Origin: Spinacia oleracea
Lineage: Eukaryota; Streptophyta; Magnoliopsida; Caryophyllales; Amaranthaceae
Length of the DNA: 64,000 bases
NCBI RefSeq assembly: GCF_020520425.1
Contig: NC_079488.1
Span: 11,013,747-11,077,746, forward strand
Direction: 5' to 3'
Below the pieces are notes generated by a model that did not search any database, was not told the DNA's origin, and saw only the letters and a list, made by a program, of their open reading frames with translations. The position numbers were made by a program, and so were the translations under genes. Below, piece after piece: positions 1 to 64,000 of this stretch (its first letter is position 1; each line of letters begins with the position of its first letter).

Positions 1-990
1 CCCAAATCTGGATTGAAACATTTGCAAGCTCGTTCTCAACTCAGGCATTCCTTCAATGAGTGGATGCAATCTGTTCACAGATCAGCTAACAAGGTGAATA
101 ATACTCCATCTAATGTTGATATTGGTACGATTTCCATTCCAATATTGCAACAATTTGAAGAAGTAATGACTGAACATGCTGATAGTGTTGATGATGAATT
201 TAGGCCACCTGATCCAATTGAAATGCATCCTGTTTCTAGCCCTGTACAGATTTACCTTGATGATATACAGGATGAGGTGGATTTTTGGAATTCTTCCATT
301 ATCTACTATATTATTGGTGCTAATCCCCCAATACATGTTATGGAAGGGTTTATTAGGAGAATCTGGAAGAAATTTAATGTTGATAAGGTGGTGTTGGTGA
401 AAAAGGGAATCTACTTAGTGAGATTTCTGACTATGGACATGAGAGACAAAGTCACTTCTGGCCATTTTTTCTTTGAAAGAAAACCTATGGTAGTGAAACC
501 CTGGAGTGTTGATATGGATATGGAGAAGGAAGAGATCAAATCTGTCCCCATCTGGATTCAGTTGAGTCTGAATTTTAAGTATTGGGGTGAAAAATCTCTT
601 TTCAAGATTGTGAGTCAGTTAGGCAAACCAATTAAGAGGGATGCAGCCACTGTGAGTAGGGATAAACTTCAGTATGCTAGGGTGTTGGTTGATATTCCAA
701 TCACACAAAAGCTTCCTAATCAAGTTTCATTTATGAATGAGCATGGTGAGCTGGTTCAGGTACCTATCACCTATGAGTGGAGACCAACTGTTTGTGATAA
801 CTACAAACTAGTTGGACATTCAACCATTGAGTGTAGGAAGGGGAAAACTAAGAGAATATGGGTGCAGAAAAAACAACAAGTTCAGAATCACACAGAAGTG
901 GTGGCACCAGAGGTGGATCAGGAGGGGTTTCAAAGAACTCTCAGGCCAATCAGGGTTAGACCTACCAACTTGGTTCCAACACGTTGTTAA
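1..990 (+). CDS. LINE ORF1 protein, partial at 5' end (DUF4283-like, broken zinc knuckle)
   Basis: The frame is open from the window edge to a TAA at 988-990, with no ATG near the edge, so the start is probably upstream. The middle (about 290-760) reads like the DUF4283 nucleic-acid-binding domain of plant L1 ORF1 proteins, with motifs such as IWIQLSLNFKYW. It is followed by a zinc-knuckle region around 793-840. There the expected C-x2-C-x4-H-x4-C pattern is seen as CDNYKLVGHSTIEC, so the second Cys is Tyr and zinc binding is doubtful. In L1 elements ORF1 protein coats the RNA in the cytoplasm and assists target-primed reverse transcription. ORF2 follows 117 bases downstream in another frame. 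The ORF itself is uninterrupted here, but the ORF2 it would partner is broken. Confidence 0.8.
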   Translation, partial: PKSGLKHLQARSQLRHSFNEWMQSVHRSANKVNNTPSNVDIGTISIPILQQFEEVMTEHADSVDDEFRPPDPIEMHPVSSPVQIYLDDIQDEVDFWNSSIIYYIIGANPPIHVMEGFIRRIWKKFNVDKVVLVKKGIYLVRFLTMDMRDKVTSGHFFFERKPMVVKPWSVDMDMEKEEIKSVPIWIQLSLNFKYWGEKSLFKIVSQLGKPIKRDAATVSRDKLQYARVLVDIPITQKLPNQVSFMNEHGELVQVPITYEWRPTVCDNYKLVGHSTIECRKGKTKRIWVQKKQQVQNHTEVVAPEVDQEGFQRTLRPIRVRPTNLVPTRC

Positions 991-1106
991 TTCTTTCCAA
1001 ATGCTGAATGATGATGGTGGTCATAGTGCTTGCAGTACTGCTGAGTTGGATAGGGAAGATGACATTGAGGAGGGTAGCACAGGAAGAGGGAACTCTTCCA
1101 GATCTT

Positions 1107-4100
1107 ATGGATAGGATATTATCATGGAATGTTAGGGGTATCAACCTAGCTCAGAAACAGGATACTGTGAAGCATTTTCTTCATAAATATCATGTGGGGT
1201 TAGTTGGTCTCCTAGAGCATAAGGTTAAGCTTCCTAACTTAGGGAAGCTTTACCAAAGAGTTTTCCCAAATTGGTGTTTCTCTAGTAATGCAAGTTACCA
1301 TAATGGTGGCAGAATTGTTTTGGCTTGGAATCCAGGAAGCTTTTCTGTGAGTATCCAAGTAGCTTCTAGTCAGTTTATGCATTGCTTCATACAACCAGTG
1401 AGTGGTATGCCTATTTTTTTCTGTACCTTCATTTATGCTTTCAATGATAGCTCTAATAGAGAAGTGTTGTGGAAAGATTTGAAAGCTTTAAACACTCAGG
1501 ATGTCTGGATCTTGTGTGGAGATTTCAATTGTGTTATGAGTAATGATGAGAGAGTTGGCTCCCCTGTTAGGAATGCTGAAATAATGGATATTTGTGATTG
1601 TATGCATTTCTGTAGCATGGAAGATATTAAGAGTGTGGGTAATTTCTATACTTGGAATAATAAACAGCATGGTACAGCTAGAGTTTTTTCTAAAATTGAT
1701 AGAATAATGGCTAATCCTAAGTGGTTAGGTGTTTATAGCTCAGCTGAAGTGTGTTTTATGAATGAGGGTTGTTTTGATCATTCCCCTGGATTGTTGACTG
1801 TCTATCCTAGGGATACAGGGGGGGAAAAAAGCCTTTTAAGTATTTTACAATGTGGAAATCTGCTCCTCATTTTCTGACTCTTATCCAAGAACAATGGAGT
1901 GGTACAGTTCAAGTGAGCAAGATGTTTGGTGTTGTTCACAAACTGAAGAAGGTGAAGTTGGTGCTCAAAGAGTTGAATAGAAAGGGATTCTCTGATGTTC
2001 AAGCTGCTGATCTTCAAGCATACCATGACATGATTGCAGCTCAGACATCAATACATCTTGATCCTGCTGATCAGAGTCTCGCTGATGCAGAACTCAGTGC
2101 AGTGCAAAATTACAAAAATAAACATCAAGCTTATTTAGAGTTTTTGAAACAGAAGGCAAAGGCTTCATGGATTAGGGATGGTGATGAAAATACCTCCCTC
2201 TTCCATCAGAGTATCAAAGCTAGGAATAATCATAACCAAGTTTACATCATTCATGGCATGGATGGGATTTGGAGAGATAATCCTGCTGATATCTCTCAAG
2301 CTTTCTTGGATTATTACACAACTTTGTTCGGTAATACTCACACTAATAGAAGACCTGTTCTTAGTCATATTGTCCAAGCTGGTCCCTTGATTACAGATGC
2401 TCATAGAGATATTCTAAATGCTCCATATACAGCTGGTGAGGTGAAGAAAGCTTTGTTCTCTATTCCTGGTAGGAAAGCACCAGCGCCTGATGGGTATGGA
2501 TCCTACTTCTATAAAGATGCTTGGAACATTGTTGGTGATGATGTTATCAATGCTGTTCTGGATGTTCTCCAACAAGGCAGATTTCTTAAGGAGTTAAATC
2601 ATACAGTCATTACTCTCATTCCTAAGACTAAGTGTCCAAAGAATGTGAGTGAATTCAGACCTATATCCTGTTGTAATACTCTGTATAAATGCATTACTAA
2701 GGTGATTTGTAGTAGATTGAGGCAAGTATTATCAGATTTGATCATTGAGAATCAAGGGGGGTTTGTACATGGCAGATACATAGTGCATAATATCATGGTG
2801 GTTCAGGATTTGGTAAAACAGTATGGTAGGAAGAGTGCTAAACCAAGTTGTATGATGAAGATTGATCTTTAAAAAGCATATGACACAGTTGATTGGGATT
2901 TCCTGCAAGAAATGTTGGTACAGCTGGGTTTTCCTGGAGCTTTTGTGGCTCTTGTGATGGAGTGTGTGACCACCCCTAGGTTCTCTCTGATGCTTAATGG
3001 CACAATGCATGGATTTTTCAAGTCAAAAAGGGGTTTAAGACAAGGTGATCCCATGTCTCCCCTTCTGTTTGTGATCTTCATGGAATACCTGTCCAGAATT
3101 CTCTACAAAATGAGTGAGTTGTCTCAATTTCAGTTTCATCCTAGATGCAAAGAACTTAAGCTCACTCATCTATGCTTTGCTGATGATCTAATCCTATGTA
3201 GTAAAGGTGAGTTCCCCTCTGTGTATCTTCTGCTTCAAGCTTTTAAGCTGTTCTCCAATTCTTCTGGTTTGTTAGCCAACAAGTAGAAGTCAACTATCTA
3301 CTGCTGTGGTATGGCCGAGAATGAAATCAACAGAATTGTCAATGTTTCTGGTTTTACTAGGAGTCAGCTTCCTTTTAAGTACTTAGGTGTTCCCATCTGT
3401 GCTAAAAGAATTTCTGCTGCTCAATGTGATGTCTTAGTGGATAAGATGGTTGCTAGGATTAAAGTCCGGAGTTCAAGGAATCTTTCCTACACAGCAAGAA
3501 TGCAACTCATTAATTCTATGTTGATGAGTATTCATATGTACTGGGCTCAGGTATTTATTTTACCCAAGAAATTTCTGCAGGAAGTTACTAAAGTTTGTAG
3601 AGCATTTCTCTGGAGTGGGCAAGCTTACAGTCAGAAAAACAGTAACATTTCTTGGGAAAGTTCATGTTGTGATAAGAAGCAAGGTGGACTTGGATTTAGA
3701 GATGTTGTCAGATGGAATATTGCTAGCATTGGAAAATATGTTTGGGACATTGCTTCCAAGCAGGATAATGTTTGGATCAAATGGGTTCATGCTGTGTACA
3801 TTAAGGATGGGGATTGGTGGGAGTATAAACCTGTAGCTTCTGCTAGCTGGTATTGGAAGAAGATATGTGCCATAAAAGAGAGATTGAAACTAGTTTATAC
3901 TCAAACTGAGTTAGCTGCTATGCCTCATTATTCTGTGAAAACAGTTTATGAGAAAATCATTGGACCAAAACCTGTGATTCAGTGGGATAATATGGTGTGG
4001 AATAGGCTGAATATCCCTAAGAATAGATTCATATGTTGGTTGGCAGTGCAGGACAGGCTTCAAACCACTGCAAAATTGGCAAGATTTGGTGTTAGTAATA

Positions 4101-4481
4101 CTGCAAGTTTCCTGATTTGTGGACAAGCTGATGAAGATCATAAGCATCTATTCTTTGCTTGTCCCTATAGCAGCAGATGCATTAGTGCTCTCAAAACTTG
4201 GTTAGGGATTACTTATTCCACTGGTAATCTGAAGCAGCTCATGAGGTGCATTGCTCATGGCAGAATGTCAAAGTTTAGAAGGCAAGTTAGCTAGCTTTGC
4301 AATGCTAGCTGCTGCAGTGTATGCTGTTTGGTCAAGTAGGAATGGTTGTTTTTGGAATGCTTCCTTTCCAACTGTTCAGAATATGGTAGCTAGAGTTAAG
4401 AAAAATGTTAGAGATCGAATTTTGGTTGTTTTACCTAAACATGTATCTAGGAGAGATAGCTCGTGGTTTGCTACTCTGTAA
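1107..4481 (+). pseudogene. LINE ORF2 (endonuclease, reverse transcriptase, zf-RVT), multiply broken
   Basis: The ORF starts at ATG 1107 with MDRILSWNVRGIN, the usual beginning of the APE-type endonuclease domain; GDFN (about 1519-1530), SKIDRI and the FDHSP motif follow. The frame shifts near the G7A6 run at 1818-1830, and the coding continues in frame 2 with the plant LINE linker WIRDGDENTSLFHQS and RT motifs, including the catalytic FADD at 3176-3187. The frame is stopped by TAA at 2870-2872 (in DL*KAYD) and TAG at 3284-3286. The zf-RVT region (about 3980-4170) ends with [10 protein letters not shown] second frameshift near 4250-4294 moves the last 60 or so codons to another frame, ending at 4481. 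The intact protein would nick DNA and copy the LINE RNA at the nick; this copy cannot be translated as one product. Confidence 0.9.
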
Positions 4482-4621
4482 GATAGTTTTCTGTTTCTAG
4501 CTCTTTGATGGAATGGTCCAACCTAGTTGGTTTGTTTCATCCTTGAGTTAGTTTAGGTTGTAATCTGTTTTGAGCTTAATATTATTCGATCTTGCTTGCC
4601 TAGCAAAAAAAAAAAAAAAAA

Positions 4622-4796
4622 GATGGTAATGAGAGTTATTCTCCAAACTTGAGGTCTTGTGTTCAAACCTTGTTGCATTTATTTTTGGTTGTCAATAACA
4701 TCACATAGCCTTAGTGAGTGGATGATGTGGCGTAACAGGAGAGTTATAAGTGGCACATAAACTTTTTCCGCAACGCCTTTAATATATTAGTATAGA
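4622..4796 (-). mobile_element. Helitron-type 5' terminus (minus orientation)
   Basis: Read on the minus strand, the DNA from 4796 starts TCTATACTAATATATTAAAG, which fits the TC-plus-AT-rich start of plant Helitrons. It is followed by T at 4797, as expected for insertion between A and T. The related flank at 58001-58020 lacks this DNA and reads ...CTAA|TATGC at the same point, so 4796/4797 is a real insertion edge. The other end is not seen; the LINE may have inserted into it. A tRNA-like A box and B box around 4624-4672 may be an old SINE piece inside. Confidence 0.5.
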
Positions 4797-5350
4797 TATG
4801 CAATTTCCTACTTACTACGTATTATATATTTCATACGTAGTATGTTTTAATATGATAATTTGACCAAAATATTCTATATGACTAATTAATATGTTAGTTT
4901 GACAAAAATATTGAGTAAAAATATTTCTATTATTGATATGACGATTTGACTAAAATATCACCAAAATCGTCTAATACGGTCATATTTTATAATCCTGTAT
5001 TTTCTTTTTTCACACGTATACTTCATACATACATAAACGGTTTATATAAAAGGAGAGAGAGAATTAAAAAAAGTAGATATGTTTTTTTAGAACAATAGTT
5101 TTTGGCGGGAAAATGTTGCACCAGAAAGTGACATGTATCATTTATGGTGTATGTTTAAGTATATACTGTAATAAATGGGAAAGTATTAGACGATTTAGTT
5201 CTCCAATGAATTTGATTGACTAAAGTTATAATATTTTGCACGGTTTTGGACATAATATTAAGAACATTTATGTTACAATAATGTAAAAGAAATATTCTAA
5301 ACGTAAAAATCAAAATGGGACATATAAAACGAAATATGTACAGAATTCTA

Positions 5351-5621
5351 CCTCCGTTTGATCAAGTTCTTTACGCTTTGAAAAATGTGTCCAACAATAA
5401 AAACTTTGACCATAAATTCTCACTATTATATCTATAAAAAATTATCATGAGATATCTTGTTAGATTCGTCTCGAAATGTATTTTATGAATATCAATTTTT
5501 TATAATTTTTTGCCATACAAAATTGGATATATTAACGGTCAAACATTGCATCAGAGTCCGTGCAAATAGTAAGTGTAAAGATCTTTTTAAAACGAAAGTT
5601 GTATAAAAAAAGGACGGATGA
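5351..5621. mobile_element. Stowaway-like MITE, copy A
   Basis: It starts CCTCCGTTTGATCAAG after TA and ends with a rough inverted partner, GGACGGATG, near TA at 5624. About 270 bases, AT-rich, no coding. It is also present at about 58559-58830. The ends are degenerate, so the exact boundary may be off by a few bases. Confidence 0.5.
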
Positions 5622-5735
5622 AATAATTTTTAAATTATTTTTTCAATCTACCGTTCACGTAATTTTTGTTTTATTCCATATCCAAGGCCATCATTTTTTT
5701 TCTAATCGATGACCAAAGCCTTCACCGAGCAATCC

Positions 5736-5996
5736 GTGGATTATGGACCGTGGTGCACATAGAGCATGGTGTACCAAAAGAACATATGTGCATAAGCAAA
5801 AGAACATGACACTACGGCGAAAGAACATGCGATATAATATTTCACTTTTTTGTTATAAAAATAATATATTATTTTGCTATTTATTAAAAACCTAAATAAA
5901 AAAAATACTCATGTTCTTTTCTCGTAACTAGATGTTCTTTCAATTATATACTAGTGTTCTTAAGATGCACCATGCTCTATGTGCACCATAGTCCAC
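5736..5996. mobile_element. MITE with about 42-bp terminal inverted repeats, copy A
   Basis: The left end GTGGATTATGGACCGTGGTG and the reverse complement of the right end (GTGGACTATGGTGCACATAG) form a long inverted repeat with the shared core TGCACATAGAGCATGGTG. The loop is AT-rich and non-coding. The same element is at 58942-59185 in the second flank copy. The superfamily is not assigned because no target duplication is obvious. Confidence 0.65.
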
Positions 5997-6353
5997 CTTC
6001 TAAATTGCGATTCACCAAGTTTGGAAGTACTATATATAAATCTATAATGTCTATTGTGAATAATTGTATTGATAGTTATTAAATGAGCCCTCATAATTTG
6101 AATGGGGGTCCTTCAAAGATAGAAAAAATGAATGGGGTAGTGTATACTATACCTTGGGTTTTTATGAAAAAGTCAAGCCACCGACAAATTTAATACTTGT
6201 ATTAATTTAAACAATGTGAACGCATACATAAAATTTATTTCACGCACCACATTGATAATTTAATTAATATCACGAAAATACTAGTGATTATTATGAAAGT
6301 GTGTTAGAACGATGAGGATATGCATATGAAAAAGAGAAATTAGAGTACATGAG

Positions 6354-6812
6354 TAGGGGTGTTAACGAGCCGAGCCGGCTCGCAACTGCTCGATGCTCGG
6401 CTCGACAAAGCTCGGTAAAAAATCGAGTTGAGCTCGGGTTCAGCTCGAGAACTTAACGAGCTAAGCCTGAGCTATCAATGGCTCGTTTCAAAAGCTCGTG
6501 AGCAAGATCGAGTTCTTTTTAATATATGTATTTTTTATAAATTAATTTTTGCAGAAATTAATTTTAATAGATATTTATTTTTAACATATAAAACATGTAA
6601 AAGTGGATAAACATGTTTCTTAATTAAACATTTGATGATCAACCTCGAGCGAGTCTATCGAGCCTCAACGAGCCTATCGAGCTTCGAGTCGAACCGAGTT
6701 CGATTTTAATGTTTTGAGCTCGAACTCGAGCCCAATTTCCCAGGCTTGATGAGCTTCGAGCTCGAGCCGAGTCTTTATAGGCTAGGTCTCGGCTCGGCTC
6801 ATTATCACCCTA
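6354..6812. mobile_element. hAT-type MITE rich in GAGCTCG-like words
   Basis: The terminal inverted repeats are TAGGGGTGTTAACGAGCCG and, reading inward from the right end, TAGGGTGATAATGAGCCGAG. An 8-bp target duplication flanks it: TACATGAG (6346-6353) and TATATGAG (6813-6820), 7 of 8 matching. The related site near 41013-41025 has no such insertion. The interior is an imperfect inverted structure of CTCGA/GAGCTC words with an AT-rich centre and no coding capacity. Confidence 0.8.
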
Positions 6813-6873
6813 TATATGAGTAACTTACAATACTTTCATAAGAACTCCTACAATTACAGTGCATTGGAACCAA

Positions 6874-7038
6874 CCAATTGACTGTTAGTTCAGTAGTGGT
6901 TGGGGCTGAACTTGGTAAAGAGGACCCCGTGTTCGATATCCCGCAACAACAATTGGGAGGGAACTGAAACCTATCCAGCCATAATTCGTTCTGAATCCGA
7001 ATTAACTCTAGGGGTAAACTGGGTGCTAACACCAAAAA
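6874..7038 (+). mobile_element. tRNA-derived SINE
   Basis: It has a Pol III A-box-like TTAGTTCAGTAGTGG (6885-6899) and a B-box-like GTTCGATATCC (6931-6941). It is flanked by an 18-bp target duplication, 6856-6873 and 7039-7056, with 16 of 18 matching. The related flank at 41065-41090 is an empty site. Length 165 bp and no ORF fit a SINE. Confidence 0.82.
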
Positions 7039-7278
7039 ACAGTGCATTAAAACCAATGTTTTTAAATAATGATTTCAATAATACTTTGTATAAGACAAAA
7101 CAACATATAATTTTCTTCTCCTAAACTAATGTACAAATGTTAAAGGGACAATAATATAAATTAGGAACGTTGGGAGTACTACTAAATAATATTTGGTACA
7201 ATATTGTTACAGAGTCAAAACATTGGTTGTGAAAATTTAAATTTTGAAAAGCAAGTTCTACGAGCTGGGTAAGGTAAC

Positions 7279-8567
7279 TGTTGGTTTACACCAAACTCAG
7301 GCCCGACCCTGGGCATAGGCGAGGAGTGCGACGGCCTAGGCCCCAGAGTCGAAAGGGGTCCCTAACATAATTCGCGTCCAGTTGTTTAGTATTAGTATAA
7401 TGTAACACAATAATGTCAGTAGAAGAGTTCCTGGCTCAGTGTTAACTGAAATTTGTTTAATTTTTCGGAAATCACGGGATCGATTCCCGACTCCCTCTTT
7501 TTCCGCTTCCTTCGTTTTTTTACTCCGTACTTCTGTTCTTTTTTCTTTTTGTCTTTCTTTCAAATCTCTTTTTTAGTCTTTTCTTTATTTATTTTTTTTG
7601 TTTTGATAACGTTTCTTTTTCTTTTTCCTCTTTTCATATTTTAATTTATGTTTTTTTAAAAATGTATTTAAGTCTTTTCCTTCCTAAGAATTACGGGAGT
7701 AGCTTCTAATGAAGATCATTCAACATTTTTTCAAAATATTAGCATATACAAATTTATTTGTATTAAGAAATTTAATTGTCACATTAAATTAGTTCGTCAA
7801 ATACTTCTTGCACGATCTAAGATCAATTTCATTCACGTGTTCCTTCTTTTTGTGAAACCTTATATACTTACAAGATATGAACATTCTTCATCTTTTTTTA
7901 TAACGACATCATGGAGATAAGATGAAAAAAAATTATTGCATCAACATATTTATATTTACGGTGTACTCCGTAGATAAATGTACATTAAAAATAGAAACAA
8001 ACATATTATTATTGTTATTTTAATTAAATTATTTTTTATATATTGCGTAGATTTTGAAGTTTAAATTTTTTATTTATATGCGGTGCCCATATTTCTTTTT
8101 TTGCCTAGGGCCCATTAAATGTCAGGACCGGCTCTGACCATACTAATGCTACATCAACATCTCAATGCAGCATGCAGTGCAACTCTACTACAACACCTCA
8201 CTGCAGCAAGCATTGCAATACAGTCATCACCAAGTCAGCAGTCAATAGCCTAGTTTCTAGAATCTTGAACTAATAACCACATCTCCCTGATTTCAGGAAG
8301 TTTGTTATGACTTCAGTTATGTGTAATAGGCTAGTTGCATCCTAGATGTACGAGCAGAATCATTCTGATTGGCTCTCATGTTTATGCTTATTTTTGATTG
8401 GTTGTAACACCTCATAGCTGATGTAGTATTTAAGCTAGCTAAGGTTGTAAGAACTGATTCATTCAGTCATAATTCAATATAGTTGATTGATTCTCTCCAA
8501 TATCTCTCTCTAAAATCATTAGCTTATAGTTTTCTCTGATGTTCTTCATAGATCATGAAAACTTACA
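7279..8567 (+). repeat. 5' LTR of the copia element, split by a hAT-type insertion
   Basis: It begins TGTTGGTTTACACC and ends ATCATGAAAACTTACA. Without the 839-bp insertion at 7298-8136 and its 8-bp duplication it would be 442 bp, exactly the length of the 3' LTR. Confidence 0.92.
7298..8136. mobile_element. Non-autonomous hAT-type DNA transposon inside the LTR
   Basis: The ends are CAGGCCCGACCCTGGGC and, inward from the right, CAGAGCCGGTCCTGACA, which fit hAT terminal repeats. The 8-bp target duplication is ACCAAACT/ACCATACT, and the 3' LTR of the same copia gives the empty site (ACCATAGTAATG). The interior is T-rich with no transposase ORF. At about 7425-7490 there is a tRNA-like A box (TGGCTCAGTG) and B box (GATCGATTCC), perhaps a captured SINE head. 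Confidence 0.85.
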
Positions 8568-8581
8568 TCGTATGAGAGCAG
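8568..8581 (+). other. Primer-binding site (tRNA-iMet type, degenerate)
   Basis: TCGTATGAGAGCAG directly after the 5' LTR resembles the usual TGGTATCAGAGC complement of the initiator Met tRNA, with two or three changes. Confidence 0.7.
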
Positions 8582-8709
8582 AATCTTTAGATCCTGCATA
8601 AGTTCCGCAAGTTTTTCTTCATTCTCACTTTAAATTAAGTAGAATTTCTCTTTAATCTGTTGCTTGTTCAACTGAAATTCTTTAAAATTTCATCAAGAAA
8701 TCCAGAAAA

Positions 8710-9000
8710 ATGCCTACTAATCAAGTAGATCCTTCCCTCAATCCAAGTTCTGCTTATTACTAAAGTAACAATGATCTGAATGACTGGAAACGTTCTATGA
8801 TGATTGCATTATCAGCAAGGAACAAGTTATGCTTTGTTGATGGAAGCTTAAATCAACCAGCCACAAATTCTTCCAATTACAAAATCTAGTGCAAATGTAA
8901 TGATCCGGTAATCTCTTGGATGTTAGCTTCTCTTAAACCTTCAATTTTAAGAAGTGTTTTATACCTAAGAACAACAAGCTAGGGAAATCTGGCTTGATCT
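8710..9000 (+). pseudogene. copia gag remnant
   Basis: ATG at 8710 begins MPTNQVDPSLNPSSAYY, followed at once by a stop. The frame then reads SNDLNDWKRSMMIAL and SARNKLCFVDG, the gag motif around the conserved Trp in plant copia elements, and WMLASLKPSI. Further stops break the frame. The sequence then jumps near 9000 to the GAG-pre-integrase motif, so the rest of gag, the zinc knuckle and the protease are deleted. The encoded Gag would have formed the cytoplasmic virus-like particle. Confidence 0.75.
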
Positions 9001-9013
9001 TAAAGAAAGTTTT

Positions 9014-9840
9014 TTTGGCATCTTAGATTAGGTCATATATCTTTTGGAAAAATAAAGAACATAAAGGGAATTGATGTTAAAGGTTGTTTAGCATAGTGTT
9101 TCTGTCAGATTTGCCCTATGGCTAAGAAAACTAGATTTCCATTTACAACTAGTAGTATCAAAACTACTGCACCATTTCAGTTGTTACACATTGATGTGTG
9201 GGGTCCTTACTCTGTATTTGATTCCTCAAGATGTAATCAGTTTCTCACCATAGTGGATGATTACACAAGAATGACATGGACTCACCTAATGAAAAGTAAA
9301 ATTGATTCAGTTCAAATTATGACTCAATTCCTATTGTATGTTGAGAATTAATTTGGTACATCTGTCAAACACATTAGATCATAATGCCCCTGATCTAACT
9401 GAGGGTGATATGAAACAATTTCTTATCAACAAGGGTATTTTACAACAAAAGAGTTGCAACCATACACCTCAACAAAATGGTGTTGTGAAAAGAAAACACA
9501 AGCACCTTCTGGAAACTTCTAGGGCATTGTTCTTTCAATCTAAACTACCAGAAAAGTTTGGGAGTGACTGTATTCTGACTCCAACATACTTGATCAACAA
9601 TGCCTCTCAAGAGCATTCAATTTTCTACACACCATATGAAAAATTGTTCAAAGCTCATGTTGATCTTTCTCATTTAAAGGTGTTTGGTTGCCTATGTTAC
9701 ATTACTACATCCAAAGTCCATAGATCAAAATTTGATCCTAGAGCTGATCCATGTTCTCCTTGGCTATCCTCCCCATCAAAAGTCTTACAAGGTTCTGAAC
9801 CTAGGCACAAATAAAACAATAATCTTAAGGGATGTGATTT
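9014..9840 (+). pseudogene. copia GAG-pre-integrase and integrase, broken
   Basis: A WHLRLGHISFGKI motif (about 9017-9055) and a Cys pair form the HHCC finger, with a stop between the Cys residues. The first catalytic Asp is in LLHIDVWGPY (about 9182-9211). The second, expected in IRSDNAP, is destroyed by a small deletion near 9377-9385 that also shifts the frame. The third active-site position reads [10 protein letters not shown] (about 9478-9507), where copia integrases normally have Glu; here it is Lys. The C-terminal [10 protein letters not shown] region and a Ser/Thr/Pro-rich linker follow to about 10140. Both the frame and the D,D,E site are lost, so this integrase cannot function. Confidence 0.88.
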
Positions 9841-10157
9841 TCTATGAAAAACACTTTCCCTTTAATTTTTCTTATACTCCATCTACTGATTATCCTACTC
9901 AGTTCTTCTTACCTATCATTACACCATTTTCTACAGAAGATCATTCTTTTTCAAATCCTCCATTTGATTCACACACTCATACTCACACAATTACTGATTC
10001 TATTTCTAACCCTATTCCTGATTCCTCTCCTACTATTGTTCCTGATTCCCTTTCTACTCCCTCTTCATTTACTTCTTTTCCCACTAGAAAATCCACCAGA
10101 TCCACCAAACCACCTTCTCATTTAAAAAATTATATTTGTCCTTAAACAACCAAGCAC

Positions 10158-11900
10158 ATGTGTAACCTGGTAGCTTTTGACAATTTACCTGAGAAGCACA
10201 AACTTCTCATTGCTGCACACATGGAGTGTATTGAACCCACCTCATACAAAGAAGCCATTTCTGATGAACAATGGATCACTGCAATGGACAAGGAAATCCA
10301 AGCTCTCCAAACAAACAAAACATGGGATTTTGTTCTCTTGCCTAAAGGCAAGAAAGCCATAGGTTGTAAGTGGGTATTTCGAATCAAGAAAAGTGTTGAT
10401 GGAACCTTTGAAAGGTACAAAGCCAGATTAGTTGCAAAGAGCTTGACTCAAAAATATGGGATTGACTATCATGAGACATTCTCACCTGTTGTCAAAATGT
10501 CTACAGTGAGGTGCCTCATCTCTCTTGCTGCTAGCAAACACAAGAAATTGTACCAGTTAGACATCAATAATGTCTTCCTTCATGGCTCTCTTGATGGAGA
10601 AGTCTATATGAAAGTTCCAGAAGGAGTCCAAGCACCTCCTGGCCATGTCTGCAAACTCACCAAGTCCCTCTATGGCCTTAAACAAGCATCCAGACAATGG
10701 TTTGCAAGGCTCCTTGATGAACTTAAATCACAGGGATTCATTCAATCTAAGAATGATTACTCTTTGTTCATTAACAAAGATTCCCGGGATCTTACTATTG
10801 CAGAAGTTTATGTTGATGATATTATCATCACTGGATCCATTGAAGATAAGATCACTGCCCTTAAAGAACATTTACATAAAACTTTCAGCATTAAGGATTT
10901 GGGTGTTCTCAATTTTTTCCTTGGGATTGAAGTCAGTCAGACTGAGGATGGTTACGTTTTCACACAGAGGAAGTATACCAAGGTACTCTTATCTAAATGT
11001 GAACTTGATGTTTCTAAACCTGCTTTCATTCCTTTTCCCCTCAATCTAAACCTCATTCCTGATGGGGAAACCTATGATAATCCTGAGTTATATAGGTGTT
11101 ATGTGGGAAAATTGAATTTCCTTACTCACACTCGACTTGATATTGCATTTGCTGTTCAATCCTTAAGCCAGTTCATGCATTCACCTATTATTCAGCATGT
11201 GGTAGCCCTCACTCATACACTTAGATATGTTAACCATACTGCAGGACAAGGAATTTTACTAAGAGCTACAGACCAACTCACACTACAAGCCTTTTCAGAC
11301 TCAGATTGGGCTGCTTGTTCTACCACTAGGAGATCAGTTACTGGATACATTCTCTTATTGTGTAATTATCCTATCAGCTGGAAGTCCAAGAAACAATCAA
11401 CTGTCTCTAGGAGTTCATCAGAAGCTGAATATAGGGCTATGTCCCAGGCAGCTAGTGAAGTTACCTGGGTTGTTCCTTTTTTAGAAGAATTTGGCATCAC
11501 TAATTTAAAACATTTTGAGCTGCACTGTGATAATCAGTCTGCTATACACATTGCCAAAAATCCCATTTTTCATGAGCATACCAAACATATAGAAGGGGAC
11601 TTCCACTTCACCAGGGATAAGGTCGTTGAAGGCTTGCTTCAACTTAGCTATCTACCTACTCAACATCAACTAGCTGACATATTCAAAAAAATCCTCCCTA
11701 GTCCTCAACACAAGTCATTATCCTCCAAACTTGGCATGGTTCATGTTTATCCCACACCTAGTTTGAGGGGGGGTGTTGGTTTACACCATAGTAATGCTGC
11801 ATCAACATCTCACTGCAGCATGCAGTGCAACTCTACTACAACACCTCACTGCAGCAAGCATTGCAATACAGTCAGCACCAAGTCAGCAGTTAGTTTCTAG
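10158..11900 (+). CDS. copia reverse transcriptase and RNase H, open frame
   Basis: A single 580-codon frame covers the RVT_2 domain: KARLVAKSLTQKYGIDY, QLDINNVFLHG, SLYGLKQASRQWF and the catalytic YVDD at 10809-10820. RNase H follows with SDSDWAAC, SSSEAEYRAM and HCDNQSAIHIA, so the acidic catalytic residues appear present. The frame runs past the polypurine tract into the 3' LTR and stops at 11898-11900. In a full element this is part of one Gag-Pol polyprotein that copies the RNA inside particles. No own start codon is expected; the ATG at 10158 is not evidence of independent translation. The upstream gag, protease and integrase are defective, so activity would depend on other copies. Confidence 0.9.
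   Translation: MCNLVAFDNLPEKHKLLIAAHMECIEPTSYKEAISDEQWITAMDKEIQALQTNKTWDFVLLPKGKKAIGCKWVFRIKKSVDGTFERYKARLVAKSLTQKYGIDYHETFSPVVKMSTVRCLISLAASKHKKLYQLDINNVFLHGSLDGEVYMKVPEGVQAPPGHVCKLTKSLYGLKQASRQWFARLLDELKSQGFIQSKNDYSLFINKDSRDLTIAEVYVDDIIITGSIEDKITALKEHLHKTFSIKDLGVLNFFLGIEVSQTEDGYVFTQRKYTKVLLSKCELDVSKPAFIPFPLNLNLIPDGETYDNPELYRCYVGKLNFLTHTRLDIAFAVQSLSQFMHSPIIQHVVALTHTLRYVNHTAGQGILLRATDQLTLQAFSDSDWAACSTTRRSVTGYILLLCNYPISWKSKKQSTVSRSSSEAEYRAMSQAASEVTWVVPFLEEFGITNLKHFELHCDNQSAIHIAKNPIFHEHTKHIEGDFHFTRDKVVEGLLQLSYLPTQHQLADIFKKILPSPQHKSLSSKLGMVHVYPTPSLRGGVGLHHSNAASTSHCSMQCNSTTTPHCSKHCNTVSTKSAVSF
11762..11773 (+). other. Polypurine tract of the copia element
   Basis: A TTTGAGGGGGGG run immediately precedes TGTTGG of the 3' LTR, the usual plus-strand primer position. 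Confidence 0.8.
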
Positions 11901-12215
11901 AAGCTTGAACTAATAACAACCTCTCCTTGATTTCGGAAAGTTTGTTATGACTTCAGTTATATGTAATAGGCTAGTTGCATCCTAGGTGTACGAGCAGAAT
12001 CATTCTGATTGACTCTCATATTTATGCTTACTTCTGATTGGCTGTAACACCTCATAGCTGATGTAGTATTTAAGCTAGCTAAGGTTGTAAGAACTTATTC
12101 ATTCAGTCATAATTCAATATAGTTGATTGATTCTCTCCAATCTCTCTCTCTCTCTAAAAGCTTTAGCTTATAGTTTTCTCTGAAGTTCTTCATGACTAGA
12201 TCATGAAAACTTACA
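11774..12215 (+). repeat. 3' LTR of the copia element
   Basis: 442 bp, TGTTGG...CTTACA, followed by the target duplication GTAAC at 12216-12220. Its last 93 bp are copied again at 12921-13013 through a local tandem duplication. A CT-repeat tract lies near the end at about 12140-12156. Confidence 0.92.
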
Positions 12216-12920
12216 GTAACCATTAATTTGGAGGAAGGGTATAAAATAAAACGGAAGTATTTTATTAATCATCAAATAGAATCTGAGTATACATCATGAA
12301 AATCAACTATCAATAGAAAAAAGTATCAGAAATGGGAAATTCTACACTCTTTATTAAATCATTAATTGAAAAAATTATTTATTGACCATTGAAATAATTT
12401 ATGTAAGAGTCTTATTATGCTGTACCGAACATTCTTTTCATCCGCATTACTTCCTCGTGACTCAAAAGTGTGATTTGCTCAGCTATATTAGCAGGTAAAT
12501 TACCAGCACACAATGAGGGAGTAGTGAGTTGCAATGCTGGGTTCGCACCATTCAAACTCACAAATGCAGTAGCCGGGGATCTACCAACATTGATTTGGAA
12601 GTGAAGCATTGCTTGTGGAAAGACCATGACATCACCAACTTGTAATCTTTTATAGAATGCAGTGTTGTTTGCATCAATAAATCCTGCAATGATGGAGCCT
12701 TTGGCCAAAAGAAGAACTTCTGATGTACGATGCGAGTGTAGTGGGATTACTCCACCAACGCCAAAGTCTAACCTTGCCATCGAGATGCCTAAACCATTTA
12801 AGGCGGGGAATGCATCTGAAAATGCTAAAGTCACGTTGTTCCCAAAGACATTTGTAATGGTTCTTTCACCACGAAAACCAGTGTAAACGAAATCATCAGT
12901 TGTGACACTAGCAGGATCTT
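12123..12920. repeat. Tandem duplication unit 1 (LTR end plus germin fragment)
   Basis: Positions 12123-12920 are repeated with a constant offset of 798 bases at 12921-13718, with only a few substitutions. The unit holds the last 93 bp of the copia 3' LTR, the germin 3' flank and most of the germin coding region. The junction at 12920/12921 lies at TTGATTGATTC/ATGATTGATTC, a short homology likely used in the event. Confidence 0.93.
12415..12919 (-). pseudogene. Germin-like gene fragment, 5' end missing
   Basis: The minus frame matches residues from about position 41 of the complete gene to the stop, ending MKRMFGTA. It lacks the signal peptide, the first 40 or so residues and the promoter, because the copy ends at the duplication junction 12920. 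The longest ATG-initiated frame begins at 12834 (MTLAFSD), inside the cupin. It keeps the metal-site motif HSH...E and the distal His. Differences from the adjacent complete gene include Leu for Ile in EVLLLAKG and Cys for Phe in SLCAGN. Without a signal peptide or promoter it is unlikely to make a secreted protein; the downstream LTR end is the only nearby regulatory DNA. Confidence 0.92.
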
Positions 12921-13212
12921 ATGATTGATTCTCTCCAATCTCTCTCTCTCTCTAAAAGCTTTAGCTTATAGTTTTCTCTGAAGTTCTTCATGACTAGATC
13001 ATGAAAACTTACATTAACCATTAATTTGGAGGAAGGGTATAAAATAAAACGGAAGTATTTTATTAATCATCAAATAGAATCTGAGTATACATCATGAAAA
13101 TCAACTATCAATAGAAAAAAGTATCAGAAATGGGAAATTCTACACTCTTTATTAAATCATTAATTGAAAAAATTATTTATTGACCATTGAAATAATTTAT
13201 GTAAGAGTCTTA

Positions 13213-13839
13213 TTATGCTGTACCGAACATTCTTTTCATCCGCATTACTTCCTCGTGACTCAAAAGTGTGATTTGCTCAGCTATATTAGCAGGTAAATTA
13301 CCAGCAAACAATGAGGGAGTAGTGAGTTGCAATGCTGGGTTCGCACCATTCAAACTCACAAATGCAGTAGCCGGGGATCTACCAACATTGATTTGGAAGT
13401 GAAGCATTGCTTGTGGAAAGACCATGACATCACCAACTTGTAATCTTTTATAGAATGCAGTGTTGTTTGCATCAATAAATCCTGCAATGATGGAGCCTTT
13501 GGCCAAAATAAGAACTTCTGATGTACGATGCGAGTGTAGTGGGATTACTCCACCAACGCCAAAGTCTAACCTTGCCATCGAGATGCCTAAACCATTTAAG
13601 GCGGGGAATGCATCTGAAAATGCTAAAGTCACGTTGTTCCCAAAGACATTTGTAATGGTTCTTTCACCACGAAAACCAGTATAAACGAAATCATCAGTTG
13701 TGACACTAGCAGGATCTTTACAGGCATATCCTTTAGGGCCCCTAGGGAGACTAGGATCCCCAACACAAAAGTCGAGTTCTATGGCATGAGAAAGAGAGGC
13801 TAGGAGGCAAAAGACAAAGAAATATGCAAGATTATTCAT
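13213..13839 (-). CDS. Germin-like protein (ABP19/ABP20-type cupin), copy 1
   Basis: Intronless 208-residue ORF, a normal length for germin-like proteins. The first 19 residues are a hydrophobic signal peptide ending SHA before IELDFC, so the product is expected in the apoplast or wall. Cys25 and Cys40 fit the conserved germin disulfide. Cupin motif 1 is G-x4-HSH-RTS-E-x6-G with metal ligands His102, His104 and Glu108; motif 2 GDVMVFPQAMLHFQIN supplies His147, with Ala in place of the usual Gly. N-glycosylation sequons lie at Asn69 (NVT) and Asn125 (NNT). Germins are Mn-binding hexameric wall proteins; some have oxalate oxidase or superoxide dismutase activity, but the activity cannot be deduced here. 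ABP19/20 assignment rests on sequence feel. A TATA box lies about 115 bases upstream. Confidence 0.94.
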   Translation of the reverse strand: MNNLAYFFVFCLLASLSHAIELDFCVGDPSLPRGPKGYACKDPASVTTDDFVYTGFRGERTITNVFGNNVTLAFSDAFPALNGLGISMARLDFGVGGVIPLHSHRTSEVLILAKGSIIAGFIDANNTAFYKRLQVGDVMVFPQAMLHFQINVGRSPATAFVSLNGANPALQLTTPSLFAGNLPANIAEQITLLSHEEVMRMKRMFGTA

Positions 13840-13952
13840 TCTGTTAGCTAATATATGTGTTGCGAAATCGTCGATCTAATGTTAAAGGGTTGGTTTAGTA
13901 TTGTACTATTGTGGATGGGTTTCTTGCATTTTCTTAGCAATATTTGGTGCCC

Positions 13953-13961
13953 TTTATATAG
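13953..13961 (-). promoter_or_regulatory. TATA box of germin-like copy 1
   Basis: CTATATAAA on the minus strand, 115-120 bases before the start codon. The block CTATATAA(G/A)GGG is kept at the same place in copies 2 and 3. Confidence 0.7.
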
Positions 13962-14022
13962 AGATCGAACGTATATTCCTATGGGAATGTAGGATGATAA
14001 TTCGTATTTGTTTACCAATTAA

Positions 14023-14045
14023 GTTGACTTGGTATGAAAGTCAAC
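14023..14045. promoter_or_regulatory. Inverted W-box pair upstream of germin copy 1
   Basis: GTTGACTT and AAGTCAAC face each other across a short spacer, about 65 bases upstream of the TATA box. TTGAC is the WRKY-binding core. The same palindrome is at 42599-42621 upstream of copy 2. Binding is inferred only. Confidence 0.5.
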
Positions 14046-14155
14046 GTTGCATGCCAAAAAGGAACAAAATGGCGTGGCTCTTAGACATCTTTACATCTGG
14101 AAATCGAAAATCGTTGAAACTAATCCAAGAATTTTATCATCGTCAATTCTATTGA

Positions 14156-14647
14156 TTTGAAGTCTTTTCAAATTATGTATGGATTTAATTTAATAAATAT
14201 GGTCAAATAAATATATACGAGTGAAGACTCAAAAAATATGCATCAATTAAAACTTCAAAGTATAACTACTTAGTTTTTGAGCCGACACTTGCATACTTAT
14301 GGAAACTTCACCTGAATTGCTCTTCTGGTTAATTACCTATATCAACCATGCACGACTTTTTCTCTTTGTATGGAGTAGTTTTAATTGGCATGGTTCAGAC
14401 CATGTAGCGGATTTTACATGGATTACTAGTGTTTGGACCGGGTGATTTCGAGCGCGGCTTACTACTTTGGATATCCTACTTTGGTGTGTAATACGTAAAA
14501 AGTTAGTATAGACTATATAATTTGATGTTTCAAGTTGCATATATTTATGTGCAAGAAAAAATAATATCTCATGGTTGGCTAAGATGAAAGGACATTCACG
14601 TACTTTGCATGTGACATGTCTCATGTTCGAATTTTATTATAAGAACT
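14156..14647. other. Upstream flank of germin copy 1, no gene
   Basis: Parts match the upstream flanks of copies 2 and 3, for example the stretch around GAGCCGACACTTGCATA. A tRNA-like A box (TGGCTAAGATG) and B box (TGTTCGAAT) around 14573-14632 may be a SINE remnant. No coding region was found. Confidence 0.5.
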
Positions 14648-14917
14648 CACTATAAGAAATTGTACCATAAACGATGGGAAATCCCGTCGCTAAAGGCCAA
14701 ATAATCGTTGATTAACAACGGGATTTCCTGTCGTGAATCCGTCATAAAAGGGGGCCGTCATTAATGGAAAATTCTGTCGTCAACCCGTCGTAAAAGACAT
14801 TTGCGACGGTTGTTCCCGTCTTTGTTTGGTTGTTATCCACGTCTCAAAAGACTTTTGCTACCGGATTTTTGACCCGTCGTTATTAGGTTGTCATTAAAGA
14901 TACAAATTCTTGTTGTG
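14648..14917. mobile_element. CACTA-type MITE, fold-back, copy 1
   Basis: It starts CACTATAAGAAATTGTACC and ends, inward from the right, CACAACAAGAATTTGTATC; target duplication ACT (14645-14647, 14918-14920). Almost the whole 270 bp is built of CCGTCGT/ACGACGG words able to fold back. A related element lies in reverse at 41200-41468. Confidence 0.85.
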
Positions 14918-14940
14918 ACTTTTTGTTGTATGTATATATA

Positions 14941-15204
14941 CTTCTTCTGTTTCGTAATAGATGCATCATTTCTTTTTCACGCATCCCAACATGCTTCTTT
15001 GAACATTAATATCTCTAATTGCATGCTAGTAAAAATTATAAACAATTGATATTTGGAATCCTCACATTGATACGAATTTAAAAAGTTCCCACTTGACTAT
15101 ATATGTTTATTTTTACATAATGTGAAAGAATAATTGTCAAAGTTAGTTAATGATCGAATAGCGTCCAAAAGAGAAACGATGCATCTATTGTGGAACGGAG
15201 GAAA
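14941..15204. mobile_element. Stowaway-like MITE
   Basis: The terminal repeats pair CTTCTTCTGTTTCGTAATAG with TTTCCTCCGTTCCACAATAG (read inward from the right), sharing ATAGATGCATC. TA flanks both sides (14939-14940, 15205-15206). 264 bp, AT-rich. The short ORF near 15134 is spurious. Confidence 0.75.
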
Positions 15205-15337
15205 TATATCCTATGATAAGGAAATCAATATTACATGTATGTACGATCTAGTGAATAGAGGAGTTTTATGTGATGCGTATACGTTATTAGAAAGACTTTT
15301 TAATATAGCAGTATAGATGGCTATGTCTTTGTACGTG

Positions 15338-15592
15338 AAATTTGGGATCCATAAATATCGCACCATGGTTGACTTTTACTCTTCTAACCATTATTTTGAC
15401 TCTTAATATCTCAAATTGTGTGCAAGTAAAAATTATATAAAAAAAAATATTTAGAAAAATATTTATCGATACGAATCTAACATGACCTAATATGCATAAA
15501 TTTTTCTTACGTACGAATCACAACAAATGGCTAAAGTCGTAGTGTGAATAGTGTAAAAAACAAATGGTGCGATATTTCCGGAATGGAGGAAA
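15338..15592. mobile_element. Stowaway-like MITE of the ATATCGCACCAT family, copy 1
   Basis: Inverted ends share AAATATCGCACCAT, at 15353-15366 and in reverse near 15565-15579; TA follows at 15593. The left terminus is degenerate. A truncated relative is at 44048-44235. Confidence 0.65.
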
Positions 15593-15721
15593 TATAAAAT
15601 GTAAGTTAACATAGCTGAATGGTTTAGAATTTAATGATTTATTGTTCAAACATGAGATTGGGGTTCAATTACTCTTCTAACTACACATTTTTAATGCATA
15701 TTTTAGATAGCCTCAAGTCTT
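15593..15721. other. Short intergenic stretch with a tRNA-like SINE head
   Basis: TAGCTGAATGGTT and GGGGTTCAATTAC around 15612-15672 have the order and rough spacing of Pol III A and B boxes. No target duplication was recognised, so this is only a possible SINE relic. Confidence 0.3.
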
Positions 15722-16159
15722 ATATGTGACCAGTCACACCATCAACTTAATGGTGTGACATGTTCACACTTATAAATAAGCCTACGGCGTTGGTTAAGAA
15801 CCTAAAAGTAACACCAACATAGAAAATAAGTAACAACAATATATACAAGAAAAAACTAACATGAAATTGAAGAAACTGTAATAAAACAAGAAAAGTAACA
15901 ACAAATAACATGTATAAGTAATACCAGCATAGAAAGTCAAGTAACACCAGTTTATACAAGGAACCTCTAAAAAGAAATTGAAGAACTGCAATAACTAAAA
16001 GTAACACTAGCATAGAAAATCAAGAAACACCGGTCTAATACCAGAACCTCTAACATGAAATTAAAGAACATGCAATAAAACAAGAAAAGTAACAACGAAT
16101 ATAATGTATAAGTAACACCATCGTAGAAAGTCAAGTAACACCGATCTAAACAAGGAAAT
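15722..16159. mobile_element. Left part of a TIR element with internal repeats
   Basis: The terminal segment around 15728-15775 (GTGACCAGTCACACCATCAA then ACTTAATGGTGTGAC) is inverted relative to 34868-34905 (GATGGTGTGACCGGTCGCAC). Internally, imperfect repeats built on AGTAACACCAGCATAGAAAG and TCAAGTAACACC continue at 34740-34830. This suggests one non-coding DNA element split by the copia insertion. No coding region was found. Confidence 0.55.
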
Positions 16160-16996
16160 AAATTTCGGAATCAGAAAACGAATGGGAAAAGCGACGTGCG
16201 AGTGCTCGACGAACGAGCTTGCAAGACGCAAGGCCCAGTGCAAGCGCCAGGCCCAGCGCCAAGCAAGCCCGCGTAGAGCAAGCACGCTTGGGCCGAGCAA
16301 GTGCAGCAGCGCCCAGCTCTTGGGTCGCGTGCTGTGGCTTAACGCCAAGCATTACGCAACAACGTGGGCTTAGGCCACAAGTTGCAAGGCCTTTGGCCGG
16401 CCGGTTGCTTGCACGCTAAGCAAGCTTGTGCGCCAAGCTACTTGCGCGGCAAGTAGTTTGGGCCACAAGTTATAGTTTTCCTAATTCTACTAAAATTACA
16501 CATTAAGGGTAGATCTGAAATACTGAGTATTTGATTGTCCCTAGAATTCAAATATTATTAATTAACTAGAGTCCTAATAGATTTAGTTAATTGATTCCTA
16601 GTAGGATTGTAATTCCTTATTTCCACCCTATAAATATGTGATTCATGATCACAATTTATGAACTAATTAAAACCCATTCCAACACATTAAATTCAAGGGA
16701 GAATTTAATACTTGCCTATCACCATTGTGAGTTTCCCGAGTGCACATTAAACCTTAGAGAATATTCTAGTTTGTTGAATCTAAGGCGGTTCCGAACGTGT
16801 TGTGGACTATCTACGGAGGGGCTACATTTTGAGTCCTGTACTTGTTCTTGTTCGGTTCAGGAGAAGCTATGGAAGGCACACATCACATTTTGTGTCACCT
16901 AAATTATGCTAATTGATTATGTGGCAATTAATTTGGATTCCTGGCTTTATGGTTTTTCTCATGAATTATATTGTTTATATTATTCATAACCTAACA
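16160..16996 (+). mobile_element. Truncated copia LTR, relative of the 24207-34316 family
   Basis: The end CATAACCTAACA, the sequence GTGGACTATCTACGGAGGG, CTTGTTCTTGTTCGGTTC and a GC-rich block of AAGCC/GCCCAG words match the LTRs at 24207 and 32940 but are diverged. The 5' part is missing: homology begins near 16163. It abuts a broken LTR of the minus-strand copia, so the rest of this element and part of that LTR were probably deleted. Confidence 0.75.
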
Positions 16997-17072
16997 ACTG
17001 ATTTGTAAAATTAGGAAACTAATTATACATAATATTAATATTTACTAAATAAATAATTACAATATTATATCA
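16997..17072 (-). repeat. 3' LTR remnant of the minus-strand copia
   Basis: 76 bp matching the right part of the LTR at 34565-34724 (ACTGATTTGTAAAATTAG...TATCA). The other half is gone. Confidence 0.8.
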
Positions 17073-17381
17073 CACCCCCGCAGTCGAAGAGGTAGGTTGG
17101 CGTACGCTGAGACTGTCCCGAAAATCATCAACTAATACGCGCGGAAGCCCTTTCATAAAAATGTCAGCAATCTGGTAACGGGACGGAACATGTAGGACAC
17201 GAACTTCGCCACGTGCAACCTTCTCACGTATGAAGTGAATTTCCCTCTCAATATGTTTAGTGGGTTGATGTTGAACGGGATTACCTGTGAGATATATATC
17301 ACTAACATTATCGCAGTAGACTAATGTGGCTTTCTGGATTGTGCAATGTAGCTCTAGAAGGAGATTACGTAGCCAACAAGA

Positions 17382-17840
17382 TTATGAGACAACATTAGCT
17401 ACTTCGGGATACTCGGCTTCTATACTTGATTTAGATAGTGTGGGTTGTCGTTTTGCAGACCAAGAAATCAAGTTATTGCCAAGAAAAACACAATATCCGT
17501 AGGTGGATCGACGAGTATCCGGGCATCCACCCCAATGTGCATATGTATAGGATGTGAGGGAACCAATAGAAGACTTGTACAAATGCAGGCCAAAAGTGAT
17601 AGTACCTTGTATGTAACGTATAATACGCTTGAGTGCGTACATATGCTCAACTTTGGGATCATGCATGTATAGACAAACCTGTTGCATGGCGTAAGAGATG
17701 TTTGGTCGAGTAAAAGTGAGGTATTGTAGTGCACCCGCAAGCTTGCGGTATGATGTGGGATCCTCGTAGGACGTTCCAAGCTTTGCATCGAGCTTGGCTT
17801 TCGTGTCTACCGGAGTATGACACGGCTTATAATGGGTCAT
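17382..17840 (-). pseudogene. copia RNase H region, degenerate
   Basis: The 152-residue frame begins in the RT-RNase H connection (PVDTKAKL, DPTSYRKLAGALQYLTFTRP, ISYAMQQVCLYMHDP). The RNase H motif that normally carries the first catalytic Asp reads SYTYAHWGGCPDTRRS, so the Asp is missing. KRQPTLSKSSIEAEY retains the Glu segment. The frame stops soon after NVVS, before the last catalytic Asp, and the remaining 3' part (17073-17381) is broken. The enzyme would have removed the RNA template strand during replication. Confidence 0.85.
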
Positions 17841-17858
17841 GCCTGCACGGTCAATTAT

Positions 17859-18701
17859 TTACTCTGCATATTTTCGTTGAGAAAGAAACATACCATTTGT
17901 ATAGCGGGAAACTGCAATTCCCAAAAAATAACTCAAGGGACCCAAGTCTTTCATGGAGAATTCGGTGCTGAGAAGAGACATGATAGACTTGCGAAGAGTA
18001 TCTGAAGAAGCTGCGAGAATAATATCATCAACATACAGAAGACTGTAAGCAACGTCAGTGCCGCAACAATAAACAAATAATGAATGATCGGATTTGCTAT
18101 GGGTAAATCCAATTTTGAAAATATAATCAGCAAACCGTTGGTACCATGCCTGTGGAGCTTGCTTTAACCCATAAAATGATTTCCGCAGCAGATAGACATA
18201 ATCAGGATGTGCTGGATCCCTAAATCCCAAAGGTTGATGTATATACACGGTTTCATTAAGATTACCATGAAGAAAAGCATTTTTGATGTCCAATTGATGA
18301 ATGGGCCAAGATTCGGACAATGCAATGCTTAACAAAATCCGAATAGAAGCCGGTTTTACCACCGGGCTGAAAGTTTCTTCACAGTCTACCCCAACCTATT
18401 GACCACTTCCATCACCTACAAGACGGGCTTTATGCCTCTCAAAAGAACCATCAGATTTAATATTATGTCGAAAAATCCACATAGGACGAATTAAATTCAC
18501 ATTCGGGGGGCGTGGAACCATGTCCCACGTCTTATTTTGAGCTAAAGCATCATATTCGTCAGTCATAGCCGCTTTCCAGTTATGGTCATTTAGAGCACTT
18601 ATAGCATTCCAAGGAATAGGGGAGATGGAGGGGGTAGTAGAAGTGCTCAAGTTGAATGGTCGTTTAGACTTGAAAATTCCGTGTTGGCTTCTTTTGGCCA
18701 T
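17859..18701 (-). pseudogene. copia reverse transcriptase, two frames
   Basis: The first part (18701-18396) has NHNWKAAM-like, NKTWDMVPRP and FERHKARLVGDGSGQ motifs and then a stop at 18396. The second (18362-17859) has QLDIKNAFLHGNL, SFYGLKQAPQAWYQRF and the catalytic YVDD (18025-18036), with SMKDLGPLSYFLGI behind. The frame is lost between the two parts and again at 17859 before the connection domain. It copied the element RNA into cDNA when intact; now it is a pseudogene. Confidence 0.9.
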
Positions 18702-18821
18702 ACGGGATGGTGGGGGCTACTGTACCGTGGACCTAGGAGGTGGAGTAGGAGAGGGTGGTGGGTTTGTGGATTGGGGCGGCTGAGTTGGGCTCAACTAGAT
18801 TAGGCTAGGAGGTGCCCCAAT

Positions 18822-20513
18822 CTATTGAGTGTTTGAGATAGTTCTGTCAGGTGAGCCAAAGAGGGAAGCTGGAGTTGTGGGATCCAATTGGGTCGTGGGC
18901 TGTTGTGTCCCACTGGACTGGCCTGTAGTTGAGACATCAGGGGCAATATGTTGGCTTTGTGGCAAGTTATATAGAATTTGAGGTGATATTTCATTGTCAA
19001 GAAATTCATAAGTTTGAGAAGTGGAATTAACGAACTTTGAAAAAGGAAATTGTGACTCATCAAATATAACATGCCTCGAAACAATAATTTTATTCTTCGA
19101 TAAATCAAGACATTTGTAACCCCTATGATTGGTTGGGTATCCCAAAAATACGCAAGGTGTAGAGCGGGCTTGGAGCTTATTGATTGTAGTAGAAGGGAAT
19201 AATGGATAACAAAGACAACCAAAAACCCGGAGATGGGAATAGGATGGATCACGGTGATACAAGGCTTGCGTAGGGGACTTGTATTCTAGGAGTTTGGTAG
19301 GAAGAATGTTAAGAAGATATGTTGCCATTTGTAGAGCATGGTGCCAAAAAGAAGGTGGCATGGAAGAGTGAACAAGCAATGTTCTCACAATGTTGTTGAT
19401 TAAATTTATTTTCCTTTCCGCTTTACCATTTTGAGGGGAAGTGTGTGGACAAGAAAAGCGGAATTGTAAGCCATTAGTGTTGCGAAAATTTTGAAATGGG
19501 CCATTGCAAATTCCCTCCCATTGTCACATTGAATGTTTTTGATGTCACGTTCAAATTGAGTCCGAATCAATGCCTTAAAGGATTGGAAAATAGAGTAAAC
19601 TTGAGACTTTTTGGAGATGAGAAAAGTCCACAAGAAATTACTAAAATTATCCAAAAACAACACGTAATAACGATGACCAATAGAACTCAAGATAGGTGAT
19701 GTCCACAAATCACTATGAATTATATCAAAAGGCATAGTAGTAACATTCAAAGAGTCATAAAAAGGCAGCTTAATGTGTTTCCCCAAAGGACAAGAATTGC
19801 GAAAATTGCGAGATTTATTACATTTGATACATTACTACGAAGAGAATTAAGTATGACATCTCCCGGATGGCCTAGGGGAGAGTGCCAAATGTTTGAGGAG
19901 GCAGCAGCTAGAAAAGTTGAGTGATTTTTTATGGTTGAATTGTCGATAGTGAAAGGATAAAGTTCCCCCGAGCTCTCACATCTCATTAGGCGGCTCCCCC
20001 TCCGGAAATCCTTCACAGAAAACCCAAAAGGATCAAACTCAATTGAAACCATATTATCATTAGTGAATTTTCTAATGGAAATAAGATTTTTAATGAGTTT
20101 AGGAGCAAGCAAGACGTTGGAAAGGATTAAGGAGGGTTGGGACGGAGTGAGAGATTTATGACCATAACCATGAATAGAAATAGTGCTACCATTACCAAAA
20201 AAAATACCATTATTTTTTTCTCAATTTAAAATAAGACGTGAGGCTACCTGAGTTTGCATTCATATGAGACGTAGCACCGGTATCCATATACCAATTTGCA
20301 TCCGGTTGATGGAGCGAGAGGGTGTGCATAGCAGCTTCTATATCCGTTGGAGTGTATCCGGTTGAAGGGGCAGTTTGCACATTGTATGACTGTTGGGGCC
20401 GTGCACCAAGTACCCCTGCATTGTTGTTGGGTCGTTGGGTCTGCTGCCAATGAATAGTGGGGTATGAGCAGGAGGGAACGGCCCATTGAGGAGGAGCCCA
20501 GGCCCACTGTTAT
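18822..20513 (-). pseudogene. copia protease, GAG-pre-integrase and integrase, frameshifted
   Basis: Protease: a frame containing WYMDTGATSH is readable near 20262-20300. GAG-pre-integrase: IWHSPLGHPGD in the 20112-19747 frame. Integrase core: IIHSDLW and IQCDNGREF hold two catalytic Asp in the 19786-19406 frame; the Glu (NGKAERK) is readable in another frame near 19405-19440, so one base has been lost or gained before it. The 19388-18822 frame continues MPPSFWHHALQMATYLLN and VFGCLCYP. At least three frame breaks are present. Confidence 0.87.
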
Positions 20514-23413
20514 TGAAACACCCTGATAATTCCTTATATTTATAATTACCCTTTTTCGACTAATATAAAAGAATTACCAAGATATTACCAACACCGTCAT
20601 AGCGGCTAAGGCTATTTACCAGAATTACGCAGCGGAAATAACTAACTTTCAAAACATATTAAATAGTTAATGGTCACTTAACAAACTGGAACCATTACGG
20701 CCCAACCCAAAGCATAAAATAGTTTAAAATCCATTAACTATAGTTTAAGAAATAATAGTAGTAGTCATTACTAAAAATCAAAATAGAGTTTATAATTACG
20801 GAAGATGAAATAGTCTCTCAACACTATTCCCATGATAACTTCTCCCGCAAGTTATCTCTACAAACCTGCTTATTGAAAACTACTCCCCAACAATGCAAGT
20901 GCAATGATGGATCATCATAGGGTCATTAAGGCGAAGGCCATGGCCGAAAGACATGAAGCACGAAGTCAGCAAAAGCTGAGTACGAACAAGCTATAATGAA
21001 ATCCTAGTCTAACATGCTTCACTCAACGATAATGATAATCCACATGCAAAAGCCATTTAATTAAAAAATTAATCATGGAGACAGACTCGATACTTGACAC
21101 GACTCTTAACTCACAGATTAATAAGAATTAGCTTCGAACGGGTAAAATATTATAACAAAAACCACTGAGGGAAACTTAGGGTGTTAGGAGCCCACCAAGC
21201 ACCAAATAAATAAGGTCGGGATTTCTACCGACAGTCGGACCATACCGACGGAATTCTTGCGCATTTTATAAGCGATTAACCAAAAGAATGAAACAACGTC
21301 TTGTAGCATTCAAGGAGTACGAGTTTCTCCGACGCGACTCCCCCCATTGTTCATACTCAAGGTATATACTTTCCAAGAGTTTTGAAGCTCATTCGGGTTA
21401 CACTTTACGTTAATTAGTGTGTTATGTTCAAGACTCAACCCAAAGACATAACGTGCAAGCAATTCAACAATTACACAATTAAATAATTAAACAATGACAC
21501 TTCATTTTAATCCTTTAGGACTTGTGATCAAACATAGGACTCAAGTGAAATTACTCCATTGTTCCTTCTCAAAAACACTGTTTGAGATAACCCGACATTG
21601 CCTGTTAACAAGCGGGGTGTGCCCTTAGCACGAATAGTCCTTAGTTCAATTCACATAAACTTCTTAAATGTATTCTACACGGCGGTAGAATAAACGATGT
21701 ACTGAGGAAATATTCAATAGGCTCAAAGTATGCTAGACATCCCGTACAATAGCATAATCATAATAACTTGCATGCATGCGAAACACTCATACATGCATAT
21801 CAATTTGAACAACATGCTTGACATAATTCAACGATTATAAAATTCCATAACATGATTGTTCAATAGAATCTATAAAGTATTAATCAATCCATAACATGCT
21901 CATTCACGTAGAATACATAGATTCAATAATAATTTCCAATGTGCTTGTTCACACATCAAACATGAATTCTCAACACTTTAAGTCCACATGATTCACAATC
22001 CATACACATCATAAAGTCCTCATGGGATAGGTGGTCACCCTAGTCATGTACGTACCTGGAATACCTAAGTACGGGGACCACTATGCGAATCACGAATCAA
22101 GCTAGAAATCAACTCCTATAAACACAAAGGAGAAACTTAATTATTATCCATGTTTACTAAATTTCCAGCAACTATTTAAGATTCTAAAACCTTTGGTTTA
22201 TTTAGAAGGTAATCGTTATTCCTTAATTTAATTGTCTCAAATAGTCAACTCAAGTCCTAGCATAAAAACATTGACTTTTTGGCTTTAAAATCATTAAAAT
22301 CAACACTTTAAAGCTTTATAATAAATCTGAAAATTTAAGTTGATTCCCATAATTTAAATCGTCATTAAATTATGTGAATCAATTGCTTGAACAATTGGAA
22401 TTAAAATCCTATCAATAGGTCATCAATAAAACCATGTTTTGACCTTAAAAATTGACACTTTGTTTAATCATTAAATCTGAAAATAATAGTTCTTATAATT
22501 AAAATCAATCTCATCAATTTTAAATACGACAATATTAAAATACAGTGTTCATAACCGTTCCCAGCAATTTAAATAATCTAAAACAATAATAATAATTAAA
22601 TAATTTAAAACGGAATTTGGAAAAGTTAAAAAGTATACGGAAATCGATCAACAACGATACACACACACACAACACGATTGTGTTGTGTGTGGGGCAGCGG
22701 CACGGAGCAACAACAGCAGCACGAGCACTCAGCAGAGGCGAGCAGGGGTGCGCGGTGCGCTGCAAGGAGGGCGAGCAGGGGCGAGTGGGGAGCGGGCTGC
22801 TCGGCACGACGCAGCAACAACGCACAGCAATGTGCGGAGTGTGTGAGGGAGTGCGTGAGGCACGGGGCAAGGCAGGCAGGCAGCGAGGCACAGGTGTGCG
22901 CTGGGCGCTGCGCGGCACTGTACGAGGATGGGCGCGGGATGCACGGGCTGGGCAGCGAGCAAGGCCCTTGTGGCTTGCTTGCTTGCGGCCGAAGAAAGAG
23001 AGCAAGAGGAGAGAGACAGTGAAAATTCTGAAATTAATGTGGGGATTTAATAAGGGAAAGGGTTGTATTTATAGCTTTTCCTTCCCTCATTGGGTAGGTT
23101 TTAGGGTTTTGAGTTGGGCTTGCATACGGTCTTAATTAAAATTAGTTTCTTGCAAGCCCTGTTGGGTTTGTGAATGAAATTGGATCCTGCTTAGATTAGA
23201 ATTAAATTCGTTTTCAAAATACGACCCAACAATTCCCGAATAAATAAATCCGTTTAATTTATTTAATAAAAATCCGGTTTTCGTAAATAATTAATAATTA
23301 AATTACTTAAAATAAAAAACATTTAATTCTCATTAAATGCAATTAAATTTGTAAAAATCTTTATAAATACAATAAATTATATTTATAAATTACGAAAAAT
23401 ACGAGGTATTACA
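20514..23413 (-). mobile_element. Large solo LTR (2.9 kb), probably Ty3/gypsy
   Basis: It interrupts the copia gag at PYWQFPQ|. It begins TGAAACACCCTG and ends GGTATTACA on the plus strand, so TG...CA on both strands; target duplication GTTAT/GTTGT (20509-20513, 23414-23418). No ORF with recognisable domains was found. It includes a GC-rich island (22690-22990) in otherwise AT-rich DNA. The lineage is unassigned; minus orientation is suggested by the TGTAATACCTCG start, without firm proof. Confidence 0.7.
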
Positions 23414-24206
23414 GTTGTGGGAATTGCCAATATGGGCCAGAAGATGAATTGCCATTATTGTTGTTATACTGACCACAACCACGACCTGCATTGCCCCCAT
23501 TGTTGTGGATGATGCCTGAGTTGTTCCCGCCACTGCCACCACCGTTATGTCCGCCGCGGTGCTGGTGGTTGTTATTACCTTTGCCCCTGTAATTTTTCTT
23601 TCCTCGATAATGATTGTTTCTGCCACCATTGTGATTGTGGGAGCCACCATGAGGTTGGGAAGGTGGTGGTGTGTCATCATCAATGGTTAGGAGGGCTGCC
23701 CCACCGGAATCACGAGCGACCCATTCCTTGTTGGTGTTGTCTTCCATGTTCAACCTTGAGAACATTTCAACAAACCCTGGAAGATTTTCTTTTGATGCAT
23801 ATTGGTGACAAAGTTGCGATCGGCTTCGGGAAGGCCCGCAAGAAGACGAAGAACCAGACGGTGTTCGGACACCGGAGCCCCCACATTACCGAGTTGGGTG
23901 GCGAGGGACTGCAACCTGTTGGTATATGCGGTGATGGAAGGAAAATCTGCCAGGACGGTGGTGGTGAATTGAGTCTCCAGGAACACTACTCGTGTGTTCT
24001 TGTTGTTGTGGAATAGGTTTTCCACCCGTTGCCATGCCTTTACTGCAAGATCATCTTGAACAAGAATGGTGTCCAGTATGTCAGGAGATACGGTGGCATA
24101 AATCAATTGAAAGACCACGTTGTCGAGGCGCGTCCACAGTGATAAATCAGGCTCTTTTGCGACGAGGTATGCTTTAGCAGCTTCGGTTTCTGTGGGTGGG
24201 ATAATA
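23414..24206 (-). pseudogene. copia gag, main part
   Basis: The frame from 24206 reads PPTETEAAKAYLVAKEPDL, WTRLDNVVFQLIYATVSPDI and FLETQFTTTVLADFPSITAY, motifs of the UBN2/retrotran_gag domain of copia elements. A frameshift near 23760 leads to MFSRLNMEDNTNKEW and a Gly/Asn/His-rich tail (GGHNGGGSGGNNSG). No CCHC zinc knuckle is visible in the tail. The 5' end is cut by the LTR insertion at 24207 and resumes at 34322; the codons before 24207 in this frame belong to the inserted LTR. The 3' side is cut by the solo LTR. Confidence 0.88.
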
Positions 24207-25502
24207 TGAAGGAAATAATGCCCTTGGTCCAAGTATGCATTTAATGTTAAGTCTAATAAATACGGTTCAGTATTAATTAACAAGTTAATAATTTAGTGAG
24301 ATCAAGTGAGCTGAATGCCTAGCTAGAGGCCGCTTCAGTTCAAGTGGAATTAATGGATATTCGGAATCGGCGGATCTTGGTTTCAGTGGGAGCTGAGATC
24401 GTCACAAGCAAGAAATGAATACTCGGGAAACGATGATGTTGCCGGAAACGGAAATATGGATCGTATCGGAAATATAAATATTATCCAAGTCGTAGATGTT
24501 GCCGGAAACGGAAACATGGTACGTATCGGAAAATATCATCGGAAATGGAAATATTGCCGGAATCGGAAATATTGCCGGAAACGGAAATATTGTCAGAATC
24601 GGAAATACTATCGAAATCGGAAAATAATTCCGGAAAAGGAAATATTAAATATTTGTTCGAAACGGAAATTAATTCCGGAATCGGAAATATTAAATATTGT
24701 TCGTATCAGAAATGAATTCCGGAACCGGGAATTTAATCGGAAGCGCATCGTACGAATTAGCATCGGACGAGTCTTGCCAGACGAAGGCCCAGCACGAAGC
24801 CAGGCCCGCGCCCAGCAAGCCAAGCGCTCAACACGAAGGCCACAAGCCTCGCCAGGCCCAGCGCAAGGCCATGCCCAGCAAGGCTGCTGGCGCGCGCGCT
24901 GAGCGTGCTCGTGGGCTGCGAGGCAGCGCTCATGCGTGTGGGCCGCAAGGCCTGCGGGGTGCGTGCTTCCCTCGTGGTCGTGCGACGCTCGTGTTCGTAA
25001 CGAATCCTAATCCTATCAGAATTCGTGCATTGATTAAATCCTAATCCTAAAAGATTAAATTTATTATTTATAGTTCTAATAGGATACTAATTAATAAATC
25101 CATATCCTAGTAGGATTATAATTCCTTTCCATAAACTCTATAAATAGGTGCTTAGGGTCACCTATTTAAATCGAGATTTGAAGTATTCAAAAGGTAAGAT
25201 TTTCAAGCAAAAATCAGCCAAACACTTGCAACCCAAATAGCCGAAATTCCTAGTAACCTTAAGGGCGATTCTAGTTGGTCAAGCTTAAGGCGGATCCGGA
25301 CGTGCTGTGGACTATCTACGGAGGGACGACACTTGGAGTCCTAAAGACTTGTTCTTGTTCGGTTCGGGCGCAGCTAGGGAGGGCACGCAACAAAGTGTAT
25401 GCATCTAAACTATGCTAAATGATTATGTGTAAATAATATGTTTCCTGGCTTTATGGTTTTTCCGCATGATTTATGTTTTGTCATATGTATCATAACCTAA
25501 CA
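24207..25502 (+). repeat. 5' LTR of the 10.1-kb copia
   Basis: It runs from TGAAGGAAAT to CCTAACA. Compared with the 3' LTR it lacks a segment of about 97 bp (equivalent to 33087-33183) and has 16 bp extra in the GC-rich block. It holds an array of CGGAAATATTGCCGGAA words (24437-24725), a GC-rich block (24770-24990) and a promoter-like TCTATAAATAGG at 25138-25149. Confidence 0.9.
24437..24725. repeat. GGAAATATTGCCGGAA short-period repeat in the LTR
   Basis: Imperfect repetition of about 18 bases alternating CCGGAAACGGAAATATT and CCGGAATCGGAAATATT. The same array is at 33256-33560 in the other LTR. ORFs across it are only repeat translations. Confidence 0.8.
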
Positions 25503-25516
25503 GTGGTATCACGATC
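25503..25516 (+). other. Primer-binding site of the 10.1-kb copia
   Basis: GTGGTATCACGATC directly after the 5' LTR resembles the tRNA-iMet complement TGGTATCAGAGC. Confidence 0.75.
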
Positions 25517-28500
25517 CTCTTATTATTTTCATAATCTAAATTGCATGAACATGGTTAAATTTTACAAATTTGCAAGGAATTAAAAGGGGTGATTAATTTT
25601 CGTAATTGTTAATTAATTGCAAATTGCGTTTATTTAATTATATGTACGCAGTTTTTCGGCAGTTTTTTCGTTACTCATCCAAATCGAGTGATTTTTGTGT
25701 CAATTCCGCATGTAAAAGGCATTCTAAAATTTTGACAAAATAACTATTTTTCGGCCGAAGCCAGAATTCCCAAATTCGAAGCCTAACTATGACTTTTCGG
25801 AGGTTTTAGTTTTTCGAACGCAAAAGTTTGTAAATTTAAGATGTTAAATTAAATATTTGCGATTCTTGTTGATAAATCTTGAATTTTTGATTGAACTACA
25901 GTATATGTTTAACAAGTTTGAATGCCTAGCCTTGTTAACTTTACAACCTAATTTGTAATTATGATTAATTTGTTGAAATTCGAATAATTTAGAATTAATT
26001 TGATTTTCATAATTAATTAATAATTTAATTAGGTAGCAATGATTAAAAACCACCATAAAAATTGTTAATTTATGTTAAATTTAAATTTTTATGACCTAGA
26101 TTTGAATCCATGTTAATCGGAAATCAATTAATTAATAAATTTTCGATTTTTCGCCCTAAAATTATGAAATTAATATGATTTATTAATTTGTCATTAATTT
26201 TGGAAATAAAAGTTTTAAATTTTATGAAATTCGCTCATACAACTTGCGCGCACAAAGCAATGGACGCTACGTGTTACCCTTAAGGGGTGTTGTATAGTGC
26301 GGGCATGCGACGACGAGCAAGGGAGCTCGTCGCCCATGGGGTACGAATGCAGCAAGCAAGGCTAGTAGCACGCGAGCACAAGGCAGCAGCCCAGCCTTGC
26401 GTCGAGTGCTGCGATGATGCATGGGTGGATGGGCGAAGAAGCAAGGCGAGCGAGCATGTCAGGCGCGCGCGCGGGGGCAACGAGGGGTGCCTCGCAGCAC
26501 GAGCGCTTCCTCGCCCAGCTAGCCTCGCCAAGCAACTGCTGCGCTACGAAGCAGCGAGCGATGCTGCGCGCAAGCGTGGCCCGGCTTGCTGCGTTTGCGC
26601 GTGGCAGCTGCTCGTGCCTTACTGTGCGATCACTCGTGAGGGGCGATGCTGCCTCGAGGACTCGACGGGGCATGGGCGCAAGCCCATGGCCTCGTCTTGA
26701 CCCGATTGATGCATTTTGAATTTAATTTTTTAATTTTCAGTTCGGAAACGATTTTAATTAATTTTAAAATTCGTAATTTAAATTGTTTACTTGGATTTTA
26801 ATTTTGAATATTATAATTATTATAAATTTTATTTATACTAATTATTTTACTAAAATTAAATCTTGAATTAATTTAAATTCGTTTAATTTAAATCTTAAAT
26901 TTTATTTATACTAATTATTTTACTAAAATAAATTAAATTAATGGATTCGATTATAAATTTATATGAGCTTTAAATTTTAATTAAATTTGTATGTTTCCGG
27001 TTAGACCAGAAATACATTTTTATGTTTAAAATTAGTAAAGCATATGAATTTATTGGTTTAAGTGGGAGCATTTTTAGTCATAAACTCTTGATTAGGTCTA
27101 CAAATCATTTAAGGTTAAACAACTTGATTAGAATTAATAAGGACTGAATAATTGGTAGATTATTGGTGCCCTTAATTAATTGCTGCAAATATTTATGTGA
27201 TGCATAACGTGTTTTACTAACCAACTATGTGGGCCATTCATGATAATGAATGGGTGAATGGTATATATTGTATATGTACTGTTTTGCAGGTTATGGAGTG
27301 ACTAGTATGGCCCAAATAGGATAAAAAATATGGTCTGCGTACCATTAATTTGAATGTAATTGGTCTAATGCACCAAATTTGTTTTTCAATTTAAATATGG
27401 TCTGCGTACCATCAAATAGTTGTAATTAGTTTAATTATAGCTTATCCTATTTGAAGAAAATGGCGCCTCCCACGGTGAAATTCAATACGAAGTTACCATT
27501 TTCGAGACGGACTTTGAAGTTGAAGCTTCAAGATGAAGTCGGGCCATACTAGATCACATTTATCTTATGCATGCTTTAAGTTATTTATTGCTTTTAATAT
27601 TTCTTAATTATGCATGAGATTGTGGCTTGATTATGTTGCATGATTAAGGATTTTAGTTCACTTAAAATCTAACCAACATAGTAAGAGCCTTAAGTTCCAA
27701 ACTTAAAAATTGAGTTAAAAGGTGCCATGCCAAAATAAACACTTGCTTGGATATCCTTTACATCAATCTAGTAATAGTTTTCGCTCAGCGAGGTGTTACT
27801 TATTGGTCCTAAAGGGGTAAGGTACACAAATAATTGTGAGTCCATGTTAGTTTTGGTGAAACTCAACGATATAAGTAAGGAGTCCTTTTATGTCGTGGCA
27901 AAATCGATAGGTTTACCTAATAAGTTCTTAGACGTACCTATCAACCAAGAGTAGTTTCTAGACTATCAACAAAAGGTTTTTGCTTACCTAAAATGTTTTA
28001 GAATTGAGTCAAAATAAATAATGTGCTTAATTCTTCAATGGTTTTAGGGTCTTGGAATCATTTTATTCACACCTGCCGGAACAATAAAATCGAATAAAAT
28101 GCTAATAACTTGTTTGAATTGCATGATTGCTTTAATTTTCAAGTTATTACTCATGATAAATGTTTAGACTTTGCATGCTTCGATGTATGTTTTAATTATT
28201 GTTTATAATTAAATATCTTGCACTGCAATAAATCCTTTTAGAAAGGTAACAGTAAATTTCCTCAATTCGTAGTGAATCCAAGAACGATTCACGGAAATGA
28301 GAGATGTGAGCAATTTAAAATGTACGTTTCTTTTAGCGACTTTTATGGTTGTTTTCGAGTATCAAAGTCGAATGGCAAACCGATTGGTGCTTGTGAATTC
28401 AAAATACAATGTAGTTTTGAGATCATAAAGCATTGAGTTTAAACGCTCAACTTTACCAATGGTTAACAACCTAATATCTTTGTCCATTTAATTCTCGAAT

Positions 28501-30430
28501 GAGTCTAGTCCCTAGACATTCGAATAGATTGATGCTTAGAGAACTTTAGAAGCTTCTGGTAAGATCATCTAGTTGAAGCAAAACATTCAACATAAATAAA
28601 ATGGTAAGAACTTTGTTGGAATGACATTGGACATGTCTAAACAAAGTATAAAAGTCAACACTAGAGAATTCAATTCTTAAGGCTATAAGAAAGGGTATAA
28701 GAAATAGGAAAACAAGGAACAAATGAAAGGAATTTACAGTTCCGTTTCTACCTTAAAGTTTATGTTTAAAGAAAAGTGACCTAGCAATCAAACTTCCTTG
28801 GTATCATATACCGCTTGAGGTTCTTACTTCGGTAATAACTCAAACAATGGAAGCTAGGCTACACTAATGGCCTACAAGTGGTAAATGAAGCATGGCAATG
28901 CTACATTAATTGTAGGGTCATCTGGTTTGTTTTAAGTCCTTTCAAAGGCTGAAACTTAATGGCTATTTTGTTCCATAATCAGCATACCTAAATTTCTGTT
29001 TTCAAACACAGAAAGACTCACATTCAGAAGAACAAAAACAATGTTTGTTTGTTTATTTGAATGAAATGGTCATTTACGGGTTGAGTCAATATGCTTGATT
29101 AAAACAAACAAATCTTTAACAATAAAACTTTACTAGGTTCAAATCAATCTCTTGATTTGAGTTCCACTAACCTTTAGCATTGTCGCTTAGACCATATCAA
29201 CAAGTTAACATTCAAAAGCTCTATTTTGATGGACTTTTGAAAGTTCATTGATTTCTAAATCAATTTAAGACAACTAGTCTTACTTGTTGAAAGTAACAAA
29301 AGATATGAACTATTGTTAGAACGCCTAGACAATAGAGTTTAAAGCTAAAGAAAGGTTTTATGACTTTATTATTTCACACAGATTTGAGTGAATATAAGTT
29401 TATTTACTCAATGTGATATAAGTTTGAATCTGTTTGGCTAGTTCAAAGATTCAGAAGTATAAAATCCACATGGCAAGAAATCATAAAGATCTAGGTTAGA
29501 TCACGTTGATGATTACTTGAGACCAAAAATGATCATCAATGATTGTGTGTAGTAATTTCACGATCGAGGTCCATAAGATATGAAATATCTACGTTGAAAT
29601 GATCGAAGTCAATTAGTACTTGATTCGATCAATGATGGATCATAAAGACTTTTCCTATAATTTCTAAAACAAAATGCTCAACTACCACCAAACTAAACCA
29701 AATTCGTCAAAGCTATTGAAAAATTAATTTCAGAATACTTTTTCAAATATATCTAAAGAGTTACTAAACTCAGTGGGAGCTTAGTGTTTGTTATTCAACA
29801 AACTAAGGCCCAAGTATAGATATATGTTTCATTGTGATTTATTCAAATGAGACACAAGGGTATTGTTTCTACCACGAATTTTTGAGAACATAATGTTTGT
29901 TTGCTCGAAATAATGTCCTTTCGGAGATTCTTTCCAAAATGACAAGTGGGAGAAAATAGACCTCGAAAGTCTTCGAGGCGAACAACAAACATAAACGGAC
30001 ATTCCGGAGGCTTTTCGAAGTGCTTCAGAAAATCCGAACTTATTCTTTAAGGACTTTAGAAGTGGCTTTTAAAGAATAGACATCTCTTAGAAGACTTCAC
30101 AAGTGCTTCAAGGAGAACAAATATTCAAAGGACTTTCAAGTGGCTATTGATATTCTATTGTTTGATGTTCTATACCCATGTAGGCATAGAGTTAAAGTCA
30201 CTGAAACTATGAGATTCTTCTATTAGATAGTGAAGAAACATTGAGTTCAGGTCACTGAAGCTATGCGATTCTTCTATTAGATAGTGAAGAAACCTACAAC
30301 TTGCAGTCAAACTATTATCGTGTGTTTGTGACCTGTGAGAAAGCTATGACGAAACCCAGATTCCCTAAAAAGGTTAGAGGCCATATATAGACTCAAATGT
30401 TTTAAATGGTTAGAGGCCATTAAACATACT
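25517..30430 (+). other. Non-coding or unrecognisable interior of the 10.1-kb copia
   Basis: AT-rich leader, then a GC-rich island (26230-26700) whose ORFs are Ala/Arg-rich in all frames and look non-coding. The stretch 27450-30430 occupies the place of gag, protease and integrase but shows only stop-filled frames. GTGGGAG-like tracts occur at 27061, 29774 and 29946. Confidence 0.5.
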
Positions 30431-30449
30431 CAATGTTTTGATGACAAAA

Positions 30450-31930
30450 TTGAAATTTTGTTGATTTGCAAGAATAGTTTCACACCTATTGGTTGCAAGT
30501 TTGTTTTAAGGATAAAAACCATCAAACATGGAATTGTGTTCACACACAAAGCTAGATTAGTTGCTAAAGGTTACAAGCAAATTCACGACGTAGATTGTGT
30601 TGAAGCCTCATGCAAAATCGTAATGCTTAAGTCTATAATTCAAGCAATGATTGCATATTGGTACATATGGCAATTGGATGACAAAACATATTCCTCAATC
30701 AAATGTTGGAAGAAAACTATGTACATGGCATGTCATAGGATTTGTGGATCCAAATAAATGCTTGAAAAGGAATGCTAGCTTATGAAATCTAAGTACAGAT
30801 TTAAGCAAGCAATTGGGAATTGGAACTGTATTTTAGTGAAGCTAATAAGCATTTTAGTTTCATAAAATGTACATGATTCTTATAGATGTATAAGAAGTTT
30901 AGTGGGAGTACATAAAAACTTAATTGGTCCTATGTGTATCACACACATATCTCTCTATTGTGAAATAACATTCAAATGCTAATGACTTAGATTTGAAATT
31001 ATTCATCAATGATGGACCAAGGCGAAACTTAGTACATAGTGGGTATTAAGATGTATTTACAAAGATCTTATATTAATGTTTTGGATTAAGTAATGACATT
31101 TACTAAATCAAACACGAAAGACTCCATTGGAGATATTCGACCCATGTGAATAAATCTAAGTAAAGAATGTTTGAACTATGTATAAGCATTTACTAAGTTA
31201 AACATCAAAGGATCTAAGTAAGATTCTTAACCTATATTATATGTCAAAGAATTTATCTGGATTTAGTATCTACTGAAACTAGATGAGCTAAAGTTACATG
31301 AATAGAATTCAATTGGGAATTATTCTGCAAAAGAATTTATCATGTATGATATAATATGAGGATTGCCAAAAACGTATCGTATGACTTTAGGCATGACGAA
31401 CATATACCAATCTCTATTGATCTAAGTGAAGATCAACTAGATTGAGATCAAGAATACTTATGGTACTTGAAAAGGTACATAGGAATAGTTCTTGATTCAA
31501 GGAAATAAAGATATGCTAAATATTGATGCTACACGCATAAACACTGGCAAAGGATCAAGCAAGACCCTTTGGAGTTAACCATTGATAAGGACAAGCTATA
31601 GAACATCGTGTTTTGCAATGGCAACATGGATTGGAGACCATGAGTTGTTGCGTGGGATATTAAAATATTAATGTTCTAAGATACAGCTGGAAAGTATTCC
31701 ACATATCTGTGAACTGCTTGGATAAGTAATTCCAAACAAAGCATCACTAGCAACCTATAAAGTTGAAGTAAAAGTACTTATTGCCTAAGAAGCAATAAAA
31801 CAGGGTTGTTTATGTTAAAGAGTTCTTCACTGAACTTGGGTAGATCACATGTCTTCTGGCTTGATGGTTCTTCATTGAAAAATGCGTAGAACCACTCTTG
31901 AAGCAAGAAAAGACTAGATCACAAAATAAA
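30450..31930 (+). pseudogene. copia RT / RNase H remnant
   Basis: The best frame (30458-30757) reads IGCKFVLRIKTIKHG, HKARLVAKGYKQIHDVD, then YWYIWQLDDKT, in the order of the copia RT start (usual forms: CKWVFK, YKARLVAKGF, QMDVKTAFL). The catalytic YVDD and following motifs are not readable in any one frame. The tail near 31890-31970 has traces of the RNase H end (KHTQKIL). The AT-rich drift and loss of frame show an old, inactive copy. Confidence 0.7.
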
Positions 31931-32939
31931 CATACTCAAAAGATCTTATCATCTATCTCGAAGAACATTCGATGAAAAGGATATTAAGATTGGCAAAGCA
32001 TGATAACTAAACCTATGCAACAAGTGAGAAACAACACTCACATTGTGGCACTGGAAATCAAGCATAGGTTTGAATTCCATGAACTGTTTTAAAGATGGGT
32101 TTGAGGCCCATGGTTGTAAAACATTGGGGTTGAACATTTATCATATATGAAATGTATTTTCATATTCCATTTAATCTTGGTTTAGTATTAAATGATGAGT
32201 CCCTTCAATTTGACGATATATTCAAGATAGACTGTCAGGACCAGTCCTGTGACTAAGAAATGTCTCTCAAGTGAACTTGAATGTCAAAGGTTGAAAATGG
32301 TCCCTGGTAGGAGTTTTCTATAAAGATGGACGCATAGAAAACGTTAGACGACTAGAATGAAAGATGACTAGTAGTTCTGTTTCTTGAACTATGTGGACAT
32401 GGCAATGTCATAACCATTTGCATAGATACTTACTTTGGGAAGACTAGTATCGGACAGACCTATGAAACTTTACTGTAAGAGATGAAAATCTGTCATAAGT
32501 AACTTTCATTAAAGTTATTAGACACTAAATCCTCAATACCTGAGTGACTTGAGATTACTTGTTTGAGAACTGGTTACTTTGACGTTGACCAACCGTCGCA
32601 CCGTAAAAGGAGGCTATAAAGGAAACGCTCAGGTAATCACCTATCAAACGAAGTCTAATATCAAGATCGCAAGATAGGGATTGTCCTCCCGTAAATCGGG
32701 ATGAGATGCTTAAAAGTTGTACAAGGCCACTCGGAGAGCTAGAAACTGTGAAATGCATGGCCGTGCTCGAATGAATCATAGGCTATGATTATCTGTTTAT
32801 TTGATCAGTTGAACTCTGAAACCGAGAAACACCTCTGGACATAATAAGGATGACAACTCTTACTTTATGTTCAAGAGCAAGCATCGAGCGACGAAGGAAT
32901 TAGGAAATGCACACTTGTCCCTAAGGACAAGTGGGAGGC
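31931..32939 (+). other. 3' non-coding interior of the 10.1-kb copia
   Basis: No readable protein. It ends in CTAAGGACAAGTGGGAGGC, a polypurine tract before the 3' LTR. Confidence 0.6.
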
Positions 32940-34316
32940 TGAAGGAAATAATGCCCTTGGTCCAAGTATGCATTTAATGTTAAGTCTAATAAATGCGGTT
33001 CAGTATTAATTAACAAGTTAATAATGCAGTGAGATCAAGTGAGCTGAATGCCTAGCTAGAGGCCGCTTCAGTTCAAGTGGAATTAATTATATTAATCCAC
33101 AGCTTACTCTTGACTGAACCCGTAGGGTCACACAAATAGTACGTAAACGGATCAAGTATTTAATGGAATTTAATACTCCATCTATGGATATTCGGAATCG
33201 ACGGATCTTGGTTTCAGTGGGAGCTGAGATCGTCACAAGCAAGAAATGAATACTCCGGAAACGATGATGTTGCCGGAAACGGAAATATGGATCGTATCGG
33301 AAATATAAATATTATCCAAGTCGTAGATGTTGCCGGAAACGGAAACATGGTATGTATCGGAAAATATCACCGGAAATGGAAATATTGCCGGAATCGGAAA
33401 TATTGCCGGAAACGGAAATATTGTCAGAATCGGAAATATTATCGGAATCGGAAAATAATTCCGGAAACGGAAATATTAAATATTTGTTCGAAACGGAAAT
33501 TAATTCCGGAATCGGAAATATTAAATATTGTTCGTATCGAAAATTAATTCCGGAACCGCGTATTTAATCGGAAGCGCATCGTACGAATTAGCATCGGACG
33601 AGGCTTGCCAGACGAAGGCCCAGCACGAAGCCAGGCCCGCGCCCAGCAAGCCAAGCGCTCAACACGAAGGCCACAAGCCTCGCCAGGCCCAGCAAGGCTG
33701 CTGGTGAGCGCGCTGAGGGTGCTCGTGGGCTGCGAGGCTGCGCTCATGCGTGTGGGCCGCAAGGCCTGCGCGGTGCGTGCTTCCCTCGTGGTCGTGCGAC
33801 GCTCGTGTTCGTAACGAATCCTAATCCTATCAGAATTCGTGCATTGATTAAATCCTAATCCTAAAAGATTAAATTTATTATTTAGAGTTCTAATAGGATT
33901 CTAATTAATAAATCCATATCCTAGTAGGATTATAATTCCTTTCCATAAACTCTATAAATAGGTGCCTAGGGTCACATATTTACATCGAGATTTGAAGTAT
34001 TCAAAAGGTAAGATTTTCAAGCAAAAATCAGCCAAACACTTGCAACCCAAATAGCCGAAATTCCTAGTAACCTTAAGGGCGATTCTAGTTGGTCAAGCTT
34101 AAGGCGGATCCGGACGTGCTGTGGACTATCTACGGAGGGACGACACTTGGAGTCCTAAAGACTTGTTCTTGTTCGGTTCGGGCGCAGCTAGGGAGGGCAC
34201 GCAACAAAGTGTATGCATCTAAACTATGCTAAATGATTATGTGTAAATAATATGTTTCCTGGCTTTATGATTTTACCGCATGATTTATGTTTTGTCATAT
34301 GTATCATAACTTAACA
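32940..34316 (+). repeat. 3' LTR of the 10.1-kb copia
   Basis: 1377 bp, TGAAGGAAAT...CTTAACA, followed by TAATA. Includes the 18-bp-type array (33256-33560) and GC-rich block. Contains a 97-bp segment absent from the 5' LTR. Confidence 0.9.
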
Positions 34317-34321
34317 TAATA

Positions 34322-34550
34322 TGTTCAAGGACAGAATGGATGTTGGCCTGAACCTTGAGTAGGGTAGCCCTTGAATGATATTTTCCAGTTTTCATGTCCA
34401 ACGTGAGCGGAATGAGGGATTTCACGTTGGTGACGGTGAGGGCAGAGTGAAATTTTTGAAGAGTATGCCATGGCTATGGAGAACAGAGGAGAGAAGAAGA
34501 TTGGAGGAGGAAGAGAAGAGGAGGGCGACAACTAGGTTTAGGATGCTAAC
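34322..34550 (-). pseudogene. copia gag 5' part, separated by the nested insertion
   Basis: On the minus strand this stretch precedes 24206 when the inserted element and one TAATA copy are removed. It ends with a frame readable as a gag N-terminus (KSLIPLTLDMKTGKYHS-like) next to PPTETEAAKAY. An ATG lies at 34471. It is close to the primer site and LTR of the same element. Confidence 0.7.
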
Positions 34551-34553
34551 CTA

Positions 34554-34724
34554 ATCTGATACCATGTGAGAAGTAATTCCCTGAATTGTATTGATTGAGA
34601 AGCGTACATTATATACAACTAGCAGTTACATTGAAGCACAATCTAAGGCTACTGATTTGTAAAATTAGAAAATTAACTATACATAATATTAATATTTACT
34701 AAATAATAATTACATATTCTATCA
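34554..34724 (-). repeat. 5' LTR and primer site of the minus-strand copia
   Basis: The LTR is 34565-34724 (160 bp, TGTGAGAAG...CTATCA on the plus strand). Minus-strand TGGTATCAGAT (34554-34564) is the tRNA-iMet primer site adjoining it. Confidence 0.85.
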
Positions 34725-34905
34725 AATACAATGTACAATAACACCAACATAGAAAGTCAAGTAAGACCAGTCTATATATACAAGGAATCTCTAACATAAA
34801 ATACAAGTAACACCAGTATAGAAACTCAAGTAACACAAATCAAGATTAGTAATTGTGCGCGCGTGCGTCACACCAGGTAGTTGATGGTGTGACCGGTCGC
34901 ACAAG
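34725..34905. mobile_element. Right part of the TIR element with internal repeats
   Basis: Contains AACACCAACATAGAAAGTCA repeats as at 15800-16150, and ends with the inverted terminal segment GATGGTGTGACCGGTCGCAC. See the left part at 15722. Confidence 0.55.
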
Positions 34906-35486
34906 AGACGCACTAGCTGTTTAGATATAAGATATTTACCACCTTTCAAGGGCAGGAAATACTAATTTTTTTCATAATCACTTTCTATCATTTTGTTGTT
35001 CGTTATGCATTATATTTTCATGGTAAGTTGTAATAGACTTATATGTCTTATATGAAGTCATATAAAGTATTATTTAAACTTATCTTATCTTATATGAAGT
35101 TATCTATTTTCTCTGAACTTATTTTATCTCGTAAAAATTTATTTTTTTCCGAAAGAAACTTATTTGTGAGTAAAAAGGTCTAGAAAAAAATAATTTTTTC
35201 AAAACATATACCTAATTAACTTATCTAAACGTAATCTTATCTGGGCTTATTTTATCTGAAATAAGTCAAAATAAAGCAAAATTAAATCTTAATCTCATCG
35301 CATGTTTTTGTTATAAGAAATGTAAACTTTTTTAGAAAACATGTTATACTTGGAGGATTTATAATTTTCGAACATATGATGTTGTTAATTTTTATTATTG
35401 GACCCAATAGAACAATAACAATTTATAAACCCGTGTTATTTCTTAAATGATAAGCCCCACATATTTTTGATAAAAGCGGGTATATC
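34906..35486. other. AT-rich intergenic DNA
   Basis: Repeated words such as CTTATATGAAGT and CTTATTTTATCT occur between 35030 and 35290, perhaps a degraded MITE. No coding region or RNA gene was seen. Confidence 0.5.
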
Positions 35487-35935
35487 TCTATTATATAAGT
35501 TAAGAGGGGAGCGGTATTTCGGTAACATCACTTTTGGTGTCCCCTTGGATAAGATTAAATTACCTTCTAAAATTCCACAATTAAATTCAATTAAAAAGCT
35601 AATTATTTATTGATTTAAAAATCTGATTATTTATTGATTTTAAAAACTGAAAAGCAATAACAAATCAGGAAAGTTTTTTGGTGCCAGCATTCTGGAATAA
35701 TTCCCATACGTGAAAAATTTAATGGTCTAATATTTGGAGATCTTTGACTTTCGATAAAATTAGAAAACTATTATGGCATTTATTTTCCATAAGAATATAT
35801 GGTAAGATATGATTATGTAGAAAAGACGGTAAGAGTATAGTTGCACGTAGTAAGTACAAGATCTTTGCTTACGCCCATACATCAATATTCAGTAAAAATA
35901 CAATTTTAACTTTTTAATAATTTTATATGCATCGC

Positions 35936-36043
<108 letters not shown>

Positions 36044-36725
36044 GAATTTATGAGGTCATTTTAGTAAATGTCATTTTGGTGTCCCCTTATGAAATAGACT
36101 ATAATACCCTTAATAAGCTTTAATTTATTTTAATTATAATAATTCTTAAAATTGATAATTAATGTCATACTGTAAAAAATAGAATTTCATTGCATGTGAC
36201 AACCTAAAGTCAACAATAATTTAATTTAATTCCTATACCAAACAAGAAAGCAATTATTAAGGCAGTTAAAAAAATTGGAATTCATCCCTTCAATCTTACA
36301 TTTTTTTTATTACCCAATTAAACTTAGTCTTACCCTTAATCATACCCTAATTTTATATGGTTATACAAGCACTTTGCGGCAAAAAAACGCAAAACAAACG
36401 AACAAGTAAAAAAACACAATCTTGTACGTTTAATTTGTTAATTTGTAGTACATTAATTACTAAATAGATTTTATTACATATAAATATGTATATTTTTTTC
36501 TTTATTTTTAAATAAATTTTCTTACATGTTTTAGAAAATGTACATACTTTTAAGAATGTGTAGTATGTAGGACTATGTTTTAATTAACAAATTAGAGAAG
36601 AAAGTCATTGAAATATTATTTTAATTCATTATGATCAAACTTTAGTTTAATAACTTAGCACTTAGGTGTCCACATAAGATATCTATAATACACTTATAAA
36701 AATTGTTAAAAAAAATTATAAAACG

Positions 36726-36859
<134 letters not shown>

Positions 36860-37147
36860 GAATCAGATTTTTAAAAATATATGCACGCATTGCATGCATG
36901 GAATACTATACAATAAATATTGTAAGGTGGAAGCCAGTTACCTCAAAATACTTAAAAAGTTACCTCAGTTTAATGTAAAAGATACTTATTTTTTAGTCAA
37001 AATATGCCATTCTCGCCGGAGTAATTAAAAATTACAAAAAAAATTGAGTAAAAAAAATCCCATTAAACAATAAATTTATTATCAATGAATGCAGGCAAAA
37101 CCTTTTAGACAGGAATAATTTAGGAATGATCAATTGAACCTGGAATA

Positions 37148-37341
37148 GACCAATTGAGGTTGGCATGAGTGGTTAAGGGACTCTTGCTCCTTAACCAAGG
37201 TCTCGGGTTCGAGCCTTGGAAATGGAAAAAATCTCAACTGGGAGGGATGCTGCCCATCGAGATACCCATGCAAACTCCCGCAGAAGATTAGTCCACACGC
37301 TGAAGGCGGTGGGAACTCCTCGTAGTAGAAAAAAAAAAAAA
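37148..37341 (+). mobile_element. tRNA-derived SINE with poly(A)
   Basis: A-box-like TGGCATGAGTGG (37161-37172), B-box-like GGGTTCGAGCC (37205-37215) and an A-rich tail (37329-37343). Target duplication AATTGAACCTGGAATA / AATTGAGCATGGAATA (37132-37147, 37342-37357), 14 of 16 matching. Confidence 0.85.
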
Positions 37342-37479
37342 AATTGAGCATGGAATAACAGTCAAAGTATTCAGAGCCAAATAGATGGTCAGGACCATAT
37401 TTATTATTTGATAGCCAAAGCCATCAAGCATTTAATTTTAAGTTTTTTTTGTTCTAGTGTGAATGATTGAATTGGTTGT

Positions 37480-37815
37480 TGTTCCGGGGTTGAAACGATG
37501 GAAGGAGCGTCCTTGATGTCTTGAGTTCCGATCGCGTACGGTGCCTGCAAGATGAACTCCGGGCCAAGGGGGGGTCCCCGAGGCGGAGCCTCCGACGCTC
37601 AAGTCAGTACAATTGATGTATAAAATGAGGTGTTTAGGGGAGAGAGAGAGTAGGGTGGCTTCTCTAGGGTTAGAGAATGACCCCTTTACCTTGCCCTTTG
37701 AGGGGTATATATAGTGCCTTTGTTGGGCCTTTGAGGCCTTGTAAGGGATATTGGGCTTGAGTGGATTTTATTGGCTTTTAGGTTAAAATGGTGGGCCCAT
37801 TTTAACACCCCAACA
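37480..37815 (-). repeat. LTR (3' LTR on minus strand)
   Basis: 336 bp, starts TGTTCCGGGG and ends CACCCCAACA on the plus strand. Contains a GGGTATATATAG motif and a GA-repeat tract. Confidence 0.92.
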
Positions 37816-37958
37816 AATGCCCCCCAGACCCAATTCTATTTGAAAAATGGGTTGTGTTTTGATTTTGATCACTTCCAAGTAAAAGTCGATTTCAGCTCAG
37901 AATTTTAACCTCGGCTCGGATTGTAACATCGGTTCGAGTTGTAATCTCGGCTCGGATT

Positions 37959-38411
37959 TTACCTTCGGATTTTTGTCCTTCGGATTTTTACCTTCGGCTC
38001 GGTTTTGTCCTTCGTATTTTTACCTTCGGCTCGGTTTTATCCTTCGGATTTTTTCCTTCGGCTCGGTTTTGTCCTTCGGATTTTTACCTTCGGTTCGGTT
38101 TTATCCTTCGGATTTTTACCTTCGGCTCGGTTTTATCCTTCGGATTTTTACCTTCGGCTCGGTTTTGTCCTTCGGATTTTTACATTCGGCTCGGTTTTGT
38201 CCTTCGGATTTTTACCTTCGGCTCGGTTTTATCCTTCGGATTTTTACCTTCGGATTTTTACCTTCGTCTCGGATTTATCCTTCGGATTTTTACCTTCGGC
38301 TCGGTTTTATCCTTCGGATTTTTACCTTCGGATTTTTACCTTCGTCTCGGATTTATCCTTCGGATTTTTACCTTCGGCTCGGTTTTATCCTTCGGATTTT
38401 TACCTTCGGAT
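37959..38411. repeat. 32-bp tandem repeat array A
   Basis: Unit based on CTTCGGCTCGGTTTTATC and CTTCGGATTTTTAC, about 32 bp with 14-bp sub-units. The long ORFs across it are an effect of the repeat, not genes. Confidence 0.93.
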
Positions 38412-39615
38412 CGATTCGAGTTGTAATCTTTGAGCGATTTTTAACCTCGTTCTTCAAATCCGGAGATCTGTTTAAGAACGTGCTTCTAAAATCGGGTCGG
38501 ATTGTAACATCAGTTCGAGTTGTAATCTCGGAGCGGCTTTTTACCTTCGGCTCGGATTGTAACATCGATTCGAGTTGTAATCTTTGAGCGATTTTTAACC
38601 TCGTTCTTCAAATCCGGAGATCTGTTTAAGAACGTGCTTCTAAAATCGGCTCGGATTGTAACATCGGTTCGAGTTGTAATCTCGGAGCGGCTTTTTACCT
38701 TCGGCTCGGATTGTAACATCGATTCGAGTTGTAATCTTTGAGCGATTTTTAACCTCGTTCTTCAAATCCGGAGATCTGTTTAAGAACGTGCTTCTAAAAT
38801 CGGCTCGGATGGTAACATCGGTTCGAGTTGTAATCTCGGAGCGGCTTTTTACCTTCGGCTCGGATTGTAACATCGATTCGAGTTGTAATCTTTGAGCGAT
38901 TTTTAACCTTGTTCTTCAAATCCGGAGATCTGTTTAAGAACGTGCTTCTAAAATCGGCTCGGATTGTAACATCGGTTCGAGTTGTAATCTCGGAGCGGCT
39001 TTTTACCTTCGGCTCGGATTGTAACATCGATTCGAGTTGTAATCTTTGAGTGATTTTTAACCTCGCTCTTCAAATCCGGAGATCTGTTTAAGAACGTGCT
39101 TCTAAAATCGGCTCGGATTGTAACATCGGTTCGAGTTGTAATCTCGGAGCGGCTTTTTACCTTCGGCTCGGATTGTAACATCGATTCGAGTTGTAATCTT
39201 TGAGCGATTTTTAACCTCGTTCTTCAAATCCGGAGATCTGTTTAAGAACGTGCTTCTAAAATCGGCTCGGATTGTAACATCGGTTCGAGTTGTAATCTCG
39301 GAGCGGTTTCTTTACCTCGGCTCGGATTGTAACGTCGATTCGAGTTGTAATCTCGGAGCGATTTTTAACCTCGTTCTTCAAATCCGGAGATCTGTTCAAG
39401 AACGTGCTTCTAAAATCGGCTCGGATTGTAACATCGGTTCGAGTTGTAATCTCGGAGCGATTTCTTTACTTCGGCTCGGATTGTAACGTCGATTCGAGTT
39501 GTAATCTCGGAGCGATTTTTAACCTCGCTCTTCAAATCCGAAGATCTGTTCAAGAACGTGCTTCTAAAATCGGCTCGGATTGTAACATCGGTTCGAGTTG
39601 TAATCTCGGAGCGGC
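38412..39615. repeat. 154-bp tandem repeat array B
   Basis: About seven to eight copies with a constant 154-base spacing (for example 38640, 38794, 38948), each holding TTCGAGTTGTAATCTCGGAG and AAATCCGGAGATCTGTT. Later copies (after 39250) vary in one sub-segment. Confidence 0.93.
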
Positions 39616-39838
39616 TTTTTACCTTCGGTTCGGTTTTATCCTTCGGATTTTTACCTTCGGCTCGGTTTTATCCTTCGGATTTTTACCTTCGGATTTTTAC
39701 CTTCGGCTCGGATTTATCCTTCGGATTTTTACCTTCGGCTCGGTTTTATCCTTCGGATTTTTACCTTCGGATCGGTTTTATCCTTCGGATTTTTACCTTC
39801 GGCTCGGTTTTATCCTTCGGATTTTTACCTTCGGAAGT
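39616..39838. repeat. 32-bp tandem repeat array C
   Basis: Same unit as array A, resuming after the 154-bp array. Confidence 0.9.
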
Positions 39839-40262
39839 GATGTAGTGCCATCATGCCAATGTATGCTGTTGTTACCAATCGTGCAAGGTGATTGTGGGCT
39901 CAGTTGAGTCTGAGTTGTGGAAACTTGCTTTATTTCCAAATTCATAACTTTCACGCGTGAGCTGTTACTGGCTCCAAAAATCTGTACTCAAGCAAAATGA
40001 ATCCTCTTTATTCTGAAAATGAGTTTGCAGATCTGGGAGAGTGGGAAAGCATCTTTACTTGGCCTTGAGGCTACTGGGCCACCAAAATGTAGTAACGATC
40101 TGTAGCAACAATTTGTAGCAACATTATTTGTCACCACACTACCCATTATAACGTAATTTGTTGACAAACAGTAATTTTTGGTCGGCTATTTCAGATTTCC
40201 GGCCATTTTTGCGGTTGAACATAATAGTATGAAAATGTGGATTTTCATGGGTTATTGCTCTC

Positions 40263-40285
40263 GATCCCCACAGACGGCGCCAAAT
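40263..40285 (-). other. Primer-binding site of the tandem-repeat element
   Basis: The minus strand reads TTTGGCGCCGTCTGTGGGGA directly inside the right LTR, a form common in plant gypsy-like elements. Confidence 0.8.
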
Positions 40286-40621
40286 TGTTCCGGGGTTGAA
40301 ACGATGGAAGGAGCGTCCTTGATGTCTTGAGTTTCGATCGCGTACGGTGCCTGCAAGATGAACTCCGGGCCAAGGGGGGGTCCCCGAGGCGGAGCCTCCG
40401 ACGCTCAAGTCAGTACAATTGATGTATAAAATGAGGTGTTTAGGGGAGAGAGAGAGTAGGGTGGCTTCTCTAGGGTTAGAGAATGACCCCTTTACCTTGC
40501 CCTTTGAGGGGTATATATAGTGCCTTTGTTGGGCCTTTGAGGCCTTGTAAGGGATATTGGGCTTGAGTGGATTTTATTGGCTTTTAGGTTAAAATGGTGG
40601 GCCCATTTTAACACCCCAACA
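40286..40621 (-). repeat. LTR (5' LTR on minus strand)
   Basis: 336 bp, matches the other LTR except for one observed substitution (GAGTTTCGATC versus GAGTTCCGATC). Confidence 0.92.
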
Positions 40622-41795
40622 GTTGTTATTAAAATGAGCCCTCGTAAGTTGAATAGGGGTAGTGTCTACATGGATTGTTTTTTTGGATTCAAAGGAGAAG
40701 CAGAACTTTAAAGTAAAAAAAGTACTAAATAATTATACACTAAATCTAGGGAAGTGCTCTGGATAGTAGTCTTTTTCTTTTTATATTTTTCCTGTTTGAA
40801 AAAAAAATGTTCTATATGTAAGGGTTGGAAAAGCCACGCCTCTAACATCCTACGTAGTGCCTACAATGTGAATCCAAACAAAGCTAGTTTTTTTATACTT
40901 AGAGGCATTACATCTATTACCTATATAGACGTCAAAACAATTGTAGGAGATTACCGAACTAAAATTATATTGAAAGTGCGTTAGAAATAAAGATATGCAT
41001 ATGAAATAGGGAAATTTATATATGAGGAACAATTTTTCGAAGATACCTCCAACTATTATAATGCAATGGAACTAATGTCTTTAAACAATGATTTTAATTA
41101 CTCACTCCGTTTAAGACAAAAAAACATCTACTTTCCCTCCACTTAAATTAATGTTTAGAATGACAATAATATAAATTAGGAATAGGGAATACTAAATAAC
41201 AGTACAAGAATTTGTATCTTTAACGACAACCTAATTACGGAGGGTTAAAAATCTCGTCGCAAAACGCTTTTGCGACGGGGCTAACAACTAAACAAAGACG
41301 GGAACAACCATCGCAAATGTCTTTTACGACGGATTAACGACGGAATTTTCTATTAACGACGGCCCCCCTTTATGACGGGTTCGCGACAGGAAACCCCGTC
41401 GTTAATCAACGATTATTGGCATTTCGCGACGAAATTTCCCGTTATTAGTGGTACAATTTCTTGTAGTGTAATATTGTTCAATATTGTTCGTGAGTCAAAA
41501 CATTCGTTGTTCAAATTTAAATTTTGAAAAACAAGTTATACAAATAAAATGAGAGTACTTTATTAATTTAGAGAAAGGGTATAAAACAAAACGAGAGTAC
41601 TTTATTAATCATCGATCAGAATCTAAGTATACATCATGAAATTCAACTTAACAATAGAAAAGATGACCAAACTAATGGGAGATTTTTACGTATAAATGTG
41701 TAGTACTAGAGACATAAACATTTCTACACTCTTTATTAAAATATTAATTTAAAAACTTATTTGTTGACCTTGAAATAATTCCTATTGGGTTTTTA
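40622..41795. repeat. 3' flank of germin copy 2, related to 6070-7278 and 12216-12414
   Basis: Homology to the first unit is clear but diverged, and the first unit's hAT MITE, SINE and copia insertions are absent here, giving empty sites. A CACTA MITE has inserted at 41200. No gene was found. Confidence 0.85.
41200..41468. mobile_element. CACTA-type MITE, fold-back, copy 2
   Basis: 269 bp with ends CAGTACAAGAATTTGTATC and, inward from the right, CACTACAAGAAATTGTACC; target duplication TAA (41197-41199, 41469-41471). The related flank near 7175-7200 is the empty site. Reverse relative to the copy at 14648. Confidence 0.9.
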
Positions 41796-42422
41796 TTATG
41801 CTGTACCAAACATTCTTTTCATCCGCATAACTTCCTCATGACTCAGGAGTGTGATTTGCCCAGCTATATCAGCAGGTAAATTACCAGCAAACAACGAGGG
41901 AGTAGTGAGTTGCAATGCTGGATTCGCACCATTCAAACTAACAAACGCAGTAGCCGGAGTTCTACCAACATTAATTTGGAAGTGAAGCATTGCTTGTGGA
42001 AAGACCATCACATCACCAACTTGTAATCTTTTATAGAATGCAGTATTGTTTGCATCAATAAATCCAGCAATGATGGAGCCTTTGGCCAAAATAAGAACTT
42101 CTGATGTACGATGGGAGTGTAGTGGGATTACTCCACCAACGCCAAAGTCTAGCCTTGCCATCGAGATGCCTAAACCATTTAAGGCGGGGAACGCATCTGA
42201 AAATGCTAGAGTAACATTATTTCCGAAAACATTCGAAATGGTTCTTTCACCACGGAAACCAGTGTAAACAAAATCATCAGTTGTGACACTAGCAGGATCT
42301 TTGCAAGCATATCCTTTAGGGCCCCTAAGAAGACTAGGATCCCCAACACAAAAGTCGAGTTCTATGGCATGAGAAATAGAGGCTAGGAGGCAAAATACAA
42401 AGAAATATGCAAGATTGTTCAT
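41796..42422 (-). CDS. Germin-like protein (ABP19/ABP20-type cupin), copy 2
   Basis: Intronless 208-residue ORF; signal peptide MNNLAYFFVFCLLASISHA, then IELDFC. The metal ligands His102, His104, Glu108 and His147 and the Cys25/Cys40 pair are kept, as are sequons at Asn69 and Asn125. Motif 2 again has Ala where germins usually have Gly (FPQAMLH). It differs from copy 1 at a few residues, including Leu32 for Pro, Ser63 for Thr, Thr155 for Ser, Asp185 for Asn and Gly188 for Glu. It should be secreted to the apoplast as a Mn-binding cupin, probably hexameric; the enzymatic role is unknown. The upstream region has a TATA box and an inverted W-box pair as in copy 1, so the promoter was duplicated with the gene. 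Confidence 0.94.
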   Translation of the reverse strand: MNNLAYFFVFCLLASISHAIELDFCVGDPSLLRGPKGYACKDPASVTTDDFVYTGFRGERTISNVFGNNVTLAFSDAFPALNGLGISMARLDFGVGGVIPLHSHRTSEVLILAKGSIIAGFIDANNTAFYKRLQVGDVMVFPQAMLHFQINVGRTPATAFVSLNGANPALQLTTPSLFAGNLPADIAGQITLLSHEEVMRMKRMFGTA

Positions 42423-42531
42423 TCTGCAAGTTAATATATAGTTGTTGTGAGATCCTGGAGGTAAATATTAAAGGGTGAGTTTAGTATTGTGGATTGGTTT
42501 CTTGCATTTTCTTAGCAATATTATGTGCCTC

Positions 42532-42540
42532 TTATATAGA
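42532..42540 (-). promoter_or_regulatory. TATA box of germin-like copy 2
   Basis: TCTATATAA on the minus strand, about 113 bases before the start codon; same position as in copy 1. Confidence 0.7.
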
Positions 42541-42598
42541 GAACTTATAGTCCTATAGGAATGTAGGATGATATTTCGTACTGTTTACCAAATAATAA

Positions 42599-42621
42599 GT
42601 TGACTTGGTATGAAAGTCAAC
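42599..42621. promoter_or_regulatory. Inverted W-box pair upstream of germin copy 2
   Basis: GTTGACTT and AAGTCAAC in inverted order, unchanged from 14023-14045. Confidence 0.5.
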
Positions 42622-42895
42622 GTTGTATGCCAAAAAGGACCTAAATGTTGTATCTCGAAGCCTTTCAAAACAAGGTCAAAACATTCATACGAGAGTAGAC
42701 ACGATAAATATGCATTCGAATTCAGATTTCAAAGTATAAATATAAATATTTAGTCTTTGAGCCGACACTTGCACATTGAATGGAAATTTCACTTGAATTG
42801 CTCGTGTAGTTAATTAACTAATTAACCATGCATATAAAACTATTTTTAATTGGGTTAATATAGTTAAATGTGCAGACAAACTAGTTAATTCACTA

Positions 42896-43259
42896 CTCCA
42901 TCCGAATCTAAATGTTATTCCCGTTTCCATTTTTAGTGTCCCAAAATAATTTTCCCGGCCATTTCTTTTATTTCCTTTTTAATCTCTTCCTTGGAATTTT
43001 AACTTTGTAATTCTATTGGTTTATCAATAAAAAACCTTGTAGTCTCATTGGTTGGTTTAAGTTTGGATGGATTAATGAGTTCACATTTTTATTCTTTCAA
43101 TTCTATTGGTTCAACTATTTTGTTTTGTTGTGAAAATGGAATCAAAAAGCAACAATTTCCCATAAAATTACATTAATAATAGTTAATTTTATTATGTTTC
43201 ATTTTACTTAATAATCGCGTAAAATGAAAAACAGGAATAACATTTAGGTTCGGATGGAG
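42896..43259. mobile_element. Stowaway-like MITE (364 bp)
   Basis: Ends CTCCATCCGAATCTAAATG and, inward from the right, CTCCATCCGAACCTAAATG, with TA on both sides. A duplicated stretch of about 70 bp flanks the element (42822-42890; 43263-43331). Confidence 0.85.
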
Positions 43260-43487
43260 TATATTAACCATGCACATAAAACTATTTTTAATTGGGTTAA
43301 TATAGTTAAATGTGCAGACAAACTAGTTAATTAACTATATTAACCATGCACATAAATCTCACCTTAATCTCGCATCCGATTAAGTCTAACCTGTTCTAAA
43401 ATCTTGTGTAAGATCAACTATATCAACTACGCACCACTCGTTATTGCAAATTATTTACTGCCTTTTGCTATTTTCCGTATGCGTTTA

Positions 43488-43843
43488 CTCCCTCTGTCTC
43501 TTTTTGTTCTTTACGTTTTTGTTTTTGGGTGTTCCAAAATGTTATTTAGATTTCCTTTTATATTATCTTATAAATGCTTTAAAATTCTATCAAATTTTGT
43601 GTCCAATGATTGTTTTAACCAATTAAATTCAATGGGTCATTTAATCCATCACACTTTTTCATTGGGACATTAAATTTTTCTCATTTTCCCAATATCAGAA
43701 TTTTGATAAAAGTGAAAATATTATAAATAAACGTAATTTGACTTGTTTAAGTAAAAAAGATAGTGAAATCTCAATGCACATTAATTAATCGTTAAAACGA
43801 GTGCAAAACACCAAACGTAAAAAACAAAAAGAGACGGAGGAAG
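43488..43843. mobile_element. Stowaway-like MITE (356 bp)
   Basis: Ends CTCCCTCTGTCTCTTTTTG and, inward from the right, CTTCCTCCGTCTCTTTTTG, with TA on both sides. AT-rich interior; the ORFs at 43404-43673 are spurious. Confidence 0.85.
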
Positions 43844-44047
43844 TATCTTTTTGCACAACTTTTTGGATTTACACGTACTTTGGGAATTAATAGTATATTT
43901 TTTTTAATTAACTACAACTTTCTATTTTAATTTTTTATAGTATCTATATTCTATAACTTTATATTAAAACAGACATCAGGAATGATACGTGTCACTTTCT
44001 GATACAAAAAAATTTCGCCAGAAAAACTTTTTTCCTAAAGAAATATA

Positions 44048-44235
44048 CTTCCTCCGTTCCGGAAATATCGCACCATTTATTTTTTACATTATTCACAGTA
44101 CGACTTTGGCCATTTTTTGTGATTCGTACGTAAGAAAATTTTAGTCATGTGGGGTCATGTTAGATTCGTATCGATATATATTTTCTAAATATTAAATTTT
44201 ATAATTTTTACTTGAACACGATTTGAGATATTAAG
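44048..44235. mobile_element. Truncated Stowaway-like MITE, ATATCGCACCAT family
   Basis: Starts CTTCCTCCGTTCCGGAAATA after TA and matches the reverse of 15338-15592 for about 190 bp, then stops before the other terminus. Confidence 0.65.
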
Positions 44236-44413
44236 AATCGATATATATTGTTTCAAGGGTGCAACACATGCTTTTGGCGAGCATCGCTTGCTTCAAAAAT
44301 TAATAGTCTCCACAGAAAATTGTTAGTTGAGCCAAAAGACAATTAAACGTGTAATTAAATGCAAGATTTGTGTGTTAATTAACTTACAAAACAAAGAAAG
44401 TTTCATTACAAAG

Positions 44414-45932
44414 TGTGAGGGGGTCGAAAAAGCACGAGGCTAATGCGTGACCTCGTCCCTCGTGGGCGTGACGTTTCTTTTTGTCAAATCAAGTGTATTT
44501 GGATTTCCTATGAGTTTACACCCAATTGTCTAGTAATATAGGAGTCGCCATTCAGTTTTTAACGACAATGAGAAAAACTGACAAAACCCGGTTATCGTGA
44601 CATAAAGGGAGTGCAATTATGTTTGACCACGACTGCCATAGGTTCCCTTGTGATCCCTGGTGTGGGGATCGCTCAACGTACACCCGCAAGGCAGAGGTTG
44701 AGGGTTCGGGGGATTGTAACTACCGAGAGGAGTACTCGCTCTTCGATAACTCCAGAGGTAGGATATCCTTACTAGCTCAGCATAAAGAATTGAAGGGACA
44801 TGCGTTAACTATTAAACTAATCTGAGTTGATTTTAGCAATATGCAACACATAATACTAGATCGATCGTGATTATCTGGTTTAGATTGATTTAAGGGACCT
44901 AGCATGATAGTTCAATTGCCCAGGATATTATCTTTATTAGGCGTGATTGAACAATCAGATTTAATAGTTTAACAGTTTTATAAAAGGGTGATGAAAGCGA
45001 TTAAATCATGCGAAGGGACACATTACGACGCACCCTTGAGAGGTGCGTCATGGTTCTCAGAAAAATAACCACTTTAGCTTTGCTATTTCTCCTTTTATTT
45101 AACGAATCTCAAGTTTCCGGGAATAATTCTTCAGCTACAAGGGACATGATACGTTCTGTTCGATTTTTGGATCGATTTCGACAGAACGCGGGATCAATTT
45201 CGCATCGTGAGGCTTAGGCTTAGGGGTGGAGTCAATACTCAGAATATGAATTTTGTGTTGTGTTCTTTTCACGTCGAATTTGGGGCTGTATTTATAGAAA
45301 AGAGTTCGTGGAAAGATAGAATTTTAGATCACTAATCCAAGAAGAATTAGGAGAGAACACGTACCCAGGTATTTTCAGCGCCCAGGGCTGGGCGTTAAAG
45401 ATTTCGGCGCCCAGCTCTGGGCGTTGAAAATGGGATCCAGGCAATTTCAGCGCCCAGGGATGGGCGTTGAAAATGATGTTTGGGCCGAGTTCTTTGTCAG
45501 ATTTGGACTCTTAGAATCCGGAGTGTTTGAGACTTATCCGAGTCTTTTAGTGCGTATTAAATTTATGACGGAATGCGTCTGGGCCCGTTACAAACTCTAG
45601 GTTCGTTAGGATTTTAATCAATATGTAACTCTTATTTTCGAATTATACTAGGAATAGGATTCCTCTTGCACATTCTATCTGTTTTAGGATTTATGTTGGA
45701 GTGCAACACCTAATTCTGACAGGTTTCTATCTTTTATGACTTGCCACTTTTAACAACTACCTATTATGGCAGTTACTATTTTAGCAGGTTTCTATAAATA
45801 ACAGGTTCGGGTGAAATGAAAAGGGGTGATCGAGATTCGTTATTTTATAGGAGATGCGTTGCCAAGTGGAGATTTATGTTCTCATCATCGAACCTTCCCT
45901 TTCGGGAATGGGGACAAAAGTAGGTGTCTACA
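44414..45932 (-). repeat. Left LTR (3' LTR on minus strand) of the Ogre/Tat-like element
   Basis: 1519 bp. Carries two CGCCCAG...CTGGGCG hairpin modules (45371-45475) where the other LTR has one, explaining most of the 70-bp length difference. The 69-codon ORF at 45008 recurs in the other LTR only because the LTRs are copies. Confidence 0.9.
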
Positions 45933-45950
45933 GTTAGCCCCCACTTTGAC
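45933..45950 (-). other. Polypurine tract of the Ogre/Tat-like element
   Basis: Minus-strand CAAAGTGGGGGCTAAC directly before the TGTAGACACC LTR start. Confidence 0.75.
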
Positions 45951-46483
45951 TAAGTCTCGGGATGACACGATGGTCAAAGTACTGGACGGAGTGCGTCACA
46001 CAAGCCATAGTGTATGTGACTTGTTTTGCGAGGGTCTCACGAGCCCCCGAGTGATAACATTTGACTTAAGGGTCATCACTTGAAGTGTTGACATATCCCT
46101 CACGTGTCATTGGGATTTGTCAACGGACAGTATAGAAACTCCCTCACTTTGTCATTGGAAGTATCTAAAGATGTGTAGAAACTCCCTCACTTTGTCATTG
46201 GAAGTAGCTACAGATGTTTTCGAAATCAAAGCTATAAAGTGTAACTGGGCCTGGCCAAGCCCAATCACGAGGTAAAATGTTTTTAAAGATTCTCATTTTC
46301 AGGGTTAGCTAAACGAGAAAACCCCCTTGTTTTTATGGGACGTGAAACGAAGGAAAATCCGGCACATCGTTCTTTTTTGGAAAAACGGAAAACCAATCCT
46401 TTAATTTTTGGAAAAAGGGAAAACCGATCCTTTAATTTTTGGAAAAAGGGAAAACCGAAAAAGTTATCGCTGCAGCGACTAAA

Positions 46484-46980
46484 GACCTGCGCGGTTAGTG
46501 GCGCAGACCCCGCCGGCTAAAGATGGCGAGCCTGTCCGCTAAGGGTGGATACCCCGTCCGTTAGAAGTGGACGAATCTATTTTGAAATTTGTTTTTTTTT
46601 ATTTTTTGAAAATAAGGACCTACGCGGTTTGTGACGTAGACCCCGCCGGCTAAAGATGGCGAGCCTGTCCGCTAAGGGTGGACGCCCCGTCCGATAGAAG
46701 TGGACGAATCTGTTTTGAAGTTTGTTTGTTTTTTTTGAAGATAAGGACCTACGCGGTTTGTGACGTAGACCCCGCCGGCTGAAGATGGCGAGCCTGTTTT
46801 TTTGTTTTGAAGATTTTTTTTTCGAAAACTGAGGACCTGCGCGGTTAGTGACGCAGACCCCGCCCGCTGAAGGTGGGCGAGCCCTGTCCGCTGAGGGTGG
46901 ACGTCCCTGAATTCATTTTTTCGATTTGGAACTCGCGTGGTTTGTGGCGCGATCTTGCCCGATTGAGGTGGGCAAGTTCC
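46484..46980. repeat. Tandem repeats of about 100-130 bp inside the Ogre/Tat-like element
   Basis: Four or five imperfect units, each with GACCTGCGCGGTTAGTG, GACCCCGCCGGCTAAAG and GTCCGCTAAGGGTGGA. Length differences come from T-rich spacers. Confidence 0.85.
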
Positions 46981-49900
46981 TATTTCTTTTGTTCATCGTG
47001 ATTTCTTTTGAGAATTTCTTTTCTTATTCATTCTCGCAGGAGCGAATTCTTTCAAGTGATGCTCGGATTTAGTTGCAACCTGAATGTGGGTTGACAACGG
47101 GCTTAGATAGACCCTTGTCTTGTGGTCATCTTCTTTTGTGGTTTTGAGCTAGTCTTTATGGCTCGATTTTTCCACCACTTGGTCTTTGATCAGAGGACCA
47201 TGTACAAGTATCAACGGCGACCTTTATTCTGAGGTCGAAATCCGTTTTTTTCTTTGAGGTTATCCAAACATGGGACTGTGTATAGCGTAGTCCGCGAATA
47301 TGATTTTAACTTTGCACACTCTTCGTTGGAGTATATATTTTCTTTCGAGCCCCCAAGCACTCGTGCTTGATGGTCATTTCTTGTCAAAGAGATTCCTTGG
47401 GGATACGCATTTCGTAATGTTCTCGATCGTATTTGGGATCGTGCTCGTAAGTGCGAGTGATCTTTGCAGTGGTGTGCTACTCTTAACAAAGCCGTGAGGT
47501 GCAACTTTCAGTAAAGAAATCGGCAATTTTCGGGTCGAATGGATACGGCAGGACCCTATAAAAATCCGGGGCCTTTTTTGGGTCTGGGATCATTTTCGGC
47601 GCCCGTGCCTGGGCGTTAAAGATTTCGGCGCCCAGCTCTGGGCGCTGAAAATGATTTCTGGCGAGGTTTCTTGATGACACAGTTGGCCTCTTGTTCGTTC
47701 GTTCGTTTACTTCACATGGAAATTCTACGTATTCTCTTCTGTTTTGTTTTTTTCTTTATTTTGTGGAACGTAGAATTTTATTAGAGATTACAATGAGTTG
47801 AGTGATCGTGATGATTTCTCGAAAAGCCGTAGCCGATTGGTGGACTACGGTGTTTGTCGCTTTGGGGCGATTATTTAAAGGAACTGTCGCTCTTTAAGGT
47901 GTACAGTTATTGCAATAGTTGGGCGAGTCTATTTGGCCCGAGGAACATACCTTGAGGCGTAAGACTTTGATCGCTCTTGTATATATTTTTTTTTGAATGC
48001 GTTCGTGAATGAAGATATGTATGTGCGAACGAGCGTTCATAGAATGGCCGTTGTGTGCGGTCCATTAATCAGTTCGCTTGAATCATTTTTTTTTTGAGCA
48101 ATGACTGATTTTAAATAGTTTGCTTAGAAGCTTGATAGGGTTCAGGCCCATTCATGAAGTGGGCTCAAGCATCGTGCCCTTTCAATCGTTCAAACATTTG
48201 CTTCGAGAATTTTATTTTGCTATGGTCGTTTCGTAGCTTGGAGCCCCCAAGTATGCATGTTGGGATGCTTCTTTTTGGCGTACGATTTTTGTAGGTTCTT
48301 TCGAGAAAGATGCCTAGGGGTTCCGCTCGTGTAGGTGCGAGTTATCCCTGCCGTGGTAGGTAATATTTTGCTACCTTTAATCCTTAATGTAGAAGTCGTG
48401 TGGCTTGCATTTGGGCGATAAGTAGTCTTTGCCTCTTACTCTTGGTCGTGCCCGCATTAGTGCCATATGCCTTTCTCTCTTTTTTTTAGACTTGTACTGT
48501 GGGATGGTTGAACTTATGGTGCAACGTAGGCTTGTGTGGCCTAACAGCGTGTCTTAGAACATTCCTCCAGGTTTTGGGATATCATTATTATTTTTTGCAT
48601 TGGAGTACTTCATCATGCCTTGTTCAGGTGCTCGAACAAGTGTAGCACCTCCTGCGTGGGTGTGCACGGCTTATTACTTCGTTCGATGCGAGGATTCATA
48701 GATGTTTCTTTCTTGTTTTTTTACGTGGGAAAATTTGGCAAGCCGAGAGAATCAGCGCCCGGGCTGGGGCGTTAAAGATATCGGCGCCCAGCTCTGGGCG
48801 TTGAAAATGTTTTTTGGGCAGAATTTGACAGTTTTTTTATCCTTGATTTTTCTTTTGCTTTTGCTTTGGAACGACGTAGACTGTGTAACGGGTGCTTGTA
48901 GGGCGAGCGTTATGTGCAGTAGTTTGATCGGAGTTTTGGTGACTCGCGATTTTCAGTTACCCTTGTTAGTGGGGTGACTTTATATATTCTAAGTAGTGCT
49001 TAGAATTTGGGAGGGGTTGTAGCCATTCTAAGGTTCGTTTTACACGATCAAACCTTAGGATTGTGCCCCTATGATGTATGTATAGCATTAGCGTCGAGAA
49101 TTTGCGATAAAATTGTCATTTCGAGCATTTTTAGAGTGTTTTTTCTCAAGCCCCCAATTGTAGCTACGGGATTGGCTTGGTGCTATAATGCTTGGCATAC
49201 GTTTTTATGCGTTCATGGTGACATGAATCATAAATAGTTTGAACCAGACTCGTTTAATGCGAGGTACGTTCGGGTAGTGATTTGCTACTTCTCTTGTGAA
49301 TGTCGTATTGTGCGACATTGCCATGGTCAAGGTAGTCACATGTTGAAGTGTGCCTTGACCAAAGATTAGGTGCCTTTCTTTACCCATAATCATATTTAGA
49401 AATATCTTTGACTCACTTGCAACATCGAGATAAACGCATACTTAGATTAAACCAACGACACTTTATTATGTTCGAAGAAGTCTTTGAAAATTATTTGAAA
49501 TCCGAGTCCTACTGTGTACAATCCGAGGTGTCCTAAGTAAGTTGACTTATAGAAGGGTTCGTACAAGATTACATGAGTGAATCAAAATACTGTTACGATT
49601 TTTGGAATGCCGTCTAAGGATTTGCTGGGAGCCAGGGTGCAGGCGTCAAGATATTACTTGTGCCCGTGTGGCACATGCTTTGGGCTTTTAGGGCCATCTT
49701 TCCAGAATTGCGGGAATATAAACCGTTTTCAAATTGACTTAGATTTACTTGGTGTATGTCTGCACAAAAGGTCAAGGTATACTTAGTTCCTTCCTTAGCT
49801 CTTTCATTTCAATTTTTAGCCCCCAATTGCTATTATGTCTTCTCATTAATGATGCTTTCAGATTTCGATTTTAGATGCCCGTGTCATATGTCTGAGTAGG

Positions 49901-52900
49901 TTGAGCCTTGGTTAAGTGCCAGGTCCTATTGACAATGTCTGATTTTTTCAAAGGGAATTCGCAAGCATTCGAATTACCATGAACGGGTGCCCTGAGTTCG
50001 AAGGAACGATGGGGCGATGCCGTAGAACAATCCTCTTTATTGCAAGCTTACTGCCTTTACTACTTGTTGGAGATTATGACTGTGTCTAGTGGTGAAAGAA
50101 GGTCTTTAAGCAAACGACTATGTCTGATGGTGAAAGAAGGTCTTTAAGTGAGTTAGTTCGCTTTAGGGAGGGTCAAGTCGCGTACTTTAGAGGTCATGGA
50201 CGCTTGCGCTAGCCCCCATTCAATTGAGGCAAAGCGATCTTTTGAGTCTTGGCTAAGTGCCTAGGAGTGTGAGTGCTCCTTCTGGCAAGGGTACGTGCCC
50301 TTATTATTTTTTGATGTGTGCTCATTTTGGCATCTTGATGACTTGGATTCTTCTTTTGACTTAAATTTTTCTTTCGACTTGGATTGCAAGTAATTAAATT
50401 TCAATAAGGGACTCTATTTTTTATTCTTGTCATTCTATAGGTTTTAACATTTTTGCAAATTGGTTGGACCGAATCATGGATTGCCTACGTATCCGCCTTA
50501 AATAGATTTAATTTGGAATCAGGTCTTGCGTAGTTCTTAGCCAGAAAATGGTTTCTTAGAATGCCGATTTTAAACAAGTACGTTCGAGTGGAATCGTAAT
50601 GTTTGAAATAGGGTGAAGTAAGTGAAGTTTATTATTATTTGAATCTGCCTCTTTGCCGTAAGCCAAAATTTTGTTTTATTTTTTAAGTACATGTATTTGC
50701 ACAAAAATCTTTTCATGTGTTTTTTGGTACGTATATCTTTTCATGTGTTTTTTTTGGTACGTATATCTGAATACGTGTTGTACCCCTCCAAGTGTTCGTT
50801 ATTTTTCCGTGCATGTGCGGATAAAATGACGAGCACTTCTGGACAAAATTTGGCAAGCAGAGAGATTCAGCGCCCAGGCTGGGGCGTTAAAGATTTCGGC
50901 GCCCAGCCCTGGGCGCTGAAAATGATTTCTGGGCGGATCTTTTTTTGGTGCGCTAAATGCTTCTTTTTTAGACGAACTTTAAAGGTGCTTTGCAAAGTTT
51001 TTTTTTGTTATTATTAATTTTTTACGTTAAGCGTATAATGTACTTTTCATTTTTCCTTTTTTTTATTCGTGAATCAAGACGGCTTGAAAGATGGGTTGAA
51101 TGAGATGGGATAATTTGTGTAGGTATTGGTCAAGCATGAGGATTACATCTGCTAGGACTCACAATTTGCAGCCTCAAGCTATTGTCATGAGTTTACATCA
51201 ACCAAGGCCAATGAGTAGCATGGGGACGGCTCAAGGGTATATCGACAGGATGTATCCAAACAAGTTATATGGTCATTTATGCTAATGGTGGTGTAAGAGC
51301 AGGTTTGGGCTTTGGAAATAATGGGTATGACGCACGTGTCAATGGCCGTACGTGGTTTGCAGTTGATAACAAGTTCAAGAACAAGAGTCGAGGTAATGGT
51401 TTCTTGGGTTATGGCAATGAGAACATGGATTGGTTAAATGAGCTGAACAGGGGCCCCAAAGCGAAGGTGTCTAAGAACATAAGGATTGGAAAGGGTAGAC
51501 ATCGCAGAACTTTATGTAGTTTTTGTGGCATGATTTGGATTGGTTGACTCAATTCTTTTCCTTCGTTTACTTGGGTAAATTTCGCACTTTGGGAGGTACG
51601 GGCTAAGTATTTCATGGATCGCTCTTTTCGCTCTCCCTTTTCTCTTTCTATTTTTTTTTTTTTATTGCACTTTGGGAGGTACGGGCTAAGTATTTCATGG
51701 TTCGCTCTCTTCGCTCTCCCTTTTCTCTTTCTATTTTCTCTTTTTGCTTGGGGTTTCTCCCCAACATAAATCCTTCAAAAAAATTTATTTGGGCTAAAAG
51801 GTAGATGGTTGTGGTCTTTGAGTCACGAGGCGAGACTGAGTGAGCCTCGTTTAGTAGGCCTATAGTGGACCTTTCACTTTAGTAGGCCTAGGGTGGACCT
51901 TTAGCTTTAGTAGGCCTAGGGTGGACCTTTAAATTGTCTTACTTTGCAAGTGTATTTAGTCGTTCGTGCAAATAGCGTAGATTCAAAATGTTGTTTTTAC
52001 TTTATTGAAATTTAACGAAAGAATTACATCGAAAATAATTTTTGTTTCTTTTCAGACTCCAGTTTCTGGGATTTAATTGGAAGTTGTGATTTAGACTCGA
52101 ACTTTCATTAATCTTTCTGATTATAACCCGTGTATGAATACAAGGAGGTGGCCTAGACTCAAAATAATGACGTGGCGTAAGCCTATAATACTTGACCAAG
52201 CAACTTTCAGACTTAGGCTAATTGGACCATAATTTTCGTTGGTTGACACTTTAGATTTTAACCCTTGGGTGTTCATTTGTCATGCGCCATTTTGCTTAAT
52301 ATTGGCAAGGTAGTTAGTCGGGGAGATCGAATTTTCATTTTTGCAAGACTAGAATCATTATTGCGGCTTCCCTCTTAGTGTGTATTGCTTTACCCCGATG
52401 GTAGCCTTATGGCATGCCGATTTGGGTATTTTCATGGTTCGTCATGTTGCATTCATGGAAAATCTTTTAGTCCGTACTTAGGAGTATTTAAAGGAGCGAA
52501 TGGCTCGAGAGGACTATGATAGTCGTGACCCAATGTGATCATAAGCCTTGAGGCCATTAATTTTTGCTAATGGTATTGACACCTTAGGTTCACTTTGGGG
52601 GTTGTGCCACTATGGGGGAATGATTTTCAGAATGTGACTGTTTCCATTTTGCAAATACTTGAATTACATAATATATTCTTTTTATTGGTGAGAGAGAGTA
52701 TTGAGGCCGTAGATTCTTAGCAAGGGATGACAATTACATATGGGTGCTTATTGATTTAAATGTTAGGAAGGGAGACTCAATATGGTTTAATCTTTTAACT
52801 TGCAGAACGACACCAAGCATTAGGACCGATTCTACGGATAAGACAACTAAGACTTAGGATTTAGATTGTACTTTAGCATAGCCTAGTCTAGACTCGGATT

Positions 52901-54041
52901 TTTTATTTTTTATTCGAACATTATTTTTCCTTGAAGACTCGATTTGAACATTATTTTTTGAATACCTTGCCCATGTGACATTCAAGGTCATTTAATTAGC
53001 ATGCTCGGTTTTGGTGCCGAACATTGTCGTCATAGGAGGCCTAATGACAACACAAAGAGTTGTTTATTTTATAAGTCGTTCTTAGAATTGAGTGCCTTTT
53101 CATACGCCCTTGCAGCAATTTTCGCGAATTTTCTTTTACTGCTACGTATTTTTTTTATGCGCGGGAACCGAGGTTGCTGTGCCTGACCAAAAGGCCATGC
53201 AGCAACTTCAACGCCCAGCGGTGGGCGTGAGAATATTTGGCGCCCAGCCAGGGGCGCTGAAAATGCGTCCCTGACTGGTACTCGTATTCTGTTCGCGTAT
53301 ATTTTTTTGTATATGCGACTTAATTTTGCGTGCTTGCCTAATAACGTCCTTTACGCGTTATGCAGCGTTGTAGGATTCGTTACGGGGCCTCCTGAGCGTC
53401 GCTTATTTTTGTGGTGATCGTTCGGGGTTGCGGAACACGTATCTTGGTATAACTCTTTGGCCAATTGGTTTATGAATGTTTGGGCAATTTTTAAGGTCGT
53501 TGGTTTTCTAGCATTATATGTCACACACAATCACATAATTCGCTACACATAACTAACATTACACCATGAGGAAAAATAATAATATGTCATGTAGTTTATG
53601 ATAGGCTTCTATGGGTAGTATTTGCGCCGGCTTGGCACCGCTTCTATCGCAGATCCAACACATGCCCCGGTCGAGGTAGTGCCTTCAACAGACGAATTTC
53701 GCCCAAGAGGCCAATCACGATGTAAGCCAAGGGGGCATGCACCAATGAGAGGGACCTAGTGGGCGAGTGATTGGGTTTGGGACGGGTGTACTACTAGCGA
53801 AAAGTGCCGAGTGGATAACATTCGAAGCGTATGCACCCCCCGGTTGGCGATGGGTATCCTTAGTCCCAACTCCCGAGATGAAACATCTCAAATGAGCCAA
53901 GATTTGTTATGCGGTTCTGTCCGTTCACATTAATATGCTGATTTTCAGGTCGTCCCAACTTGATGGGGAAATAAACGCGGGGTAGGATCGTTTCACCCTT
54001 CGGCTATTTTGATTACCAACGAGCACGAGTATTTCCTTCAC
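46981..54041 (-). other. Non-coding interior of the Ogre/Tat-like element
   Basis: 7 kb with no ORF that looks like a protein domain on either strand. It includes dispersed hairpin modules at 47591, 48750, 50865 and 53205, AGCCCCCAA words at 47346, 48241, 49148, 49817 and 50211, a 79-bp direct repeat (51588, 51667) and three copies of AGTAGGCCTA(G/T)(A/G)GTGGACC near 51855-51930. Confidence 0.8.
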
Positions 54042-54042
54042 T

Positions 54043-54062
54043 ATCCCCAGTGGAGTCGCCAC
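54043..54062 (-). other. Primer-binding site (tRNA-Arg type)
   Basis: Minus-strand TGGCGACTCCACTGGGGA next to the right LTR, the form typical of Ogre/Tat elements. Confidence 0.8.
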
Positions 54063-55511
54063 TGTGAGGGGGTCGAAAAAGCACGAGGCTAATGCGTGAC
54101 CTCGTCCCTCGTGGGCGTGACGTTTCTTTTTGTCAAATCAAGTGTATTTGGATTTCCTGTGAGTTTACACCCAATTGACTAGTAATATAGGAGTCGCCAT
54201 TCAGTTTTTAACGACAATGAGAAAAACTGACAAAACCCGGTTATCGTGACATAAAGGGAGTGCAATTATGTTTGACCACGACGGCCATAGGTTCCCTTGT
54301 GATCCCTGGTGTGGGGATCGCTCAACGTACACCCGCAAGGCAGAGGTTGAGGGTTCGGGGGATTGTAACTACCGAGAGGAGTACTCGCTCTTCGATAACT
54401 CCAGAGGCAGAATATCCTTACTAGCTCAGCATAAATAATTGAAGGGACATGCGTTAACTATTAAACTAATCTGAATTGATTTTAGCAATATGCAACACAT
54501 TATACTAGATCGATCGTGATTATCTGGTTTAGATTGATTTAAGGGACCTAGCATGATAGTTCAATTGCCCAGGATATTATCTTTATTAGGCGTGATAGAA
54601 CACTCAGATTTAATAGTTTAACAGTTTTATAAAAGGGTGATGAAAGCGATTAAATCATGCGAAGGGACACATTACGACGCACCCTTGAGAGGTGCGTCAT
54701 GGTTCTCAGAAAACTAACCACTTTGGCTTTGCTATTTCTCCTTTTTTTTAACGAATCTCAAGTTTCCGGGCTTAATTCTTCAGCTACAAGGGACAGGATA
54801 CGTTCTGTTCGATTTTTGGATCGATTGCGACAGAACGCGGGATCAATTTCGCAGCGTGAGGCTTAGGCTTAGGGGTTGGAGTCAATACTCAGAATATGAA
54901 TTGTGTGTTGTGTTCTTTTCACGTCGAATTTGAGGCTGTATTTATAGAAAAGAGTTCGTGGAAAGATAGAATTTTAGAGCACTAATCCAAGAAGAATTAG
55001 GAGAGAACACGTACCCAGGTATTTTCAGCGCCCAGGGATGGGCGTTGAAAATGATGTTTGGGCCGAGTTCTTTTTCAGATTTGGACTCTTAGAATCCGGA
55101 GTGTTTGAGACTTATCCGAGTCTTTTAGTGCGTATTAACTTTATGACGGAATGCGTCTGGGCTCGTTACAAACTCTAGGTTCGTTAGGATTTTAATCAAT
55201 ACGTAACTCTTATTTTCGAATTATACTAGGAATAGGATTCCTCTTACACATTTTATCTCTTTTAGGATTTATGTTGGAGTGCAACACCTAATTCTGACAG
55301 GTTTCTATCTTTTATGACTTGCCACTTTTAACAACTACCTATTATGGCAGTTACTATTTTTATCAGGTTTTTGTAAATAGCAGGTTCGGGTGAAATGAAA
55401 AGGGGTGATCGAGATTCGTTATTTTATAGGAGATGCGTTGCCAAGTGGAGATTTATGTTCTCATCATCGAACCTTCCCTTACGGGAATGGGGACAAAAGT
55501 AGGTGTCTACA
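54063..55511 (-). repeat. Right LTR (5' LTR on minus strand) of the Ogre/Tat-like element
   Basis: 1449 bp, TGTGAGGGGG...GTGTCTACA. Has one hairpin module (55021-55050). Confidence 0.9.
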
Positions 55512-55516
55512 CAAAG

Positions 55517-56363
55517 TAATTATAATTAATACACCAATCATTTAGTAATTAAGCCTTCAAAAACCACAAGATCGAAAAATGATGTTACTAATATTAAACA
55601 CGTCTTTTTAGTCGCTACACTATTAACAGAAATCAAATGATTTCAAGCATAACAATATACGAATTAAATGTAGACGATAATAATAACGAAATGAATTATG
55701 TCAAGAATGAATAAAACGACGTGTTGAGTTAATTAGGTTGAAATGCACTGTATTTATAGCAAAATAGTAGACTTAGGGAAGAAATGTGACCCGTCGTCAA
55801 GGCAGGTGGGCCACGCATGCGGAAGCGATGCCCGCTTGAATCAAGCGGGGCTGCTTGGTGCAGGAGGTCCACACTTGGTTCAGGCGTGGGGCTTATAGAA
55901 TTTATTGGACCAATCTCGAAGATGATAAACAAAGTGCGCGCTAAGTCTAAAACATATGGTTCTTACAAATTAAGATATGAAGCTTAGGGGATTTTTTTTC
56001 CTCCTATTATCTCTTTGAAAACCATACTTATTTGACATATGTGTTTCATTGTAGGTAGTGTTCTTCACAAGTTGGCGAAGTTGAGAGTGGTTATTATGTG
56101 ATTAAAATACATGCATGATATTCTAATTAAGTATATAATCATTAAGTGAAAGGAAAAATGAAAATATTTTATTAATCATCAATTAGAATTTGGGTATATA
56201 TACATCATGAAATTCAACTATCAATAGAGAATAATATCAAACTTAAGGGAAACGACGATACGTGTAATACTAGCGACATCAATATTTATACACTCTTTAG
56301 TACAATATATTAATTAAAAATCATATTTGTTGCACATTGAAACCAAATAGTAGAGGGGTCTTA
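55517..56363. other. Intergenic, 3' flank of germin copy 3
   Basis: Right half (56160-56363) matches the 3' flank of the other copies (ATTTTATTAATCATCAATTAGA). The left half holds a perfect 9-bp-arm hairpin at 55831-55849 (CCCGCTTGA/TCAAGCGGG) in a locally GC-rich block. No gene was recognised. Confidence 0.5.
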
Positions 56364-56990
56364 TTATGCTGTACCGAACATTCTCTTCATCCGCATTACT
56401 TCCTCATGACTTAGAAGTGTGATTTGCTCAACTATATCAACAGGTAAATTTCCAGCAAACAAAGAGGGAGTAGTGAGTTGTAATGCTGGGTTTGCACCGT
56501 TCAAACTAACAAACGCAGTAGCTGCAGTTCTACCAACATTGATTTGGAAGTGAAGCATTGCTTGTGGAAAGACCATGACATCACCAACTTGTAATCTTTT
56601 ATAGTATGCAGTGTTGTTTGCATCAATAAATCCGGCAATGATTGATCCTTTGGCCAAAATAAGAACTTCTGATGTACGATGGGAGTGTAGTGGGATTACT
56701 CCACCAACGCCAAAGTCTAACCTGGCCATTGAGATGCCTAAACCATTTAAGGCTGGAAATGCATCTGAAAATGCTAGAGTCACATTGTTTCCGAAGACGT
56801 TTGTGATGGTTCTTTCACCACGGAAGCCAGTGTAAAAGAAATCATCAGTTGTGACACTAGCAGGATCTTTACAAGCATATCCTTCAGGGCCCCTAGGGAG
56901 ACTAGGATCTCCGACACAAAAGTCGAGTTCTATGGCATGAGAAAGAGAGGCTAGGAAGCAAAAGACGACGAAAAGTTTAAGATTGTTCAT
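56364..56990 (-). CDS. Germin-like protein (ABP19/ABP20-type cupin), copy 3
   Basis: Intronless 208-residue ORF. The signal peptide differs most (MNNLKLFVVFCFLASLSHA), but cleavage before IELDFC is still expected. His102, His104, Glu108, His147, Cys25 and Cys40 are kept, as are the Asn69 and Asn125 sequons. Motif 2 again has Ala for Gly. Changes relative to copy 1 include Glu36 for Lys, Phe52 for Val, Tyr129 for Phe, Ala156 for Pro and Val184/Val187 in NLPVDIVEQ. Expected to be an apoplastic metal-binding cupin, with no activity inferable. The TATA box is retained, but the upstream W-box palindrome present in copies 1 and 2 is deleted, so its expression may differ. It is the most diverged member of this array. 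Confidence 0.94.
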   Translation of the reverse strand: MNNLKLFVVFCFLASLSHAIELDFCVGDPSLPRGPEGYACKDPASVTTDDFFYTGFRGERTITNVFGNNVTLAFSDAFPALNGLGISMARLDFGVGGVIPLHSHRTSEVLILAKGSIIAGFIDANNTAYYKRLQVGDVMVFPQAMLHFQINVGRTAATAFVSLNGANPALQLTTPSLFAGNLPVDIVEQITLLSHEEVMRMKRMFGTA

Positions 56991-57078
56991 TTTGTAAGTT
57001 ATAGATATAAGTTTGAAAGGGTAGTTGTAGTATTGTGAATTGGTTTCTTGCCTTTTCCTAGCAACATTTGATGCCCCT

Positions 57079-57087
57079 TATATAGAG
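57079..57087 (-). promoter_or_regulatory. TATA box of germin-like copy 3
   Basis: CTCTATATAAGG on the minus strand, about 92 bases before the start codon. Confidence 0.7.
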
Positions 57088-57089
57088 AA

Positions 57090-58005
57090 CTTATAGTACT
57101 AAAATAGGAATGTAGGATGATACTTCGTATTCGTATGCAAAAAAGGACCGAATAACGTGGCTGTTGACTATTTCACTTCTAGAAGTCGAAAATCTTGAAA
57201 CTAAACCAATCATTTTATCATCATTATTCTATTGATTGAAGTCTTTTAAATTAATTATGGATTTTATTGTGAATAAAATGTGGTCAAAGTTTTCATACTA
57301 GATCAGTAGACGTACTCCATAAATATACATCAAATTAAAACTTCAAAGTATTACCTGAATATCTCATCTAATTGGTTAACTATCAGCTAATTCATTAATG
57401 TGTGCTTTGAGAATCTATCTGGTTTTGTAATTTACTGACATTTATTTATTTTTAAACTGTTACGGAATATACGGAGTATTATTATTGTTAATATTGTAAA
57501 GCGATAAATGTGTTAAGTTACTTGTTTAGCCTTACTAGGTTAATTGTAATGTGCTATATATATGTTGGAGATTAATGAGAAGGCCGAGATTTGAGCCGTA
57601 TTTGTCATAAACCCATTTATTAAATTCAGGTCATTTCCCAACTAAAATGTTAGAAAACGTCAAAATTCTTGAAATATTTCTACTCCCCCGTCCTTTTTTA
57701 TTATTTACATTTGGTATCAGAGATTTAAAAACTAATAATTAATGTTGATAAAGATTATTCCTTTTTTATTTAAACAATGTAGATTACATTTATTGATAAT
57801 ATTTTCATTTTTTATACAAATAGGACAATGAAAAAGTGTCGGTGATTTAATATATCAACAAGATTAAGTCCCTTGCCCGCAAGAATATTCAAAAATTATT
57901 ATTTGACATCTTTTAACGGAGTATAAAATATTTAACAGAAATATTTATCCTTTAAACCTAATGCGTAATTAATAAATTTTTGAATGCTCTAATTTAATCA
58001 TCTAA
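57090..58005. other. Intergenic, upstream of germin copy 3
   Basis: The first 250 bases match upstream DNA of copy 1 in patches. A single MITE-like end (CTCCCCCGTCCTTTTTT) is at 57685. Otherwise AT-rich, with no gene seen. Confidence 0.5.
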
Positions 58006-59442
58006 TATGCAATTTCCTACTTACTACGTATTATATATTTCATACGTAGCATGTTTTAATATGATAATTTGACCAAAATATTCTATATGACTAATTAATA
58101 TGTTAGTTTGACAAAAATATTGAGTAAAAATATTTCTATTATTGATATGACGATTTGACTAAAATATCACCAAAATCGTCTAATACTGTCATATTTTATA
58201 ATCCTGTATTTTCTTTTTTCACACTTATACTTCATACATACATAAACAGTTTATATAAAAGGAGAGAGAGAATTAAAAAAAGTAGATATGTTTTTTTAGA
58301 ACAATAATTTTTGGCGGGAAAATGTTGCACCAGAAAGTGACATGTATCTTTTATGGTGTATGTTTAAGTATAATGTAATAAATGGGAAAGTATTAGACGA
58401 TTTAGTTCTCCAATGAATTTGATTGACTAAAGTTATAATCTTTTGCACGGTTTTGGACATAATATTAAGAACATTTATGTTACAATAATGTAAAAGAAAT
58501 ATTCTAAACGTAAAAATCAAAATGGGACATATAAAACCAAATATGTACATAATTCTACCTCCGTTTGATTAAGTTCTTTACGCTTTGAAAAATGTGTCCA
58601 ACAATAAAAACTTTGACCATAAATTCTCACTATTATATCAATAAAAAATTATCATGAGATATCTTGTTAGATTCGTCTCGAAATGTATTTTATGAATATC
58701 AATTTTTTATAATTGTTTGCCTTGCAAAATTGAATATATTAACGGTCAAACATTGCATCAGAGTCCGTGCAAATAGTAAGTGTAAATATCTTTTTAAAAC
58801 GAAAGTTGTATAAAAAAAGGGCGGATGAAATATTTTTTAAATTATTTTTTCAATCTACCGTTTACGTAATTTTTGTTTATTCCATATCCAAGGCCATCAT
58901 TTTTTTTCTAATCGATGACCAAAGCCTTCACCGAGCAATCCGTGGATTATGGACCGTGGTGCACATAGAGTATGATGTACCAAAAGAACATATGTGCATA
59001 CGCAAAAGAACATGACACTACGGCGAAAGAAATGCGATATAATATTTCACTTTTTTGTTATAAAAATAATATATTATTTTACTATTTATTATATACTAGA
59101 TGTTCTTTTCTCGTAACCAGATGTTCTTTCAATTATATACTAATGTTCTTAAGGTGTACCATGCTTTATGTGCACCATGGTTCACCTTCTAAATTGCGCT
59201 TCACCGAGTTTGGAAGTACTATATATAAATCTATAATGTCTATTGTGAATAATTGTATTGATTGTTATTAAATGAGCCCTCATAATTTGAATGGGGGTCC
59301 TTCAAAGATAGAAAAAATGAATGGGGTAGTGTATACTATACCTTGGGTGTTTATGAAAAAGTCAAACCACCGACAAGTTTAATACTTGTATTAATTTAAA
59401 CAATGTGAACGCATACATAAGTTTTATTTCACGCACCACATC
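58006..59442. repeat. Segmental duplication, copy B (germin-array flank)
   Basis: Matches 4797-6250 nearly throughout, with a short deletion near 59095. It ends sharply at CACGCACCACAT (59442), where the reverse transcriptase-bearing insertion starts. Includes both older MITEs. Confidence 0.92.
58942..59185. mobile_element. MITE with long inverted repeats, copy B
   Basis: Same element as 5736-5996; ends GTGGATTATGG and CCATGGTTCAC, with the short internal deletion. Confidence 0.65.
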
Positions 59443-59778
59443 ATAGGGTAAGTTTAGGGGTTTTTAAAATGACGCTGGCGTTTTTTTAAAAACGCATGTA
59501 TTTAGTGTAGAAAAATATAATTTTGCCATTCTAATATTCTCCTCCTCCAACAATAATAAAATAAAAATTAATAATAACAATAAAAAAAATCCTTATAATT
59601 TTTTTTTTTTAAATAACAATAATACTAATAATAATAATAATATTGTATAGTATACACAGATTATATAGTATAATATTGTATAGTATAATAATAATAATAC
59701 TAATAACAGTTTGACACAGATTATGGAGTATTATCATATTGTAAAATAAATAATTTATTGTTTATTTTTAAAATTTCA

Positions 59779-59819
<41 letters not shown>
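59779..59819. repeat. (ATT)n microsatellite
   Basis: About 13 ATT units, downstream of the RT stop codon. Confidence 0.95.
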
Positions 59820-59820
<1 letters not shown>

Positions 59821-59977
59821 ACGTTACAAGCTTAACAAGCTATAAAGATCAAGTGAACTACAAGAAGTTGGAGGGGAGCCGAGATACAATCTGGGCCCCC
59901 ACTCCTCTAGCTATGGCGAACCCGATCCTGCTGAAAATGTGGGCAGCTGCCCGTGCCCCAATATCCTGAGCCCTGGA

Positions 59978-62884
59978 TTACGCCTGAACCCGCTTCAGCA
60001 AAGAAACAGCCCCTTTCTCTAATTCCCCAAAAGAAGAGAAGGAAAAAGGAAAGAAACCGTAACCCAAAGCCCTACAACGTGCCGCATACTTATCCTGCTT
60101 CCGCTGAGCTGCAACCGCCACAACCCGACCCGGAATGAAGCCTGACAACCCAGATTGCGTCATAGGGGAAGACCCAGTCAAGTCAACACACACATCTAGA
60201 CCGCCATCCCATGAGTAAAGCAATATATCTGCAGGACGAAGAGCTCCATCGCTCTCACTAGTCAGCCCAACATCAACCTCCTTGCGAGCAGAAATCCCCG
60301 ACCGATAGCAAATATCCAAAAGGGTATCACGAACAACATTATGACGATGTTTGATACCCACAATCCCAGCACGAGACACGGCATGATCCCCATAAATGTC
60401 CCCGTCGAAAACCCGAGAGCAAGCAGAGCACGGCGTCGAATCAGAGAACAACGGAATACCCAACCGATAGCAAAGAACCGAACGATAAGTCTTACCGTTC
60501 ATAGTCTGGCCTAACCCCGAGATGGGGACTGCCCGCAACCAAGCTGAGGAGTGATCCCCCTGCTGAGATTTCCATAGGGCAACAAGACGTGAAGATAAGG
60601 AGTAGGCGGATTCCGCATCAGCAATAACCTTCGTGAAATATATGTCTGCCAATTTCTTCATGAGTCTGGGGGCAGCGATCTCACTAGGGCTACGCATAAG
60701 GTCGGTCTCCACGGTCCTGTTGAAAAGACCAAGAGCATCATCAAAGGCCGGTCCCGGACCTTCAACACCTGAAAGCCGAAGAAGCGAATCCTGCAAACCA
60801 GAAGACTGCAAACGGGATGCAAGAAAAGCATAATGCCGAACATCACCAGCTGAATAAACACCCAATCCTCCATAAGAATAAGGCAAGGTGGCAAGGCGCC
60901 ATTGCCAGTCACCGAACCCAGGTCCCGAAGCAACCACGATGCGCTCTAAAGAAGCCCGCAGAGCCACATCAAAAGATAATTGGGCCGCTTCGAAAAGATG
61001 AGGCGGACAAGTGCGCATAGCAAAGTAGAGTTTAGAAACTCCAGTACACGCACGAAGAAGCAACAACTCACACTGGGGATCATTAAGCTTGGCTACAGCA
61101 TCCATCAACACAACAGTCTTCGACACACGCTGCGAAACAACCTCCTTACAAAAAGAAGAATCCGTACTGACTGGGCCACCAAGCAACTTAACACCAAGCT
61201 CAGGACGAGCAATATCCGTAGGAAAGACACCCTCTAGACGACAGCGTGGATCCTCCGAAGGCCAGAAAACCTCCGTCTTCCCAACATTAACATGGAGACC
61301 TAAACGAGGCCCCTCCTCCAAAATCAACTCCAAGACCTGCCCAACCACCAAAGTGTCACCAACAATAGTGCCATCGTCCAAGTACCATGCCTGAAGAGAT
61401 AGATCAAATGAGTCTCGAATTCGACACACCAATGGATGTAGAACCAGAGAAAAAAGCAAAGGGCCGAGAGGATCCCCTTGCTGCACACCCTGACAAGACC
61501 ACAAGGTATGCTCCCCATAATACAGCCGCGCTGGAGAAGAGTAGCAGAATTCAACCCAACGCGAAAGAGCAGGACAATGGAGCCGAACCTCACGCAACAA
61601 AGCCGATCGATCAACTAAATTGAAAGCATTCTGAAAATCCACCAATAACATAGATAGGCCAACATCGGCCCCACGAGCCTCAACCAACCGATTGACAGCA
61701 TGGAGAATGGCCTCACCACCTGCTGGAACCCCAACACCAAACTGCAGACCTCCAAAGTAGTTTCCTAAACGCGGACCAATCAAAGCAGCCCCGACCTTAG
61801 AAACAAGGCGCCTCCAAATAGTACCCACCGCAATAGGCCGAACACCCCCACCAGGCTTAACCAATGGCGTAAGAGGAGCACTAGCAATGTATCCTCCAAG
61901 CTCAGCGGGACACTTCCCAGCAAGAAAGAGATTAACTACCTGAGTGATAGCATCCACCAACTCATCAGAAACAGCTACAGCAGCACCACCCAAGCAATCC
62001 AAAAGGTGCTGAGCACGCAAGCCATCTCTACCGCACGAAGTACCACGCGGAAAGCCCATAATCTGCTCCACAACAACAACGGAGGAAGCAGAAAGGTGAT
62101 GATCAACAGGGTTATCCGGTAAGGTAGGGACCGGAACGGAAGGGTGCTTTGCTTGTAAATCTGCAAGAGTAGCATCATCGTAAGGGGCAAGACCTGAGGA
62201 AGAAAGAACCCTAACGGCAGCAGTGTAGTGACCGTCAGAAATCTTTCTCTTGCATTGCTTAATATTACGCTCCGCCAAATCATGGTCATCGTCAACATCC
62301 AATAGAGAGGGAGACACGCTAGCCAATGTGTCTATGACAAGTTGCTCAGAACCGCCAGGCACACCCCAAGAACGAATAGCAGAGGTGATACACTCCTCCT
62401 GTTGCCGCCGCCTAACACCGGAGGAACACTCACGATTACTTCGTGGAGAAAAAGTCTTGAGGACACAAAGAGGTAACACGAGCAACTGAACCCAACAAGC
62501 GATGTCATCTGGTCTGCAAATCACCTTATCAAGCGCCCCTTTCAGAACTCGCGAAAAACCCAAACGACATTTGGGAGGGATGGATTTCACAGAACGCAAC
62601 CGCTTAGACCATAAAGTGTCCAGAAGAGCAACATCAAAAGAAAAATATTGTTCTCGAGGCGCATCAGAAGTAGACAGCTCGGAAGCAGGAGCTTGAGGTT
62701 TTTGAATACCGTAGAGAGTAAAACGAATAGTACCATCCCCAGAATTAGGTGGGTCCACAAAAACCGTACTAGAACCACTGCCATGCCGACACCTAATACG
62801 ATGAGTATGCGTCTTGAAACAATCTCCACATAACCAAATTCCCATACGACGAAAGGTAACCTCAGCCGAAGTAAAAACCTGCAA
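59978..62884 (-). CDS. Reverse transcriptase with CCHC-like finger and restriction-like endonuclease-type C-terminus
   Basis: An open frame of 968 codons (first sense codon TTG; no ATG fits the true start, see the neighbouring exon). A Cys/His cluster (C19-x2-C22-x3-H26, C32, H34) comes first. The RT has SCGRDGLRAQHLL, RPIAVGTIWRRLVSK, VDFQNAFN (Asp416), GVQQGDPLGPLLF and YLDD at 61373-61384 (Asp503, Asp504), so the catalytic triad looks intact. Near the end C819-x2-C822-x11-H834 resembles the CCHC finger of R2-type elements, with Arg838 where the fourth ligand might be. A KHRHNVVRD stretch and R-P-A-D886 with D901 fit a PD-(D/E)xK nuclease, but the usual Lys is Thr903. Such proteins nick a DNA target and copy RNA onto it. 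It could also be a domesticated gene. Lineage placement is inference from motif order. Confidence 0.75.
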   Translation of the reverse strand: MQVFTSAEVTFRRMGIWLCGDCFKTHTHRIRCRHGSGSSTVFVDPPNSGDGTIRFTLYGIQKPQAPASELSTSDAPREQYFSFDVALLDTLWSKRLRSVKSIPPKCRLGFSRVLKGALDKVICRPDDIACWVQLLVLPLCVLKTFSPRSNRECSSGVRRRQQEECITSAIRSWGVPGGSEQLVIDTLASVSPSLLDVDDDHDLAERNIKQCKRKISDGHYTAAVRVLSSSGLAPYDDATLADLQAKHPSVPVPTLPDNPVDHHLSASSVVVVEQIMGFPRGTSCGRDGLRAQHLLDCLGGAAVAVSDELVDAITQVVNLFLAGKCPAELGGYIASAPLTPLVKPGGGVRPIAVGTIWRRLVSKVGAALIGPRLGNYFGGLQFGVGVPAGGEAILHAVNRLVEARGADVGLSMLLVDFQNAFNLVDRSALLREVRLHCPALSRWVEFCYSSPARLYYGEHTLWSCQGVQQGDPLGPLLFSLVLHPLVCRIRDSFDLSLQAWYLDDGTIVGDTLVVGQVLELILEEGPRLGLHVNVGKTEVFWPSEDPRCRLEGVFPTDIARPELGVKLLGGPVSTDSSFCKEVVSQRVSKTVVLMDAVAKLNDPQCELLLLRACTGVSKLYFAMRTCPPHLFEAAQLSFDVALRASLERIVVASGPGFGDWQWRLATLPYSYGGLGVYSAGDVRHYAFLASRLQSSGLQDSLLRLSGVEGPGPAFDDALGLFNRTVETDLMRSPSEIAAPRLMKKLADIYFTKVIADAESAYSLSSRLVALWKSQQGDHSSAWLRAVPISGLGQTMNGKTYRSVLCYRLGIPLFSDSTPCSACSRVFDGDIYGDHAVSRAGIVGIKHRHNVVRDTLLDICYRSGISARKEVDVGLTSESDGALRPADILLYSWDGGLDVCVDLTGSSPMTQSGLSGFIPGRVVAVAAQRKQDKYAARCRALGYGFFPFSFSSFGELEKGAVSLLKRVQA

Positions 62885-62899
62885 ATTGGTAGTTAGTGA

Positions 62900-63049
62900 C
62901 TAACGGGTTACATCCCGCACATCAGAGCAACAATGACGATCCCGTAAGTGAGTGATCAGAGAACTCCTTACCAAACCACGCCCACCGCCATCCTGGCACC
63001 CGCTAAGACCCACAAAAGGGCAATGAAACTTCTCCACGGAAGCCTCCAT
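62900..63049 (-). CDS. N-terminal C2H2 zinc-finger segment of the same reverse transcriptase, ended by an in-frame TAG
   Basis: ATG at 63049 opens 49 codons with CPF...C...LITHLRDRHC, a C2H2 zinc-finger pattern, ending at TAG 62900-62902. It is in the same reading frame as the 968-codon ORF, only 15 bases upstream of its first TTG. A strong splice donor (TTG|GTAAGG at 62972/62971) and an acceptor with branch-like CTAAC (TTTGCAG|GTT at 62879/62878) would remove 93 bases including the TAG and join the frames in phase 0, though this also removes the second half of the finger. Alternatives are a nonsense mutation or readthrough. N-terminal fingers in R2-type proteins bind the DNA target. Confidence 0.55.
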   Translation of the reverse strand: MEASVEKFHCPFVGLSGCQDGGGRGLVRSSLITHLRDRHCCSDVRDVTR

Positions 63050-63059
63050 ATCAAAGCAC

Positions 63060-63843
63060 TTCAACAGCACCACCAACACCAAACGCACACTTGATAACCT
63101 CAACACACACGCAAACAATAACAACACCAAAGAGCAACAACTCAAGCTGCCCAAACTCCAAACTCCAAGACAAACACCAAACTCCAAGACAAACACCAAT
63201 CTCCAAAACAAACGCACAACAACAATGCAATAATCTGACCAAATCACCAATCACCAAACGCACAACAACAATGCAATATTCTGACCAAATCACCAAACTC
63301 CAAGACAAACACCAATCTCCAAGACAAACACCAATCACCAAACTGGACGTACGAACTTGAAATCACTGAACTGAACCCCGAACAGGAACTGAAATTACGA
63401 ACTGAACCAACCTGATCAGAACCTGAACTGCCAAACTGAACGCAAACTGAACACCAAACTGAACACCAAATTACGAACACCAAACTGAACGCAAGAACCT
63501 GAAACGAACTCCCGAACTGCCAGGAACCGGAAAAGACCACGCAACACTGCCGGAAACCGCGCCGTAACTGCCTGAAGACTGCCCCGAAATCCCGACGCCT
63601 GAAAAGCCCCCGCAAACCGCCTGAAAACTGCTTCAAAACCGCCTGAGAACTTCCTGAATACGACGCCAAAATCGCCAGAAAATTGCACCTAAACTACCGC
63701 TTGAATCCGCCGAAACCGCCTGAAACCGCCACCTGAAACCGCCTCGAAATGCCGCTCGGAATCACCTTCAACGGCCGTATAATTCACCGGAATATGGGAG
63801 CTGCCCTAATCTCCATAATCGCCATAATTTGAGAGAAGAAGCG
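63060..63843 (-). promoter_or_regulatory. Leader region upstream of the reverse transcriptase ORF
   Basis: On the minus strand a G/T-rich stretch follows a CTTCTTCTCTC pyrimidine patch. It has degenerate repeats of CAGGCGGTTTT (63580-63740) and TTGGTGTTTGTCTTGGAGTT (63140-63340). No conserved protein is encoded; the ORFs on it are repeat translations. It may hold an untranslated leader and internal promoter, by analogy with non-LTR elements. Confidence 0.4.
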
Positions 63844-64000
63844 ATTATTATTATTAATATTATTATTATTATTATTATTATGGGATATAATTTTATAAAG
63901 GTAAAATCGACTTTTCATATAAAAAACGCGGGCGATATTAGCGTATGCGGGCGTCGAATAGCGATACACTAATTTTATACTAAAAATTATACTTCTCGTA

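Follow-up and report, generated by a model that had tools for sequence, protein, structure and literature searches.

The minus strand of the 64,000-nucleotide stretch of spinach (Spinacia oleracea) DNA analysed here, hereafter the window, carries an open frame of 968 codons that starts with a TTG at 62884 and ends at 59978. The longer span 59978-63049 contains a single in-frame stop, at codon 50 numbered from an ATG at 63049. The observation of the preliminary description holds, and the frame is no chance reading: it carries an RVT_1 domain and is matched over its whole length at 47 scored places of the 894-Mb genome, the window included, all at 96-100% protein identity. The motifs listed in that description (a C2H2-type finger, D416 with YLDD, C-x2-C-x11-H, KHRHN, and PAD...D) were all recovered. 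The open stretch is real, but the "near-intact" frame of that description needs correcting: the window copy is damaged by the stop at codon 50, by the replacement of a knuckle Cys with Arg, and by a stop 40 codons short of the usual C-terminus. The window frame belongs, as a damaged member, to a young non-LTR retrotransposon family with a high copy number; the parts of this copy are listed in Table 1.

Table 1. Parts of the retrotransposon copy and its flanking repeats, in coordinates of the window.
Feature	Position	Strand	Basis
Non-LTR element body, ~4.0 kb; 5' end ~63843, 3' end ~59820	59820..63843	(-)	Aligned with 20 other copies and flanking repeats
Target microsatellite directly upstream of the 5' end; (ATT)n on the plus strand, (AAT)n on the sense strand	63844..63881	.	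Same layout at 55/57 motif-defined 5' ends genome-wide
Tail directly 3' of the element; (ATT)n on the plus strand, (TAA)n on the sense strand	59779..59819	.	Run of at least 5 units at the 3' end in 20/21 copies
5' untranslated region with internal tandem repeats; end motif CTCTCAA..GGCGATTA	63050..63843	(-)	
Damaged ORF (family ORF 1063-1065 codons); open 968-codon part 59978-62884	59978..63049	(-)	
In-frame stop, codon 50, window copy	62900..62902	(-)	
Zinc motif 1, C-x7-C-x15-H-x4-H	62933..63022	(-)	Motif level; ligands in all older-subfamily rows having a residue there (6-7 rows)
Zinc motif 2, C-x2-C-x3-H-x5-C-x-H	62783..62830	(-)	C74, C77, H81, C87 and H89 each in 7/7 older-subfamily rows; H83 varies
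Reverse transcriptase core (RVT_1), D471 and Y-L-D-D	61262..61858	(-)	Pfam E 3.2e-13; two R2 chains are the top PDB matches
Zinc knuckle C-x2-C-x11-H-x3-C; in the window copy Arg replaces the final Cys	60371..60430	(-)	Sequence and conservation in older rows
Restriction-like endonuclease region (motif level): KHRHN, E924, PAD941, D956, K984-x2-K987-Y988	60020..60352	(-)	Motif test, conservation, KX2KY literature

Forty of the 47 places are stop-free across the matched stretch, and copies are present on all six large sequences of the spinach genome. A single long ORF of 1063-1065 codons is kept in 18 of the 20 other copies fetched. The last ORF residues of one copy, L015, are unlike those of the rest of the family. 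Over 136 copy pairs dN/dS is about 0.27, and the closest pairs differ by a dS of 0.001-0.004. The family is young and multi-copy, and its ORF is under purifying selection; the earlier suggestion of recent activity or selection thus applies to the family, on the evidence of dS and dN/dS, and not to the window copy. An older and often broken subfamily is 65-81% identical in the aligned stretches. No relatives were found elsewhere in the viral_contigs and genome_contigs collections, which comprise viruses, bacteria and archaea; an R2-based search returned nothing from the former and one APE-type LINE (L041) from the latter. Other dicots, Asteraceae for example, presumably encode unnamed proteins with similar C-terminal sequences.

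The ORF is ordered as two N-terminal zinc motifs, the reverse transcriptase (RT), a CCHC knuckle, and then the residues RHN, E, PxD, D, and KX2KY. Searched against Pfam up to E 10, the 1063-aa ORF matched RVT_1 alone, with no APE and no zinc-finger match. In the published description of LINE nucleases, the catalytic Lys lies in KX2KY; the canonical Lys, which the preliminary description had considered lacking, is present within this motif at ~60086-60100. The ordered signature RHN-E-PxD-D-KX2KY occurred in 0 of 200,000 shuffles and was present in the query and in all three R2 chains. Of 10 family rows, 7 carry it and the three that fail are altered in RHN; one of the passing rows uses a different Asp since its D956 is Val. 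The older subfamily keeps the majority of the signature residues. The fold and profile comparisons gave no corresponding signal. The AlphaFold model of the C-terminus had a pLDDT of 34.9 with no readable fold, and the C-terminal 247 residues had no PDB match at E up to 10. Alignment by hhalign to the R2 nuclease reached a probability of 0.2% over 17 columns, out of register, and the score of the R2-nuclease profile alignment was equalled in 22 of 200 column shuffles; the full-length family profile aligned elsewhere, over 10 columns at 687-696. The knuckle is well kept in the older rows (C874 and C877 in 9/9, H889 in 8/9, C893 in 9/10). Its spacing, CX2CX11HX3C, departs from the reported CX2-3CX7-8HX4C, and its position between the RT and the nuclease region is as expected. 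A pattern with spacing close to that of R2 matched neither the query nor two of three R2 segments.

When the PDB was searched with the RT, two R2 chains scored best, with an E-value of 9.5e-6 at best. Group II RTs (0.0025-0.024) were level with Bombyx R2 (0.0074) and ahead of L1. In an RT tree without an outgroup, the spinach sequence grouped with R2 at 64/53 on a very long branch; with an outgroup, it fell outside R2, L1 and APE elements at 70/87. The trees hold no R4, NeSL, CRE, HERO, or RTE reference and yielded no placement in an RLE (restriction-like endonuclease) clade. Neither an L1 or RTE placement of the RT nor an unrelated C-terminal fold emerged, the two outcomes that the preliminary description had set against its own reading.

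The flanks inspected are TAA repeats beside other sequences. In 19 of 21 copies, a same-strand TAA run of at least four units lies just ahead of the 5' end. Genome-wide, 57 5' ends were located through an internal motif, counted as found, so that some may be segmental duplicates of each other; 55 of them are preceded by (TAA)n in the same orientation. The run lies within 12 bases of the 5' end at 43 of the 57 and is further off or interrupted at 12 of the remaining 14. As background, window positions 1-59000 contain one TAA run of at least four units, either strand counted. The 3'-end motif is present in 446 copies genome-wide, and the one copy of 21 with fewer than five terminal TAA units in a row (L025) has an interrupted run. 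All 11 matches to neighbouring copies, spread over 8 of 20 loci, are co-oriented with the main copy. L013, L020, L022, and L027 adjoin the tails of other copies, another element begins inside the tail of L024, and three copies sit where a single host repeat has its TAA run (right flanks of L013, L021, and L025). Comparison of the 40-base flanks outside the TAA runs at 16 loci showed no duplication longer than 8 bases, and no Rfam family, rRNA included, was matched in 8 loci searched together with their flanks. These observations are strong evidence that insertion is (TAA)n-specific, which is a new finding.

The preliminary description had proposed an RLE-type LINE in a plant. This is partly supported: the layout of the ORF, the nuclease residues in their order, RVT_1 as the only Pfam match, and the strict target preference speak for it; the RT placement and the nuclease fold and profile comparisons, the checks that description had chosen, did not bear it out. 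Taking the ORF layout together with the young family under purifying selection, the single orientation of the flanking (TAA)n, the co-oriented nests, and the absence of a visible target-site duplication outside the repeat, we consider it probable that the window element represents one copy of an autonomous RLE-type non-LTR retrotransposon with a single ORF, which inserts into (TAA)n microsatellites by target-primed reverse transcription. The N-terminal zinc motifs may bind (TAA)n, and the C-terminal nuclease would nick the TTA strand, leaving a (TTA)n 3' end that would pair with the element RNA at its (UAA)n tail and serve as primer for cDNA synthesis. The element 5' end would be joined to the TAA repeat upstream. 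Every insertion would supply a fresh tail that is again a target, and the head-to-tail nests would be accounted for in this way.

The preference could also reside in the RNA, if a nuclease without sequence specificity acted with a (UAA)n tail that anneals to any nicked or frayed TTA repeat. With (TAA)n at the 3' ends, annealing of the tail would by itself bias priming towards TTA repeats, and the structural comparisons gave no nuclease fold, with a low pLDDT and a non-significant R2-nuclease profile match. The TAA repeats at nearly all motif-defined 5' ends, however, look stricter than annealing bias alone would give, and the signature residues are mostly conserved in the older subfamily. Neither point is decisive, and we regard this explanation as unlikely.

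Chances seem evenly balanced that the family represents a hitherto undescribed RLE-type LINE clade in flowering plants, currently active, (TAA)n-specific, and deeply diverged in its RT, by which an ancient target-specific branch is extended to angiosperms. The passages on plants in a 2022 review, which cites a survey of 23 genomes, describe plant LINEs as L1 and RTE only (PMC9033089), and no plant RLE-type LINE was found in the open-licence literature searched. Alternatively, the element could belong to R4/Dong or another animal RLE clade and have been acquired by the plant lineage through horizontal transfer. The (TAA)n target is common to the spinach LINE and Bombyx Dong, and target-specific LINE families are described as mostly narrow in distribution. 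Against this, a very long branch separates the RT from every reference in the trees (no R4 among them), and the existence of an older, often broken subfamily argues for long residence in the plant; transfer appears rather improbable.

It is very unlikely that the C-terminus is not a nuclease and that the element derives from L1, RTE, or another RT after loss of an APE domain. The RT trees accommodate a union with L1 (p-AU 0.07 and 0.386), and the C-terminus has no fold match. However, no other match accompanies RVT_1 in Pfam, the ordered signature sits in an ORF under purifying selection and is largely kept in the older subfamily, and R2 ranks above L1 in the PDB searches. Random insertion of an element that itself carries (TAA)n at both ends, as the TAA runs at both ends of most copies might suggest, is likewise very unlikely, and this terminal-repeat reading was set aside on the flanks, which show no duplication above 8 bases at the 16 loci compared and place copies against the tails of other copies and at the TAA run of a shared host repeat.

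If the proposed reading is true, a crop plant harbours an RLE-type LINE that was active recently and targets a microsatellite; this would add a major retrotransposon class to angiosperms and raise the question of descent versus transfer. It would also provide a plant-adapted sequence-targeting enzyme to study alongside R2, which is itself under study for gene insertion, as reported in PMC12222951.

Plant L1 LINEs, such as the one at 1-4621 of the window, share the non-LTR RT core with the spinach (TAA)n LINE, whereas L1 is described with an APE-type endonuclease and two ORFs (PMC9033089) and the spinach element has one long ORF with no APE by Pfam. Utopia/NeSL and HERO, set beside it here by their published descriptions, are likewise of RLE type and often target-specific, and microsatellites are named as the targets of some HERO families. 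The other targets differ from the (TAA)n of spinach: U2 snRNA genes for Utopia, which is reported from Amoebozoa, SAR, and Opisthokonta, and spliced-leader genes for NeSL. R2 inserts into 28S rDNA. The spinach flanks are TAA repeats, unlike that target, but the two elements share an N-terminal zinc finger, RT, CCHC finger, and RLE motifs, as far as R2 accounts describe them. The R2 chains (Bombyx, Taeniopygia, and others from the PDB) have RHN, E, PD, D, and K-x2-K/H-Y as in the spinach LINE; the PxD-D and D-K spacings are 14 and 27 residues in spinach versus 12 and 16-18 in R2, the knuckle spacing differs, and the RT similarity is low. Dong, an R2-related LINE of the R4 clade in Bombyx mori, is reported to have (TAA)n as its target and TAA repeats immediately ahead of its 5' end (PMC2887409, PMC3774820), as in spinach. 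Its host is an insect, and one paper gives its target as the (TAA)n of an rDNA spacer, whereas the spinach copies are spread over all six large sequences. Dong RNA is also described as self-cleaving at its 5' end. No such ribozyme was detected in the spinach LINE: at the gathering threshold, Rfam gave no HDV-like match in 8 loci, although such ribozymes can escape its models, and with two 5' ends searched up to E 10 only weak matches emerged, none of them to a ribozyme. In its target, the spinach LINE works like silkworm Dong.

We searched the spinach genome containing the window (894,210,420 bases, 242 contigs) with the 968-residue protein of the window copy. The search scored 47 places from 2748 first-look candidates, with identity of 96-100% in 47/47 and a stretch without a stop in 40, and the copies are spread over six large contigs, C1-C6 (115-189 Mb each). 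Twenty of the 46 other scored places (L009-L028) were fetched with 3.5-kb flanks each. An ORF of 1063-1065 codons was present in 18 of them; L024 and L027 were broken, and the final residues of the L015 ORF were unlike those of the other copies. Pairwise comparison of 17 equal-length ORFs (136 pairs; L015 was left out for its length, L024 and L027 as broken) gave a mean dS of 0.034 and a mean dN of 0.0092, a ratio of 0.27, with dS of approximately 0.001-0.004 in the closest pairs. The low dN/dS and the low dS of the closest pairs indicate purifying selection on the family protein and recent copies. The genome also holds an older subfamily, often broken and 65-81% identical in aligned stretches, indicating longer residence of the element. 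A 21-base 3'-end motif has 446 exact matches in this genome, compared with 0 for the reversed control.

The preliminary description regarded the frame at 59978-63049 of the window as near-intact and suggestive of recent activity or selection. On the minus strand, 968 codons are open (59978-62884, start TTG), but the frame from the upstream ATG has one in-frame stop, at codon 50. In addition, the last knuckle Cys (in the CCHC zinc motif after the RT) is replaced by Arg, and a stop lies 40 codons short of the usual C-terminus. Recent activity and selection therefore describe the family, but not this damaged copy. Pfam detected RVT_1 alone in the window frame (E 3.2e-13). The window element is damaged, but it belongs to a young and selected family of (TAA)n-targeting LINEs in spinach, very probably of the restriction-like endonuclease (RLE) type.

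At the 3' end, 20 of the 21 copies, including the window copy, carry a TAA run of at least 5 units, the run of L025 being interrupted. A same-strand TAA run of at least 4 units lies upstream of the 5' end in 19/21; L010 has an (AAATAAT)-type repeat upstream, and the 5'-truncated L016 adjoins (TTA)n, the opposite strand. As an ORF-independent set, the 5'-end motif of the fetched copies was searched across the genome, yielding 57 matches (reversed control, 0). (AAT)4 was located within 12 bases upstream at 43 distinct sites, counted after overlapping rows were merged by hand. Among the remaining 14, the run is somewhat further away at L009, and 11 of the other 13 have TAA runs that are more distant or interrupted; no upstream TAA run was seen at L045 and L048 among the 13 fetched 5'-end loci. 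Genome-wide, TAA runs lie upstream of 55/57 motif-defined 5' ends. A single TAA run of at least 4 units, on either strand, occurs in window positions 1-59000, so the chance expectation for 5'-end runs is far below one.

Matches to other copies inside the 20 fetched loci were all oriented as the main copy (11/11, across 8 loci); in this count one tandem pair is covered by both L013 and L017, and a twelfth match, in L024, was omitted as the main copy's own 5' region. L013, L020, L022, and L027 are placed after the tail of another copy, and a second element begins within the tail of L024. In L013, L021, and L025 the right flank is one host repeat, at 72-83% identity, that begins no more than about 50 bases from the TAA run; on the left, L017 and L025 have a different stretch in common (78% identity). 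No outer duplication was seen, since in 16 loci the 40 bases outside both TAA runs share a string of at most 8 bases. The element is oriented within (TAA)n, carries a TAA tail, and has spread recently, with no outer duplication observed.

These features suggest how insertion may proceed. The zinc motifs would locate TAA repeats and the RLE would nick the TTA strand, whereupon the freed (TTA)n end could pair with the (UAA)n tail of the RNA and the RT would copy the element RNA. The second strand would be joined in the upstream TAA repeat, and every new TAA tail would serve as a fresh target.

Several further observations were made on the flanks and 5' regions. TTCAG/TTCAA-like pentamer runs, possibly a compound satellite, occur in the left flanks of L023, L045, and L049; in L023 and L049 a TAA repeat follows them, whereas L045 is without one. 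Copies L009-L028 combine near-identical ORFs with several different 5' untranslated regions, as if 5' regions had been exchanged, and many of these have a common short end motif, CTCTCAA..GGCGATTA. Five matches to the RT fragment of the element lie on one strand at about 1180-base spacing at C2:6151586-6156955, a LINE fragment turned tandem array.

ORF features of the element (residue numbering of the intact copy L012) and their conservation in the older subfamily
Feature	Residues	Older-subfamily rows with a residue at the position
Zinc motif 1	C10, C18, H34, H39	Ligands 6/6 or 7/7 in rows with a residue there
Zinc motif 2	C74, C77, H81, C87, H89	Ligands 6/6 or 7/7 in rows with a residue there
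RT	D471, YLDD 556-559	D471 10/11; YLDD 11/11
Knuckle	C874-x2-C877-x11-H889-x3-C893	Cys 9/9, 9/9, 9/10; His 8/9
KHRHN	900-904	K900, H901, N904 10/10; R902 8/10; H903 9/10
Candidate nuclease residues	E924, PAD941, D956, K984-x2-K987-Y988	E924, D941, K984, K987, Y988 11/11; D956 10/11

From motif and context, the C-terminus is likely to be a nuclease. The ordered signature RHN-x15-28-E-x8-20-P-x0-1-D-x10-18-D-x12-32-K-x2-[KRH]-Y occurs in 3/3 R2 chains and the query, and in 0/200,000 shuffles of the query (4/200,000 when H alone replaces RHN); its ranges were fixed after viewing R2 and the query, making the shuffle test generous to the nuclease reading. Seven of 10 family rows contain it. RHN is altered in each of the failures (L034, L038, and one of two L020 rows), and the second L020 row, where D956 is Val, matches only via another Asp. 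The preliminary description found the canonical Lys missing, but PMC5678591 assigns the catalytic role in RLE LINEs to the Lys that opens KX2KY, in the second helix, and K984 occupies this LINE-specific position. The initial RH matters in binding and cleavage in those elements (PMC5678591). The proposed restriction-like fold itself gained no confident model: AlphaFold gave a pLDDT of 34.9 for residues 794-1063. With hhalign, a first run against the R2 nuclease aligned 17 columns out of register (probability 0.2%), and a second was in register from RHN to KY, with 28% across 72 columns and a probability of 0.4%, a score reached by 22/200 column shuffles; the family alignment (Neff 1.2) is too shallow for a fair profile test. 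With the full-length family profile in the second run, the R2-nuclease alignment falls elsewhere.

In a PDB search with the window protein, the best two matches were R2 chains (9.5e-6 and 1.2e-5), and a third R2 chain scored 0.00076. Group II RTs had scores of 0.0025-0.024, Bombyx R2 had 0.0074 and 0.036, and L1-type chains had 0.27-0.88. A 34-row family profile gave 1.9e-6 for the best R2 chain and 0.0011-0.0033 for L1-type chains. R2 is therefore ahead by a modest margin. RT trees took in R2, L1, and one LINE of the APE endonuclease type, with group II in the first tree only; the family branch measured 2-3 changes per column, a warning of long branches meeting. Without group II the family joins R2 (support 64/53); with group II it fell outside R2+L1+APE (70/87). 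No placement was excluded: p-AU was 0.237 with R2 and 0.07 with L1 in the first tree, and 0.386 for union with L1, 0.216 with plant L1 alone, and 0.337 with the APE LINE in the second.

Other repeats were also noted. The LINE at window positions 1-4621 is L1-type, as previously described, but broken, its RT frame having two stops between 2702 and 3400. Four RVT_1 matches each, on one strand at about 4980-4990-base spacing, lie at C2:24616807-24632239 and C1:32858395-32873843, a pattern as in tandem arrays of LTR-type elements. An APE-type LINE of animal character, read from its translation, lies at 4447-7401 of L041, a contig of a snail Sulfurimonas endosymbiont MAG, and is presumably snail host DNA within that bin. 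AT skew is strongly negative, to -0.345, at window positions 38001-40000 and 46001-54000.

PMC9033089 names no LINE types in plants besides L1 and RTE, and an RLE LINE from a flowering plant was not found in the open-licence papers searched, a partial sample without Repbase. The element is possibly a member of a new LINE clade. Its knuckle spacing, CX2CX11HX3C, differs from the CX2-3CX7-8HX4C published for RLE LINEs (PMC5678591). Several HERO elements are without a specific site (PMC3636483), and some HERO families are said to target microsatellites (PMC4640811). DongAg and DongBg lie in microsatellites (PMC3636483). By its target the element resembles Bombyx Dong (R4 clade), which targets (TAA)n, given as that of the rDNA spacer (PMC2887409). 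The Dong 5' junction likewise comes after TAA repeats, and Dong RNA self-cleaves there (PMC3774820).
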